64,000 nt of DNA from Aliiglaciecola sp. M165 (lineage in GTDB: Bacteria; Pseudomonadota; Gammaproteobacteria; Enterobacterales; Alteromonadaceae): positions 310,001-374,000 of the forward strand of contig NZ_VKKH01000006.1 of assembly GCF_007197995.1 (NCBI RefSeq), read 5' to 3'. Positions 1-64,000 of the stretch are shown in pieces (positions within the stretch are counted from its first letter, which is position 1; the number at the start of each line of letters is the position of its first letter). The notes beneath the pieces were generated by a model. It worked only from the letters and a program-made list of their open reading frames with translations, was not told where the DNA came from and ran no database searches. Both the position numbers and the translations under genes were made by a program.

Positions 1-676
1 TCAAGCCCTTGATCAATTTTAATCGGGATCTGCAAAAAACTGCCTTGTTGTTTTAACATTTTGCATGCATCGTATTGTTCCCAATTGCTTTGATTGTCGC
101 CTAAATAGGTGTTAAATGCTTTGATTCCCCATGGACAGTTACTTGGGTTAACGATGGGGGCGAACGCAGAAATAGAGGTGAATTGCTGCATATGTGACAG
201 ACCAATGACCAATGCGCCATGCCCACCCATTGAATGTCCAGCAATGGCTGATTTGGGTTTGACGTGGAAATTGGCTTGAATTAATGCCGGTAACTCTTCA
301 ACAATGTAGTCATACATTTTGTAGTGTTTATTCCAAGGTGGTTGGGTGGCATTTAGATAAAAGCCAGCACCTTGGCCGAGATCATAATTTTCATCATCGG
401 CGACATCTTTGCCTCTAGGGCTGGTATCTGGTGCGACAATAATGATACCAAGCTCTGCTGCGGTGCGCTGAGCACCGGCCTTGGTAACAAAATTTTCATC
501 CGTACAGGTTAATCCGCTCAACCAATAAAGCACCGGAAGCCTCTCCCCTTGCGATACCTGGGGTGGTACAAAAACACTGAAAAACATGTCGCAATTTAGA
601 ACAGATGATGCGTGTTTAAATCGTTGCTGTTGGCCACCAAAGCAGGTGGTTGAAGAAACTCGTTCAATCCCATTCA

Positions 677-677
<1 letters not shown>
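1..677 (-). CDS. fghA: S-formylglutathione hydrolase, C-terminus cut by window edge
   Basis: Serine hydrolase that splits S-formylglutathione into formate and glutathione, the second step of glutathione-dependent formaldehyde detoxification in the cytoplasm. About 225 codons are present and the reading frame is open to base 1, so roughly the last fifth of a usual ~280-residue protein is missing. The nucleophile motif GHSMGG lies near residues 148-152 and an [10 protein letters not shown] segment near 54-63, both typical of the esterase D family. The ATG at 675-677 overlaps the adhC stop by one base (TGATG), so the two genes are translationally coupled. The identification is firm from the motifs plus the adhC neighbour. 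Confidence 0.93.
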
Positions 678-2241
<1,564 letters not shown>

Positions 2242-2431
2242 TGGGTTAGACGATTACTCATTTGTGCCGAGATCATTTTAGATCAACAGCTTACTTTAAT
2301 TTTCTTGATGTTGAAAACAGGCCCTGCAAAAAAATACAAAAGATTTTGTCATTAGGAAGGAAAAAATAATAACAACATCAATAATTTGAGTTAAAATTAA
2401 TGAATAGACAGTTAAGCTTGAAGGAACATAG

Positions 2432-3046
2432 ATGAGAATTGGCATCGCGATACTTTTTACCCTTACAGGGGTTTTTTCGCAAAACGCATACAGTGACGGA
2501 GATTTATACGGTGTAGTGGCTGGTGGGTACGGCAAAACGGACTTTGAAACCAATGATGTGGATCACGGTGCCTATAAATTTGGCATAGGTTATCAATTTG
2601 ATCGCCAATGGTATGCCGAATTCGGCTATCAGCAACTCGCAAATCAAAGCTTGGTCGATACATTGCCTACCACCTCCTTGGGGTTAGAGGAAACTGAGTT
2701 TGGTTTAAAAGCCAATGCAATTTATGCGGCAGTATTGGGCAAAGCCGGTAGTCGAACAGGCGAGTTATTTTATCGATTAGGCGTTATGAATATAGATGTC
2801 GAAGGCCAGCACCTTAGCGATACAGGGCAATGTGATTTTGGCGATACACGCATGTTTTCCGTTGATGGAGACGCGCAAATGGCTGTGTGCGAGTACGATG
2901 AAGGAGTATTTGGCGGAGTGATTGGCATTGGATTTGATTTTTATCTTGGTGTCAATGTCATGTTGCGCACAGAAGTGGAACATATTACCGGAGAAAATGG
3001 TCTTAAGCACAACGCTGGTTATATTGGATTACGTTACAATTTTTAG
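2432..3046 (+). CDS. Outer-membrane beta-barrel protein, porin-like family
   Basis: A 204-residue exported protein. The first ~21 residues form a signal peptide (cleavage probably after NAYS). The mature chain alternates polar and hydrophobic residues with many glycine and aromatic positions, for example YKFGIGYQF and WYAEFGY, and ends in LRYNF with a C-terminal phenylalanine, the usual signature of an outer-membrane barrel recognised by the Bam complex. The size suits an eight-stranded OmpA/OmpW-like barrel. Two cysteines in an acidic extracellular-type loop (residues near 133 and 152) could pair. Start ATG follows an AAGGA site. The specific function is unknown. Confidence 0.75.
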   Translation: MRIGIAILFTLTGVFSQNAYSDGDLYGVVAGGYGKTDFETNDVDHGAYKFGIGYQFDRQWYAEFGYQQLANQSLVDTLPTTSLGLEETEFGLKANAIYAAVLGKAGSRTGELFYRLGVMNIDVEGQHLSDTGQCDFGDTRMFSVDGDAQMAVCEYDEGVFGGVIGIGFDFYLGVNVMLRTEVEHITGENGLKHNAGYIGLRYNF

Positions 3047-3121
3047 GGGTTTTTACGCCAATGCTTGTGTGTTCATTACGTCGGGGTGTCAATGTAATTC
3101 GAATGGTTTGGAGGGCAAAGT

Positions 3122-3382
3122 ATGAAAAACGAACTGGACAGTCGGTTTATTTTATCAGTATTTGAGAAAATCAAAGAGCACGGCGAGGTTGTCGAAGGTG
3201 GTCATATGCTTGAAAATATTAAAGCCTATACCGACCACGATGGCTACACGCTTTATCTTGAAGACAATCAGGTGACATTACGATTTGGCTTCCATAATCA
3301 ATATCATTTCGATTACGAAAAAGCGGACCATCTTGAGCAATTCGAACGGCGACTTAAATTAATTGAAAAAATGGACTTTTAA
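3122..3382 (+). CDS. DUF3081-type small protein
   Basis: An 86-residue acidic cytoplasmic protein with no signal peptide or membrane segment. The central part (GYTLYLEDNQVTLRFGFHNQ, residues ~41-60) and a C-terminal FERRLKLIEKM helix resemble the DUF3081 family found in Vibrionales, Shewanella and Alteromonadales; this family call is from memory of the sequence pattern. A strong GGAGG site precedes the ATG by about eight bases. It lies 75 bp after the barrel protein on the same strand. Function unknown. Confidence 0.75.
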   Translation: MKNELDSRFILSVFEKIKEHGEVVEGGHMLENIKAYTDHDGYTLYLEDNQVTLRFGFHNQYHFDYEKADHLEQFERRLKLIEKMDF

Positions 3383-3405
3383 TCACTAACGGGTTTCTGA
3401 ATCGC

Positions 3406-3966
3406 TTACGGACAGCTCAGAGCGTTGCCTGAAATGTTTTCATGTACGCCATCTTTATTAGCATCTTGACTAATTTTTACTCTTCCTTGTGGCGTTACCG
3501 TTAGCTCCCGAGCATAGGCCGCGTCTTTACTACTGTGGCATAACAATATTGTAGAAAGCACATTTGCCGAGCCATTAGGTAAAAATTGAATCGATTGATT
3601 GGGACCATTGGCGTAATTGTTAGACGATATTAAAGAGGTTGCGACAAGAATCTCTTCGTCATTACCTCGAGAACCATTGCCATCTTCATCGGCAAACACC
3701 ATCTTCACTTGGCTCCAATCTGTTGAACACGTTGAAAAATTTGCTGTGGGACAAACTATTGTTAATATCTGTTCATCGACGGCAGTGGCTCGAGCAAATT
3801 GTATCACACCACTTATTTCATTGATTTCTGAGACTATCCGGTTTTTATTGATGATACCTTGAGCCGCCGGAAGCCCAAATGTCAAAACCACTCCAACGAT
3901 CACTAATCCAATCATTAGTTCGACTAGCGTAACGCCACGTTGATATTGATAATTTGACTTGATCAT
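3406..3966 (-). CDS. GspH/FimT-family type IV pseudopilin
   Basis: A 186-residue minor pilin-like protein. Residues 1-11 are a short basic leader ending in glycine, followed by VTLVELMIGLVIVGVV: prepilin peptidase would cut after Gly11, leaving the conserved Glu at mature position 5 and a hydrophobic N-terminal helix. The rest matches the globular FimT/GspH layout, including cysteines near residues 71, 78, 150 and 185 that may form disulphides. It stands alone, away from any pilus or type II secretion cluster, which is common for FimT-like genes. Probably a type IV pilus assembly or DNA-uptake pseudopilin. The ATG at 3964-3966 has only a weak ribosome site. Confidence 0.85.
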   Translation of the reverse strand: MIKSNYQYQRGVTLVELMIGLVIVGVVLTFGLPAAQGIINKNRIVSEINEISGVIQFARATAVDEQILTIVCPTANFSTCSTDWSQVKMVFADEDGNGSRGNDEEILVATSLISSNNYANGPNQSIQFLPNGSANVLSTILLCHSSKDAAYARELTVTPQGRVKISQDANKDGVHENISGNALSCP

Positions 3967-4177
3967 AATGGTGTGCGATTAATTCCCAGAAAATTGTGCT
4001 AAAGCCCACTGAAGAGTATTCACTCTTTCTCTCTCAGGTTATACCATAGCTTATATAAGTGATTTCTTGCGTATACAAATGGGTAACACGGTATCCAAAG
4101 TATCTTTAAACCACTTAACATACCTTTCCGTACTAATTTTTTATCACCGACGTCACGACATAGCAATAGGATTGACA

Positions 4178-5008
4178 ATGCAAAGACAAGCAATACTCGC
4201 CGAAATGAAAGTTTTATCAGAAATTGACGTGCAGTTTGAATTGAATAGAAGAGTGGCATTTATTAAACAACACTTGCTTAATTCGGGTTTAAAGACGTTG
4301 GTATTGGGGATAAGCGGTGGAGTCGATTCCTGTACGCTCGGACGATTATGCCAGTTGGCAGTCAATGAGTTGAACGATGAAGGTAAAGCGTCCTACCAGT
4401 TTGTCGCGGTGCGTTTGCCTTACAATGTGCAAGCAGACGAACAGGATGCCCAATCAAGTATTCAATTTATTCGACCCACACATGCATTGTCCGTAAACGT
4501 GCAACCCGGTGCAGATGCCATCCACCAGCAAACTTGTGACTCTTTGGCTTCCATAGGAATACTCCCAAAGGATGAGGGCAAGCAGGACTTTGTCAAAGGA
4601 AACGTTAAAGCTCGCACGCGAATGGTTATTCAATATGAAATTGCCGGTATGCTGGACGGATTGGTATTAGGTACAGACCATTCCGCTGAAAATATTACAG
4701 GCTTTTACACTAAGTATGGTGATGGTGCTTGTGATTTGGCCCCACTTTTTGGATTAAACAAGCGCCAAGTGCGACAACTTGCTCGCTTTTTAGGGGCTCC
4801 TGAAAACATTGTTAACAAAGCGCCGACAGCCGATCTGGAAACTTTAGCGCCACAAAAAGCTGACGAGCAAGCGCTTGGCATGACCTATGATCAAATTGAT
4901 GATTTTCTAGAGGGGAAACCTGTCGCGGCCAATGTCGAGGAGAAATTAATCTCGATTTATGAACGTACTCAGCACAAACGTGTTCCAATCCCAACGATTT
5001 ACGATTAA
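4178..5008 (+). CDS. nadE: NH3-dependent NAD(+) synthetase
   Basis: Converts deamido-NAD to NAD using ATP and ammonia, the last step of NAD synthesis. The 276-residue length and lack of a glutaminase domain match the ammonia-dependent E. coli type. The ATP pyrophosphatase loop SGGVDS is at residues 46-51, and the C-terminal [12 protein letters not shown] segment is the conserved deamido-NAD/ATP closing loop. The ATG at 4178 is preceded by AATAGG and gives the normal N-terminus; an in-frame start 37 codons earlier would add an unrelated extension. The PII gene glnB follows after 49 bp, and nadB lies elsewhere in this window. Confidence 0.95.
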
Positions 5009-5042
5009 ATTTAAATAACAAATCAATCATGGCAATGAATAA

Positions 5043-5396
<354 letters not shown>

Positions 5397-5409
5397 CTTC
5401 ATGTAATGG

Positions 5410-5452
5410 CAACAAAATCCGCTGGAAATATCTCTACAAGCGGATTTTGTTG
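5410..5452. terminator. Bidirectional terminator hairpin between glnB and slyD
   Basis: A perfect 14-bp inverted repeat (5410-5423 and 5439-5452, arms CAACAAAATCCGCT and its complement) with a 15-base loop sits between the convergent glnB and slyD genes. The outer stem is A/T-rich on both sides, giving U-rich ends in both directions. Confidence 0.8.
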
Positions 5453-5461
5453 TTAAACGCA

Positions 5462-5950
5462 TTAGTGTTGGTGACCACAGCCGCCATCAACATGTGGATG
5501 ACCATGGGCAAGTTCGTCTTCTGTGGCTTCTCTAACTTCAAGCACTTCAACGTCGAAATTCAAATGTACACCAGACAAGGGGTGGTTACCGTCCACCACA
5601 ACCTCATCGTCTGTTTCGTCAATGATCATTACCGATTGTTCACCTTCATCCGTAGTGGCTCGGAACGTCATACCCACTTCGATGTCCATACCTTCAAACA
5701 TCGATTTGGGAACCATCTGTACCAATGCGTCATTGCGTTCACCATAAGCCAATTCGGGGGGAATCGTTAATTCAAATTTATCCCCGACTTGTTTACCTTC
5801 AAGGGCATCTTCCAAACCTTTAATAAGGTATTGGCTGCCTTGCATGAAAACCATAGGTTGATTGTCTTCTCTGGATGAATCTATTTGCGTTCCATCTTGA
5901 GTGCTGACGGTGAAATGCATTGTAACAATAGCGTTTTGGCTTATAAGCAT
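5462..5950 (-). CDS. slyD: FKBP-type peptidyl-prolyl isomerase SlyD
   Basis: Cytoplasmic prolyl isomerase and chaperone, with a role in nickel delivery in relatives. The 162-residue product has a split FKBP domain (residues ~1-65 and ~125-148) around an insert-in-flap chaperone domain that begins near ELAYGERNDALVQMVP. It ends in a short His/Cys tail (HGHPHVDGGCGHQH), shorter than the metal-binding tail of E. coli SlyD. The ATG at 5948-5950 has an AAGG site seven bases upstream; a start ten codons earlier would overlap ygfZ. It follows ygfZ by 16 bp and is probably cotranscribed with it. Confidence 0.93.
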   Translation of the reverse strand: MLISQNAIVTMHFTVSTQDGTQIDSSREDNQPMVFMQGSQYLIKGLEDALEGKQVGDKFELTIPPELAYGERNDALVQMVPKSMFEGMDIEVGMTFRATTDEGEQSVMIIDETDDEVVVDGNHPLSGVHLNFDVEVLEVREATEDELAHGHPHVDGGCGHQH

Positions 5951-5966
5951 AGTTTGACCTTTGACC

Positions 5967-6923
5967 TTATTGGTCTTCAATTGTGGAGTAGGGCAGAGCG
6001 TGCACTGCGAATGGGTGTTGCGGGTGTGACTTTAATCTAAATTTGTCGGAATCTTCGGTGTCATTTGGCAATACTGCCAACACCCAAGTGTTGTCGTCCA
6101 AGGTTGCATGGCGCAATACTGTGCCTCCTCGCCGCCAATTTTCACCAACCTGTTTCTCCAGCACATCACCTGCTTGCGCTGTCACGGGAGAATCTGTCGT
6201 CAAAATAAATGCCGCTCGCTTGTTTTTGCCCAAATACTTGGTTCGAGCAACAACTTCTTGACCCATGTAACATCCTTTGGTGAAACTTATCGCGCCAAGG
6301 TGTTGCATGTTCATCATTTGTGGAACAAATTCAGCAACGGTTGCAGATTGAATATTAGCAATTCCTGCTTGTATATCGAGCTTTTCCCACAGCGTTTCCG
6401 GCTGAGAAAATTCAACCATATGGTTGTGGATAGTCTCTATAAACGCTGGATCTCCCAGCACTAAGTAGCGTTGCACTGGCGACGTTAAACAAATAACCAA
6501 ACCATTATCAAAATGTTTCACCGCAAAATGATCTGAGGGAAGAGTACCGATGTGTTGACTTAGAATCTCTGCACATTCCGGTCCTGCCATTCCCAGCGCT
6601 GCAAATGCATCTGACTCATCGGCAAAGGTTACCTTCGAAAAAACACCATATTTTTGCAATTCAGCCAGTGATTGGGGAACACCTTCTTTATGGCTTATCA
6701 ATAGAATTTTATCACTATGTTTCACTGCCGTGAAAATATTCCAGGTTTTACCTTTAAAATCGCAATGACAGCCGAGTTGGGCGATGTCTTCATGAAGCGC
6801 ATCGACATCATTAGTCACTTTGCCTTGCAAGTAGCTATTGGCATCATCCCCCGAAAGTGAAATGATCCCGATCTGGCTTAAAACACAACTAAGATTGCTC
6901 GTTGCCGTAAAACTGGACTGCAT
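5967..6923 (-). CDS. ygfZ: tRNA-modifying/Fe-S maintenance protein YgfZ
   Basis: Folate-binding protein related to the glycine-cleavage T-protein, needed for the activity of certain Fe-S enzymes such as MiaB. The 318-residue product carries the family signature KGCYMGQE at residues 216-223 with the essential cysteine. It is divergent from sdhE across a 197-bp gap, as ygfZ is in many gammaproteobacteria. The gap contains a TTGACA at 7018 but I could not match it to a good -10. Confidence 0.93.
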   Translation of the reverse strand: MQSSFTATSNLSCVLSQIGIISLSGDDANSYLQGKVTNDVDALHEDIAQLGCHCDFKGKTWNIFTAVKHSDKILLISHKEGVPQSLAELQKYGVFSKVTFADESDAFAALGMAGPECAEILSQHIGTLPSDHFAVKHFDNGLVICLTSPVQRYLVLGDPAFIETIHNHMVEFSQPETLWEKLDIQAGIANIQSATVAEFVPQMMNMQHLGAISFTKGCYMGQEVVARTKYLGKNKRAAFILTTDSPVTAQAGDVLEKQVGENWRRGGTVLRHATLDDNTWVLAVLPNDTEDSDKFRLKSHPQHPFAVHALPYSTIEDQ

Positions 6924-7120
6924 ATTTGCAATAACCTTGTTAACCTATGACTGATAAAAGGCATAATAAGGTCAAAACCAATTTAAACAAGTTAACATTG
7001 GCTTTATTCGATGGGTATTGACATAACAAATCAAAAAGTTCGTCTTGATGAATGTCGTTAACCTGCAACGGTTTTTGCTTAATCTGTCATTTGCCTCAGG
7101 CAATGCATATTGGAGTAGTA

Positions 7121-7372
7121 ATGTTTGATAAAAAAAGAGTTTCTCGTCTAAAGTGGGCATGCAGACGGGGAATGCTTGAGTTAGATGTACTTTTTATGCC
7201 ATTTGTAGAGCAAGCATTTGGTGATTTAGATGAGGCTCAACAGCTCACTTTTGAGCGTCTTCTTACGTGCGATGATCCAGATCTTTACGCATGGTTTATG
7301 GGTCATCAGAAATGTGATGATGAAGAACTTGCTAAGATGATCAGCTATATTCTGGGTCGTGTTAAAGTATAG
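7121..7372 (+). CDS. sdhE: Succinate dehydrogenase flavinylation factor SdhE
   Basis: Small helical assembly factor that promotes covalent FAD attachment to SdhA and FrdA. The 83-residue product has the defining RGxxE motif as RGMLE (residues 16-20) and the YAWFMG segment typical of the family. The ATG at 7121 is used because a GGAG site lies seven bases upstream; an upstream in-frame ATG at 7052 gives a nonhomologous extension. The 3' end overlaps the start of the ygfX-like gene, the usual sdhE-ygfX pairing. An older name for the pair is cptB-cptA. Confidence 0.93.
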   Translation: MFDKKRVSRLKWACRRGMLELDVLFMPFVEQAFGDLDEAQQLTFERLLTCDDPDLYAWFMGHQKCDDEELAKMISYILGRVKV

Positions 7373-7814
7373 AATTGTGATCGGCGCGAGCCAACTTTTT
7401 CCATTGACGCGATTGGGATTTTATTCGTTGCTTATAATGTCATTGTGGAGTTGGCGTCCAGAGGCTTTTGCCTTTCAATTTTTTGTCCAAGTGACATTAA
7501 CGTTTGGGCTCGCAACCTTGATTATAGTTGGCTTTTATCGGTTTATATGCGGTTACAAATTACTTACAGCTGAAAAAGCCGATATCGTTTTGCTTGATGA
7601 TCAAGGAAATTGGGAGCGTCTTTTACACACCCAAGGGCACCGCGGCTGCATCTCCCCAACAAGTCTTGCATTTGGCCCGTTTATGTTTGTAGAGATTCAC
7701 GACACCATCACCAATAAGCGAGTAGAACGTTTTTGGCTGTGCAGAGATCAACTCAATGAAGCTGACTTCAGACGCCTATATCGTTGTATTATTCGTTTGC
7801 GTTCCCATTCCTAA
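7359..7814 (+). CDS. ygfX: YgfX-like inner-membrane protein
   Basis: A 151-residue protein with two N-terminal membrane spans (about residues 16-34 and 41-62) and a cytoplasmic C-terminal domain ending in the Arg-rich FRRLYRCIIRLR. This layout and its position right after sdhE match YgfX (CptA), reported in E. coli as a membrane protein that inhibits cell division in a toxin-antitoxin-like pairing with SdhE, although that role is disputed. It starts at GTG 7359, overlapping sdhE by 14 bp; a second GTG at 7377 is possible. Overall sequence similarity is modest, so the name rests mainly on topology and context. Confidence 0.75.
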   Translation: MLKYRIVIGASQLFPLTRLGFYSLLIMSLWSWRPEAFAFQFFVQVTLTFGLATLIIVGFYRFICGYKLLTAEKADIVLLDDQGNWERLLHTQGHRGCISPTSLAFGPFMFVEIHDTITNKRVERFWLCRDQLNEADFRRLYRCIIRLRSHS

Positions 7815-7839
7815 TTAAATAAATTGATAGACTGAATAG

Positions 7840-8718
7840 ATGAATTTATCTGGTCCCAACTTTTTCTTATTGAGAGCGGCGCTAAAGCGCAACAAACCCT
7901 GGGTTTTTGATTCCGCTTTGTTACCAAGGTGCGAGACAAGGGCAGAAGACCGAATCAGCCATTTCAATCTGGCTCATGTCAGCGCCTTCCATCACTTAAC
8001 AGAGTGGAAATCGGCGCAAAGTAACGCCCTGCATCCGTGTTATTTACATATGATGAGTTTCAAACAACACATGCGACTAATGTTGAATGAAGCGTTTCCT
8101 TTTGCCTTATTGGGCATCGTTCACTTGCATAATTCTATTAAACAACTGCGGCCAATAGAGCCTTCGGACAAAGGTGTACTTGGCTCGTATTTTGGAGATT
8201 TCAAACGTCATAGCAAAGGCATTACCGCGCAGATTAACAGTCAGTATTCGGTTAACAACGAGGTGTTATGGTCTTCGGTTAGCGAATTTTTAGCCATCGA
8301 TAAGCGATTAAAGCGTAGTAAAAAAACGGAACCTGTCGATGGCGATGAATTGGCTAATAATTGGCTAGAAAAAGAGCGGTTTTCATGTGATCACAAGACT
8401 ATACGCAGCTATGCACGAGTTTCCGGTGACTTTAACCCCATTCATTTGTCCGATTGGAGCGCTAGACTTTTTGGGTTTAAATCGGCTATCGCTCATGGGA
8501 TGTGGAGCAAAGCCCGATCTTTGTCTCAATTCCAAAACCTGTTTGCAGTTCCAGTTCATTGCCACGTAAGCTTTAACCGACCGCTGTTTTTACCTTTTTC
8601 GGTCAGGTTGATAGTCAAACAAGGAACTATTGACTCGCCAGCATTTAAACTGGTCTGCAACAACCATCAAAGCGAACATCTGATTGGAAAAATACAAGCA
8701 ATTGGTAAAAGCCGTTAG
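7840..8718 (+). CDS. MaoC-like acyl dehydratase domain protein
   Basis: A 292-residue cytoplasmic protein with a C-terminal hot-dog fold of the MaoC type: SGDFNPIH at residues 195-202 contains the hydratase-2 Asp/His pair and AHGMW follows at 218-222. This pattern is known in enoyl-CoA and 3-hydroxyacyl-ACP hydratases. The N-terminal ~170 residues look like a degenerate second hot-dog. No fatty-acid gene lies next to it, so the substrate is unknown. It follows the ygfX-like gene by 25 bp, and its TAG stop overlaps the nadB stop on the other strand (TTAG at 8715-8718). Confidence 0.8.
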
Positions 8719-10310
8719 ACCTCACCTTTTAAAACTGTGATCTGAGGATTATCGTTTGTTTGCGGATAATCCAAGTTATAATGCAAACCACGACTTTCTT
8801 TTCGCTGCAGAGCACAACGCACGATTAGTTCAGCCACTGTGACTAGGTTACGCAACTCTAGTAAATTGTTACTGACTCGAAAATTTGCATAGTAGTCATG
8901 GATTTCCTGTTGCAGCAGCTCTATGCGGCGCATAGCTCGCTCAAGTCGCTTTGTAGTGCGCACGATGCCAACATAATCCCACATAAATAACCGAAGTTCA
9001 TGCCAGTTGTGTTGGATCACGACTTCTTCATCAGAGTCACTCACCTGGCTTTCATCCCAAGCGGGTATGTCTTGATGAAACTCTGGGCGATCGCTGTTTT
9101 GAAGTATATGCGCCGCCGCAGCTTGGGCAAAAACCACACATTCTAACAACGAATTGCTCGCCATACGATTGGCGCCGTGTAGACCCGTATAAGCCACCTC
9201 GCCAATAGCGTAGAGATTTTCGAGGTCGGTTTTGCCGTTAAAGTCGGTCATCACACCACCACAACTATAGTGAGCGGCAGGGACCACAGGTATAGGTTGG
9301 CGAGTGATATCTATGCCAAGTGAACGGCATTTGCGATATATCGTGGGAAAGTGTTTTACAATGAAATCTGCGGACTTGTGGCTGATGTCGAGATACATGC
9401 AGTCTGCACCAAGGCGTTTCATCTCATAATCGATAGCGCGAGCAACGATATCCCGAGGAGCAAGGTCACCTCTGTCATCAAATTTATGCATAAACGGCGT
9501 GCCATCTTGATGACATAAAAATGCACCTTCTCCGCGCAACGCTTCGGTGATTAAAAAGTTTTTCGCTTCTGGATGGAATAAACACGTAGGGTGAAATTGA
9601 TTAAATTCCATGTTTGCGACTGAACATCCTGCACGCCAGGCCATCGCGATCCCGTCACCACTGGAAACGTCGGGGTTTGAGGTGTACTGATAAACTTTAC
9701 TTGCCCCACCGGTGGCCAATGCCGTAAAGCGGCTCCTGATAACTTCAACATGCTCTTGTTTACGATTCCACACATAAGCCCCTACGCATTGAGTGGGTTC
9801 TTTTTCATGGCGGAGCAAGTCGATAGCATTGTAACGTTCGAACAAATGAATGTTGGGATGACTTTGCACGGCTTGCTGAAGCGTGTTCTGTACAGCGAAG
9901 CCAGTTGCGTCCGCAGCATGCAGTATTCTTCGGTGGCTGTGCCCGCCTTCGCGAGTGAGGTGGTAGCGTGTATTGCCTTGTTCGTCGGTTTCCTGATCAA
10001 ATGGAACGCCAAATTTAATAAGCCACTCCATACATCGTTTAGCTTGGCTAGCGGTATATTCCACGGCGGAGGGGTCACAAAGTCCAGCACCTGCTCGTAG
10101 GGTGTCCTGAACGTGGGAGTCAATAGAGTCCTCTTCATCGAACACTGCAGCGATGCCTCCCTGTGCATAGCGCGTTGCACCCTCACTTAGGGTACTTTTA
10201 CTCAGCACAATGACATTGAACTTGTCAGCGAGCTTTAATGCCAAGGTTAACCCTGCAGCGCCGCTGCCAATAATTAATGCATCACAACGATGTTCAACAC
10301 TTGAACTCAT
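8715..10310 (-). CDS. nadB: L-aspartate oxidase
   Basis: FAD enzyme that oxidises L-aspartate to iminoaspartate, the first step of de novo NAD synthesis, working with quinolinate synthase NadA (not in this window). The 531-residue product has the FAD-binding GSGAAG at residues 15-20, the ATGGASKVY segment, the fumarate-reductase-like catalytic region ([14 protein letters not shown]) and the conserved C-terminal [12 protein letters not shown]. The ATG at 10308-10310 aligns with E. coli NadB; an ATG twelve codons earlier is possible. It is divergent from rpoE, the same arrangement as in E. coli. Confidence 0.96.
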
Positions 10311-10415
10311 AGAGTACAATAACCTGTTTACTGGGGAAAAACGCATATTAATGGAATTGGCAGCTTGTGGAAATAAGCGTTTCGCGGGAAAATTTGTAAT
10401 AATGCAAAAAAAATC

Positions 10416-10442
10416 GAACTTTTGTTCGAACCCATAGTCTAT
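10416..10442 (+). promoter_or_regulatory. Candidate sigma-E autoregulatory promoter of rpoE
   Basis: GAACTT at 10416-10421, a 16-bp spacer and TCTAT at 10438-10442 match the sigma-E layout (GAACTT-N16-TCTGA) about 50 bp upstream of rpoE. The -35 lies inside a 16-bp perfect dyad (TCGAAC-TTTT-GTTCGA, 10414-10429). Positive autoregulation of rpoE is known in E. coli. Confidence 0.6.
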
Positions 10443-10494
10443 TTAGGTGCTTGCATGAGCCGTAGTAGTATTTTTAAAAGGAGAGAAGGCTCGA

Positions 10495-11073
10495 ATGAGC
10501 GAGCAGATTACTGATCAACAAATTGTTGAAAAAGTACAACGTGGTGACAAAAACGCATTTGGATTGTTGGTCACTAAATATCAGCACAAAGTTGCCCACC
10601 TGGTATCACGGTACGTGAAAAACTCAGGGGATGTTGCGGACGTGACTCAGGAAGCATTTATCAAAGCTTACCGAGCGCTGCCTAACTTTAGAGGTGAAAG
10701 TGCGTTTTATACATGGTTGTACCGAATCGCTGTTAATAGCGCCAAAAACTATCTGGTGTCGCAAGGACGAAAACCACCGGCAAGTGATGTTGACGCTGAT
10801 GAAGCAGATTATTACGACGGAAGTGACGCGTTAAAGGAACAAAACTCGCCTGAACGCAGTCTGATGTCAGAAGAACTGGAAAAAGTATTGTTCGACGCGT
10901 TGGACAAACTACCAGAAGATTTGAGAATGGCAATCACCCTGAGAGAATTAGAAGGGTTAAGTTATGAAGATATTGCCAATGTAATGGATTGTCCAGTAGG
11001 GACAGTTCGTTCAAGAATTTTTAGAGCACGGGAAGCAATCGACAAAGTGTTGAACCCGCTCTTACAAAGATAA
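10495..11073 (+). CDS. rpoE: RNA polymerase sigma factor RpoE (sigma-24)
   Basis: Extracytoplasmic-function sigma factor controlling the envelope stress response. The 192-residue protein has region 2 (DVTQEAFIKAYRALPNFRG from about residue 49) and region 4 with the helix-turn-helix GLSYEDIANVMDCPVGTVRS. A strong AGGAGA ribosome site precedes the ATG. It heads rpoE-rseA-rseB-rseC, where the next two products hold it inactive at the membrane until misfolded outer-membrane proteins trigger RseA proteolysis. Confidence 0.97.
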   Translation: MSEQITDQQIVEKVQRGDKNAFGLLVTKYQHKVAHLVSRYVKNSGDVADVTQEAFIKAYRALPNFRGESAFYTWLYRIAVNSAKNYLVSQGRKPPASDVDADEADYYDGSDALKEQNSPERSLMSEELEKVLFDALDKLPEDLRMAITLRELEGLSYEDIANVMDCPVGTVRSRIFRAREAIDKVLNPLLQR

Positions 11074-11125
11074 TGACATTTTATTGAAAATGTTGAAAAA
11101 TGAAGCGTTAACTCAGGAACCCTAT

Positions 11126-11749
11126 ATGACGCATAAGCATGAAAACTTGTCAGCATTTGTTGACGGTGAATCGCAAGACGACAAAATAGTCAGTCATTTG
11201 TCAAACGATTCGGAGCTTGCTGAAAAGTGGCAACGATATCATTTGATTCGTCAAACCTTGCGCAAAGAAATGCCTCAGTCAGCTGACTTTGACGTCAGTG
11301 CGGCGGTTGCTGAAGCCTTACAATCGGAGCCTGCAATTTTAGCTCCCAAGCGCACATGGCGTGATTTACCTGTTGTTAGTAACGTTATCCCATTGGTGCG
11401 CTCAAGTGGCCAGTTAGCCATTGCTGCCTCGGTTGCTGTTGCAGTAGTGATTGGTGTTCAGCAGATGAATCAACAACCTGAACAACAAATCTTCAATCCT
11501 GCCCCAGCGTCTTATCCTGGTATCCAAGGTGGGTTGTCTCCAGTTAGTCTTGAGCAAACTCGTGCGATGCCTAATGTGAGCGTTCGAGAACAACAACGCC
11601 GCATCAGTGCATTTATTAACGACCACATGGAACAGGTAATGCTTAAAGATAGCCAGCGCTATCTGCCTGTTTCTGATGGTGACGCTGAAAACCAATCAGT
11701 GGACAGCCAACCAGAAGTAAGCGAAGAACGTGAGAATCTTCCAAATTAA
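11126..11749 (+). CDS. rseA: Anti-sigma-E factor RseA
   Basis: Single-pass inner-membrane protein whose cytoplasmic domain (residues ~1-90) binds RpoE and whose periplasmic domain binds RseB; DegS and RseP cut it under stress. The 207-residue product opens with the family pattern ENLSAFVDGE and has one membrane span near residues 95-113. The ATG at 11126 follows a CAGGA site; an upstream ATG at 11090 would add twelve codons with no homology. It overlaps rseB by 20 bp. Confidence 0.93.
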   Translation: MTHKHENLSAFVDGESQDDKIVSHLSNDSELAEKWQRYHLIRQTLRKEMPQSADFDVSAAVAEALQSEPAILAPKRTWRDLPVVSNVIPLVRSSGQLAIAASVAVAVVIGVQQMNQQPEQQIFNPAPASYPGIQGGLSPVSLEQTRAMPNVSVREQQRRISAFINDHMEQVMLKDSQRYLPVSDGDAENQSVDSQPEVSEERENLPN

Positions 11750-12731
11750 ATTCAATAAAAAGGCACAGCTGAAATATGCTGTGCTGTGCTTTTTCCTGCT
11801 TTTATCTTTTTACTCTTCAGCTCAGATTGGTCTTGTTCAAGACCCTAACGCGCAAAAGTGGCTTACCAAAATGGCTGAAGCCAAACGGTCGTTGAATTAC
11901 GAAGCGTCTTTTATAATCTCCAAGCCTGGCAGCGATCCACAGCCATATTTGTGGCGTCATGGCGTCAGTGAAGACGGCATTGAAATGGAGCATCTGGATC
12001 AACAAAACGGGCCGGGCAGAGAGGTGGTTCGCATTGGCAATAATGTCAGCTATTTTGAATCCCATCGCCCCGCATACACGTTAGCGTCTGGCTACATTCT
12101 TGGCCCACTCCCTCACGTGTTGCTAAATGAACCCATGTCTTTACTCGATGCCTACGAGTTCGTCGTTGTGGGCAAGGGACGGATTTCTGGGCGCGCTGCG
12201 CAACAAATTAGAATGGTTAGTAAAGACAAGAGTCGCTTCGGGTATAACTTGTGGTTGGATCACAAAACAGGTTTACCTTTAAAAATCAATATGATGGACA
12301 TTAAAGGCCAAAAAATTGAGCAAATTCAAATCACTACCTTGGATGTGACTGATACGCCATCAGCATTTTTTGAGCGAATTGATACCAACGCTTTGCCAGA
12401 AGTAGTTCAGCTGCCTGACAGTAAGGAAAATAAACAGAATTGGCAACTTGGTTTTGTGCCAGTCGGTATGGAACAAGTTAAACATAGTGTGCGTCAACTT
12501 CCTGAGAATGGAGGGCCGTTAGAATATATAATGATAAGCGATGGTCTTGTCGATGTTTCTGTGTACCTTCAACGTGCAACGGCAACTGCGTCGGAAAGCG
12601 ACATTGTTGCGCGATTTGGGTCAGATATTTATTACTCTCGAGTTCAAGGCTCCGTTTTAGTGACCGTAATTGGAAAAATTCCCGCCTCCACCGCTAACGC
12701 ATTGGCATCTTCTATTACGCTGGTTCAATGA
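11730..12731 (+). CDS. rseB: Sigma-E regulatory protein RseB
   Basis: Periplasmic protein that binds RseA and shields it from DegS, releasing it on sensing mislocalised lipoproteins or LPS. The 333-residue product has an N-terminal signal sequence (hydrophobic residues ~15-31, cleavage near YSSAQ) followed by the LolA-like large domain and a smaller C-terminal domain. Translation starts at GTG 11730, inside the 3' end of rseA, consistent with coupling. The rseC gene follows after 12 bp. Confidence 0.93.
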   Translation: MRIFQIKFNKKAQLKYAVLCFFLLLSFYSSAQIGLVQDPNAQKWLTKMAEAKRSLNYEASFIISKPGSDPQPYLWRHGVSEDGIEMEHLDQQNGPGREVVRIGNNVSYFESHRPAYTLASGYILGPLPHVLLNEPMSLLDAYEFVVVGKGRISGRAAQQIRMVSKDKSRFGYNLWLDHKTGLPLKINMMDIKGQKIEQIQITTLDVTDTPSAFFERIDTNALPEVVQLPDSKENKQNWQLGFVPVGMEQVKHSVRQLPENGGPLEYIMISDGLVDVSVYLQRATATASESDIVARFGSDIYYSRVQGSVLVTVIGKIPASTANALASSITLVQ

Positions 12732-12743
12732 GAATGTTGAGCC

Positions 12744-13223
12744 ATGATTGAAGAAATTGGTGTGATTACCGCAGTTGATAAAGATCATATTTGGGTAGAA
12801 ACCCAGATCAAAACAACGTGCGGAAGTTGTCAGGCTCAAGACAACTGTGGAACAGGAGTCGTAGCAAAAGCGTTCGCACCGAAAAAAGATAAACTGATAT
12901 TACGATGTAAACAAGCGGCAAAAGTGGGCCAGCGTGTCAAGCTCGGCATAGAGGAAAATCATCTACTTGGGGCATCTGCCTTGGTATATTTACTCCCGCT
13001 TATCATGTTGATTGCTACTGCGGTTTCCGCTCAAAATCTGTTTCCCGCCTGGGGCTTAGAACACGAATTGTGGGTAATTGCCGTTTCTTTTGTTGTTACC
13101 GCTTTCACCTTTGCTTGGATAAGGGCTAAAGCAAAGAACAGTGATGATCATCGATTACAACCTAAACTATTAGCGATTTTGCCACCAGAAACAGATGTAA
13201 TTTCTGTCAAACAGGCGCTATAA
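12744..13223 (+). CDS. rseC: SoxR-reducing/sigma-E system protein RseC
   Basis: A 159-residue inner-membrane protein. The N-terminal domain contains cysteines 26, 29 and 35 (CGSC-N5-C), followed by two membrane spans at about residues 74-94 and 100-120. Family members act with the Rsx complex in reducing SoxR and lie last in the rpoE operon; their link to sigma-E control is slight. The order after rseB is the standard one. A 141-bp gap separates it from lepA. Confidence 0.92.
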   Translation: MIEEIGVITAVDKDHIWVETQIKTTCGSCQAQDNCGTGVVAKAFAPKKDKLILRCKQAAKVGQRVKLGIEENHLLGASALVYLLPLIMLIATAVSAQNLFPAWGLEHELWVIAVSFVVTAFTFAWIRAKAKNSDDHRLQPKLLAILPPETDVISVKQAL

Positions 13224-13364
13224 AGCAATTCCCCGCAATGTCCGACAGAACAATATCGCAATGTGTGCAATAACACTGTAAAATCCCCGCCAAATTTAAT
13301 TCAATCATTGTCGAGCGTCTAAATAGGTTGCTTGGCGTTAGTAGTAGGTAATCTTTAGAACACT

Positions 13365-15161
13365 ATGCAGCATAAGCACATTCGCAATTTTAGTATCATT
13401 GCTCACATCGACCACGGTAAGTCGACATTATCTGATCGCCTTATTCAATTTTGTGGTGGCCTCACGCAACGAGAAATGTCCGAGCAAGTGCTTGATTCTA
13501 TGGACATTGAGCGCGAACGTGGGATCACGATCAAAGCACAAAGTGTGACCTTAAATTACCAGGCTAATGACGGTGAAACCTACCAATTAAACTTTATTGA
13601 TACGCCTGGACACGTTGATTTTACCTATGAAGTGTCCCGCTCTTTGGCTGCCTGTGAAGGTGCTCTGTTGGTAGTTGATGCAGGGCAGGGGGTTGAAGCC
13701 CAAACACTAGCCAATTGTTACACCGCGATTGATCTTGAAATGGAAGTTGTGCCAATTTTGAATAAAATCGATTTGCCACAAGCTGAACCTGATAGGGTTG
13801 CAGAGGAAATCGAAGACATCGTTGGTATCGATGCGGTTGAAGCTGTGCGTTGTTCAGCAAAAACGGGCATTGGTATTAAAGAAGTGTTGGAAGAAATTGT
13901 TAATAAAGTGCCGCCTCCAGAAGGTGAAACCGATGCTCCTTTGAAAGCCTTGATCGTTGATTCCTGGTTTGACAACTACCAAGGTGTTGTGTCCCTAGTA
14001 CGCGTTATGCAAGGTAGATTGACTGCGAAAGACAAAATCAAAATCATGTCTAATGGGGCTATTCATCAGGTTGATGATGTCGGTATTTTTACCCCCAAAC
14101 AAACAAAAACGGGGCAGCTCAATACGGGCGAAGTGGGATATATCATTGCCGGGATCAAAGATATCCATGGCGCGCCAGTCGGCGACACCATCACCTTGGC
14201 TAAGGACCCCGCTGAACAAGCACTGCCAGGATTCAAAAAAATTAAACCACAAGTCTATGCAGGTTTGTTTCCAGTCAGTTCTGATGAGTATGAAGATTTT
14301 CGCGATGCCTTGGCTAAACTTACACTCAACGACGCTTCATTGTTTTATGAGCCTGAGAGTTCATCGGCATTAGGATTTGGTTTCAGAATTGGCTTTCTAG
14401 GCATGTTGCACATGGAAATTATCCAGGAACGTCTAGAACGTGAGTATGATCTGGATCTTATCACCACAGCGCCTACCGTAGTTTATGAAGTAGAAACCAC
14501 CAAAGGTGAAATTCTTAAGGTTGATAACCCTTCGAAACTTCCTGCAGTGAATGACATTCAACATATTAGAGAGCCTATTGTCGAAGCGCACATTCTGGTG
14601 CCGCAAGATTACTTAGGAAATGTTATTACACTGTGTGTTGAAAAACGTGGCGTTCAAACCAACATGACATATCACGGTAAACAGGTTGCAATCACCTATG
14701 AATTGCCTATGGCTGAAGTGGTTATGGACTTTTTTGACCGATTGAAATCCACTAGTCGTGGCTTTGCCTCGCTTGATTACAATTTTATTAAATTTAAAGC
14801 GGCCGATATGGTGCGCTTAGATATTCTGATCAATGGTGAACGTGTTGATGCGCTGGCTGTGATAACGCACAAGGACAATTCGCAAGGAAGAGGACGTGAG
14901 TTAGTTGAAAAGCTTCGTGAGTTAATTCCACGGCAGATGTTTGACATTGCTATTCAGGCAGCTATCGGAAATCACGTGGTGGCGCGCAGCACGGTTAAGC
15001 AGTTGCGGAAAAATGTTATTGCCAAATGTTATGGTGGCGACGTGAGCCGTAAGAAAAAGCTATTGCAAAAACAAAAAGAAGGTAAAAAACGGATGAAGCA
15101 AGTAGGTAATGTCGAATTGCCTCAAGATGCCTTCTTAGCCGTACTTAAGGTAGGTAAATAA
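13365..15161 (+). CDS. lepA: Elongation factor 4 (LepA)
   Basis: Ribosome-associated translational GTPase that affects initiation and 30S assembly and can back-translocate ribosomes. The 598-residue length is standard. The G1 loop AHIDHGKST lies near residues 13-21, DTPGH near 78-82 and NKID near 132-135, with the LepA-specific C-terminal domain ending the protein. The stop codon is directly followed by the lepB ATG. The 141-bp upstream gap probably holds the promoter of lepA-lepB-rnc-era: TAAAAT at 13279 is a plausible -10, without a convincing -35. Confidence 0.97.
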
Positions 15162-16064
15162 ATGGCGAACTATTTCTCAATATTTTTGGTAATCCTCACT
15201 GTCGCGTCTGGATTGATATGGTTAATAGATGCCAAGGTGTTTGCGCCCAAACGCCGCGAAAAGTTTGCTCAAGCAAATAATGGCAAAGCTTTACCAGAAG
15301 GCACTGAGTTGCCTATTCCCTACGTTGTAGACACCGCACAGCAGATTTTCCCAATCATTGCATTTGTATTGGTATTGCGTTCTTTTTTATACGAGCCTTT
15401 CCAAATCCCTTCCGGGTCAATGATGCCAACACTGTTGGTGGGTGATTTTATATTGGTGGAAAAATTTGCCTATGGACTGAAAGATCCCGTCGCAAGACAT
15501 AAGTTTTTTGACACAGGAGAGCCAGAAAGAGGGGATGTCGTTGTTTTCAAATATCCTGACAACCCAAAACTTGATTACATCAAACGTGTCGTTGGATTGC
15601 CTGGTGATACGGTAAGTTATTCTGGCAAAGAACTTTTTATTAAACCTGCTTGCCCAACAGAAAAAGAGTGTGCAAAAGAATACAAAGTTGAGCGTGATTT
15701 TTTGGGTAAGTTCGAATATCAGGGTCGACCCACACCCATTAATCAGTTTTCTGAGCAATTGGGTGAGACCTCGCATGATATTTTAATTAACCCACGCAAA
15801 TTAGATGACATTCGTCGTTATCACGAACAAGTGAATACAAAAATCGGTGAATGGGTTGTACCTGAGGGGCATTATTTTGTTATGGGTGATAATCGTGACA
15901 ACAGCGAAGATGGCCGATTCTGGGGCTTTGTGTCGGATCACCATCTTGTCGGCAAGGCCGTGGCGATTTGGATCAGCTTTGAATTCGATCGCGCCTCAGA
16001 CAGCTTCTTGCCCAGATGGATCCCAACAGGTGTCCGCTTTGAACGAGTTGGTGGCATCGATTAG
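15162..16064 (+). CDS. lepB: Signal peptidase I
   Basis: Inner-membrane protease that removes signal peptides from exported proteins. The 300-residue product has two N-terminal membrane spans (about residues 4-22 and 60-77). The catalytic Ser86 is in PSGSMMPT and the general-base Lys141 in DYIKRVVGLPGD; the GDNRDNSEDGRFWG box is also present. It starts immediately after the lepA stop and its own stop abuts the rnc start, so the three are tightly coupled. Confidence 0.96.
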   Translation: MANYFSIFLVILTVASGLIWLIDAKVFAPKRREKFAQANNGKALPEGTELPIPYVVDTAQQIFPIIAFVLVLRSFLYEPFQIPSGSMMPTLLVGDFILVEKFAYGLKDPVARHKFFDTGEPERGDVVVFKYPDNPKLDYIKRVVGLPGDTVSYSGKELFIKPACPTEKECAKEYKVERDFLGKFEYQGRPTPINQFSEQLGETSHDILINPRKLDDIRRYHEQVNTKIGEWVVPEGHYFVMGDNRDNSEDGRFWGFVSDHHLVGKAVAIWISFEFDRASDSFLPRWIPTGVRFERVGGID

Positions 16065-16745
16065 ATGGCAAAAAAGAATGACTATCAACGCCTCTTTAAC
16101 GCATTGAGCTATACCTTTAAAGATGCAAACAACCTGCAACTGGCGTTAACCCACAGAAGTCACAATAAAGACCACAATGAAAGGCTGGAGTTTTTAGGTG
16201 ACGCAGTGTTAGGAATGGTGATAGCTGAGGCTATGTATCATCGATTCCCAAAACAGCCTGAGGGTAAATTAACGCGAATGCGCTCAACCTTGGTGAAAGG
16301 GGAGACGTTGGCGGAAATTGCTCTAGAATTTGAATTGGGTGACTTGCTATTGCTTGGCGGTGGTGAGTTGAAAAGCGGTGGCTATCGCCGAAGTTCAATT
16401 CTTGCTGATGCTGTCGAGGCGATAATCGGTGCAATCTACCTTGAAGCAGGACTCGATACCTGTAAAACACTGATCCTCAAATGGTTTGACAGTAGAATAA
16501 AACAGCTCGACCCGTCGGCGCACCCTAAAGACAACAAAACTCAATTACAAGAGTATTTGCAAGGTCGGAAACGCCCGTTACCGCATTATCGGGTAGAAAA
16601 GATTCTCGGCAAAGATCATGATCAGGTATTCGTGGTCATGTGTGAGATTGAAGGCTTGTCACATGCGATAGAGGGACGTGGTAGCTCTCGTCGCAAAGCT
16701 GAGCAACAAGCCGCGCAAGCCGCATTGGAGAAATTAAATGGATGA
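16065..16745 (+). CDS. rnc: Ribonuclease III
   Basis: Double-strand-specific endoribonuclease that processes rRNA precursors and many mRNAs. The 226-residue product has the catalytic signature [12 protein letters not shown] (residues 39-50, with the metal-binding Glu42 and Asp46), a second acidic catalytic region around [12 protein letters not shown], and a C-terminal double-stranded RNA-binding domain from about residue 155. It overlaps era by eight bases, as in E. coli. Confidence 0.96.
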
Positions 16746-17643
16746 ACCCAATACCCGCTGCGGAATGGTCGCAATTGTTGGTCGGCCTAATGTTGGTAAA
16801 TCGACATTATTGAACAAGTTATTAGGCCAAAAAGTCAGTATTACCTCCCGCAAACCCCAAACCACGCGTCACCGTATCATGGGTATCGACACCGAGGGCG
16901 ATCGCCAGGCGGTGTTTGTTGATACGCCGGGCTTGCACGTAGAAGAGAAGCGTGCGATTAATCGATTGATGAATCGTGCCGCATCCAGTTCGCTTGCTGA
17001 AGTTGGCTTAGTACTGTTCCTGGTTGAAGGCACTAAATGGACAGAAGATGATCAAATGGTGCTAAATAAAGTGGTGCAGGCAAAATTACCCTGCTGGCTG
17101 CTTGTCAATAAGTCAGACAATGTCAAAGACAAAACCGAGTTAATGTCGCACCTACAATGGCTGCAAGAACAACACGACTTTGAAAAAATCATGCCTATAT
17201 CTGCCAAACTTGGCAGGAATGTTGAAGATCTCCGCTCTATGGTGCATGAAAGCTTGCCGCCAAGTGAATTTTATTTTCCAGAAGACTATGTGACAGATCG
17301 CTCTAGTCGTTTTCTTGCCGCAGAAATTATTCGTGAGAAGCTAATGCGTTTTACTGGCGATGAATTACCCTATTCTGTGACCGTTGAGATTGAACAGTTT
17401 TTGATGGCTGAAAACGGTGTCTATCGAATAAATGGCCTGATCCTCGTTGAACGAGACACGCAAAAACGTATGGTAATTGGAAAAGGCGGTCAAAGGCTGA
17501 AAACCATTGGTGCTGAAGCCCGCAAAGACATGGAGAACCTGTTTGATAACAAGGTGTTCCTTGAGCTTTGGGTGAAAGTTAAATCAGGTTGGGCTGATGA
17601 CGAACGAGCCTTGCGCAGCTTGGGTTACGGAGACGAATATTAG
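16738..17643 (+). CDS. era: GTPase Era
   Basis: Essential GTPase for 16S rRNA maturation and 30S assembly. The 301-residue product has GRPNVGKST (residues 15-23), DTPGLH and NKSD nucleotide motifs and a C-terminal KH domain with [11 protein letters not shown]. In most gammaproteobacteria era is followed by recO and pdxJ; here pdxH follows after 35 bp. Confidence 0.97.
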
Positions 17644-17678
17644 GGCTGGTTGTTCATCAGTTGGAGGAATTATCAAGT

Positions 17679-18341
17679 ATGCAAAATCTTCAAGATATTA
17701 GACGTAACTACAAAATGGGTGAGTTACATCGCGAAGATCTCTGTGCCAATCCTATAGAACAATTTCAAAGCTGGTTAAAGCAAACGATTGACGCAGGCAT
17801 TCCCGATCCAACTGCGATGACCATAGCAACGGTTTCTCCCGACGGCCAACCATCTCAACGTATCGTACTTCTTAAGGATGTGGACGCTAAGGGATTCGTT
17901 TTTTACACCAATTTGTCCAGCCGCAAAGCTCAGGAATTAGATAGAAATAGCAAAATATCCCTGCATTTTCCCTGGCACTTTTTAGAGAGACAAGTCAAAG
18001 TATGCGGAGTGGCGACACAACTTAGCACTAGTGAAGTAGCCAAGTATTTTTTATCCCGCCCCAAGGAAAGCCAAATAGCTGCATGGGCATCTAAACAGAG
18101 CCAACCGATTTCCACTCGACAAATGTTATTAAGCAAATTTGAAGAAGTGAAACAAAAATTCTCTTCAGGAGAAGTTCCTATACCGAAGTTTTGGGGCGGC
18201 TATCGTATAGTGCCTCATGAAATTGAATTCTGGCAGGGCGGAGAGCACCGGCTGCACAATCGATTTAGTTATACCAGAAACTTAGCTGAGCCCTATTTGG
18301 GAGAAGACCAGACGTGGCAAATTCAACGTCTAATGCCTTAA
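17679..18341 (+). CDS. pdxH: Pyridoxamine/pyridoxine 5'-phosphate oxidase
   Basis: FMN enzyme making pyridoxal 5'-phosphate from pyridoxine or pyridoxamine phosphate. The 220-residue product shows the family N-terminus ([14 protein letters not shown]), the FMN-binding [10 protein letters not shown] and [13 protein letters not shown] segments, and the C-terminal [14 protein letters not shown] signature. The ATG at 17679 has a GGAGG site; an upstream TTG at 17661 overlaps that site. It occupies the place where recO-pdxJ usually follow era, so the slot keeps a vitamin B6 gene, but a different one. Confidence 0.95.
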
Positions 18342-18371
18342 TTATCCGCACGAAAAGCAGTTGGAATTGGG

Positions 18372-19139
18372 ATGATTGATAGTCATTGCCATTTGGATTT
18401 TGAGCAGTTCGATCCGGATCGAGACCAAGTACTGTCGCGCTGCAAACAAATCGGCATAGACAAAATTATTATTCCTGGCACCCAAGTCAGTCGCTGGCAA
18501 GCGCAAGTAGACTTGTGTGCTAGTGATGATTCGTTGTTTTTTGCGCTAGGTATCCATCCCTATTTTGTTGATTCCGCTAACATTTCCGATTTAACCAAGT
18601 TAGATGAAATGTTAATGCTGTACAAAAAACAGGTCGTGGCACTGGGAGAAATTGGCTTGGATTTCCACTTACCAGAAGCGGGACATCAAAAGCAACAAGA
18701 TTTTTTTATAGCGCAATTGGAATTGGCAGATAAATATCAGATTCCTGTCATCTTGCATCATCGCAAGTCCCACAATGAAACACTACGTTTACTTAAACAA
18801 AAGCGCTTTAGTCAAGGTGGTGTCGTGCATGCCTTCTCGGGAAGTGTGCAAGAGGCCAAAGCCTATATCGATATGGGTTTTATGCTCGGTGTTGGGGGTA
18901 CCATAACCTACTCTCGGGCGCAAAAGACCCGCGAAACCTTTAAACAGATCCCCCTTGAGGTGTTGGTTTTGGAGACTGACGCGCCAGATATGCCCCTCAA
19001 TGGTCGTCAAGGTCAACGAAACAGCCCAGAATTCCTTGGGGAAATTGCTCAGCAGCTAGCCGAGTTAAAAGAGATAGGAATTGGTGAAGTGATCAAGCAA
19101 ACCCGCGCCAATAGTGTTCAATTGTTTGGTTTAACATAG
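18372..19139 (+). CDS. TatD family metal-dependent hydrolase (YjjV-like)
   Basis: A 255-residue TIM-barrel metallohydrolase. The metal ligands His5 and His7 are in DSHCH, the Glu ligand in ALGEIGLDFH, and further ligands in ILHHRKS, VVHAFSG and ETDAPDMP. Among TatD homologues the N-terminus (MIDSHCHLDF and the IIIPGT strand) looks most like E. coli YjjV. Family members are 3'-exonucleases or D-aminoacyl-tRNA-related hydrolases; the exact substrate cannot be told from sequence. It follows pdxH by 30 bp and overlaps the convergent smp gene by 22 bp. Confidence 0.88.
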   Translation: MIDSHCHLDFEQFDPDRDQVLSRCKQIGIDKIIIPGTQVSRWQAQVDLCASDDSLFFALGIHPYFVDSANISDLTKLDEMLMLYKKQVVALGEIGLDFHLPEAGHQKQQDFFIAQLELADKYQIPVILHHRKSHNETLRLLKQKRFSQGGVVHAFSGSVQEAKAYIDMGFMLGVGGTITYSRAQKTRETFKQIPLEVLVLETDAPDMPLNGRQGQRNSPEFLGEIAQQLAELKEIGIGEVIKQTRANSVQLFGLT

Positions 19140-19726
19140 TGGCGAAATCGTATTTTGTAGTACGCGCGTGCGACCAGTAATCCTGCAAGTCCAGCTAGCA
19201 TCATTAGTGCAAGAAGTTGTTTGTAAAGCTGAGTTTGATAATCATCGTGGTAAAGCATCACTTGGCTAGTATCGAGCAGCAACCGCAAATAGCCGATGAT
19301 GCCGTTTTCACCCTGAATTTCTTCAACGAATACTAGGGGAGCTTGATCATTCAATATAAAGTTGGCCAGAACAGACTTATTTTGTTCGTTGCTTTCGATT
19401 ATCACACCTTTTTCACTGTATACAGAAACACCAAAAATATGTGGGTCGTTTGCTATGAGTTTGAGGTGCGCGCTTATTGCTTTAAAATTTCTTTGCTCGA
19501 CGTCGTTGGCAATCACCGTAGCGGCATAACTGGCGATACTTCGCCCTAATTGAGTTGATTGTTTGTTGCGCCAATCATTCGCTTGACCTGTATTTAACAG
19601 CCACAGATTGACACATATTGCCGCTGCAACCACTACCAAAGTCAGGTTGGCAACTCGTTTGAAAATTGAATAATTGCTGTGGCGCTTATTTGCGGCAGCA
19701 GCAGGGTGTAGCTTTGTCAGTTCCAT
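19118..19726 (-). CDS. smp: Smp/YtjB family membrane protein next to serB
   Basis: A ~202-residue protein with a membrane span near residues 23-46 (after a polar N-terminus), a periplasmic sensor-like domain, and a second span near 167-188. This topology, the ISAHLKLIANDP segment and the position divergent from serB match the Smp (SerB-associated membrane protein, YtjB/AhpA) family, whose function is unclear. The ATG at 19724-19726 is preferred over an upstream TTG; neither has a good ribosome site. Its 3' end overlaps the tatD-like gene. Confidence 0.82.
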   Translation of the reverse strand: MELTKLHPAAAANKRHSNYSIFKRVANLTLVVVAAAICVNLWLLNTGQANDWRNKQSTQLGRSIASYAATVIANDVEQRNFKAISAHLKLIANDPHIFGVSVYSEKGVIIESNEQNKSVLANFILNDQAPLVFVEEIQGENGIIGYLRLLLDTSQVMLYHDDYQTQLYKQLLALMMLAGLAGLLVARAYYKIRFRHYVKPNN

Positions 19727-19814
19727 GGGAGAAGACAATAGGGGAAAAGGACGTTTTTGCCAAGTATAAAAATGTCATGGCAGTTATCAAATTATGACTT
19801 ATGCCTTCTAGAGT

Positions 19815-19843
19815 TTTGCAGTCTTTGACGATTTCGGTAGAAT
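19815..19843 (+). promoter_or_regulatory. Candidate sigma-70 promoter for serB
   Basis: TTTGCA (19815-19820), a 17-bp spacer and TAGAAT (19838-19843) lie in the smp-serB divergent gap, about 38 bp before the serB start. Both boxes resemble the consensus. Confidence 0.5.
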
Positions 19844-19880
19844 CGCGCATTCACAAATTTGCACAGAGTATTTTTTCGTT

Positions 19881-20888
19881 TTGTTGACTACCGACGTTCA
19901 AACTTGCCAATGGGTAAGCGCTCAATATCTGACTAACCTTTGCCACAAGGGCGTAAACTTTGTGTTACCTGGTTCAATGCAGTTGCAGTTAGAAACATCT
20001 AAAGGCAACGCACAGCACGACTTAATTGTATTTGCTGAAGGGTTAAATTTAGAAAAGTTGTTCAAGGTGCAACAGGTGTTGACGGAATGGATGTCATTCG
20101 ATGTATTTCGTCCTGGTCTGGAAATGCAAAAAGGGTTCGCCGTAGAGACGAGTGTAAATGTCTTAAATACTGAGCAGCTCCAGCAAAAACTTGAGCAGGT
20201 GGCCACAGCTTTGCAAATTGAGATTGCGGTGTTGGAAAATCGTCCCACACTAGCGGAACCAGGCTTGCTTCTAATGGATATGGATAGCACCGTCATTGGT
20301 ATCGAGTGTATTGATGAAATTGCCAAGATAGCCGGAGTTGGCGAACAGGTTTCTGAGGTCACGGAACTTGCCATGCAGGGTAAGTTAGATTTTGCTGAAA
20401 GTCTGCGTAGCCGAGTGGCTTGTTTAAAAGGGGCTGATGAGAAGGTACTTTATGAAGTGCTAGAACGTTTGCCAATTAACCCCGGCATCAGTGCTTTACT
20501 TGATACCCTAAGACATGCCAATTGGAAACTCGCCATTGCATCGGGCGGATTTACCTATTTTGCCAATTATTTAAAAGAGCGTTTATCACTGGATTATGCA
20601 ATATCCAATACATTAGAGATAGCAGATGGCAAATTAACTGGCCAGGTATTGGGAGAGATCATTGGCGCGCAAGCAAAGGCCGACACCTTAAAAAAATTGT
20701 CTAAAGATTTTAATCTTAAGGATAGCCAAACTATCGCATTGGGTGATGGTGCAAACGACTTGGTGATGATGGGGCAAGCGGCGTTAGGTGTTGCTTACCA
20801 TGCTAAACCCATAGTGCGTCAACAGGCAGCTGCTGCGTTAAGGTTTAGTGGGGCAGATTCGCTATTGGCTTTTTTGCGTCGCAAATAA
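19881..20888 (+). CDS. serB: Phosphoserine phosphatase
   Basis: Last step of serine synthesis, dephosphorylating O-phosphoserine. A HAD-family enzyme of 335 residues with the nucleophile motif DMDSTV (Asp133, Asp135), the SGGFTYF motif II, and GDGANDLVMM motif IV. The ~120-residue N-terminal regulatory region is typical of enteric SerB. The start is a TTG at 19881 or the next codon (TTG at 19884); no ATG gives a normal-length N-terminus. Confidence 0.95.
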   Translation: MLTTDVQTCQWVSAQYLTNLCHKGVNFVLPGSMQLQLETSKGNAQHDLIVFAEGLNLEKLFKVQQVLTEWMSFDVFRPGLEMQKGFAVETSVNVLNTEQLQQKLEQVATALQIEIAVLENRPTLAEPGLLLMDMDSTVIGIECIDEIAKIAGVGEQVSEVTELAMQGKLDFAESLRSRVACLKGADEKVLYEVLERLPINPGISALLDTLRHANWKLAIASGGFTYFANYLKERLSLDYAISNTLEIADGKLTGQVLGEIIGAQAKADTLKKLSKDFNLKDSQTIALGDGANDLVMMGQAALGVAYHAKPIVRQQAAAALRFSGADSLLAFLRRK

Positions 20889-20995
20889 TTCTTAACAAAT
20901 GCATCTATAATAATGCAAAACCCAACATCCGTTGTGCTAATCCAAAATAGCATTGTTTTTCGTATTTACATTAACCCATTGCGAAGTGAAACATC

Positions 20996-21745
20996 ATGAC
21001 AGAACAAATTGACCCATCTTCACTACTAAGTGACGTGAGGATCGTTTTAGTTAATACGTCTCATACTGGTAATATTGGTTCGACGGCTAGAGCGATGAAA
21101 ACAATGGGCTTGAGTAAGCTTGTGTTAGTCGATCCTGTCGATGAGCCAGACGGCAAAGCCAGTGCTTTGGCTGCCGGGGCTGGCGATGTGCTGGCAAATG
21201 CAAAAATCGTATCTTCTCTTGAAGAAGCGGTGGCAGATTGCGGACTTGTTGTGGGTACTAGTGCGCGTTCACGCACCTTACCTTGGCCTATGCTCGAACC
21301 CAGAGAGTGTGGTGAAAAACTCGTAGCTGAAGTGGCGAATTTTCCAGTAGCCCTCGTTTTTGGCAGAGAGAACAACGGATTGAGCAATGAAGAACTGCAA
21401 CAATGCCACTTTCACGTTTGTATCCCTGCAAATCCTGAATATAGTTCTCTAAATTTGGCCGCTGCAGTGCAAACCCTTTGTTATGAAGTGCGCATGGCCT
21501 ATTTAAATTCAACGCGTATCCCTGAAGAAACTCGTGAATATCCATTGTCTGACGACCTCGAACGTTTTTATAGTCATTTGGAACAAACCCTTTCAAAAAC
21601 GAATTTCATCATCCCTCAGCATCCGGGTATGGTAATGACCAAACTTCGTCGTTTATTTAACCGCGCTCGACCCGAAACCCAGGAACTTAATATTCTTAGA
21701 GGTATATTGGCGTCGGTAAATAAATCGATAGATAACAAAGGTTAA
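20996..21745 (+). CDS. trmJ: tRNA Cm32/Um32 methyltransferase TrmJ
   Basis: SPOUT-family 2'-O-methyltransferase acting on position 32 of the tRNA anticodon loop. The 249-residue product has the knot motifs [20 protein letters not shown] (residues ~19-38), [14 protein letters not shown] and [17 protein letters not shown]. It lies just upstream of cysE and iscR, the place where trmJ sits in many gammaproteobacteria. A TATAAT at 20906 in the gap after serB may be its -10, although no good -35 is seen. Confidence 0.95.
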
Positions 21746-21747
21746 TT

Positions 21748-22557
21748 GTGTTTGAAAGAATAAAAGAAGATATTCAAAGTGTTTTTCATCGTGATCCCGC
21801 GGCAAGAACAACTTTTGAAGTGTTAACAAACTACCCAGGATTGCACGCCATCTGGTTCCATCGATTAGCGCACAAATTATGGGTGGGCAATTGGAAATGG
21901 TTGGCACGTACGCTATCTACCTTTTCTCGCTGGTTGACAGGTATTGAAATTCATCCGGGTGCCACACTAGGACGACGCTTTTTTATCGATCATGGTATGG
22001 GTGTGGTCATTGGTGAAACCGCACAGATTGGAGATGATGTTACCCTATATCACGGCGTGACATTGGGGGGGACCAGTTGGAATGGAGGTAAACGTCACCC
22101 CACTTTGGAAGACAATGTGGTTGTTGGTGCTGGTGCTAAAGTGCTTGGACCAATCACCATGCATAAAGGTGCAAAAGTTGGCTCTAATTCGGTGGTGGTT
22201 AAGGACGTTCCTGAAAATGCGACTGTGATTGGAATACCTGGCCGAATTGTAATGCAAAAAGCAGAAAAAGATCACGACAAACATCAACAACGTGATAAAA
22301 TCGCGCGCAAATATGGGTTTGATGCCTACGCCGTTGCGCCTGACAACCCAGACCCGGTGGCAAACGCCATTGGTGTAATGCTTGATCATGTGCATTTAAT
22401 TGATACGAAAGTTGAGGAAATGTGCAAGGCGATCAATGCCATGGGTGGTGAAGTGTGCGGTAAATCTTTACCCGCAATTAACCTGGAAAATTTTCAGGAT
22501 AGTGGCATGGCAGAAGATATACAAAAAGCCCGGGACGCCTTTGACCCCTCAATATAG
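21748..22557 (+). CDS. cysE: Serine O-acetyltransferase
   Basis: Makes O-acetylserine from serine and acetyl-CoA, the committed step to cysteine. The 269-residue product has the N-terminal helical domain and a left-handed beta-helix of hexapeptide repeats (from about residue 65), with catalytic [11 protein letters not shown] and HGVTLGGT segments. Translation starts at GTG 21748, two bases after the trmJ stop, with an AAAGG site inside the trmJ end. Its place before iscR-iscS fits cysteine supply to the IscS desulphurase. Confidence 0.96.
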
Positions 22558-22571
22558 CGCAATAGCTCCTA

Positions 22572-22621
22572 ATACTTGACTGTTTTACTTGGTTAAATAC
22601 TTGACTAATTTAGTCAGGTAT
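22572..22621 (+). promoter_or_regulatory. Two abutting IscR type-1 operators upstream of iscR
   Basis: The 25-bp site at 22597-22621 fits the known [2Fe-2S]-IscR type-1 consensus (ATA-N3-GACTA…TAGTC-N3-TAT pattern) at every conserved position and is nearly palindromic. A second copy starts exactly 25 bp earlier at 22572 with an intact left half (ATACTTGACT) and a degenerate right half. They lie 38 bp upstream of the iscR start, so negative autoregulation of the isc operon is expected. Confidence 0.88.
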
Positions 22622-22658
22622 GTGAAAATCTCGCCCATCTTGAAAGAGGGTGCGAGCT

Positions 22659-23147
22659 ATGAAACTAACATCTAAAGGTCGATATGCGGTGACAGCCATG
22701 TTGGATGTGGCGCTTCATTCACGCAGAGGGCCTGTGTCATTGGCAGACATCTCTGAACGTCAAGAAATTTCATTATCCTATCTTGAACAGCTATTCTCCC
22801 GTTTGCGTAAAGAAGAACTTGTGCAAAGTGTCCGAGGGCCAGGCGGCGGTTATAAACTGGGCCGACAAGCTGATGAAATTGCTGTTGGCGAGGTAATTCG
22901 TGCTGTTGACGAATCTGTCGATGCGACACGATGTCAAGGACATTCAGATTGCCAAGGCGGCGAACGCTGCTTAACACACAGTTTGTGGCAAGACCTCAGC
23001 GAGCGAATTAGTTTATTTCTCAATGGTATCACCTTGGGTGAACTTATGGCTAAGCAAGACGTAAAAGCCGTTGCAGGAAGACAAGATAGAACCAAACAAC
23101 TTAACAATATCGTTGCAAACGAAATTGAAATCAGTATGCAGCTTTAA
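22659..23147 (+). CDS. iscR: Fe-S cluster-sensing transcription regulator IscR
   Basis: Rrf2-family regulator that represses the isc operon when loaded with a [2Fe-2S] cluster. The 162-residue product has the N-terminal winged helix ([11 protein letters not shown]) and the cluster cysteines in [16 protein letters not shown]. The ATG at 22659 follows a GAGGG site; a start three codons earlier is not supported. The operator pair just upstream fits autoregulation. iscS follows after 12 bp. Confidence 0.97.
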
Positions 23148-23159
23148 GCGGAGCAAGCA

Positions 23160-24383
23160 ATGAGCAATATCAACTTACCCATTTACTTAGATTACTCTTC
23201 GACAACGCCGGTTGACCCACGTGTTGCACAAAAGATGATGGAATGCTTGTCGCTTGAGGGCAATTTTGGTAATCCGGCATCGCGCTCACACAAATTTGGC
23301 TGGGTAGCAGAAGAAGCTGTCGATATCGCACGTAATCAAATTGCTGATTTGGTGAATGCAGACCCAAGAGAAATCGTTTTTACTTCAGGTGCAACTGAGT
23401 CAAACAACCTGGCAATAAAGGGCGCTGCGCATTTTTATGCTAAAAAAGGCAAGCACATAATCACTTTGAAAACCGAACATAAAGCTGTACTGGACGCATG
23501 TCGACAGCTTGAGCGAGAAGGTTTTGAAGTAACCTACATGACTCCCAAAGCGAACGGGTTATTGGACTTAGAAGAGTTCAAAAAGACCCTAAGAGCTGAC
23601 ACAGTGCTAGTGTCTATTATGCACGTTAACAATGAAATTGGCGTGATCCAAGACATTGAAGCCATTGGTGAAATATGTCGAGAAAACAAAGTGTTATTCC
23701 ATGTTGATGCTGCCCAAAGTACTGGCAAAGTCAATATCGATCTGCAAAACCTGAAAGTTGATTTAATGTCATTTTCCGGTCACAAAACCTACGGACCTAA
23801 AGGTATTGGAGCATTGTATGTGCGCCGCAAACCACGGGTACGTCTTGAAGCGCAAATGCACGGTGGAGGTCACGAGCGTGGAATGCGTTCAGGTACACTT
23901 GCTACCCACCAAATCGTTGGCATGGGTGAAGCGTTTAGAATCGCCAAAGAAGAAATGGCAGATGAAAATGCACGTATCTTAAAACTACGGGATCGTTTGT
24001 GGAACGGTGTAAAAGACATTGAAGAAGTTTATTTAAACGGTGATCTAGAGCAACGCGTTGCGGCAAATCTTAATGTTAGTTTTGCTTATGTTGAAGGTGA
24101 ATCCTTGATCATGGCACTTAAGGACATGGCAGTATCTTCTGGTTCAGCTTGTACGTCAGCCAGCCTAGAGCCATCTTATGTTTTGCGCGCACTGGGCCTG
24201 AACGATGAATTAGCCCACAGTTCGATTCGCTTTACTATCGGCCGTTTTACCACCGAAGAAGAAATAGATTATGTCATTGATGTAGTAAAAAATGCGATCA
24301 CTAAGTTGCGCGAGATGTCTCCATTGTGGGATATGTTTAAAGACGGCGTTGACTTAGAAAAAGTCGAGTGGGTACACCACTAA
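23160..24383 (+). CDS. iscS: Cysteine desulphurase IscS
   Basis: PLP enzyme that takes sulphur from cysteine for Fe-S clusters, thiolated tRNA and other acceptors. The 407-residue product has the PLP lysine in [12 protein letters not shown] and the persulphide cysteine in [17 protein letters not shown]. It is the second gene of the isc operon. A 93-bp gap to iscU, longer than the other gaps, is where the E. coli transcript is processed under RyhB control; I saw no clear equivalent here. Confidence 0.97.
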
Positions 24384-24476
24384 CACAGAACTAAAATAGT
24401 CGCAGTTTGACTGTGAGTAATTCAAGAACAGAATTTGGTTTAAACGCGAGCAATCGCAAATATTGAGGTAAGTAAC

Positions 24477-24857
24477 ATGGCTTACAGTGAAAAAGTAATT
24501 GACCATTATGAAAATCCCCGCAACGTGGGTGGTTTTGATAAGAACGATCCGACTATCGCAACAGGCATGGTTGGAGCTCCTGCATGTGGTGACGTAATGA
24601 AACTGCAACTTAAAGTAGGTGAAAACGGCGTGATTGAAGATGCCAAGTTTAAGACTTATGGTTGTGGCTCTGCGATTGCCTCTAGCTCACTCGTGACTGA
24701 ATGGGTAAAAGGCAAAACTTTAGATGAAGCCGTTACCATCAAAAACACTGACATTGCAGAAGAGCTAGCGCTTCCGCCAGTTAAAATCCACTGCTCTATT
24801 TTGGCTGAAGACGCCATCAAAGCGGCAGTTGATGATTACAAATCTAAAAACGCTTAG
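24477..24857 (+). CDS. iscU: Fe-S cluster scaffold IscU
   Basis: Scaffold on which IscS sulphur and iron form a [2Fe-2S] cluster before HscA/HscB-assisted transfer. The 126-residue product has the three cluster cysteines in GAPACGD, KTYGCGSA and KIHCSILA, and the HscA-recognition LPPVK motif just before the last cysteine. An AGGTAAG ribosome site precedes the ATG. Confidence 0.98.
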   Translation: MAYSEKVIDHYENPRNVGGFDKNDPTIATGMVGAPACGDVMKLQLKVGENGVIEDAKFKTYGCGSAIASSSLVTEWVKGKTLDEAVTIKNTDIAEELALPPVKIHCSILAEDAIKAAVDDYKSKNA

Positions 24858-24872
24858 TAGTAAGAGGTACAA

Positions 24873-25199
24873 GTGTTGGGCATTAAAATATCAGACGCAG
24901 CCGCTCAGCGGGCCAGAAGCTTTCTGGAAAATAGAGGCAAAGGCCTCGGACTGCGTTTAGGGGTTAAAACAACGGGTTGTTCAGGCTTGGCCTATGTGCT
25001 GGAGTTTGTTGATGACTTGAACCCTGACGACGAAGTTTTCGAAGACAATGGCGTCAAGATTATTATCGACGGCAAAAGTTTGGTTTACCTAGACGGTACC
25101 GAATTAGATTTTGCTAAAGAAGGGTTGAATGAAGGCTTTTTGTTCAATAATCCAAATGCAAATGGTGAATGCGGGTGTGGTGAGAGTTTTAACGTTTAA
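24873..25199 (+). CDS. iscA: A-type Fe-S carrier IscA
   Basis: Accepts clusters from IscU and delivers them to apoproteins. The 108-residue product has the three conserved cysteines in [10 protein letters not shown] and GECGCGESF. Translation begins at GTG 24873 (or the TTG next to it) behind an AAGAGG site, 15 bp after iscU. Confidence 0.96.
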
Positions 25200-25252
25200 C
25201 TCAACCACGCCTGGCACTTCTTTCAGAACTCACTAACATAGACCAACATTCA

Positions 25253-25783
25253 ATGAATTTTTTCACTTTGTTTGGATTACCAGAACAATTTAAACTCGAT
25301 AAAAATCATCTCGCTAACGTCTATAAATCGTTAGCGCAGGTGACTCATCCAGACAAGTTTTCAACGGCAAGTCAGCAACAAAAGCTGCTTTCCGTGCAAA
25401 AAAGCTCCCAAGTGAATGATGGATACAATGTTTTAAAGCATCCTCTTTCTCGTGCTGAACATATGCTGGAATTACGTGGTTTGTCATTGCAACATGAAAC
25501 CAAAACACTTCAAGATCCTGCGTTCTTAATGCAACAAATGGAGTGGCGAGAGCAACTTGAAGATGCTCAATATGCCAAAGAGCCTATGGCTGTTTTGGAA
25601 GACCTGGAGCAAGAGCTGCAAACGCAAACTGCCGAACAATATAAAATTCTCGAAGATTTGCTGGTCAGCAGTGACGAGCAATCTAATCAAAAGGCCGCTG
25701 CGGAAATACGCAAATTAAAATTTATGCACAAGCTTCTATCTGAAATAGCGCGCAAAGAAGAAGAGTGGTTTGATGACTTCTAA
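25253..25783 (+). CDS. hscB: Co-chaperone HscB
   Basis: J-domain protein that brings IscU to the Hsp70 HscA. The 176-residue product has the HPD motif at residues 32-34 and a C-terminal three-helix IscU-binding domain beginning around EDAQYAKEPMAVLEDLE. It lies 53 bp after iscA in the operon. Confidence 0.96.
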   Translation: MNFFTLFGLPEQFKLDKNHLANVYKSLAQVTHPDKFSTASQQQKLLSVQKSSQVNDGYNVLKHPLSRAEHMLELRGLSLQHETKTLQDPAFLMQQMEWREQLEDAQYAKEPMAVLEDLEQELQTQTAEQYKILEDLLVSSDEQSNQKAAAEIRKLKFMHKLLSEIARKEEEWFDDF

Positions 25784-25865
25784 TACAAATACATATACGT
25801 ATTGGAATAGGACTGCTAGCCTTACACACCATTTTTGTCTAACACAGTATAAGTAGATATCGTTT

Positions 25866-27731
25866 ATGGCCCTTTTGCAAATTGCTGAACCTGGTCAAGC
25901 ACCCGCCCCACACGAAAGAAAATTGGCGGTAGGCATTGATCTGGGTACTACAAACTCTCTTGTTGCCACAGTCCGAAGTGGTAAAACTGAAACCTTGGCT
26001 GATAGTGAAGGCAACCATTTATTACCCTCGGTGGTACATTATTCAGCGGTGAAAAAAGTCATAGGTGAGCAGGCAAAACTCAATGCCAGCAAGGATCCCG
26101 CTAACACTGTTTCGTCGGTAAAACGCTTGTTAGGCCGCAATCTAAACGATATTAAAGCGACTTACCCTAATTTGCCTTATGAGTTTGGCAACAACGAGAA
26201 CAATGTCACTATTCAAGTAGCCGGAAACACCGTGAACCCAGTAAGTGTGTCTGCGGAAATTCTGAACGCCTTAAAACAACGATCTGAGCAGACCCTTGGT
26301 GATGAATTAACCGGGGCGGTCATTACCGTACCTGCCTATTTTGATGATGCGCAACGCCAGGGTACTAAAGATGCTGCTCAGTTGGCAGGGTTACATGTTT
26401 TGCGCTTGTTAAACGAACCTACGGCAGCGGCAATTGCCTATGGACTTGATTCAGGACAAGAAGGCGTCATTGCCATTTATGATCTGGGTGGGGGGACATT
26501 TGATATTTCGTTACTCAGACTCTCAAAAGGCGTCTTCGAAGTACTGGCAACAGGTGGTGACACGGCGCTAGGCGGCGATGATTTTGACCACCTGCTATTT
26601 GATTTCATTTGTCAGCAAGCCAAATTGCCCGAAGAATTATCACCTCAATTGAGGCGCAGAATCTTAGACGATGCCAAAGCTGCCAAAGAGGCTCTTTCCA
26701 ACGATTCTGGTGTTGATGTGCAGTTTATCGATGATGAAGGCAACAGCCATGTGGTCGTCATCAGTTGCATGAAATTTGAAGCGTTAATACAGCCACTGAT
26801 TAAAAAGACCTTACGATCATGCAAACGCGCCGTAAAAGATGCGCAGGTGGAATTAGACGAAATTTTGCAGGTAGTGATGGTCGGTGGTTCAACGCGGGTG
26901 CCCAGTGTCAGGCATGAAGTGGGACAGTTTTTCGGTAAAACACCTTTAACTTCAATTGACCCAGACAAAGTCGTCGCCATTGGTGCGGCAATTCAAGCCG
27001 ATATATTAGCTGGCAATAAGCCAGACAATGAGATGCTGCTGTTGGATGTTTTGCCACTCTCCCTGGGTATCGAGACGATGGGTGGATTGACCGAAAAAAT
27101 CATTCCACGTAATACCACCATTCCTGTAGCAAAAGCACAGGAATTCACGACTTTCAAAGATGGTCAAACCGCCATGATGGTTCATGTGCTGCAAGGCGAA
27201 CGTGAACTTGTTGCTGATTGTCGATCGCTGGCCAAATTTAATTTGACCGGCATTCCGCCTATGACGGCTGGCGCGGCGCATATTCGGGTAACCTTCCAAG
27301 TCGACGCTGACGGTTTGTTAAGTGTTACTGCTATGGAAAAGTCGACTGGAGTGAAAGCAGAAATTCAAGTGAAACCCTCATACGGATTAGAGGAATCGCA
27401 AGTGGCTGACATGCTCAAATCTTCAATGGAACATGCCAAAGAAGATATGCAAGCACGCATGCTTAAAGAGCAACAGGTTGAAGTTGCTCGTGTCGCAGAG
27501 TCTCTCAAAAGTGCATTGGATAAAGACGGCAAAGCATTGCTTTCAGACGTCGAGTTTGCCGCCATAAACGAAGCAATGCAAAGCATGATCACCATCGGCC
27601 AAAGCAATGACATTGAAGCAATTAAACAAGCGATCGAAAAAGTCGACAACATAAGTCAAGCCTTTGCCGCGAGACGTATGGACAAATCAATTAATCAAGC
27701 GTTGGCTGGTCACTCAGTTGACGAACTATAA
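25866..27731 (+). CDS. hscA: Hsp70-family chaperone HscA
   Basis: Specialised Hsp70 that uses ATP to release clusters from IscU through its LPPVK motif. The 621-residue product shows [30 protein letters not shown] and the linker [17 protein letters not shown] before the substrate domain. It is the standard length for HscA, about 20 residues shorter than DnaK and without the acidic DnaK tail. An 82-bp gap separates it from hscB. Confidence 0.97.
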
Positions 27732-27750
27732 GAGTTAACAGGAGCTTCGT

Positions 27751-28089
27751 ATGCCACAAATAATCTTTTTACCCCATGAAGAACTGTGTCCAGACGGCGC
27801 AGTACTTGAAGGCGAAAAAGGCACTTCAGTCCTTGATGTGGCACTGAAAAATGGCATTGGTATTGAGCATGCGTGCGAAAAAGTCTGTGCCTGCACAACA
27901 TGCCACGTACTGATCCGCGAGGGCCTTGATTCGCTCGGTGAGGTAGATGATCTGGAAGAAGATATGTTGGATAAAGCCTGGGGCTTAGAGCCTGATTCCA
28001 GATTAGGCTGCCAGGCCATAATCAACGACGAAGACTTGGTTGTCGAAATTCCTAAATACACAGTAAACATGGTGTCAGAGAATCACTAG
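27751..28089 (+). CDS. fdx: [2Fe-2S] ferredoxin of the isc operon
   Basis: Adrenodoxin-type ferredoxin that supplies electrons for cluster assembly. The 112-residue product has the cluster cysteines in HACEKVCACTTCHVL and RLGCQA. A good AACAGGAG ribosome site is present. In many relatives iscX follows; here a terminator hairpin follows and no iscX-like frame is present. Confidence 0.96.
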   Translation: MPQIIFLPHEELCPDGAVLEGEKGTSVLDVALKNGIGIEHACEKVCACTTCHVLIREGLDSLGEVDDLEEDMLDKAWGLEPDSRLGCQAIINDEDLVVEIPKYTVNMVSENH

Positions 28090-28112
28090 GCCAACCAAAT
28101 TTTGATTAGAAG

Positions 28113-28146
28113 GGGCGAGTCAGTGTAAACGGACTTGCCCTTTTTT
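28113..28146 (+). terminator. Rho-independent terminator after fdx
   Basis: GGGCGAGTC (28113-28121) pairs with GACTTGCCC (28132-28140), with one G-U pair, and is followed by TTTTTT. It ends the isc operon. Confidence 0.85.
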
Positions 28147-28160
28147 CATTAAACGTTTTG

Positions 28161-28194
28161 TTTCACATCCATTTCACAGTTTAATCGTTACCTT
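28161..28194 (+). promoter_or_regulatory. Direct-repeat operator and promoter, copy 1 (ABC exporter)
   Basis: TTTCACA (28161-28167), four bases, TTTCACA (28172-28178), then exactly ten bases to TACCTT (28189-28194), a possible -10. The 11-bp repeat phase and the repeat taking the -35 position fit activation by an OmpR/PhoB-family regulator. The same arrangement recurs at 31485 and 34768. Confidence 0.65.
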
Positions 28195-28223
28195 GGGCAT
28201 ATACACTAACAAGAGTAACGCCC

Positions 28224-28910
28224 ATGCCTAGTCAAATTATACTGAATGACGTCAGCCAATCGTTTTTTTTAAACGATTCAAAAATTACTTTGTTTAAAAA
28301 CCTCAATGTGTCGATTTCTCAAGGCGAGTCTTATGCGATAACCGGGCCCTCTGGTGCAGGTAAATCAAGTTTACTCATGTTGATGTCTGGGTTAGAACAA
28401 GCTGCAACAGGACAAGGTATATACCGCAACAATAATCAACAGAAAACACTTGATGAATTGCGCTCTGAAATTGGTTTTATCTTTCAGCAGTTCCATTTAT
28501 TGCCGGAGCTGACGGCACTGAACAACGTTGCATTGCCGTTAAAATTAAGAGGGGACAAGGATGCCTTGCCGAAGGCAAAAATCTGGCTAGAGAAGGTTGG
28601 TTTACAGCAAAGACAGCATCACAAGCCCTCGGAATTAAGTGGTGGAGAACAGCAGCGAGTCGCAATAGCTAGAGCTTTGGTATTTAACCCAAAGTTTATC
28701 TTCGCAGATGAACCTACAGGAAATTTGGATCAGAAAAGTGCACGGGAAGTCACTGATATATTGTTCTCTTGTTGCGAGGAAAACAATGCTGGTTTGGTTA
28801 TTGTTACCCATAGCGACAAGTTAGCCAGCAAAGCGAAGCATATTTTTACCTTGTCTGACGGGCAATTTAAACTAGCCAGTACAAACAATTTAGAGGTGAT
28901 AGCATGCTAA
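28224..28910 (+). CDS. ABC exporter ATP-binding protein (YbbA/LolD-like)
   Basis: A 228-residue ATPase of the MacB/LolD/YbbA branch. Walker A GPSGAGKS is at residues 41-48, followed by the Q-loop [13 protein letters not shown], the signature [15 protein letters not shown] and Walker [10 protein letters not shown]. It overlaps the following permease gene by seven bases (ATG inside the end), so the two form one complex. The pairing with an ~830-residue permease suggests E. coli YbbA-YbbP rather than LolCDE or FtsEX. YbbAP is thought to extract hydrophobic compounds from the inner membrane; the substrate here is unknown. Confidence 0.85.
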
Positions 28911-31402
28911 AGAGCACCTCGATACGCGCCAATACAGCACTGGCCTGGCACTTTTACAGGCAAGAATATTCGCAATCTCACCAACGTCTTTTGCGTTGGG
29001 TACAAGGCATACTTCTGCTATTTATCATCACCCTAAGCCAATCCAGCGATAGTATTCAAAATTATCTACAGATGAATTTAAACGGCCTGCTGGGAGCTGA
29101 TGTGGTGCTCAGTCAGCAACAATCACTCACCACGGAACAACATAGTGAAATTTTGGACATTGCAGATAAGGTTGTGGTGACCCAACAAGTCAAAACGACG
29201 CTGACTCATGACGGAAAATGGCAACAAGCTCAGATTAAAGCTGTAGATAGTCGATACCCACTGCAAGGCGAATTAATAACGTCGTCAACGTTAGATGGCG
29301 TTGGACAGTCAAATTCTTCGGGACCTCAATCTGGCCATATTTGGTTGGATGCCAGATTACTTGCTAGCTTGTCGTTAACCATTGGTGACTATTTGACTAT
29401 CGCAGAGCAACGCTTTGCCGTATCGAGAATATTGCAACATGAACCAGACAGATTAATGGAAGGGCATACGGTAGCGATGCGAGCCATGATCCATACCGAA
29501 GATATGGCGGCATTAGGCTTTGCCCCCGAACTTATTCATTATCGATATTTAATTGCCGCAAACTCCGAGCAAACCAATCAGCTGATTGATTGGCAAAAGG
29601 AACATTTGCCAGCGGCTGTCATACGTCATAAACAAGGTCAACATCCGTTAGCGCTATTTTGGCAAAGAACCGAAAATTTCATGGGACTTGCTTCGATTAT
29701 TTTATTTTTTATGGCTGCCATTGCAATCGAGCAGCTAACCCAGGTTCATATGAAAAAGGACCAGTTTTTTTCAGCTGTGTGCATGAGTTTGGGGGCGTCA
29801 AAGGCCGCAGGGTTGCGTGTATCCTTATTAAAATGGTGTATTAGCATCGTTTTTTTGCTGCCGGTTGTTGTATTCGTGTCAGCAGGCTGTCACTGGCTGA
29901 TTATGCACTTTTTAAGTAATACGTTTAGCGATTTGCAATGGCACTGGAATTTTTATTCAGTCGTAAAGCCCATTGCTGCCGTTGTCGCCATCTTTGCTGT
30001 TTTTCACATGCCGGTTTGGTTGGCTGTTCACAAAAGCTCGGTTGCTAGACTCTTTGTTGGCGATTATAGAGGGTTGAGTCATTGGGTGAGCAAAATTAGC
30101 AGCATTCTCGTATTGCTCGGTGTAACACTTATCTATTCAGATAACGGGTTGTTAACTTTAATGATGGTGACCGTCATCGCAGTTACCATCGCTTTGATGA
30201 TCTTCCTTAGTTGGAGCAGCTTAACAATAGGTGAGATGTTGACTCAGCGAGTGTCAGGGCTTGTTCCTTTTGCGTTATTTATGATGAAACAGCGTCTGGT
30301 AAGTAAAAGCACGCAAATAATGGGTATTGGGCTGTGTGCATTTTTACTACTATTTACACTTATGCTGCTTAAAGACCTCGGTCAAACAATGACGTCCTAT
30401 CAGCGTCAACATGACGGTAATGTGTTTATTTCTAAAGCCACACAAGTGCAAATGGAATTTATCGAGGATTGGGCCAGTGAACAGGACATATCCTTGCGTC
30501 AAATAAAACCCTATATGTATGCCAAGCTGACAGCAGTTAATGAACAATCACTTGCACGATTTAGTCAAAAACCCAGTGACAGTATGGCCACTTTCAGTCA
30601 AGCGATACGGTTGCACTGGAGTCAAACAGTACCGCAAAACAACGTTGTGGCCAGTGGACAATGGTGGCAGTCTGATGAGCAAAACTGGCAACAAATTTCT
30701 ATTGAACAGGAAGTGATGACAGACCTTGGCTTAGAGCTTGGTGATTGGCTGACTTTTTACATCAATCAACAAAGCTATGATTTTGAAATTGTCGCAAGCC
30801 ATAACTATAAACCAGGTGCTGGTTCAATTACCTTTTGGGTGCAGATGCCGCCCAGTGCGCTTGATCATATTCAATCACCGCATTTTAGTATGGCAAGTAT
30901 GGAGTTAATGGATGAGCAATGGTCAGTATTGGCACCCTTATGGCAAAAATTCCCAACGCTTCTGATGGTGTCATTGAAAGAACTCACTCAGCGCTTTGAT
31001 AAATTATTGGCCATGATCACTAACGTGATTAGTGGTTTCTCATTGATGATAGTGTTGTTGGCTGCGGTAGTGATTTTAGCCTCCATCAATTCTCTGGAGT
31101 CTAATGAAAAGAAAAAGAACAGTGTGATCATGAGCTTTGGATTTTCTCGTTCAACCTGCTTAAAACTCAACCTGATAGAATGGTTTGTTACCGCAAGCAT
31201 AACTGCTGTAGGGGCAATTTTAGGGACATACATTGCGGGGCTATTGATCTATCAGTCACAATTTTCGTTGACGTATAAACCTGATTTTGTTTGGCTGTTT
31301 TTAACGCTTTTGATCATATTAAGTTTAACTACAACATTAGGTGTTTATGCCAGTCGAAATAGCTTAAAAAGTTCGGTCAGGCAATTGCTATCCGGTACCT
31401 GA
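28904..31402 (+). CDS. ABC exporter permease, YbbP/FtsX-type
   Basis: An 832-residue inner-membrane protein. After a first span (residues ~30-48) comes a ~200-residue periplasmic domain, then a cluster of spans in the middle (about residues 250-440 and 460-485), a second periplasmic domain, and three C-terminal spans (about 700-830). This duplicated FtsX-like layout of about ten spans matches the YbbP family of macrolide-exporter-type permeases. The first periplasmic part is rich in His and Gln. Preceded by its ATPase and followed by a hairpin at 31423. Confidence 0.82.
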   Translation: MLKSTSIRANTALAWHFYRQEYSQSHQRLLRWVQGILLLFIITLSQSSDSIQNYLQMNLNGLLGADVVLSQQQSLTTEQHSEILDIADKVVVTQQVKTTLTHDGKWQQAQIKAVDSRYPLQGELITSSTLDGVGQSNSSGPQSGHIWLDARLLASLSLTIGDYLTIAEQRFAVSRILQHEPDRLMEGHTVAMRAMIHTEDMAALGFAPELIHYRYLIAANSEQTNQLIDWQKEHLPAAVIRHKQGQHPLALFWQRTENFMGLASIILFFMAAIAIEQLTQVHMKKDQFFSAVCMSLGASKAAGLRVSLLKWCISIVFLLPVVVFVSAGCHWLIMHFLSNTFSDLQWHWNFYSVVKPIAAVVAIFAVFHMPVWLAVHKSSVARLFVGDYRGLSHWVSKISSILVLLGVTLIYSDNGLLTLMMVTVIAVTIALMIFLSWSSLTIGEMLTQRVSGLVPFALFMMKQRLVSKSTQIMGIGLCAFLLLFTLMLLKDLGQTMTSYQRQHDGNVFISKATQVQMEFIEDWASEQDISLRQIKPYMYAKLTAVNEQSLARFSQKPSDSMATFSQAIRLHWSQTVPQNNVVASGQWWQSDEQNWQQISIEQEVMTDLGLELGDWLTFYINQQSYDFEIVASHNYKPGAGSITFWVQMPPSALDHIQSPHFSMASMELMDEQWSVLAPLWQKFPTLLMVSLKELTQRFDKLLAMITNVISGFSLMIVLLAAVVILASINSLESNEKKKNSVIMSFGFSRSTCLKLNLIEWFVTASITAVGAILGTYIAGLLIYQSQFSLTYKPDFVWLFLTLLIILSLTTTLGVYASRNSLKSSVRQLLSGT

Positions 31403-31422
31403 ACCCAATACAAAATTAATGA

Positions 31423-31446
31423 TAAGCCCATACGTCGATGGGCTTA
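31423..31446. terminator. Hairpin between the ABC permease and the DJ-1/TPR gene
   Basis: Perfect 9-bp stem (TAAGCCCAT, 31423-31431, with its complement at 31438-31446) and a six-base loop. No clear T-run follows, so termination is only suggested, but an independent promoter lies 40 bp downstream. Confidence 0.45.
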
Positions 31447-31484
31447 GAATTGGGGTTAAATATATTTTTGACAGTCTTTATTCA

Positions 31485-31518
31485 TTTCACATTCTTTTCA
31501 CAGTCTTGATTTTAATCT
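31485..31518 (+). promoter_or_regulatory. Direct-repeat operator and promoter, copy 2 (DJ-1/two-component unit)
   Basis: TTTCACA (31485-31491), four bases, TTTCACA (31496-31502), ten bases, then TAATCT (31513-31518) as -10. The predicted transcript would start near 31525, just before the AGGAGG ribosome site of the gene at 31545. Confidence 0.7.
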
Positions 31519-31544
31519 GTGTGCAACATTTAGGAGGAAACCCA

Positions 31545-32672
31545 ATGAATATGTTGAAAGTAAAACTATCCAAGTTGCTCACGGTCGCCTTGTTGCTATG
31601 TCTTACGGCGCTAGTGAATGCAACAGAACAGACTAAAAAAGTTGTAATGATCGTAAGTAGTTATGGACAACAGCAAGGTGAGGAAAAGCCAGGTTACGAA
31701 TTTGACGAGTTCGCCAAAGCCTACCTCGTATTCAATGCCAATGGAATAGCGGTAGATGTTGCTAGTCCGGCAGGCGGAATGGCGGAAGCAGATAAATATG
31801 ATCCCAGCAAACCCTACAATGCTAAAGTGTTGGCCAATAGCGAAATAATGGCAAAATTAAGCGATACACTAGCCACTAGCGCACTGGATCCAAATGACTA
31901 TGACGGCATTTTCATTGTAGGTGGCAAAGGCGCCATGTTTGATTTGCCCAAAGATGAAGCGTTGAAATCGATTATTGCAGACATTTATCATCAACAAGGA
32001 ACAGTCGCAGCGGTCTGTCATGGTCCTGCAGCTCTGGTTGATGTGAAGTTAAATGATGGTAGTTATCTCGTTGCGAATAAGATGGTCAATGGTTTCACCA
32101 ATGATGAAGAAACCTTGTTTGGCAAAAAGTGGTTGAATCAATTTGATTTCATGCTTGAAGATAAACTTATTGAGCGTGGAGGAAAATTTCAATCTAGCGA
32201 AATTATGTTGAGTCATGTTGCGGTGGATGAGCGTCTTATTACCGGGCAAAATCCAACGTCAACGGTCGATGTTGCTACCGAGCTAGTGAAAAAATTAGGG
32301 CTTACGCCTGTTGCCACAAAACCAGATACTGACGATAAGACTTTGGCTGTTGTTGCCAGATTGTTGGCGGGTGACAAAACGGCGGCAAATGAACTGGCAA
32401 GCAACCGACAGCAATACCATATTGCACTTGTTGGCATGTATGGCTTCTATTATTTGAAGCTCGCTGATTCGAATGTCGAATATGAAAATGCACTGACATT
32501 AATGTTAGTAGCTCAAGATGAACTCAAAAACCCAGTGTTAGACATGCAGATTGCGAAAACTCAGCAAAAGCTCGGACAAGAACATGAGGCTAGATCAACA
32601 CTCGAACAACTACTGGCGAGAAAACCTGATTATGCTCCAGCAGTGGACATGTTGAAAACAATGTCATTATGA
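31545..32672 (+). CDS. Secreted DJ-1/PfpI-family protein with C-terminal TPR-like region
   Basis: A 375-residue exported protein. Residues 1-26 are a signal peptide (hydrophobic LLTVALLLCLTALVNA). Residues ~32-255 form a DJ-1/PfpI (class I glutamine amidotransferase-like) domain with the nucleophile Cys158-His159 in AAVCHGPAAL and an upstream acidic GYEFDEFA, as in Hsp31-type chaperone/glyoxalase members. From ~300 to the end are helices resembling tetratricopeptide repeats (EARSTLEQLLARKPDYAPA). The ATG at 31545 has an ideal AGGAGGAA site. A periplasmic DJ-1 protein fused to TPR is uncommon. It is transcribed with the regulator pair that follows, so a stress-related envelope role is likely but unproven. 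Confidence 0.85.
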   Translation: MNMLKVKLSKLLTVALLLCLTALVNATEQTKKVVMIVSSYGQQQGEEKPGYEFDEFAKAYLVFNANGIAVDVASPAGGMAEADKYDPSKPYNAKVLANSEIMAKLSDTLATSALDPNDYDGIFIVGGKGAMFDLPKDEALKSIIADIYHQQGTVAAVCHGPAALVDVKLNDGSYLVANKMVNGFTNDEETLFGKKWLNQFDFMLEDKLIERGGKFQSSEIMLSHVAVDERLITGQNPTSTVDVATELVKKLGLTPVATKPDTDDKTLAVVARLLAGDKTAANELASNRQQYHIALVGMYGFYYLKLADSNVEYENALTLMLVAQDELKNPVLDMQIAKTQQKLGQEHEARSTLEQLLARKPDYAPAVDMLKTMSL

Positions 32673-32739
32673 TGAGATAACAAAACTTCATTGAGTGTCT
32701 CTTTCCAATGCGAGGTGCTCAATTGATAGGAAGCAAACA

Positions 32740-33441
32740 ATGACTAATCTAACCATATCACTCAACGTACTTTTGGTTGAAGATCAACTAAGCATCTGTC
32801 AAAACATTGCTGATTACATGGAAGAAAAAGGCCATGTGTTTGATTTTGCTAACAACGGTAGGTTGGGGTTGGAACTGGCGTTAAATCAGGATTACGATTT
32901 GATTATTCTCGATTTAAACCTGCCGTCTATGGACGGGTTGGAAATTTGCCGACAATTAAGAGAAAAGTCTGCGCGACATATACCTATTCTCATGCTCACT
33001 GCGCGCGATAGTATAGAGGATAAGGTGGATGGTTTTAATGTTGGCACCGACGATTACCTGACCAAACCGTTTTCATTGCAAGAACTTGAAGTGCGGTGTT
33101 TAGCCTTGTCCCGCCGTCATTTATTGCAAACCAACACAACATTGACCCTAGGACCATTGAGCATTGATAGAAAAACGAGGCAAGTGAAACGCAAAGGACA
33201 ACTTCTGGATTTGCACACCATGGGTCTGAAAATTCTCACTATTCTTGCTGAATCTTATCCGCAGGTAGTCAGTCGATCCCAGCTGTCGCAAAAATTGTGG
33301 GGAGATGAACCAACAGAATCGGATGCAATGCGTTCTCACATTTATCAACTGCGTAATGTTTTAGACAAGCCTTTTGACTATCCAATTTTGAAAACGGTTC
33401 ATGGCGTTGGGTTTACCTTGGATATTAAAGATGAGCAATAA
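32740..33441 (+). CDS. OmpR-family response regulator
   Basis: A 233-residue DNA-binding response regulator. The receiver domain has the acidic pocket Glu14-Asp15, the phosphoacceptor Asp58 in ILDLNLP, Thr87 and Lys109 in LTKPF. The C-terminal winged helix (residues ~133-230) has the recognition region ESDAMRSHIYQLRNVLDKPF. The ATG at 32740 follows AGGA. Its end overlaps the sensor kinase gene by 11 bp. It is 67 bp after the DJ-1/TPR gene and probably in the same transcript. The TTTCACA direct repeats at 28161, 31485 and 34768 have the geometry expected for this family and are its most likely targets. Confidence 0.92.
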   Translation: MTNLTISLNVLLVEDQLSICQNIADYMEEKGHVFDFANNGRLGLELALNQDYDLIILDLNLPSMDGLEICRQLREKSARHIPILMLTARDSIEDKVDGFNVGTDDYLTKPFSLQELEVRCLALSRRHLLQTNTTLTLGPLSIDRKTRQVKRKGQLLDLHTMGLKILTILAESYPQVVSRSQLSQKLWGDEPTESDAMRSHIYQLRNVLDKPFDYPILKTVHGVGFTLDIKDEQ

Positions 33442-34714
33442 GCCTATTAAACAACCTGCTAGATTCCATAGTTTAAGCCGGCGTATCGTTGCGCAATTTT
33501 GTATTTTTACTCTGGTTTTGTCGGCGATTTACGGGCTACTCAGTTTTCTTCTCATGTACATATTGGAAGATGAATTTATTGTCCGGGATATCCGTCAGGA
33601 GGCTAATTATTTACTGCAACAATATCAACAGACTTCTCAATGGCCACAAGTCCAAGGTGAGAATATGACGTTGCATTTTTCTTTGGAAACCTTACCTGAT
33701 GATGTGCGCCAAAAATTAATCGAAGAGCCACAACGAACCGAATTTTATGGCGCAAATGGCCGTCACTACCATCTCTACCCGGTGGATAAAGACAATTCTA
33801 TCTATTTGTTAGCTGAGGTGAGCCAGAAGTTACTTGTCAGGCCAATCAGAGAAGGCGTAATAACATTGCTCATTGTTGGCGGTTCGATATTGACCCTTAT
33901 CGCGTTTTTTATCGCATGGATGTTGGGCAGAAAAACCGCACTACCTTTGAAAAAACTGGCTGACCTGGTCGACGGCGTAGCACCAGAAAAAATACCTGAA
34001 AAGTTTGCCGATCAATATCCCAACAATGAGATTGGCATTTTAGCGACAAGACTTGAAAATACCATGCAGCAACTCAGTCAGGCCCTGGAACGTGAAAAAT
34101 GTTTCACTCGAGACGTGAGCCATGAGCTACGCACACCTGTTGCCGTCATTAAAAATGCAGCTGAAGTGTATCGTCAGAAAAACATTGGCGATGCCGAATC
34201 AAGTGAGATCATTAATCGAATTACTGATGCTACGATACAGATGGAACAAACGGTTACAACCTTGTTGACTTTAGCCCGTGAAGAGCATACATCGGTAGGA
34301 AAATCATCTGTTAAATTACTGCCAATAATTGAGCAATCAATTCTGGATCACGGGTATTTATTAGAGGGCAAAGACGTAGATGTCGAGGTGAGTGACAATT
34401 GTGATGCCGAGGTTTTTTCACAAAAAGGCATGGTGAAAGTGCTATTGGATAATCTGCTTAGCAATGCTTTTCAATATACAAACTCAGGGGTAGTTACAGT
34501 GAATTTTACTGGTAACACACTTACCATCGAAGATACCGGGCCGGGGATTGAAGGCCAAGTATCGGCAAATGTTACCGAACCGGCAGTTAAAGGTAGCCAA
34601 AGTACAGGTTATGGCTTTGGATTATCTATCGTCAAACGGTTATGTGAACACCAAAACTGGCATTTAACTGTATCTAGTCATCAAGGTACAACTGTGCAAG
34701 TGTTATTTGGTTGA
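33431..34714 (+). CDS. Sensor histidine kinase paired with the 32740 regulator
   Basis: A 427-residue membrane kinase. Two spans (about residues 21-44 and 144-165) enclose a ~100-residue periplasmic sensor. A HAMP-like linker follows, then the dimerisation helix with the phosphorylated His231 in RDVSHELRTP, and an ATPase domain with the N box DNLLSNAFQYT, DTGPGIEG and GYGFGLSIVKRL. I use the ATG at 33431, which overlaps the regulator stop by 11 bp and gives a normal short cytoplasmic N-terminus. The signal is unknown; the sensor has no recognisable ligand motif. Confidence 0.92.
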   Translation: MSNKPIKQPARFHSLSRRIVAQFCIFTLVLSAIYGLLSFLLMYILEDEFIVRDIRQEANYLLQQYQQTSQWPQVQGENMTLHFSLETLPDDVRQKLIEEPQRTEFYGANGRHYHLYPVDKDNSIYLLAEVSQKLLVRPIREGVITLLIVGGSILTLIAFFIAWMLGRKTALPLKKLADLVDGVAPEKIPEKFADQYPNNEIGILATRLENTMQQLSQALEREKCFTRDVSHELRTPVAVIKNAAEVYRQKNIGDAESSEIINRITDATIQMEQTVTTLLTLAREEHTSVGKSSVKLLPIIEQSILDHGYLLEGKDVDVEVSDNCDAEVFSQKGMVKVLLDNLLSNAFQYTNSGVVTVNFTGNTLTIEDTGPGIEGQVSANVTEPAVKGSQSTGYGFGLSIVKRLCEHQNWHLTVSSHQGTTVQVLFG

Positions 34715-34767
34715 TTAACCACAGCCATTTAAATTAGTTAACCTCAAATACCTTTACCCCTCAACGA

Positions 34768-34801
34768 TTTCACATTCATTTCACATGCATTTTTGTATTC
34801 T
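34768..34801 (+). promoter_or_regulatory. Direct-repeat operator and promoter, copy 3 (protease lipoprotein)
   Basis: TTTCACA (34768-34774), four bases, TTTCACA (34779-34785), ten bases, then TATTCT (34796-34801). The expected start near 34808 lies downstream of an in-frame ATG at 34785, so it also decides the start of the next gene in favour of GTG 34848. Confidence 0.7.
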
Positions 34802-34847
34802 TTTCGCTAAAGCAATTAACCAAATTTATGCGAATGGAGTATTCAAC

Positions 34848-36080
34848 GTGGCAGGGTTATTAAGAGTTTTTGGCATCTTCTTCTTTTTACTGGTTATCGG
34901 TGGGTGCAATGTAATCAATGTTCTTAAACTAAGAAGTGCAAACGATGATGTTGTGCCGACCTGGAGCGCAACCGGTGATCATTTTCCGATCAAAACCGAT
35001 TACATAGGCGAAAAAGTCTTTATTTATGGCAGCATTAATGGGGTAGAAGGGTTCAAATTTTTAGTCGACACTGGCGCATCCTTTACCATTTTATATGACA
35101 CGCCCAAAGTCAAATCGTTAGGGCTACAAAAAGGTTACGAACTGGGTTTAGCCGGGTGGGGTGATGAGGACAAATCTTTAGGACATCAAATCAGCATGCG
35201 TTCGTTTTCATTCGGTGATTTAAAAGTCGAGCAGTTTCAAGGGGCATTTATACAGATGAGTGAAACCCCATATTTTGCTAGCCCTGATGAACTGATTTAC
35301 GACGGCGTTGTTGGCCATGATTTGATGCGTCATTTTATTTGGACTTTCGATTACCAAGCTAAGCAAGTTATCGTTGCTAATGTGCCATTCGCACCTAAAA
35401 AAAGTACTCAAGCACTACCTTTTGATACCTTCATGAGTAAAATCAGTGTTGAGGCAAAGTTTGATTTTGGGAATGGACATGTCATTGATCATGACGTCAT
35501 TATTGATAATGGCAGCAGACACTACTTTAAGCTTAGCTCCGCCTATCCAGAATCTAACGATGTTGAGTTACCCACCCAAGTGACTGCAGCCGATTTTGGC
35601 TTAAGTGGAAAAGCTGAACATCAGAGAATCACCCTACCTAGTATTACCCTTGGTGACATCAAATTAAATAAGGTGCGCACGAATATCATTGAGCATGATG
35701 ATGAAGACGAGATGTGGGTGATAGGAAACGGTATTTTTAATCAATTTGTGACTACCGTGGACTACCAAACTGAAACACTCTATCTCACCCCGTATGAAGG
35801 ACATGAGTTTCAATCTCGTTATAACTTGATGGGGCTAGAGGTGAGAAAATTACTGTCTGGAAATTACATCGTGCGCTACGTTATGCCCGATTTACCTGCC
35901 AAGCATGCAGGGCTGAAAGCGGGAGATATCATCGCTCAAGTCAACGGTGTAGAAGCCAAAAATATTAGCAAGGATCAATGGCTGACAATGAGTAATACAC
36001 CAGCAAGCTATGAAATTTGCTTGGCTTCTTCTCAATGTGTTCGGCTGCAATCAGAACATATCGAAGGATATTCAAGATAA
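34848..36080 (+). CDS. Lipoprotein with retropepsin-like aspartic protease and PDZ domains
   Basis: A 410-residue predicted lipoprotein. Translation from GTG 34848 (GGAG site upstream) gives a short hydrophobic leader ending in VIGGC with lipidation at Cys20. Residues ~45-175 form a retropepsin-like domain with the active-site DTGA (Asp74) and a hydrophobic-Gly flap-like GVVGHDLM. Residues ~190-320 are a second, similar repeat in which the motif is DNGS (Asp220). A PDZ domain (~335-400, LPAKHAGLKAGDIIAQVNG) ends the protein. Paired aspartyl lobes would make a single-chain protease anchored in the envelope. No known substrate. It has its own copy of the TTTCACA element, so it is probably co-regulated with the ABC exporter. 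Confidence 0.82.
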   Translation: MAGLLRVFGIFFFLLVIGGCNVINVLKLRSANDDVVPTWSATGDHFPIKTDYIGEKVFIYGSINGVEGFKFLVDTGASFTILYDTPKVKSLGLQKGYELGLAGWGDEDKSLGHQISMRSFSFGDLKVEQFQGAFIQMSETPYFASPDELIYDGVVGHDLMRHFIWTFDYQAKQVIVANVPFAPKKSTQALPFDTFMSKISVEAKFDFGNGHVIDHDVIIDNGSRHYFKLSSAYPESNDVELPTQVTAADFGLSGKAEHQRITLPSITLGDIKLNKVRTNIIEHDDEDEMWVIGNGIFNQFVTTVDYQTETLYLTPYEGHEFQSRYNLMGLEVRKLLSGNYIVRYVMPDLPAKHAGLKAGDIIAQVNGVEAKNISKDQWLTMSNTPASYEICLASSQCVRLQSEHIEGYSR

Positions 36081-36132
36081 CCCTCGATTGGGTTCGTCTG
36101 GTGACAAAAGTTTACATCTGAAAAAATGTGCT

Positions 36133-36182
36133 GCAGATAAAATGTGAATGATGATTTACATTTTGTCTGCGGCGATTATACT
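36133..36182 (+). promoter_or_regulatory. Promoter overlapped by an operator-like dyad (amidohydrolase-TetR unit)
   Basis: TTTACA (36155-36160), a 16-bp spacer and TATACT (36177-36182) form a good sigma-70 promoter about 37 bp before the amidohydrolase start. A 13-bp inverted repeat (36133-36145 and 36158-36170, one mismatch, 12-base centre) covers the -35 and spacer. It may be the operator of the TetR protein encoded as the second gene. Confidence 0.6.
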
Positions 36183-36218
36183 GTGTGCACTTTTTGCTCT
36201 AATTAGAGGCCTTCGCGC

Positions 36219-37652
36219 ATGCAATCTAACCCATCAACTGCCATAAAATCTTTTTTACTCACACTTTTCACTATCCTTTTGACATTAGGTTTTGGAAGTC
36301 ATGCGGCAGATAACGAATTCGTTCAGTATGATCAACCAGCATTGGCGTTTAAAAACGTATTGCTCATTGATGGTACGGGAGAACCTGCAAAATCGGAGCA
36401 AACAGTTGTGGTCGTTGATGGTGTGATAACGCAGGTTGGCCAAGCAGGCTCAGTAGACATTCCTAGCTCGGCTAAGGTCATTGATGGTCAGGGTAAATCG
36501 CTGATCCCAGGCTTAATCATGATGCACGAGCACATGTTTTACCCCACAGGGAAGCGTAACTACACCGAAATGTTATATAGCTTTCCGCGCCTGTATCTCG
36601 CGGGGGGCGCTACCACTATTCGTACTGCCGGCACAACCGCACCTTATGCCGATTTGAATCTACGAGATGCGATCACTAATGGCGATTCGATCGGGCCTGA
36701 CATAGATGTAACTGCCCCTTATCTCAACGGTCCGGGTCTGCCAATTTTGAAAATCAAAGCCTTGCAAGATGCACAGAATGCAAAGCGCATGATGCAATAT
36801 TGGAACGCCGAAGGTGTAACATCTTACAAGGCGTATATGCATATCCGACAAGACGAGATGAAAGAAGTATTAAAACAAGCTCATGCGCAAAATCATAAAG
36901 TGACAGGGCATTTGTGCTCAGTAACGTATCGAGAAGCGGCCCAACTGGGCATCGATAATCTCGAGCATGGGTTTTTTGCGGCAAGCGACTTTGTCAAAGA
37001 TAAACACAAGGATGTTTGTCCATCAGGGAAAGACACTCACCAGTCGCTCCATGATCTCGATATTGACTCGCAAGAAGTGAATGATCTTATCGCATATTTG
37101 GTGGAAAAAGACGTGACCTTGACGTCAACGCTTACTGTGTTTGAAACCTTTACAAAAGGGCGTCCGAAAGCAAGGGAAACGGCGTTGCAAGCGCTAATTC
37201 CCCAAGTAAGAGATCAATATGAATCTCGGTGGGAAGCCATCTCCAAACAAGAAAATGCTACGTGGCCAGTGGTTTATAACAAAATGCGTACGCTAGAGAA
37301 GAAGTTTGTCGAAGCCGGTGGCCGATTAATGGTGGGCACTGACCCAACTGGTTATGGTGGTGTGATTGCTGGTTTTTCTAATCAACGGGCCATTGAATTG
37401 CTCTATGAAGCGGGCTTTAGCATTGAACAAACGATCAAGATTGCATCATTAAATGCGGCTCAGTATCTCGACCGTGATGACACGATAGGCAGTATTGAAC
37501 AGGGAAAACGTGCTGACCTTGTGCTCGTTGACGGTGATCTATCAACTGACATTGAATCCATAAGAAATATGCAAACCGTTTTTAAGCAGGGTATTGGTTA
37601 TGATAGTCAGAAGTTAATTGAAAAAACTAAATCTGTCGTAGGGTTGCATTGA
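36219..37652 (+). CDS. Secreted amidohydrolase, imidazolonepropionase/prolidase-like
   Basis: A 477-residue exported metal-dependent hydrolase. Residues 1-30 are a signal peptide (cleavage near SHAA). The amidohydrolase fold shows metal ligands His103 and His105 in MMHEHMF, a likely bridging lysine in TSYKAYMH, histidines in KVTGHLCS and NLEHGFF, and an aspartate in MVGTDPTGYGG; the composite beta domain carries the C-terminal GSIEQGKRADLVLVDGD. Similar secreted enzymes cleave peptides such as Xaa-Pro or N-acyl amides; the true substrate is unknown. A TetR regulator follows after 15 bp. Confidence 0.87.
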   Translation: MQSNPSTAIKSFLLTLFTILLTLGFGSHAADNEFVQYDQPALAFKNVLLIDGTGEPAKSEQTVVVVDGVITQVGQAGSVDIPSSAKVIDGQGKSLIPGLIMMHEHMFYPTGKRNYTEMLYSFPRLYLAGGATTIRTAGTTAPYADLNLRDAITNGDSIGPDIDVTAPYLNGPGLPILKIKALQDAQNAKRMMQYWNAEGVTSYKAYMHIRQDEMKEVLKQAHAQNHKVTGHLCSVTYREAAQLGIDNLEHGFFAASDFVKDKHKDVCPSGKDTHQSLHDLDIDSQEVNDLIAYLVEKDVTLTSTLTVFETFTKGRPKARETALQALIPQVRDQYESRWEAISKQENATWPVVYNKMRTLEKKFVEAGGRLMVGTDPTGYGGVIAGFSNQRAIELLYEAGFSIEQTIKIASLNAAQYLDRDDTIGSIEQGKRADLVLVDGDLSTDIESIRNMQTVFKQGIGYDSQKLIEKTKSVVGLH

Positions 37653-37667
37653 TAGCATGGCAATTAG

Positions 37668-38309
37668 ATGACAGAAAAACAGCAAGAACCGATTATTCAG
37701 GCCAAGCAATCTCGGAGCCGCGCGACCCAAAATAAACTTTTGAGCGCGCTCCACCGGTGTTTGCAACGTAAGGTGTTTGAGCAAATAAGTATTAAAGAAA
37801 TAGCCGACGAAGCGGGGGTGTCTGTGGGCACCTTTTATCGTCGCTTCAAAGACAAAGAGTCTTTGCTGCCTATTTTGTACAAAGCCTTTGGCGAAGATCT
37901 ATCAAATTGGTTGGAAGAGATCGAAAGTTGTCGCCACTCGGATCTACTCTCGGCACTATCAGAGGTGTCTCATCAAACCCTTAACTTTTTACAGCGACAC
38001 AAAAGTGTTTTCAGGACCTTGCATCTTAATGCAAGGTTGCAGCCTGATTTGCTCGACCAGAACACATTGCTTAATCGTAAGGAGGTTTATAGCCGCCTTG
38101 CTGCTGTGCTGCAGCGCCACAAAGCTGACATGCATGTATCCAATCCTATTGAGGCAACGCAATTAGTGATTTTTATGTTGGTCAGTGCGCTACTTGAGAA
38201 AGTGGTATACCCAAATCTAACACCAGCGGTTGCCTCAGAATTAGATGCACAGGACACGTCTGAACAACTTGTTAAAATGTTTTACCTCTACCTACAGGCA
38301 CCTTCTTAA
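37668..38309 (+). CDS. TetR/AcrR-family regulator
   Basis: A 213-residue repressor-type protein. The N-terminal helix-turn-helix is ISIKEIADEAGVSVGTFYRRF (residues ~43-63, preceded by an Arg-rich tail QSRSRATQNKLL). The rest is helical ligand-binding domain. It starts 15 bp after the amidohydrolase gene and is almost surely cotranscribed. The dyad over the promoter upstream of the amidohydrolase is the nearest plausible operator. Confidence 0.88.
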   Translation: MTEKQQEPIIQAKQSRSRATQNKLLSALHRCLQRKVFEQISIKEIADEAGVSVGTFYRRFKDKESLLPILYKAFGEDLSNWLEEIESCRHSDLLSALSEVSHQTLNFLQRHKSVFRTLHLNARLQPDLLDQNTLLNRKEVYSRLAAVLQRHKADMHVSNPIEATQLVIFMLVSALLEKVVYPNLTPAVASELDAQDTSEQLVKMFYLYLQAPS

Positions 38310-38377
38310 ATACTGAGTTTTTGTTTCAGTTGATTAATCACCGCTCGTCATATTTTTGTCTAAAAACTGCAACTTAA

Positions 38378-38422
38378 TTGCCATAAAACTGTCAACGCGC
38401 TGTCATCCCTTGTGTTCACTAT
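38378..38422 (+). promoter_or_regulatory. Pho-box-like array upstream of the phytase-like lipoprotein
   Basis: Three seven-base units in 11-bp phase: TTGCCAT (38378), CTGTCAA (38389) and CTGTCAT (38400), separated by AAAA and CGCG. This is the PhoB box format (CTGTCAT-N4-CTGTCAT). Ten bases downstream is CACTAT (38417-38422), the usual -10 position, though a weak box. It lies 44 bp before the gene at 38466. Confidence 0.6.
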
Positions 38423-38465
38423 TCTCCGCGAATGTATGACTAGAGAAACCTACTAAGGGAAAAAA

Positions 38466-40985
38466 ATGAGAATAAATAAACGCCTAAGCCTATTGACGTT
38501 AGCCATAGCGATGCCACTCACTTTATCAGGGTGTTTCGATGATGGGGACGATGGTGCAACCGGTCCTGCAGGTGCAGATGGCGCTGCGGGCTTGACAAGT
38601 TTGGTAAGACAAACAACATTATTTTCTGGCAGTGCTCAATGTTTTGCAGGAGGAACGCTCGTCGCCTCTGGTGTTGACAATAACGCCGATGGTACTTTGG
38701 CGGACGATGAGGTAACCCAATCGAACGCTATTTGTGCGCCTACGCAAATCAATGAAGACCGGAACTTTAATCGAATTGCTTCTTTTCTAGTGTGTTCTCA
38801 AATCGATACGAACTGTAATGATGATACTGAAACCGCAGCGGAAATTGTTGCCGCCAACTCTGATGGTACAGTGCTAATTTACTCAGATAGTCCTAACGAT
38901 CAAATAGGTTTCGTTAACATCAATGATCCTGCCAACCCTATGGCGATGGGGATTTTGGCCCTCCCCGGAGAACCGACTTCTGTTGCTGTACAGGGGAACT
39001 ATGCGTTAGTAGGAGTGAATTCTTCTACCGATTTTGTCAACGTTGCCGGAAGTTTAGAAATCGTTGATATTGCTACACAAGCAATCGTAGCAAGTATCGA
39101 TTTAGGTGGTCAACCAGATTCTGTTGCGGTAAGTCCAGACGGTACATACGCCGTTGCAGTCATTGAAAACGAGCGTGATGAAGATTTAGGTGACGGCGTT
39201 CCACCGCAAGTGCCAGCAGGGTTAATTCAAATTATTTCGCTTACTGGAGAGCCTGACACTTGGGCGGCGACACCCTTACAATTGACGGGGTTGGCCGATC
39301 TTTATGCAGAGGATCCAGAGCCGGAATATGTTGATATCAATGTAGACAATATTGCCGTCGTAACATTGCAGGAAAACAACCACATTGTATTGGTTGATTT
39401 GTCAGACGGTTCAATCGTCAATGACTTTTCTGCAGGTGCAGTGGATTTAACTCAGGTCGATGGTAGCGAAGAAGGTGCATTAATCTCCCAAACTGAATCT
39501 TTAGACGGTGTATTAAGAGAGCCTGATGGAGTGACTTGGTTATCCACTAAGTATTTTGCAACGGCTGATGAAGGCGATTTGGACGGCGGTTCAAGAGGTT
39601 TCACCATCTTCAACACCCAAGGTGAAGTGGTCTATTCGTCAGGTAATTTTATGGATCACCACACTGCCAGATTGGGACACTATCCTGATGAACGCTCGGG
39701 CAACAAAGGAAATGAGCCTGAAAATGCTGAATATGGAGTATATGGCAACCAGCGCTACTTGTTTGTCAATTCAGAACGTTCAAGTTTAGTGTTCGTCTAT
39801 GACGTTGCTGATTTTACCAAACCCGCATTTAAACAAGCACTTCCTGCCGGAGCAGCGCCAGAGGGTGCACTAGCCATTCCGTCACGTAATTTACTGGTAG
39901 TTGCCAGTGAAGAAGACAACCGAGGCGATAAAATCCGCTCTGTGTTGAATATCTATAGTTACACCCAAAGCGAAGCTCAGTATCCAACGCTGTTGTCAGC
40001 CGACAGAAATGACGGTACACCGATCCCCTATGCGGCATTGTCTGGTTTGGCAGCCGACAACAACGATGAAAATATTATTTATTCCATCGAAGACAGTTTT
40101 TACTTGAGCAATCGTATTTTCAAAATTGATGTTGAACAATCACCCGCAACATTGATCGAAGAAATTACTATCGTTGATAGCAATGATGTATTTGCAGGGT
40201 TTGCTGCTAGCGCGCTGGCGGATGCGACTGTTGATGCAGATGATGCGACACGTGTTGGTGTATTTGACGAAGCAGACCTCGCCGCCATGATCAATGATGA
40301 TAAAACGATCAACATTGACCCTGAGGGTATTGCACAGGCCAGTGATGGTGGTTTTTGGGTTGCTTCTGAAGGCTCTGGTACCGTGGGAGATGCTGACCGC
40401 CCAATTAACAGTTTAAACTTCATCTTTAAAACAGATGCCCAAGGGGTGATTGAATCTGTTGTCACCTTGCCCGATGCAGTGAACGCGCAGCAAATTAGAT
40501 TTGGATTTGAAGGGATCGCTGAATATGACGGTAAGGCTTATGTAGCGTTCCAACGAGTTTGGGCAGGTGACGACAATGTACGGATCGGTATTTACGATGT
40601 TGCAAATGCCTCATGGTCATTCTTGTTTTATCCGTTGGATGCTGTTGAATCACAAAATGGTGGTTGGGTAGGTTTATCCGATATCACCTCAATTGGCGAA
40701 GGGAAATTCTGGGTGCTTGAGCGAGACAATCAAGGTGGCCCCGATGCTGCAATCAAACGTATTTACGAAATTGATACGTCCACAGCCAGTGATGGTGATC
40801 TATTAACAAAGACGTTAGTTAGGGATTTGATGGCTGATCTTGCTGGGCCAAATGGTTTGATAGCGGAAAAAGTCGAAGGGTTGGCCCGTACAATTGACGG
40901 TGAAACCTATATTGTTAACGACAACGATGGTGTAGACGACAATAGCGGTGAAATTCAACTTTTGAAATTGGGAAATATTGAATAA
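38466..40985 (+). CDS. Large lipoprotein with phytase-like esterase domain
   Basis: An 839-residue predicted lipoprotein: signal sequence with lipobox LSGC (Cys23), then an acidic linker and a short collagen-like GATGPAGADGAAG (residues ~30-42). Next is a Cys-containing module with an EF-hand-like loop DNNADGTLADDE (about 71-82). Residues ~130-500 contain strand repeats of a propeller kind (VALVGVNSS, GGQPDSVAVSPDGTYAV). The C-terminal ~300 residues match the esterase-like phytase family, with NIDPEGIAQASDGGFWVASE and RFGFEGIAEYDGKAYVAFQ. Probably cell-surface or periplasmic. The Pho-box-like promoter suggests scavenging of organic phosphate, but catalysis is not shown. Confidence 0.8.
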   Translation: MRINKRLSLLTLAIAMPLTLSGCFDDGDDGATGPAGADGAAGLTSLVRQTTLFSGSAQCFAGGTLVASGVDNNADGTLADDEVTQSNAICAPTQINEDRNFNRIASFLVCSQIDTNCNDDTETAAEIVAANSDGTVLIYSDSPNDQIGFVNINDPANPMAMGILALPGEPTSVAVQGNYALVGVNSSTDFVNVAGSLEIVDIATQAIVASIDLGGQPDSVAVSPDGTYAVAVIENERDEDLGDGVPPQVPAGLIQIISLTGEPDTWAATPLQLTGLADLYAEDPEPEYVDINVDNIAVVTLQENNHIVLVDLSDGSIVNDFSAGAVDLTQVDGSEEGALISQTESLDGVLREPDGVTWLSTKYFATADEGDLDGGSRGFTIFNTQGEVVYSSGNFMDHHTARLGHYPDERSGNKGNEPENAEYGVYGNQRYLFVNSERSSLVFVYDVADFTKPAFKQALPAGAAPEGALAIPSRNLLVVASEEDNRGDKIRSVLNIYSYTQSEAQYPTLLSADRNDGTPIPYAALSGLAADNNDENIIYSIEDSFYLSNRIFKIDVEQSPATLIEEITIVDSNDVFAGFAASALADATVDADDATRVGVFDEADLAAMINDDKTINIDPEGIAQASDGGFWVASEGSGTVGDADRPINSLNFIFKTDAQGVIESVVTLPDAVNAQQIRFGFEGIAEYDGKAYVAFQRVWAGDDNVRIGIYDVANASWSFLFYPLDAVESQNGGWVGLSDITSIGEGKFWVLERDNQGGPDAAIKRIYEIDTSTASDGDLLTKTLVRDLMADLAGPNGLIAEKVEGLARTIDGETYIVNDNDGVDDNSGEIQLLKLGNIE

Positions 40986-41004
40986 ATACAAGTGGTTAAC
41001 TAAA

Positions 41005-41031
41005 TTAAGCCTGGCATTGGGCCAGGCTTAA
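41005..41031 (+). terminator. Terminator hairpin after the phytase-like gene
   Basis: Perfect 11-bp stem (TTAAGCCTGGC, 41005-41015, with its complement at 41021-41031) and a five-base loop, 20 bp after the stop. Only a short U-poor tail follows. Confidence 0.6.
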
Positions 41032-41154
41032 TGGGTTCTATAACAAATTAATCTGTAAACAAACACAGATAAATTAGGTTTTACGCGCGATTTTGCATAT
41101 AATCCGCGCGAAAATTTTTTAGTTAACTCAATTTATGTAATCGGAGACCTGTAA

Positions 41155-41586
41155 ATGGCCTTAGAACGTACTTTTTCAATTATCAAACCAGACGCTGTAG
41201 CAAAAAATGTTATCGGTGCGATCTATAATCGTTTCGAGTCTGCGGGTCTACGCATCGTTGCGTCAAAAATGGTTCACCTTAGCAAAGAACAGGCTGAAGG
41301 TTTTTATGCTGAGCACAGCGAGCGTCCTTTCTTTAGTGCTTTGGTATCTTTCATGACTTCTGGTCCTGTTATGGTTCAAGTGCTTGAAGGTGAAAATGCT
41401 GTATTGCGCAATCGCGAAATCATGGGCGCAACTAACCCAGCAGAAGCACTAGCTGGTACACTTCGTGCCGACTACGCAGCTTCAATTGACGAGAACGCTG
41501 TTCACGGTTCAGACGCTCCAGAATCTGCAGCACGTGAAATCGCTTACTTCTTCTCAGACGAAGAAATCTGCCCACGCACACGCTAA
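41155..41586 (+). CDS. ndk: Nucleoside diphosphate kinase
   Basis: Moves phosphate from ATP to NDPs, balancing nucleotide pools. The 143-residue product has the phosphohistidine His117 in [12 protein letters not shown] and the [13 protein letters not shown]-terminus. A perfect TATAAT (41098-41103) lies 51 bp upstream, with only a weak -35 (TTAGGT at 41074). It marks the return to core genes after the 28-41 kb accessory segment. A strong terminator follows. Confidence 0.97.
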
Positions 41587-41604
41587 GCAGTAAAAGTTCC
41601 AAGG

Positions 41605-41628
41605 AAGGGGAGCGTCAGCTCCCCTTTT
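41605..41628 (+). terminator. Rho-independent terminator after ndk
   Basis: AAGGGGAGC (41605-41613) pairs perfectly with GCTCCCCTT (41618-41626) around a four-base loop, running into a short T-run. Confidence 0.85.
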
Positions 41629-41694
41629 GTCGTAGTAAAGGGCGCCTAAAAACTGTACAATTCGGCGCATTGCAAATAGAGGTCTTATCAAGTT

Positions 41695-42831
41695 ATGTCA
41701 GCTGTCGGTCAAACTGTGAAAACCAATTTATTGGATTTTAATCGCCAAGGATTGCGTGAGTTTTTCAAATCTATCGATGAAAAACCTTTTCGTGCTGATC
41801 AGTTGATGAAATGGATTTATCAACAGGGTGAATCTGACTTTGAAAAAATGACCAACTTGAACAAAACCTTGCGCGCAAAGTTGCAAGAAAAGTGCGAAAT
41901 CCGCGCGCCTGAAATTGCTGTTCAACAACAAGCTAGCGACGGCACCATTAAGTTTGCCCTTCGACTAGAAGGTGGTCAAGAAGTCGAAACCGTGTGGATC
42001 CCAGAAGCCGATAGGGCCACCTTGTGTGTATCATCACAGGTTGGTTGTGCGTTGGAATGTACGTTTTGCTCAACGGCCCAGCAGGGTTTTAACCGAAACT
42101 TGACCGTGGGCGAAATTATTGGACAAGTCTGGCGCGTTGCCACAACGATTGGACTATCTAAAGATACCGCTAAACGACCCATCACCAATGTAGTGATGAT
42201 GGGCATGGGTGAACCACTGCTTAATTTAAAGAATGTTGTCCCGGCAATGGACATCATGCTGGATGATTTTGGTTTTGGCTTGTCTAAGCGTCGCGTAACA
42301 CTCAGTACCTCAGGTGTTGTTCCTGCACTGGATAAGCTCGGCGATATGATTGATGTAGCCTTAGCTATTTCGTTGCACGCACCGACCGATGATTTGCGTG
42401 ATGAAATTGTGCCGGTCAATAAAAAATATCCGATTGAAGAATTCCTTGCAGGTGTTCGTCGTTATCTGAGTAAGTCTAATGCCAATCAGGGCAGGGTGAC
42501 CGTTGAGTATGTGATGCTTAACGGTATCAACGACAGCACAGACCAAGCGCATCAATTAGCCAAGGTACTAAAAGATACACCAAGTAAAATCAACTTGATC
42601 CCGTTTAATCCTTACCCTGGTTCACCATATACTTGTTCGAGTAATTCGCGTATCGATCGATTTGCAAAAGTGCTTATGGAGTATGGTTTCACCACTGTCG
42701 TTAGAAAAACCCGTGGTGATGATATTGACGCTGCTTGCGGACAATTAGTGGGCGATGTCGTAGACAGAACCAAAAGAATGCTCAAAAAACAGCTAAAAGG
42801 CGAACAAATTTCAGTAAAAATGGCGAACTAG
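41695..42831 (+). CDS. rlmN: 23S rRNA/tRNA adenine-2 methyltransferase RlmN
   Basis: Radical-SAM enzyme that methylates C2 of A2503 in 23S rRNA and A37 of some tRNAs. The 378-residue product has the cluster cysteines 118, 122 and 125 (CALECTFC), the GMGEPLLN segment and the catalytic cysteine near the end in [15 protein letters not shown]. It starts the rlmN-pilW-rodZ-ispG series. Confidence 0.96.
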
Positions 42832-42883
42832 TTGGAATCAAGACTAACAAGCAGTTAGCATAAACCTAGAGGATGTTTACCAA

Positions 42884-44290
42884 GTGAGTTTTATGCGCAG
42901 TTTATTAATCGTCACAGTGTTATTGCTTAGTGCATGTGTCAGCGAACCTTTACCCGACGGATTTAAAGGAAGCGATGATTTTGACCAAATTGCAGCAGCA
43001 AAAAACCGAATTTCATTGGGCCTGACTTACCTGCAAAATGGAAACTATAGCCAAGCCAAATTTAATTTGGATAAAGCCCTTCAATTTGCCCCACGTCTAG
43101 CCGATGCGCACTACAGCATTGCATTTTATTACCAACAAGTGGGTGAAATTGAACGGGCGGATGAATCTTACCAGCGTGCACTGGATTTTGAACCAAGAAA
43201 CGCCGATATCGCCAATTCTTATGGAGCGTTCTTGTGTCAGAACGGCCAGTATGACAATGCCAAAAAATACTTTTTAAAAGCGGTAAATAGTAATAACTAT
43301 ATTTCGTCTGCCGAAACCTATGAAAATTTGGCGCTGTGTAGCCAGAGCCAGGGGCAAATTGACGATGCTCTTACCTATGTTCAAAACGCCCTAAATCATC
43401 AGCCTTCTCGCGCCAAGAGTCTGTTATTGCTGGTCGAGTTACAGATGCAAAAGCAACAATGGCAACAAGCTAAAGACAATTTAAGACGCTATGAAAAACT
43501 GGCGAGAGTAACGCCTGAAACACTATGGTTGGCCATTACATTAGAGCGGGAGCTGAACAATATAGAATTGGCAAAAGGTTACGGTGACATGCTGATACGC
43601 ATGTATCCGTCCCATCCCCGTACGATTGAATATGTAAAAAGCCGCGACCAATTCACTAAAGTCGATGAGTCTGGGAAAATACTTAGACAGCTAAAACCCA
43701 GTGCATCCATTGCCACTGCATCATCTTTGACGCCAGAAAAGCAGACTCCAACACCTGAGCCTATCCCTACATCACAGGTGGTGTCAGAAAAAGCGCCAGC
43801 GCAATCCGTAACTGAACCTGAGCTACCTGCGCAATCAGCTGTTGAAACAGCAAGAACAGAACAACCCGTTACTGAATCGGATTCGCCCGCAGGTGTTAGG
43901 CAAGGAATTCAAAGTGCCCAAGCTGAGGTTGAACAAAAAGTGGCAGAGGCTAAAGATGTTGTGGATTCCGCTGCAAGCAATGACCGAAAAATAGACGATC
44001 CTGTTGAGCAATCAGTAGAAAAAGTGGCGGATCAACGTCAAGCCGAACAATCTTTGCAACGCAACGAAAACGAACTATCAGAAGCTGCAACGTCTGCGGA
44101 AGCGGTTGCACAGGCGTCGAGTGTTCCCCAGTATCATACAGTATTAAAAGGCGAAAATTTGTATCGCATATCCCTAAAGTATAACGTCAAAATGAAAAGT
44201 CTAATGGAGTGGAATGATCTACAAGAAGGTCAGGCGATATTTGTTGGAATGGAATTATTAGTTACAGAACCTAAGTCGGTAGAGCAGTAA
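42884..44290 (+). CDS. pilW: Type IV pilus biogenesis lipoprotein PilW/PilF with LysM domain
   Basis: A 468-residue lipoprotein (lipobox LLSAC, Cys18). Residues ~38-240 are tetratricopeptide repeats of the PilW/PilF pilotin, which helps the secretin PilQ assemble in the outer membrane. The region ~265-415 is a low-complexity Pro/Glu/Gln/Ala linker. A C-terminal LysM domain (~416-462, YHTVLKGENLYRISLKYNV) should bind peptidoglycan; the usual ~250-residue PilF lacks it. Start GTG 42884 has a GAGG site; ATG 42893 is possible. The stop overlaps the rodZ ATG (TAATG). Confidence 0.88.
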   Translation: MSFMRSLLIVTVLLLSACVSEPLPDGFKGSDDFDQIAAAKNRISLGLTYLQNGNYSQAKFNLDKALQFAPRLADAHYSIAFYYQQVGEIERADESYQRALDFEPRNADIANSYGAFLCQNGQYDNAKKYFLKAVNSNNYISSAETYENLALCSQSQGQIDDALTYVQNALNHQPSRAKSLLLLVELQMQKQQWQQAKDNLRRYEKLARVTPETLWLAITLERELNNIELAKGYGDMLIRMYPSHPRTIEYVKSRDQFTKVDESGKILRQLKPSASIATASSLTPEKQTPTPEPIPTSQVVSEKAPAQSVTEPELPAQSAVETARTEQPVTESDSPAGVRQGIQSAQAEVEQKVAEAKDVVDSAASNDRKIDDPVEQSVEKVADQRQAEQSLQRNENELSEAATSAEAVAQASSVPQYHTVLKGENLYRISLKYNVKMKSLMEWNDLQEGQAIFVGMELLVTEPKSVEQ

Positions 44291-45240
44291 TGTCGGACGA
44301 ACTACAAGAAACACAAACAGATACTCAGGGCCCTGGCGCAATATTGAAAGCGGCCAGAGAAAGGCTAGGTTTATCTGCTGCAGATATTGCGACTAAGCTT
44401 CATTTGAAGCTGGTAAATATCGAAGCGATTGAAGCAGACAATTATGACGCCAATATTTCGGTAACCTTTACCAAAGGTTATCTTAAGCTCTACGCCAAAC
44501 AGGTTAATGTTACGGAACAAACCGTGCTTGATGCATTTGCATCGCTGCATGTCGAGGAGAAAGAGCCTGCTAAATTGCAGAGCTTCTCTAAACGTGTCGC
44601 CAAACAGGCCAATGATGATCGACTTATGTTACTGACCTACTTAATTGTCGCGGTACTAGCAGCTATGGTGGTTATCTGGTGGTTTCAGCAAAGTGGCTCT
44701 GACAACGAAACCGCAATAAATCGTGTTCAGACAGCTGAAGAAGGCGGATTGATTGTGCCAGAACAGCAAGTCGAAGCAGAACTTGCACCAACCTCAGACG
44801 ATTTGATTGTAAGTGCCCAGCGAGAAGCCGAGGCGCTCAATCAACAGGGTGAACTTGAACCACCTGTAACACAGGCCACATCAGCAGATACCAGCCTTTT
44901 AAATGCGAATGAATCAGCACTTGATACAGAAACGAATCTTGAAGAAGTTGAGGCAGCATTGCCGCTAACTGTCGTTGAACGTGAACAAGGCCAAACCATT
45001 GAATTGGTGTTTGAATTTGCTGACAATTGCTGGATGAACCTAACAGACTCAACAGGCGAAGCCATTGCCTACGGCGTGAAAAAAGCAGGCCGTGTAATGA
45101 CAGTTTCTGGTGTGGCACCCTTTGAAGTCACGCTGGGTGCTCCCCAAGTTGTGCAAATCAGTTATGACGGTGTCGCGGTTGACATGTCGGGTTTTGCAGC
45201 TGGCCAAACAGCCAAATTTTCCTTGCCGTTTGGGCAATAG
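44290..45240 (+). CDS. rodZ: Cytoskeletal protein RodZ
   Basis: Bitopic membrane protein linking MreB to the cell-wall elongation machinery. The 316-residue product has an N-terminal helix-turn-helix domain (residues ~17-85, GAILKAARERLGLSAADIA), one membrane span (~112-132), an acidic Gln/Glu-rich periplasmic linker and a C-terminal DUF4115 domain with DNCWMNLTDSTGEAIAYG. The start overlaps the pilW stop by one base. Confidence 0.94.
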   Translation: MSDELQETQTDTQGPGAILKAARERLGLSAADIATKLHLKLVNIEAIEADNYDANISVTFTKGYLKLYAKQVNVTEQTVLDAFASLHVEEKEPAKLQSFSKRVAKQANDDRLMLLTYLIVAVLAAMVVIWWFQQSGSDNETAINRVQTAEEGGLIVPEQQVEAELAPTSDDLIVSAQREAEALNQQGELEPPVTQATSADTSLLNANESALDTETNLEEVEAALPLTVVEREQGQTIELVFEFADNCWMNLTDSTGEAIAYGVKKAGRVMTVSGVAPFEVTLGAPQVVQISYDGVAVDMSGFAAGQTAKFSLPFGQ

Positions 45241-45255
45241 CCTAGGTGATTAATT

Positions 45256-46374
45256 ATGTTTTCTGAAACTCCTATAAAACGACGCAAATCAACACGCATC
45301 AATGTTGGCAGTGTGCCCATCGGTGATGGTGCGCCGATTGCTGTGCAGTCTATGACCAACACCAATACAACGGACGTGGCGGCTACCGTCGCGCAAATTA
45401 ACCGTATTGTTGGAGTGGGCGGCGAAATAGTGCGTGTGTCTGTGCCCACTATGGATGCTGCAGAAGCCTTTAAGCAGATCCGCCAGCAAGTCGAGGTTCC
45501 CCTCATTGCGGATATTCACTTTGATTATCGAATAGCACTTAAGGTCGCCGAATACGGTGTGGATTGTTTGCGTATCAATCCTGGCAACATTGGCAGCATG
45601 GAGCGCGTCAGAGCCGTAGTGGATTGTGCCAAAGATAAAAATATACCTATTCGCATCGGTGTTAACGGTGGCTCTCTGGAAAAAGAATTACAGGAAAAAT
45701 ATGGCGAACCAACGCCAGAAGCTTTGGTTGAATCGGCGATGCGCCACGTCGATATTCTAGATAAGTTAAATTTCGATCAATTTAAAGTCAGTGTGAAAGC
45801 GTCAGATGTATTCCTCGCTGTTGGGGCATATCGCGAACTTGCCAAACAGATTGACCAACCACTGCATCTTGGGATCACCGAAGCCGGTGGTTTTCGTTCA
45901 GGCGCAGTGAAAAGTGCAGTTGGCTTGGGAATGTTATTGGCTGAAGGGATCGGCGATACGATTCGAATTTCTTTAGCAGCCGATCCCGTCGAAGAGATTA
46001 AGGTGGGTTTTGACATCCTTAAATCGCTGCGCATCCGCTCCAGAGGTATCAATTTCATTGCTTGCCCAAGTTGTTCAAGGCAAGAGTTTGATGTAATTGG
46101 CACAGTCAATGCTCTAGAGCAGAGAGTAGAGGATATTCTTACACCAATGGACGTTTCTATCATTGGTTGCGTGGTTAACGGGCCAGGTGAAGCGGAAGTT
46201 TCCGATCTTGGATTAACCGGTGCTCGCAATATGAGCGGATTCTATTTGGACGGTAAGCGGCAAAAAGAAAGGCTGTCTAACGACGACTTAGTTGACCAGT
46301 TGGAAAAACGAATTCGTGCCAAAGCTTCGCAGTTAGACGAAAACCGTAAAATAGACGTAAAACAAGTCGGATAA
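45256..46374 (+). CDS. ispG: 4-hydroxy-3-methylbut-2-enyl diphosphate synthase
   Basis: Fe-S enzyme of the MEP isoprenoid pathway, converting methylerythritol cyclodiphosphate to HMBPP. The 372-residue product has the 4Fe-4S cysteines in [12 protein letters not shown] and [12 protein letters not shown]. The N-terminus is of the short bacterial type. It lies 15 bp after rodZ, and a hairpin separates it from hisS. Confidence 0.97.
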
Positions 46375-46405
46375 AGTATCATTCAAGCCTTGTAACAAGC
46401 CCTGC

Positions 46406-46431
46406 AAAGCCCCTATAATACGGGGCTTTTT
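46406..46431 (+). terminator. Terminator between ispG and hisS, with a -10-like loop
   Basis: AAAGCCCC (46406-46413) pairs with GGGGCTTTT (46422-46430) and is followed by T. The eight-base loop is TATAATAC; with TTGTAA at 46390-46395 (18-bp spacing) it could also be a promoter for hisS, so initiation and termination signals coincide. Confidence 0.75.
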
Positions 46432-46474
46432 CGCGCAATGATGCGCTTCATCAAATCGTAGAGAATACAAATAA

Positions 46475-47755
46475 GTGAGTAAACAGATCCAAGCCATTCG
46501 CGGTATGAATGATTGCCTACCCGCAGATTCAGGGATTTGGCAGTGGGTGGAGAACAAACTTCGCCAGGTTGTTGCCAGTTACGGCTATGAAGAATTGCGT
46601 ACCCCAATCGTTGAAAGTACTGATTTGTTTAAACGTTCGATCGGTGAAGTGACCGATATCGTCGAAAAAGAAATGTACACTTTTGCCGATCGCAACGGAG
46701 ACAGTTTGACCTTGCGCCCTGAGAACACAGCAAGTTGTGTGAGAGCGGGCAACGAACACGGTTTAATTTATAATCAGCAGCAGCGAATTTGGTACATGGG
46801 GCCAATGTTTCGACATGAACGGCCGCAAAAAGGGCGTTATCGACAATTTCACCAATTTGGCATTGAGACCTTTGGGATCAATGGACCAGATGTCGATGCA
46901 GAAGTGATCATGTTGAGTGCGCGGTTATGGAAAGAATTCGGCATCAGTGAACATGTCACTTTAGAATTGAATTCCTTAGGCTCTAATCAAGCCAGAGCGA
47001 TCTATCGCGACGCGTTAGTCGCTTATCTAACAGAACGAAAAGATCAGCTTGACGAAGACAGTATTCGTCGACTGGAGAGTAACCCTCTGCGTGTGCTGGA
47101 TAGTAAAAATCCTGAGGTCCAAGCAGCTATTCACGATGCACCCAAGCTTATCGATTATTTAGATGATGAATCTAAACAGCACTTTGAAGCCTTGTGTCAA
47201 AAACTCGATGCGTTGGGTATTCAATATCGAATCAATCCCAAGTTGGTGCGCGGTCTGGATTATTATAACCGCACAGTGTTTGAGTGGGTGACGGATAGCC
47301 TGGGCGCTCAAGGAACAGTCTGTGCTGGTGGCCGCTATGATGGCCTAGTTGAGCAACTTGGTGGTAAAGCAAGTCCTGCAGTTGGTTTTGCAATGGGTAT
47401 TGAGAGACTGGTACTGATGCTGCAAACCCTGGATTTAACCGATGAAGTGCCTAAACCTGTCGATGTTTATGTCACCGCATTAGGCGAATCAACGGAACTT
47501 TACTCAATGAAATTGTCTGAGGAACTGAGAGATTCAATAGAAGGGTTGCGAGTGCTGATGCATTGTGGCGGTGGCAACCTTAAAAAACAAATGAAACGTG
47601 CGGATAAAAGTACCGCATCCTTGGCATTGGTATTGGGCGAAAGCGAAATGCAAGCCCAACAGGTTGTCGTAAAATATTTACGCGACGACATGCCGCAAGA
47701 ACAGATTAACCGGTCAGATTTAGTGGCCTTCTTGAATAGTTACTTTAAAGATTAA
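46475..47755 (+). CDS. hisS: Histidyl-tRNA synthetase
   Basis: Class II synthetase that charges tRNA-His. The 426-residue product has motif 2 ([19 protein letters not shown]), the histidine-specific [12 protein letters not shown] and [14 protein letters not shown], and a C-terminal anticodon-binding domain. It starts at GTG 46475. Its 3' part contains a sigma-E-like promoter sequence at 47494. Confidence 0.97.
47494..47520 (+). promoter_or_regulatory. Possible sigma-E promoter inside hisS, ahead of yfgM-bamB
   Basis: GGAACTT (47494-47500), 15 bp, TCTGA (47516-47520) resembles the sigma-E consensus with one base less spacing than the best-known sites. It lies ~280 bp before yfgM and would serve bamB, an outer-membrane assembly gene. 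Confidence 0.4.
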
Positions 47756-47797
47756 CGACACGCGTGTGAATAGCGTATGCAGTACGAGGAATGTTAG

Positions 47798-48412
47798 ATG
47801 GACGAATTTGCAACAGAAGAACAACAGGTAGAAGCGATAAAGCGATTTTGGCGTGAGAATGGCCTTGCTATCGCAGTCGGTGTTGTTTTGGGGATTGGCG
47901 GTTTGTATGGCTGGCGCTATTACAATGATACTCAAATTGCGGAAAAAGAAGCTGCGTCAACGGCTTACGAAACGGTGGTGACAACACTTAGTGCTGAAAA
48001 TACTGCCCAAGCAGAAGCCTTTGTTGACAACAATCAAGACGGTTATTCTGTATTAACAGCATTGCAGTTGGCGAAGTTTGCTGTTGATAAAAACGATCTG
48101 GAAAGTGCCGAGAAACACCTTCGCCATGTTGCCACTCACGCTAGTGATGCCTCGTTTAAAAGTATTGCGAATATTCGTATTGCACGAATTCAAACAGCAA
48201 AGGGCGAGCATGACGCGGCACTCGCAACGCTGGCTCTTGTTACGCTAGAGTCTTTTGTTGCGCAAGTTGAAGACATCAAAGGTGATATTTACACCAGCTT
48301 AGGCCAATTCGAACAGGCAAAAACTGCGTATACCGAATCTTTACAAGCAGATGGTGACAACCGTTTAGTGCAAATGAAGCTGGATAACCTAGCGGTTGCT
48401 GCCAATGGTTAA
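47798..48412 (+). CDS. yfgM: YfgM-like membrane-anchored TPR protein
   Basis: A 204-residue protein with a cytoplasmic N-terminus, one membrane span (residues ~25-43) and a periplasmic tetratricopeptide-type domain. E. coli YfgM is an ancillary SecYEG/PpiD chaperone partner. The EEQQVEAIKRFWRENG start and the position between hisS and bamB match. The last eight bases overlap bamB (ATGGTTAA). Confidence 0.92.
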   Translation: MDEFATEEQQVEAIKRFWRENGLAIAVGVVLGIGGLYGWRYYNDTQIAEKEAASTAYETVVTTLSAENTAQAEAFVDNNQDGYSVLTALQLAKFAVDKNDLESAEKHLRHVATHASDASFKSIANIRIARIQTAKGEHDAALATLALVTLESFVAQVEDIKGDIYTSLGQFEQAKTAYTESLQADGDNRLVQMKLDNLAVAANG

Positions 48413-49658
48413 GCAATGGCACCCGCTTAGATGGGTTAAAGCTATCACCTTAAGTGGCGCGCTGGTCTTGGGTGGATGTTCCACCATTTCAGGGTGGTTC
48501 ACCGACGACGAAGAATTAGAAATTCGTCGTTTAGATCCCATTGAGTCGCAATTTGAAGCACAGAAGCTTTGGTCGCAACACCTTTCTGGCGGCGTTGATT
48601 TTTATTATTCGCGTTTGCGTCCAGCAGTGGCTTACGACAAAGTTTATGCAGCAAGTCGGCAAGGCATTGTGGCAGCGTTTGAGCAACAATCAGGTAAGCA
48701 GGTCTGGGAACGTGACTTTGCCATCTACCAAAATGATGGCTGGTTCAGCTTCGTAGGTAATTTGTGGTCTGATGGTGTTTCCGCGAAGATTTCTGGTGGC
48801 GTCACAGTAATATACGAAAGCGTGTTTTTTGGTACCGAAGATGGTGAAGTGATAGCACTTGATGCCAATACCGGTGAGACCAAGTGGCGTTCGTCTGTGC
48901 GCGGAGAAGTCATCGCAGCGCCGGCCGTTGATGAAAATGTTGTAGTAGTTAATACGAGCTCGGGACTGATGTTTGCCCTTGACTCAAGTACCGGTGAAGA
49001 GCTTTGGAGCTATGAATCTGACGTGCCTCCATTGAGTTTGCGTGGGATCTCAGCTCCAATTGCGGCCAATGGTGGCGCTATCGTCGGTACTGCAACGGGT
49101 AAACTTGTTGTCAATGTTCTTGGCACTGGGCAAACAGCCTGGGAGCAAACCATTGCAGCGCCTTCGGGAGCCACAGAGCTTGAGCGGATCGTTGATATCG
49201 ACAGCAAGCCCTTAATCGTCGGTCCCAACATTTATGTGATTTCATTTGATGGTACTTTGGCATCAGTCGAGTTGCGCACCGGACGGGTGATTTGGAAGCG
49301 CGAGTATAGTTCCTACCGACGTGTGAATGTCGATGGAAACACGTTATTTGTGACCGATGTTAATAGCAATATTTATGCAATTGATCGTCGCAATGGTGTC
49401 GAGCTTTGGAGCCAAAATAGCCTGAAAAAACGTAATCTTACTTCACCTGAGCCGGTTGGTAATCATATCGTTGTTGGCGATAAATTTGGCTACTTGCATT
49501 GGCTAAATAAGTCAGACGGTGCAATAGTGTCACGCTATGATTTAGGCGGCGATGATGAAGACGAAGGTATATTCGCAGCGCCTTTGGCGATTGGTACTAC
49601 CTTGTACACCCAGACACGTGAAGGCGAATTGGTGGCGATTGAGGTTCCAGTCCTCTAA
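48405..49658 (+). CDS. bamB: Outer-membrane assembly lipoprotein BamB
   Basis: Eight-bladed propeller subunit of the Bam complex that inserts beta-barrels. The 417-residue product has a signal sequence with lipobox VLGGC (Cys25) and PQQ-like repeats such as VIALDANTGETKWRS and MFALDSSTGEELWSY. The ATG at 48405 overlaps the yfgM stop; an upstream TTG at 48396 is not needed. der follows after a hairpin. Confidence 0.95.
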   Translation: MVKQWHPLRWVKAITLSGALVLGGCSTISGWFTDDEELEIRRLDPIESQFEAQKLWSQHLSGGVDFYYSRLRPAVAYDKVYAASRQGIVAAFEQQSGKQVWERDFAIYQNDGWFSFVGNLWSDGVSAKISGGVTVIYESVFFGTEDGEVIALDANTGETKWRSSVRGEVIAAPAVDENVVVVNTSSGLMFALDSSTGEELWSYESDVPPLSLRGISAPIAANGGAIVGTATGKLVVNVLGTGQTAWEQTIAAPSGATELERIVDIDSKPLIVGPNIYVISFDGTLASVELRTGRVIWKREYSSYRRVNVDGNTLFVTDVNSNIYAIDRRNGVELWSQNSLKKRNLTSPEPVGNHIVVGDKFGYLHWLNKSDGAIVSRYDLGGDDEDEGIFAAPLAIGTTLYTQTREGELVAIEVPVL

Positions 49659-49713
49659 TTAGTCCAACCGCAAAAATTCGATCTGATAGTCGAATATCTA
49701 GCTATAGTTATAA

Positions 49714-49745
49714 CGGCTCAAGTCTCATCTGTGGGACTTGAGCCG
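49714..49745. terminator. Hairpin between bamB and der
   Basis: Perfect 11-bp stem (CGGCTCAAGTC, 49714-49724, with its complement at 49735-49745) and a ten-base loop, 26 bp before der. The T-run after it is imperfect (GATTGTTTT), so it may only partly terminate. Confidence 0.6.
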
Positions 49746-49770
49746 TGATTGTTTTGAATGGAAGAGAATT

Positions 49771-51216
49771 ATGTTACCGGTAGTAGCCCTGGTTGGCCGT
49801 CCCAACGTTGGTAAATCAACACTTTTTAACCGCCTGACAAACAGCCGTGATGCGCTGGTTGCTGATTACCCTGGACTCACTCGGGACCGTAAGTACGGCC
49901 AAGCGAAATACGATAGATTGCAATTTATCGTTGTTGATACCGGCGGAATAAGCGGAGACGAACAGGGCATTGATGCAGAAATGGCTGAGCAGTCTCTGCT
50001 AGCAATTGACGAGGCTGATGTTGTCTTATTTTTAGTTGACGCTCGCGCTGGCCTGACCCCCGGCGACATTGGTATCGCCAACTACCTGAGAAAATCTGAA
50101 AAGAAAGTATATCTTGTTGCCAACAAAGTTGATGGCATTGATGGCGACAGTGAAACCGCTGAATTCTTTTCAGTGGGATTGGGTGATATTTCACAAATTG
50201 CAGCGACCCATGGACGCGGTGTTACGCAGCTTCTAGAAAAAACCTTACATCCTCTGGCGGAAGATTTCCCCGACATGCACGTGGTTGAAAAAACACGTAA
50301 TGACGATGACGACGACGCCCAGGCACAATTAGACAAGCTACTCAACTTACCAATAAAATTGGCGATTGTCGGAAAACCTAACGTGGGCAAATCGACCTTG
50401 ACTAATCGAATATTGGGCGAGGAGAGAGTGGTTGTATTTGATATGCCAGGCACCACCCGAGACAGTATTTTTATCCCGATGGAGCGCGATGAACGGGAAT
50501 ATATCCTGATTGATACGGCTGGTGTTCGCAAGCGCAAGAAAGTGTCGGATACCGTTGAGAAGTTTTCAATCATCAAAACACTGCAGGCAATCGAAGAAGC
50601 AAACGTAGTGCTGCTATGTATTGATGCAAGAGAAGGGATAACCGATCAGGATCTCAGTTTGTTGGGCTTCGTCTTAAATGCAGGACGTTCTTTAGTTATC
50701 GCTGTGAATAAATGGGACGGATTGGATAAAGACGTCAAAGAAGACATCAAACGAGAGCTTGATCGTAGATTAGGATTTGTCGACTTCGCCCGAATTCACT
50801 TTATCTCAGCGTTACACGGCACCGGTGTTGGTCACCTTTTCGAATCAGTCCAAGAAGCTTATGCTTCTGCAACCAAACGCATCAATACCTCGATGCTGAC
50901 GCGTATTATGGAGATGGCTCAGGAAGACCATCAGCCGCCAATGGTGCGTGGACGTCGGGTGAAGATGAAATATGCCCATGCCGGTGGATACAATCCTCCC
51001 GTTGTGGTCATTCATGGTAACCAGGTTGAAGATTTACCCGATGCCTACAAACGTTACATGATGAATTATTACCGTAAATCTCTGCAAACCATGGGTACAC
51101 CCATTCGTATTGAATTTAAAGAAGGTGCTAACCCATTTGAGGGTAAGACCAATAAGCTGACGCTTTCGCAAGAACGTAAGCGCAAGCGATTAATGTCTCA
51201 CCATAAAAAAAGATGA
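49771..51216 (+). CDS. der: GTPase Der (EngA)
   Basis: Double GTPase needed for 50S assembly. The 481-residue product has two G domains, each with a P-loop: GRPNVGKST at residues 9-17 and GKPNVGKST near 200, with DTGG/DTAG switch motifs, NKVD and NKWD, and a C-terminal KH-like domain. The ATG at 49771 follows GGAAGAG; an upstream TTG at 49738 would sit in the hairpin. Confidence 0.96.
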
Positions 51217-51251
51217 CCTGATATTGACGCCTGCGTTAGAAAGGTTGGCGT

Positions 51252-52664
51252 CTATGTCATCATCAAGGTCAACTCAGGATCAGAGAAGTTGGCCAAATTT
51301 GGCAGTGATGCTGCGATTTGCGCGTCAGTTAATCCAAACCATCGTCCCAATGGTGCAGCGAGCTGTTCCACGGCAACGGATGGGATAAGACGGCCGCTTC
51401 CTGCGTCAGCGCTGTGACCCAGTGTAGGTGGCGGCACAGAGCCCAATATTTGTTTACCGTTCACCGCACCACCTACTGCAAAGTGGTGCGATCCCCATCC
51501 GTGATCTGTTCCGTCTCCATTGACCGCTAATGTTCGACCAAAATCAGAAGCACTAAACAAGGTTACATTGTCTGTTAACCCCATTTCCTCCATGGCTCGG
51601 AAAAATGCGCCCACGCCTCCATCGATTTGAGCCTGTAACGATGGTAAATCTTGAGCTTGATCGGAATGAGTGTCAAAACCGCCAATGCCGACAAAAAAGA
51701 TTTGACGATTAACATTCAATTCATTGCGAATAGAGATGGTTTTCGCCACGGCTTGTAACTGCGAGCCCATAGGGCTCATCGGAAATACCGTTTGCAACGT
51801 CATCGCATTTTCGCTGGCCTGATTGTATTGAAGATTGGATTGATAGGCTTTTGAAAACACATTCGCAACGTCTTTTTTCAGAACCCCAGTATGGTCACTT
51901 GCTCGGGGTTGAAAGTGGGCGCGAAGTTGTTGATAAATTTGTTGTTCGATCGAGCCATCTTCGGCGTTAGACAATTCCTGCAAAAGTGCAATTTGTGCTG
52001 CACCTTCGGTGCTAATTTGATAAGGCTGGGCAATTTGGCCAGTAAGAAATAATTCATTCCCACTGCCTGTGATCGTGCTGAACTGGGCAGCAGATTGCGG
52101 GTTGCTGGCTAACGCTGCATCGGCAAAAAGCCCGCCCCATCCATATTGCGCGCCTTCAGGGGCGCTTGATTGCCATGTTGCCTGCTGATCATTGTGGGAG
52201 AACAATCTGGCCGGTAATCGAGCACTTTGATTTTCAAACGCTAACTTATTTGTTGGTTCTATTAAAGGTCCCACATTGCCAATAATGGTAGCGTTGCCCT
52301 GTTCAAAAAGTTGATGTAATTCAGGCATTTCGGGTGGCAGTGCGAATTGTCTGCCACCAAACATCGCCTCATTAATTGGCGACAACGGTAACAGATTTTC
52401 GCGCAATCTGTTGCTTCCTTGAGCACTAATAAGTGATTGTCTCAAGGTAGAAAATTGTAAATAAGACCCTTGGTCGTAGGGTAAAAGCATGTCGTGAGTA
52501 TCCATACCACCTAAGAAGAATACACAGACCAAGGCCTTATAATCCTCCGCAGGCATTGCATAACTATTAAACGCGTTCAGTGTTGAAAGGGTAGTGCCCA
52601 TGCTAGCAACTGCAACGGAAGAAGCGCTTAATCCCTGAATAAATCTTCTACGAGTAATGGTCAT
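51252..52664 (-). CDS. DUF1501 protein, Tat-exported
   Basis: A 470-residue protein with a twin-arginine-type leader (TRRRFIQGLSASS, then a hydrophobic stretch to about residue 35). The body matches DUF1501, a family related to sulphatase/alkaline-phosphatase-fold proteins: FFLGGMDTHDMLLPYDQ near the N-terminus, GIGGFDTHSDQ and SDFGRTLAVNGDGTDHGWG further on. It is nine bases downstream of a DUF1800 gene. The two families almost always occur as a pair; the biochemical role is not known. Confidence 0.85.
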   Translation of the reverse strand: MTITRRRFIQGLSASSVAVASMGTTLSTLNAFNSYAMPAEDYKALVCVFFLGGMDTHDMLLPYDQGSYLQFSTLRQSLISAQGSNRLRENLLPLSPINEAMFGGRQFALPPEMPELHQLFEQGNATIIGNVGPLIEPTNKLAFENQSARLPARLFSHNDQQATWQSSAPEGAQYGWGGLFADAALASNPQSAAQFSTITGSGNELFLTGQIAQPYQISTEGAAQIALLQELSNAEDGSIEQQIYQQLRAHFQPRASDHTGVLKKDVANVFSKAYQSNLQYNQASENAMTLQTVFPMSPMGSQLQAVAKTISIRNELNVNRQIFFVGIGGFDTHSDQAQDLPSLQAQIDGGVGAFFRAMEEMGLTDNVTLFSASDFGRTLAVNGDGTDHGWGSHHFAVGGAVNGKQILGSVPPPTLGHSADAGSGRLIPSVAVEQLAAPLGRWFGLTDAQIAASLPNLANFSDPELTLMMT

Positions 52665-52673
52665 GGAGCACCT

Positions 52674-54518
52674 CTATTGTTGAACTAAATAATCTGGGGA
52701 AGACATCACCATCAACGTCGCGACAATGATACGAAAGGTTAGGCCATCGAATTCTTCGCTTTGTTCTTCTGGGATCAGTGTTAAGGCATCGATGATAGCG
52801 TTTTGAGTAGTTGTACTTAAGGTGTTGAAGGTCAGCAATAAATTAAGATGATCAACTAGCGCCTGAGGGTTATTTGCCAGAGCGAGTTCTCGCGAATAAT
52901 CAACTAGAAAACTTCGATTGGCCTGACTAAAATCGATATTGATATTTTCTTCAAGAAACTCCTGACGTAGTTGTGAAAATTCGAAATCTGCAGGACCTTG
53001 GCCAATAAAATAGCTCATAAAATTAATGTAACCCGGTGTGCTGGTTGCATTCATGATCTGTAGCTCGGGTGCTGTGACGTTCTGCACACCGCTTTGGGTG
53101 CCTGGCGCAATGTAACCAGGTCGATAAAAGTTAAATACTGATTTCGAACGAAACGGGTGTTGTGCCAGCGCCAGTTGACCGCTTGTGTCCCACAAAATTG
53201 GACTAAGTTCAGGTGCAATCAATGCTAAATCAAATGCGCGGGCCCAATTGGTAAAGCGCAGAATTGGTTCGCGAATTTTACCAACAAAATTGACCTCGTC
53301 ATCAGGATTTCTAGCCTCTTGGTCAAACAAAATTGCTGCTAAAGTCGCCGCTAGATCGCCTTTTCGGCCATCGCCTACAAGCGTTGCATCGGGGAGTTCA
53401 AATTGGCCCGATTCAAATGCATGGCTAACCCTAGCAACATAGGGATCAGAGGGGTTGCTGCTGACAAAACGCTGGATTAATTGTCGGCTAATGAACGGGG
53501 CAACAGATGGTAACGACATAATATGGTCTAGTGCCAAGGTAATACTTTCTCTGGCCGGTGTATTAGCTGGAATTGTCAGGCCTAAAAATGACTTTTCCTC
53601 GGTTGAATGAAAAGACTCGATGATCTGCATAGGCTGTACCATTGCGCTGGCAAGCTGATCTTCAAAACCCTCTTCTTCAGGTACTCTGGAGACATTAAAT
53701 TCAAGCCCAGTAAAGACTTTCGCTAACCCGGTAATATCCTCATTGGTGAACAGTTCAATAGGGTTGCCTTCAATATCGGTTTTAACGGTTCCATCGGCAT
53801 TGATTTCAAGTAAACCTATAGTAAATAATTGCAATATTTCGCGAGCATAATTTTCATCTGGCATACGCCCAGTCAACGGATCGGCTCGGCGATTACCACG
53901 ATAAGTAAGGTAATAACCCATTGCCGGTGAGTAGGTGATTTCTTCTATCAAGTCGCGATAATTTCCCAAAGCGTTGCGCGACAATATGTCCATGTAGTAA
54001 CCCATCCCTTGGGGTTGGTCGTTGAGTAAATCGCTGCCAAAACTGGAAACAACGATCAATTGGGACAAAGCAAACGCCATGCGTTGGCGAAGCTGATCCT
54101 CTGCTAAGACAGCATCTCGCCAAAAAATAAAGGTTGGCGCAGATGCGTCAAATGGGTTGAGAAACTCGGCATTATTTAATTCAATAAAGTCTTGGATCCT
54201 GGGTATCGCAGGATTAACAGGTTGTGCTAACTGGTTCACAAACCACTGAGAGGCAGAGGTGTCGGTTAACTGCTCAATTTGCGTCAACGATGGTCCAAAG
54301 GTCGCCTGAGTTAAAAAGCGTGCGGTTTTGCTTTGATCGGCAAAGGCATTGTTTTGCTCAATCGGATCCGGAGGAGGCGGCGCAGTGGTTGGGGGAGGTG
54401 TTGGTTGGGTAGGTACAGGAGAAGTGCTATCACTGCTTCCCCCTCCACATCCGCAAAGAACTAATGTCATTGCTAGCAGTAAATGAGTAAAAACAGATTG
54501 ATTAAGTTTGGGTTGCAT
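52674..54518 (-). CDS. DUF1800 lipoprotein, partner of the DUF1501 protein
   Basis: A 614-residue predicted lipoprotein: hydrophobic leader ending in LVLCGC (Cys24), a Ser/Gly then Pro/Thr-rich linker (residues ~25-55), and a DUF1800 domain with ARFLTQATFGPSLTQIEQL, RQRMAFALSQ, NYAREILQLFTIGL and PFRSKSVFNFYRPGY. The ATG at 54516-54518 has GAGAG upstream. The gene precedes the DUF1501 gene by nine bases on the same strand. Family function unknown. Confidence 0.85.
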   Translation of the reverse strand: MQPKLNQSVFTHLLLAMTLVLCGCGGGSSDSTSPVPTQPTPPPTTAPPPPDPIEQNNAFADQSKTARFLTQATFGPSLTQIEQLTDTSASQWFVNQLAQPVNPAIPRIQDFIELNNAEFLNPFDASAPTFIFWRDAVLAEDQLRQRMAFALSQLIVVSSFGSDLLNDQPQGMGYYMDILSRNALGNYRDLIEEITYSPAMGYYLTYRGNRRADPLTGRMPDENYAREILQLFTIGLLEINADGTVKTDIEGNPIELFTNEDITGLAKVFTGLEFNVSRVPEEEGFEDQLASAMVQPMQIIESFHSTEEKSFLGLTIPANTPARESITLALDHIMSLPSVAPFISRQLIQRFVSSNPSDPYVARVSHAFESGQFELPDATLVGDGRKGDLAATLAAILFDQEARNPDDEVNFVGKIREPILRFTNWARAFDLALIAPELSPILWDTSGQLALAQHPFRSKSVFNFYRPGYIAPGTQSGVQNVTAPELQIMNATSTPGYINFMSYFIGQGPADFEFSQLRQEFLEENINIDFSQANRSFLVDYSRELALANNPQALVDHLNLLLTFNTLSTTTQNAIIDALTLIPEEQSEEFDGLTFRIIVATLMVMSSPDYLVQQ

Positions 54519-54668
54519 AAACTTGCTCTCTTTTTCACGATACAACTTCACTATAGTCCGAATTGCATGTCAAAAAAGCGCTGACAAGATTACAAATATG
54601 TATACATCGACGGAAACTGAAAAAAGATAGTTAAAACAAATAGATATGAAGGTGGTAGGGTTATGATG

Positions 54669-56057
54669 TTAGTTTACAGAAATGTAAATATCGAAAACTG
54701 TTCCCGATTGTTGAGTGAGTAACACGATTTGCGCGTCATGCAAATTGCAGATGGACTTGACCAAGCTTAATCCAAGACCATTTCCTTGTTTGCTGCGGCT
54801 TTGATCAACGCGATAAAAGCGTTCGAAAATCCGATCTCTATGCTGCTCAGGAATTCCAGGACCATCATCGCCGATTTGCAATACTGCGCCGTGTTGGTTC
54901 AATTGCAGTCTTATCCATGCTTCAGCACCTTGATGGCTGTGTTCGATGATGTTTTCCAACAGATTAATGATCAATTGGGCAAACAAGTCCTGGTCGCCAT
55001 TAATTTTAATGTTTGGCAATATAGAAATATCCAATGATTTCCCTACGTCAGCAAATACAGGCTCGTAGCTTTCTGCAATATCTAGCGCTAACGTCGAAAG
55101 ATTAAATTGTGCGAAATCAGTTTTGCGCTTTCCCGCCTCGATTTCACCCAATCGCAGTAGGGCTGAAAACGTAGTGAGTATTTTGTTGACACTTCGCCGT
55201 GCTGCATCAGCATGTTTTTCTACTTTGTCTGGTGAGTCGGTGTCTTGTTTTATCATTTGTAATCGCGCATCTAATTGTGTCAGCGGCGTTTTTAGGTCGT
55301 GAGCAATACCCACAGAAACACTTTCGATATTACGTTGAAGATCTTGCAAATTGTCTAACATGTCATTGATTGAAGAGGACAAACGGTCAAATTCATCAGA
55401 TTTTTTGCTGATGGTCAAACGTTGCTCAAATTCCCCTTGCCCCACCGCCTCAGCGGTATTGGAAATCGTCTGCAAACGTTTGAACACCTTTCTGCTGACA
55501 AAATAGCCAGTGACGATGGCAAGCGGGAACGCAATGACCAATAGAAAGAACGTACTAATTCGTCTTAGTTGCTTTATACCATCGTAACCTTGGGCGCGAA
55601 TTTTACCAAGGATCAGGTGATCACCTAATTCAGACGTGGCTTTGTGGACAACTAATTGACGTGTATGTCCATCAATATCTATTGGCAATAATGACCAACC
55701 TGATGTCGCTTTTAGGGAAGGGTAGCCACCGATTATGGTGCCTGATGCCAGTTGGATTTGATAAATCAACTCTCCCTTTTTGAGACGAGACTGGTATTTG
55801 TCCTCTGACATAAAAAAAGGCCCTCCGTCCGCGAGTTCCCTGGCAATGGCTTGCGCACCCTGTTGCTTATACAATTCTTCAATCCAAGCCTGTTCGGCGA
55901 GGATTTGATCTTTTTGGCGTTGCTCTTCAGTATTTAGTGCCAGAGCACCCAATAGCCAAATGATGAACAACATGACTAAAACGAAAGACGCTGAGGAAAC
56001 AATGATCAGTTTGAAAACGGCTGAACGGAAAACGCTAGTTGAGGGCGTTGATGACAT
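54669..56057 (-). CDS. Sensor histidine kinase of a second two-component system
   Basis: A 462-residue kinase with spans near residues 16-40 and 168-187, a ~125-residue periplasmic sensor, HAMP, the phosphorylated His253 in VGIAHDLKTPLTQ, N box INLLENIIEHS, DDGPGIPEQ and GNGLGLSLVKSI. The type resembles CusS/QseC-like kinases. It overlaps its regulator gene by 23 bp, and the DUF1800-DUF1501 pair follows on the same strand after a 150-bp gap. Confidence 0.92.
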   Translation of the reverse strand: MSSTPSTSVFRSAVFKLIIVSSASFVLVMLFIIWLLGALALNTEEQRQKDQILAEQAWIEELYKQQGAQAIARELADGGPFFMSEDKYQSRLKKGELIYQIQLASGTIIGGYPSLKATSGWSLLPIDIDGHTRQLVVHKATSELGDHLILGKIRAQGYDGIKQLRRISTFFLLVIAFPLAIVTGYFVSRKVFKRLQTISNTAEAVGQGEFEQRLTISKKSDEFDRLSSSINDMLDNLQDLQRNIESVSVGIAHDLKTPLTQLDARLQMIKQDTDSPDKVEKHADAARRSVNKILTTFSALLRLGEIEAGKRKTDFAQFNLSTLALDIAESYEPVFADVGKSLDISILPNIKINGDQDLFAQLIINLLENIIEHSHQGAEAWIRLQLNQHGAVLQIGDDGPGIPEQHRDRIFERFYRVDQSRSKQGNGLGLSLVKSICNLHDAQIVLLTQQSGTVFDIYISVN

Positions 56058-56712
56058 AACCCTCTCCTCGATGTGTGGTGATCATATCTTGCTCAAAAGG
56101 CTTGTCCAACCTATTACGAAGTCTGCTCACGTGGGTTTGTACTAAACTGGTTTTAGGGTCAAACTTGTAACCCCAAACATGTTCAAGCAACATTTTTCGG
56201 GTCACAATTTGTCCCGCATGCTGCATCAAGTACTCGAGTATTTTGTATTCTCTTGGCAGTAAATCGATGGTTTGGCCGCCACGGGTGACATCTTGAGTGG
56301 TGCGATCCAGGACTAAATCCCCCACACGAAGAACGTTGCTTGCGTTATCCATTTGCCTACGTCTGAGCTGTGCGAGAACTCGGGCATATAGCTCTTCAAA
56401 AGCGAATGGTTTGACGACATAGTCGTCGGCACCAGCATTTAAACCCTCGACCCGGTCGTTGATACCAGACATAGCCGTTAACATAATAATGGGAACATCC
56501 AGCCCCGCTTTGCGTATCCTGGCTACCGCTGTCATTCCGTCTAATTCTGGGAGCATGCGATCAAAAACCAAAATATCATAGTTTCCATTTATCGCTTGCT
56601 CGTAGCCAACATCGCCGCGGGTAGTATGCATTACTTCATGGCCTTCCTTAATGAAACCATGTTGAATGAATGCAGCGGTTTCCTCGTTGTCTTCAACTAA
56701 TAAAATCTTCAT
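56035..56712 (-). CDS. OmpR-family response regulator of the second two-component system
   Basis: A 225-residue regulator with Glu7-Asp8, phosphoacceptor Asp51 (VFDRMLP), the KPFAFEEL segment and a C-terminal winged helix with SLVQTHVSRLRNRLDKPF. The sequence looks like CusR/CopR-group regulators, but metal genes are absent. The ATG at 56710-56712 gives the usual MKILLVEDN start. A perfect dyad (56733-56748) lies 20 bp upstream. Confidence 0.93.
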   Translation of the reverse strand: MKILLVEDNEETAAFIQHGFIKEGHEVMHTTRGDVGYEQAINGNYDILVFDRMLPELDGMTAVARIRKAGLDVPIIMLTAMSGINDRVEGLNAGADDYVVKPFAFEELYARVLAQLRRRQMDNASNVLRVGDLVLDRTTQDVTRGGQTIDLLPREYKILEYLMQHAGQIVTRKMLLEHVWGYKFDPKTSLVQTHVSRLRNRLDKPFEQDMITTHRGEGYVINALN

Positions 56713-56732
56713 TTGATAACCATAATCGGTTT

Positions 56733-56748
56733 TTGTGCAAAAGCACAA
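56733..56748. promoter_or_regulatory. Dyad upstream of the second response-regulator gene
   Basis: TTGTGC-AAAA-GCACAA, a perfect 16-bp inverted repeat 20 bp before the regulator's ATG. Possible operator. Confidence 0.4.
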
Positions 56749-56818
56749 GAAGACTTAGCCAAGATTACAGGATTGTATATTTTTGCTGCCTGGATAGGTC
56801 TAATTGACCACAGGTTAA

Positions 56819-58168
56819 TTATTGGGATTGATTGAATTGAACTTTGCTGTTTACCTGCCCATCATGCAGTTGTGTTGTAATTACATCTCCATCTTTGAGG
56901 TCGCTGACACTCTTTATAATGTTTTTTTCTTTGTAAGTGATGCTGTAACCTCTGGCAAGCGTAGATAAAGGGCTTACGGTTTCCAATAGCTCGCTGGCTT
57001 TGGCAAGTTGGTACTGCTTGTTTTGTAGAAGATTTTGTAGATTTTTGCCAAGTTGTACAGACAAGTTTTGTTGTTGCTGTTGTTGTCGTTGGATCAATTG
57101 CTCTGGATTCTTTTGCACTAATCGGCGTTGCAGATTATCAAAGCGTTTCTGTTGCGCTGCAAGTGTTCGTTCAAACGAAGCAGAAATATGAAGCCTCAAG
57201 CCGTTGATAATTTGGAGTTGTTGTTTGATCTTAATTTCAGGGTGCGTTTGAACGAGCTTGTGATCAATAATTTGCAAAGCATGTTGGTGTATTTGCAAAC
57301 GAGTTTGCATCGCCTGATTGAGCATTTTTTCCAAGCCATCAATCATCTGCATGAGTTCTTGTTTATCTGTACTCACCAATTCAGCAGCCGCTGAAGGGGT
57401 AGGGGCACGGACATCGGCGACAAAATCACAGATGGTGACGTCCACTTCATGACCGACAGCACTGACCGTAGGAATAGGGCAGTGATATAGTTTTCGCGCT
57501 AAGGTTTCATCATTAAAGCACCAGAGATCTTCAAGTGATCCTCCTCCGCGCCCGACAATGAGCACATCGACTTCTCTACGAGCAATCGCTTTATCGATGG
57601 CTTTAACAATTTGTGATGCGGCCGTATCGCCTTGCACTTGAGACGGATATACAATTACTGACGTGTTGGGACTACGCCGATTTAAAACAGTTAAAATGTC
57701 GTGAAGTGCAGCACCTGTCGCTGACGTCACCACACCAACGGTCTTGATCGTGCTCGGTAAAGACAGTTTGTGATCGGTAGAAAACAACCCTTCTGCCGCC
57801 AATTTGATTTTAAGTTGTTCAAACTGTTGTTTAAGCTGTCCTTCGCCCTCGGGTTCCATAAAATCGACGACCAACTGATAATCACCACGGGCTTCGTATA
57901 TTCCTACTGTCGCGCGGACTAAAATTTTATCGCCTTCCTTTGGACGCATCTTTATTCGCATGTTGGCACCGCGAAACATTGCAGCTTTAATTTGTGCCCG
58001 GCTGTCTTTCAGTGTGAAATACCAATGTCCAGAACTTGCTGCAACGAAATTAGAAATTTCTGCAGAGAGCCATATTTGTCCAATTTCTGATTCTAAAACA
58101 GAACGCGCCATACGGTTCAATTGGCTGACAGAAAAGATGTTTTTTGATGTACTCGACTGACTAAACAT
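56819..58168 (-). CDS. xseA: Exodeoxyribonuclease VII large subunit
   Basis: Catalytic subunit of the single-strand DNA exonuclease. The 449-residue product has an N-terminal OB fold (residues ~20-105), the catalytic domain (GVVTSATGAALHDIL, VGRGGGSLEDLWCFND, AVGHEVDVTICD), then a long Gln-rich coiled coil (~270-400). Divergent from guaB, as in E. coli. The xseB gene is not in the window. Confidence 0.96.
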   Translation of the reverse strand: MFSQSSTSKNIFSVSQLNRMARSVLESEIGQIWLSAEISNFVAASSGHWYFTLKDSRAQIKAAMFRGANMRIKMRPKEGDKILVRATVGIYEARGDYQLVVDFMEPEGEGQLKQQFEQLKIKLAAEGLFSTDHKLSLPSTIKTVGVVTSATGAALHDILTVLNRRSPNTSVIVYPSQVQGDTAASQIVKAIDKAIARREVDVLIVGRGGGSLEDLWCFNDETLARKLYHCPIPTVSAVGHEVDVTICDFVADVRAPTPSAAAELVSTDKQELMQMIDGLEKMLNQAMQTRLQIHQHALQIIDHKLVQTHPEIKIKQQLQIINGLRLHISASFERTLAAQQKRFDNLQRRLVQKNPEQLIQRQQQQQQNLSVQLGKNLQNLLQNKQYQLAKASELLETVSPLSTLARGYSITYKEKNIIKSVSDLKDGDVITTQLHDGQVNSKVQFNQSQ

Positions 58169-58207
58169 GAATGCCTTAAAACTTTTGAAAATTTACAACA
58201 AATTCAG

Positions 58208-58236
58208 TTTACCTGAATAGGCAAAACGGCTACAAT
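58208..58236 (+). promoter_or_regulatory. guaB promoter with overlapping dyad
   Basis: TTTACC (58208-58213), a 17-bp spacer and TACAAT (58231-58236) make a good sigma-70 promoter 41 bp before guaB. ATTCAG-N5-CTGAAT (58202-58218) straddles the -35. Confidence 0.6.
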
Positions 58237-58276
58237 TGCGCCGCAACTAAAGCCCGCTAACTATAGGTGTTGTTGC

Positions 58277-59746
58277 ATGTTGAGGATTGCTAAAGAAGCC
58301 CTGACCTTTGATGATGTTTTATTGGTCCCAGGACACTCCACTGTGTTACCTCACACTGCCGATCTGCGCACCAGATTGACTCGCAGTGTATCACTAAATA
58401 TCCCATTAATCTCCGCCGCTATGGACACCGTTTCCGAAGCTCGTCTCGCTATCGCGTTGGCGCAAGAAGGCGGTATGGGATTCATTCATAAAAATATGAC
58501 CATCGAAGATCAGGCCAATCATGTTCGTGCTGTTAAAAAGTATGAAAGCGGTGTGGTTTCCGATCCGGTTACGGTCAGCGCTAATGCCACCATCGGTGAA
58601 ATCAACGCTTTAGCCACTCACCATGGTTTCTCTGGCTTTCCGGTTGTTGACGACGATAAAAACCTGATTGGGATCGTCACCGGCCGCGATTTACGTTTTG
58701 AAAATAAACTTGATCAGCCGGTTTCTAGTGTCATGACGCCAAAAGAGCGTTTGGTAACTGTTCCTGAAGGCGCAGCGTCTGATGAAGTGTTATCCCTGAT
58801 GCATGAACATCGCGTTGAAAAAATTCTGGTTGTTGATGATGCCTTTAAACTCAAAGGTATGATCACAGTTAAAGACTTTCAAAAAGCGGAAAGTAAGCCT
58901 AATGCATGTAAAGACGAATTAGGTCGTCTACGCGTAGGTGCTGCTGTTGGCGTTGGGTTGGGTACTGAAGAACGGATCGCCGCCTTAGTTGAAGCCGGTG
59001 TAGATGTATTGCTGATTGATACCTCTCACGGCCACTCTCAAGGGGTTATTGAGCGAGTTTCGCAAACGCGCAAACAATTTCCAGATATTCAGATTATTGC
59101 CGGTAATGTCGCAACAGCAGAAGGTGCCTTAGCACTAGCTGATGCTGGCGTTGATGCGGTTAAAGTGGGGATCGGCCCAGGTTCTATTTGTACAACTCGT
59201 ATCGTAACGGGCTGTGGTGTGCCTCAAATTACTGCAATTGCCGATGCTGTAGAAGCGTTAAAAGATCGTGATATTCCAGTGATTGCTGATGGCGGTATTC
59301 GCTTTTCTGGCGACATCGCTAAGGCGCTGGTCGCCGGTGCAAGTTGTGTCATGGTTGGTAGTATGTTGGCTGGAACCGAGGAAGCGCCAGGTGAAGTTGA
59401 ACTATATCAGGGACGCTATTACAAGTCTTATCGCGGAATGGGCTCTTTGGGGGCTATGAACCAAAGCCATGGCTCTTCGGATCGCTATTTCCAAGACAGT
59501 AAAAGCGAAGAAAAATTGGTTCCAGAAGGTATTGAAGGGCGAGTGGCGTATAAAGGTCCGATTTCCAATATTATCCATCAGCAGATGGGCGGATTACGCT
59601 CTGCCATGGGCTTGACCGGATCGGCCACCATAGAAGTGTTACGTACCAAGCCGCAATTTGTCAAAGTGACTGCAGCAGGGATGGGTGAATCTCACGTGCA
59701 CGACGTGAGCATTACCAAAGAAGCACCTAATTACCGTTTAGGTTAA
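58277..59746 (+). CDS. guaB: IMP dehydrogenase
   Basis: NAD-dependent conversion of IMP to XMP, the committed step of GMP synthesis. The 489-residue product has two CBS domains inserted at residues ~95-205, the catalytic cysteine in [10 protein letters not shown], and the flap [15 protein letters not shown]-type region ([18 protein letters not shown]). The start has little Shine-Dalgarno sequence. guaA follows after a hairpin. Confidence 0.97.
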
Positions 59747-59769
59747 TCTTTAGCGAATATCGATACAGG

Positions 59770-59795
59770 CGTTGGTGAATTCACCAACGTCTTTT
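59770..59795 (+). terminator. Intrinsic terminator between guaB and guaA
   Basis: A perfect 20-bp palindrome (59770-59789, CGTTGGTGAA and its complement) followed by TCTTTTTATTTTT. It sits inside the guaBA operon 31 bp before guaA, so it probably lowers guaA expression or guaA has another promoter. Confidence 0.8.
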
Positions 59796-59820
59796 TATTT
59801 TTCTTACGATGAGAACAGCA

Positions 59821-61398
59821 ATGACCACGAATATCCACGAGCAACGGATCCTTATCTTAGATTTTGGTTCACAGTACACACAACTAATTGCCAGACGTGT
59901 GAGAGAAATAGGTGTTTATTGTGAGCTTTGGGCTTGGGATGTCAGCGAAGAGCAAATTCGTGAATTTAATCCCAATGGGATTATATTATCCGGTGGTCCT
60001 GAATCGGTTACCGAAGATAATTCTCCGCGTGCACCTCAATATGTATTTGATGCGGGCGTGCCAGTGTTAGGCATCTGCTACGGCATGCAAACCATGGCAG
60101 AACAGCTCGGTGGAAGTGTTTTAGGGTCGGACAAACGTGAATTTGGTTACGCCCAGGTAGAAGTTATCGACGACATGCCATTATTGGCAAATATAGAAGA
60201 TCACATTGGCGACAATGGCAACGGTTTGTTGGATGTTTGGATGAGTCATGGTGACAAAGTTCGCGAAATTCCACCTGGGTTTGTTACCTCGGCGCAAACA
60301 CCCAGTTGTCCTCATGCTGCCATGTATGATGCATCAAGACACTTTTATGGTGTGCAGTTCCATCCAGAGGTAACACACACTCGTCAGGGCCTAAGAATTT
60401 TATCCCATTTTGTGATGGACATTTGTGGATGCGAAAAATTATGGACAGCGGCGAATATCATTGAAGACGCGGTTGAGCGGATCAAGCAGCAGGTTGGAGA
60501 TGATGAAGTCATTCTTGGGCTATCCGGTGGTGTTGATTCATCCGTCACTGCTATGTTGTTACATCGTGCAATCGGTAAAAACCTAACCTGTGTGTTTGTT
60601 GACAATGGTCTGCTTAGGCTAAACGAAGGCCAACAGGTTATGGATATGTTTGGTGACCATTTTGGACTTAATATTATCAAAATAGAAGCTGAACAGCGTT
60701 TCCTTGCTGCGTTAAAAGGCGAGCATGATCCAGAAGCCAAGCGTAAGATTATTGGTCACGAATTTGTTGCGGTGTTTGATGAAGAATCTAAAAAGTTAAG
60801 CAATGCAAAATGGTTAGCCCAAGGGACAATTTATCCCGATGTGATTGAATCGGCTGGCTCTGCGACAGGCAAAGCACATGTCATTAAATCTCACCACAAT
60901 GTAGGTGGGCTGCCGGATGACATGGAAATGGGACTTGTTGAACCTCTTCGCGAATTATTTAAAGATGAAGTGCGTAAGATTGGTCTGGAATTGGGCTTAC
61001 CTTACGATATGCTTTATCGCCACCCATTTCCGGGACCAGGACTTGGCGTGCGCGTTTTGGGCGAGATCAAAAAAGAATATTGTGATTTGTTACGTCGCGC
61101 TGATGCCATTTTTATCGAAGAATTACATAACGCCGAGCTTTATCACAAAGTTAGCCAGGCATTCACCGTATTTTTGCCCGTTCGTTCAGTTGGGGTAATG
61201 GGAGATGCACGTAAATACGACTGGGTTGTTTCCTTACGAGCTGTCGAAACTATTGATTTTATGACTGCCCATTGGGCCCATCTTCCATACGACTTCTTAG
61301 GCAAAGTCTCGAATCGAATCATCAATGAAATCGATGGAATATCCAGAGTTGTCTATGATATATCTGGCAAGCCGCCAGCTACTATTGAGTGGGAGTAG
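59821..61398 (+). CDS. guaA: GMP synthase (glutamine-hydrolysing)
   Basis: Makes GMP from XMP, glutamine and ATP. The 525-residue product has an N-terminal class I amidotransferase with catalytic Cys in GICYGMQT and His/Glu in [10 protein letters not shown], then an ATP pyrophosphatase domain with LSGGVDSSV, and the C-terminal dimerisation domain ending PPATIEWE. The ATG at 59821 fits the family N-terminus; one four codons earlier is in frame. Confidence 0.97.
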
Positions 61399-61412
61399 GG
61401 ATAGACACGACT

Positions 61413-61445
61413 AGGGCAAGCCATGTCGCTTGCCCTGTATTTTTC
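61413..61445 (+). terminator. Rho-independent terminator after guaA
   Basis: AGGGCAAGC (61413-61421) pairs perfectly with GCTTGCCCT (61428-61436), followed by GTATTTTT. Confidence 0.85.
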
Positions 61446-61458
61446 AGAACGGTATTAA

Positions 61459-61695
61459 TTACGCAGCTCTATTCTTTCCCAAGCTATCGATCTCTCTTCT
61501 AAGATTGTATTTGTCGTCGGTGACAATGGCTTCAAGTGTGGCAACACGTTCTTTTAATGCCGCCACTTCATTTTTGAGTTGATTATTTTCTTCAATCTGA
61601 TCAGGGCTTTGTTTAATCGATTTTTTATCTTTGCCTGTTAATTTCACGATTGTCCAACAAATAATCCCGATAACAAAAATAGCAGTTAAGTTCAT
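61459..61695 (-). CDS. PspB-like small membrane protein
   Basis: A 78-residue protein with an N-terminal membrane span (residues ~3-18), a basic Lys-rich stretch and an amphipathic coiled coil (about 36-75, LKNEVAALKERVATLEAIV). This layout resembles phage shock protein B, but no pspA or pspC lies nearby, so it may be a PspB-like orphan. The ATG follows an AGGAGC site. Confidence 0.6.
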   Translation of the reverse strand: MNLTAIFVIGIICWTIVKLTGKDKKSIKQSPDQIEENNQLKNEVAALKERVATLEAIVTDDKYNLRREIDSLGKNRAA

Positions 61696-61784
61696 GATAG
61701 TGCTCCTATGGTAAACAGTTTAGACACGCTGTATGCTTGATACTTTAGGTATAGCATAAATTTAACCAATATTTTTATTTCAAT

Positions 61785-61837
61785 AAAATCAAAGGCTTAT
61801 TCGTTTTGATCATTTGTGGCTTTGATTTTTTTTAGTG
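61785..61837. terminator. Long-loop hairpin with T-run between the PspB-like gene and tadA
   Basis: AAAATCAAAG (61785-61794) pairs with CTTTGATTTT (61820-61829) over a 25-base loop, and a T-run continues downstream. No plus-strand gene between here and the guaA terminator needs it; a small RNA or a regulatory element is possible. Confidence 0.4.
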
Positions 61838-61864
61838 GTTTTTACCAAAAAATGATGGATTTAA

Positions 61865-62550
<686 letters not shown>

Positions 62551-62643
62551 AGTTTCTCCTTAATGTGGAAGATTGCTCCTCATATTTATTTGCAAACATT
62601 GCTTTTTAGTAGACAGGTGGATGTCGCAAAAAGTTTCATTTAC

Positions 62644-62665
62644 TGTCACTAACCAAATAGTGACA
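62644..62665. repeat. Perfect dyad between mltF and the small Arg-rich gene
   Basis: TGTCACTA (62644-62651), six bases, TAGTGACA (62658-62665). Perfect 8-bp arms about 95 bp upstream of the small gene and 52 bp after the mltF stop. It could be an operator or an mRNA hairpin; no clear T-run follows on the minus strand. Confidence 0.5.
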
Positions 62666-62716
62666 AGGTTTTGTGTAGGATTTATGACAGTAATAAAGTT
62701 TTTTGCAAGGGGGCGA

Positions 62717-64000
62717 TCAGTCAGCTACGGTTTGTGCGGCGTCTTCTGCTTCGTCGAGAGTGTCGGCATCCTGCCCGTCTAACCACACGAGTGTATCATA
62801 GTATCTACGAATATTGTCAACATAGGTGACTGCTTCATCGCCTCTGGCGTAGCCATATCGTGTGGTTTTGTAGTACTTTTTCTGGCGTAATTGCGGTAAG
62901 CGTTGTTTAACGTCTATCCACATATCAGGGTTTCCGCCTTGTTTTTCTGTCAGTACTCTTGCATCTTCCAGGTGACCCAACCCAATGTTATAGGCCGCTA
63001 AAGCGAACCATATTCTATCTGGTTCTTGGATACGAGCGGGGATACGTTTTACTAACTTTTCAAAGTACTGAGAACCGCCTCGGATGCTTTGTTCTGGATC
63101 TAGCCTGGATTTCACGCCCATTTCTTTTGCTGTTGCCAGGGTCAGCATCATCATTCCTCTTACCCCAGTGGGAGATTTAGCTTTTGGATCCCAATGGCTC
63201 TCTTGATAACTCATCGCAGCGAGCAATCGCCAATCAATATCTTCAGCGTACTGTTCAAACCAAGGCCTGTACTCGTCAAGTTTAGTGCGTGCAGACCGAA
63301 TGAATTCTCGGGTGTCGACATAATTAAATTGCCTTACGTGGCCAAAATACTTGTCTTCTAATGCGGCTAATCGTCCATCTTTTTGAATTAGACCGAAATA
63401 TTCGATAAGTGCAGCAAGCAACGAGTCATCTTGAGTTTGGTCAAGTGCCCAGGCTACCCCTTGCTCCGCATTAATGGTAAAGCCTATGCTTAAATCTGGA
63501 TGCCTTCGGCGCAATAACGCAAGTATATTTGAGTCGACAATGGTGTAAGCAAGTTCGTCATTTAACACCATTTCCATAAGTTCTTCGGCGTCTTTTTCGT
63601 CGGTTTCCTGCCATTCCAGGTGTTGGTGAAACTCTTTAAAGTTACGCAAGGTTTCAGCATGACTGCTTCCGGCAATGACCATCATTTTTTCGGTCAAATC
63701 GACCGCGCTTCTTGGCCGAACATTGCCCTGTTTAAATACAATTTTTTGACTCACGCTTTGGTAGGCAGGTCCAAATCTAAACTTGGACTCCCGTTCTTGC
63801 GTCACGCTAATCCCTGCAGCGATGAGATCAAGGTGGTGGCTGCTTAATTGCGGAAAGAGTTCATTTAACGTGTAATATGGAAATATTTCTAGGCGCACGC
63901 CGAGATAGTCTGCAAAGCCTTCTGCCAATTCATATTCAAAGCCCTCAGGACCAGTAGCGCCGTGATAGTATGTCGTCAGCCCATAGTTAGTGCCAACCTT
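62717..64000 (-). CDS. mltF: Membrane-bound lytic transglycosylase F, N-terminus cut by window edge
   Basis: Cleaves peptidoglycan glycan strands, forming 1,6-anhydro ends, from the inner face of the outer membrane. The 427 codons present run open to the right edge (reading KVGTNYGLTTYYHG at the start), so the signal peptide and the beginning are missing. Domains: solute-binding-protein-3-like module (to about residue 225 of the visible part), then a lysozyme-like SLT domain with the catalytic Glu in MSYQESHWDP, SPTGVRGMMMLT and the AAYNIGLGHL segment. It ends with an acidic tail. Confidence 0.94.
   Translation of the reverse strand, partial: KVGTNYGLTTYYHGATGPEGFEYELAEGFADYLGVRLEIFPYYTLNELFPQLSSHHLDLIAAGISVTQERESKFRFGPAYQSVSQKIVFKQGNVRPRSAVDLTEKMMVIAGSSHAETLRNFKEFHQHLEWQETDEKDAEELMEMVLNDELAYTIVDSNILALLRRRHPDLSIGFTINAEQGVAWALDQTQDDSLLAALIEYFGLIQKDGRLAALEDKYFGHVRQFNYVDTREFIRSARTKLDEYRPWFEQYAEDIDWRLLAAMSYQESHWDPKAKSPTGVRGMMMLTLATAKEMGVKSRLDPEQSIRGGSQYFEKLVKRIPARIQEPDRIWFALAAYNIGLGHLEDARVLTEKQGGNPDMWIDVKQRLPQLRQKKYYKTTRYGYARGDEAVTYVDNIRRYYDTLVWLDGQDADTLDEAEDAAQTVAD

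Follow-up and report, generated by a model that had tools for sequence, protein, structure and literature searches.

A Direct-Repeat Promoter Element and a Candidate Two-Component Envelope Regulon in Aliiglaciecola sp. M165

Genes and Promoter Elements of the Locus

The window, that is, the whole stretch of 64,000 nucleotides analyzed here (contig NZ_VKKH01000006.1 of Aliiglaciecola sp. M165, positions 310,001 to 374,000), contains three copies of a promoter-like element and six genes located behind them (Table 1). The permease gene overlaps the ATPase gene, and the two form one unit. The protein encoded at 32740, with its receiver and winged-helix Trans_reg_C domains, belongs to the OmpR/PhoB family of response regulators. 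None of the six window proteins passes a curated NCBIfam cut-off among the matches listed. The VCHGP motif of the DJ-1-fold protein recurs in all of the 14 commonest variants in an alignment of 48 matches, and the TPR assigned to this protein in the original prediction is not recovered, since none passes Pfam. Two DTG-like motifs, VDTGAS and IDNGSR, occur in the single chain of the aspartic protease, originally described as a retropepsin; in relatives, IDNGSR mostly reads IDTGSR. Given these two motifs, the enzyme may comprise two lobes instead of a retropepsin half.

Table 1. Promoter elements and genes of the locus (positions in the window)
Feature	Position	Strand	Description
Element 1	28161..28194	+	TTTCACA-TCCA-TTTCACA-N10-TACCTT; predicted promoter of ABC exporter pair
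ABC transporter ATPase, LolD/FtsE-like	28224..28910	+	Pfam ABC_tran 3.7e-34; NCBIfam LolD 201.7 of 307.75 bits, under cut-off
FtsX-family ABC permease, YbbP-like	28904..31402	+	Pfam FtsX 3.6e-10; NCBIfam YbbP 175.3 of 999 bits
Element 2	31485..31518	+	TTTCACA-TTCT-TTTCACA-N10-TAATCT; predicted promoter of DJ-1/regulator/kinase unit
DJ-1/PfpI-fold protein	31545..32672	+	Pfam DJ-1_PfpI 7.5e-16; N-terminal signal-like sequence (by eye); VCHGP motif
OmpR/PhoB-family response regulator	32740..33441	+	Pfam Response_reg + Trans_reg_C; proposed binder of elements
Sensor histidine kinase, PorY-like	33431..34714	+	Pfam HisKA + HATPase_c; NCBIfam PorY 137.2 of 350 bits, under cut-off
Element 3	34768..34801	+	TTTCACA-TTCA-TTTCACA-N10-TATTCT; predicted promoter of aspartic protease gene
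Aspartyl protease + PDZ	34848..36080	+	Pfam Asp_protease_2 5.2e-11, PDZ 6.8e-08; lipobox-like VIGGC; GTG start

All three sites are exact matches to TTTCACA-N4-TTTCACA followed after N10 by a hexamer, and lie where they had originally been predicted. The distance from the start of the site to the start codon is 63 bp for the ABC ATPase, 60 bp for the DJ-1 protein and 80 bp for the aspartic protease. Even when up to two mismatches are tolerated, a mean of only 0.03 sites is expected by chance in the window, and none of 100 shuffles reaches three. The GTG at 34848, proposed as the start of the protease gene, is supported, because the ATG at 34785 overlaps Element 3, whereas the GTG is preceded by GGAG; the orthologue starts in L092 and L093 agree by eye. 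A promoter scan calls no sigma70-type -35/-10 pair at any of the three elements. The missing pair fits an activator that replaces the -35 box, albeit weakly, because the scan finds fewer pairs in the region (15) than in shuffles (20.4).

Further downstream, an inverted repeat with 20-nt arms, 85% complementary and 4 nt apart, is present at 36130-36173, between the protease gene and an amidohydrolase gene (36219), where it overlaps a sigma70-like promoter; a search with 9-base seeds does not report it. Since a gene at 37668 appears TetR-like by eye, this repeat may be the operator of its product.

Rarity of the Element

In the whole genome (G000; 4,609,762 bases), the exact repeat TTTCACA-N4-TTTCACA occurs three times, and every copy lies inside the window. 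One further match of the repeat alone is found at one mismatch and 56 at two mismatches. The latter are regarded as background, because the total of 60 compares with 89 for the reversed pattern under the same limit of two mismatches; among the 26 of these 56 loci that were examined (L005-L030), none has a -10 hexamer at N10. According to a zero-order model, 0.065 exact repeats are expected per genome, and 0.0014 once the -10 is added. The full element with [TC]ANNNT is found three times without mismatch, once at one mismatch, never at two and 37 times at three, compared to 53 occurrences at up to three mismatches for its reversed control. The motif is thus not scattered through the genome, in keeping with the original prediction. 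Furthermore, the exact full element with TANNNT is found in none of 368 other genomes of the class, just two of which belong to the same family.

A Fourth Site and a Secreted Protein

The one-mismatch full element, at G000:C23:368532, is on another contig and has TATCTT at exactly N10. It required a test of its own, because a single one-mismatch match of the repeat is unremarkable. A 254-aa secreted protein begins 69 bp after the start of this site. It is 39-52% identical to proteins of approximately 240-280 aa in 17 other loci, in all of which the protein sits behind the same element (at most one mismatch) and near the regulator; an 18th locus holds a fragment (37%). A profile built from 14 of the homologues scores the C23 protein at 299 bits. 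The motif alone therefore located a gene that is clustered with the regulator in other genomes. With a cut-off of E < 1e-40 for presence, which 33 of 39 genomes with matches pass, the secreted protein is found in 30 of 36 genomes with the regulator vs 3 of 160 without it. Consequently, the three window units of the original prediction are retained in the candidate regulon, which proves larger than claimed by a fourth promoter, in trans on C23.

The secreted protein has no Pfam family, the one match (E 0.082) being at chance level, and its best matches in the PDB have E values of 0.55 and above. The structure model reaches a mean pLDDT of 79.8 and a pTM of 0.75 (the other four models, 52.6-66.9). 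In this model, one helix leads into a large antiparallel sheet, a topology that may resemble LolA-like half barrels.

Conservation of the Element in Relatives

Promoters were compared in the window and in 31 of 38 regulator loci by taking, for each gene, the best match within 350 bp upstream; L120 and L122-L127 (25-40% identity) were left out. Gene matches under 200 bits or with fewer than 60 bases upstream were skipped, so that the counts cover fewer genes than loci, and they do not represent independent events, as the loci include pairs of close relatives (L094/L095, L096/L098 and L116/L117). With the window included, a site is found at all 26 ABC exporter promoters (23 exact, 3 at one mismatch), at all 27 DJ-1 promoters (13 exact, 12 at one and 2 at two mismatches) and at all five protease promoters (4 exact, 1 at one mismatch). 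In the same promoter stretches, the reversed pattern never falls under three mismatches. The loci with the conserved element span Alteromonadaceae, Colwelliaceae, Pseudoalteromonadaceae, Shewanellaceae and Vibrionaceae. TTTCAC is nearly invariant in both repeats, and the stretch from the second repeat to the -10 is largely unconstrained.

The spacing to the -10 was evaluated on the 117 distinct exact sites in all loci examined. Regulon-family genes follow 82 of them (ABC 31, DJ-1 23, secreted protein 14, protease 8, membrane DJ-1 paralogue 5, second ABC type 1), another gene or no gene follows 31, and the remaining four lie before regulator genes (three sites, one with a -10) or before a membrane-fusion protein (one site, without a -10). 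A [TC]ANNNT hexamer stands at exactly N10 in 80/82 sites before regulon-family genes and in 8/31 of those before another or no gene. The -10 was relaxed to this form only after the promoter comparison had shown the C; with strict TANNNT the fractions are 58/82 and 8/31. The TA-N-N-[CT]-T hexamer originally proposed is correct for the three window sites and does not extend to the DJ-1 promoters of relatives in general. It represents a local form, since ABC genes are preceded by TANNNT and DJ-1 genes mostly by CANNNT. With its 7-bp repeats, 4-bp spacer and fixed distance to the -10, the element has the layout of a direct-repeat operator.

A -10 at N10 is missing from the sites of L147, L150 and L151 (the last with a one-mismatch site) and from the regulator-side sites of the two Marinicella loci. 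In distant relatives the site fades, to two or three mismatches in L142, L146 and L148, and the regulator genes of L152 and L160 have none. In five loci without DJ-1 ahead of the regulator, a site precedes the regulator itself: it is exact in L153, with one mismatch in L147 and L149 and two in L143 and L144. Marinicella has an exact site upstream of the regulator and a weaker one that faces the divergent DJ-1 gene. In L096, L098, L116, L117 and L158, where the regulator comes after the permease, it is preceded by neither DJ-1 nor a site belonging to it; autoregulation in these loci would depend on read-through from the ABC promoter. In several genomes, sites distant from the regulator are followed by homologues of the protease, the secreted protein, the DJ-1 protein or the ABC exporter.

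Some variants deserve separate mention. The recognition helix reads ALR[AS]HIYLLRQ in L143, L144 and L149, where TTTGACA occurs in one half site near the regulator genes; it is possible, from these sequences, that operator and helix change together. In several genomes, the element is also followed by another DJ-1-fold protein, one with a membrane-like segment at its N terminus (L116 3790, L164 2414, L177 1728). Finally, at L170 1621 (G018:C1), a beta-lactamase-fold protein (PF00144) starts 78 bp downstream of an exact element with TAAGTT at N10, a case from one genome whose regulator is 59% identical.

Co-occurrence of the Element and the Regulator

In 196 genomes of the family, the repeat gives 101 exact matches in 58 genomes, compared to 22 matches in 21 genomes for the reversed control (tallied by eye). 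Of the 101 matches, 50 (from 30 genomes) have a regulator orthologue with 59% identity or higher no farther than 12 kb away. For the presence of the regulator, 14 candidates were scored per genome with E up to 1e-40, among the matches listed (down to about 44% identity); genome lists, positions and genus membership were entered by hand for these tests. The motif tracks the regulator, in favor of the original prediction: 32 of the 36 genomes that encode the regulator (at least 64% identity) have an exact site, vs 26 of 160 without it (p = 1.1e-16), whereas the reversed control gives 5/36 against 16/160 (p = 0.55). The association persists within genera holding both kinds of genome (27/31 vs 9/62), where none of 20,000 within-genus permutations is as high. 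Because site and regulator share a cluster, their co-occurrence is partly inflated, an effect lessened by the distant sites and the within-genus test.

The exceptions can be followed individually. Among the 26 genomes with an exact site and no regulator reaching 64%, three encode one of 59-60%, and 17 of the other 23 lack any -10-bearing site. Conversely, seven of the 36 regulator genomes have no exact site nearby. All six regulator regions examined from these contain a one-mismatch site with a -10 before the ABC gene; in the seventh genome, G076, whose regulator sits on a contig of 8 kb, the ABC gene lies on another contig behind an exact site.

Candidate Readers of the Element

Structurally, 7-bp direct repeats with a strict 4-bp spacer are bound by OmpR/PhoB-class regulators as a tandem head-to-tail dimer (PMC4832192). 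The repeats described here have this published geometry, and the original assignment to the known mode of the family therefore stands. Together, rarity, tracking of the regulator and operator geometry also speak for the binder that was originally proposed: most likely, judging from sequence, the repeats are occupied by a head-to-tail dimer of the OmpR/PhoB-type regulator encoded at 32740, which takes over the role of a -35 box.

PhoB is the strongest rival. The elements might be pho boxes or be read by a different resident member of the OmpR/PhoB family, with the adjacent regulator a mere neighbor. PhoB likewise uses 7-bp repeats with 4-bp spacers, and TTTCACA falls within some of the listed E. 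coli PhoB sites. Moreover, an array of TTTAATA, TTTCACA and TGTCATA in 11-bp phase (L014 1501-1540, G000:C1:303079) precedes a gene resembling, by eye, that of a phosphate-selective porin, and is a probable pho box. Because this promoter resembles a real pho box, PhoB is kept as a minor rival. On the other hand, T occupies position 2 of both repeats in all exporter and DJ-1 promoters examined, where E. coli CTGTCAT (aligned as TGTCAT) has G. The elements do not belong to the CTGTCAT-type repeats of the Pho regulon, a comparison made with the E. coli motif; the consensus is reported to vary between species. CTGTCAT-N4-CTGTCAT itself gives 24 matches in G000 at up to two mismatches, two of them at one mismatch, vs 15 for the reversed control. 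The element, furthermore, tracks the 32740-type regulator both across and within genera; PhoB is probably near-universal in these genomes and, if so, cannot explain this tracking. A pho-type reading is thus improbable.

Still smaller weight is given to recognition by another factor, such as an alternative sigma factor or a protein reading CRP-like half sites. The rigid spacing to the -10 is sigma-factor-like, and the TCACA within the repeat is half a CRP site. However, the repeats are direct, not inverted, and show the 11-bp phase and 7-4-7 spacing of OmpR/PhoB-type operators; that the element tracks the 32740 regulator also counts against this reading, which appears very improbable. The core of the element is, in turn, identical to the cre/blr tag of CreB/BlrA, given as TTCAC-N6-TTCAC in PMC4689548 and present in all three window sites, so that a CreB/BlrA-type system could be envisaged as the reader; the original prediction makes no reference to this precedent. 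In G000, though, no protein exceeds the curated CreB cut-off (best 209.7 of 273 bits); the window regulator scores 135.4-135.9 of 273 bits, 12th in the genome, and does not qualify as CreB. CreD is likewise not found in G000. It exceeds the cut-off in 12 of the 196 genomes and is unrelated to the motif (5/12 vs 53/184, p = 0.34); of the five genomes that have CreD and no regulator reaching 59%, none contains the motif. No tag lies within about 1.5 kb in the eight creD loci read, of the 12 over the cut-off. CreB is therefore rejected as the binder, with hardly any probability left to it. The least probable reading of all, practically negligible, is that chance or the local duplication of one promoter produced the three copies, which do lie inside 6.7 kb. 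It is rejected because the flanking bases differ, the element is conserved in five families and a fourth copy occurs on another contig.

Proposed Circuit and Its Meaning

Returning to the 32740 regulator, the most plausible interpretation, to which we assign a probability of about 0.84, is that the window forms the core of a small autoregulated two-component regulon with four promoters, in which this regulator acts on the direct repeats. The kinase (33431) would phosphorylate the regulator, two molecules of which would bind the two TTTCACA repeats head-to-tail on one helix face. The bound regulator would make up for the absent -35 box and bring RNA polymerase to the -10 ten bases downstream. 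The promoters driven in this way would be those of the ABC exporter pair, the putative DJ-1/regulator/kinase operon, the aspartic-protease/PDZ lipoprotein and, in trans, the C23 secreted protein. Activation of its own operon would constitute positive feedback.

The combination of an exporter, a signal-bearing DJ-1 protein, a lipobox-containing protease and a secreted protein suggests an envelope response, possibly to stress. A more specific and speculative reading, which we consider rather unlikely, is that the four units constitute one envelope machine that acts, controlled by a single sensor, on a shared substrate (damaged lipoproteins, lipids or peptides), and thereby an undescribed stress response of marine Gammaproteobacteria. 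Its parts, equally tentative, would be a YbbAP/Lol-like exporter, a periplasmic DJ-1-fold protein, an aspartic protease/PDZ lipoprotein and an unnamed periplasmic protein.

Collectively, a small and sharply bounded candidate regulon, with four promoters, one operator and one regulator, emerges from genome sequence. It is kept across several Gammaproteobacterial families and occurs, mostly, as an all-or-none set within genera. Four poorly understood envelope protein families, one of them without a Pfam entry, would thus be tied to one sensor, which makes a shared function testable. In a mostly marine bacterial group, a whole control circuit would become readable from the genome.

Comparison with Known Systems

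The proposed mechanism is already known, while the regulon is new as far as the open-licence literature shows: no earlier description was found among the open-licence papers searched. The operator of M. tuberculosis PhoP, as described in PMC4832192, has the same 7-bp direct repeats with a strict 4-bp spacer, occupied by a tandem dimer in the crystal; its repeat, TCACAGC, differs, and its regulon and organism are unrelated. The Pho box shares the two 7-bp direct repeats, the 4-bp spacer and the position ahead of the -10, and a distance of 10 bp separates it from the -10. In contrast, its repeat is CTGTCAT rather than TTTCACA, and the present element has envelope genes as its putative targets and tracks another regulator. 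A strict spacing to core promoter elements is also reported for PhoB sites in PMC10294691.

Among seven E. coli regulators compared with the 32740 regulator, QseB (38% identity), CusR (34%) and BasR (PmrA; 34%) are the closest. The clade of the window regulator (20 rows) is nevertheless separate from QseB, BasR and CusR, with 100/100 support, to be read with caution because of long branches, and has another recognition helix. With CreBC/BlrAB, the system shares the TTCAC-N6-TTCAC core and an OmpR/PhoB-family regulator encoded beside a kinase. It differs in that its regulator is only 32% identical to E. coli CreB, no creD is found and the targets are others; the E. coli creD tag, moreover, has no TANNNT at the spacing of the element. 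Considering this 32% identity, the closer relation to QseB, the search of G000 that found no CreB over the cut-off and no CreD, and the missing link between CreD and the motif, the element contains a CreB-like half site and does not represent the CreBC system. The element and the 32740 regulator would thus offer a clean operator-regulator pair for studies of specificity among the direct-repeat regulators that share the TTCAC core with CreB.
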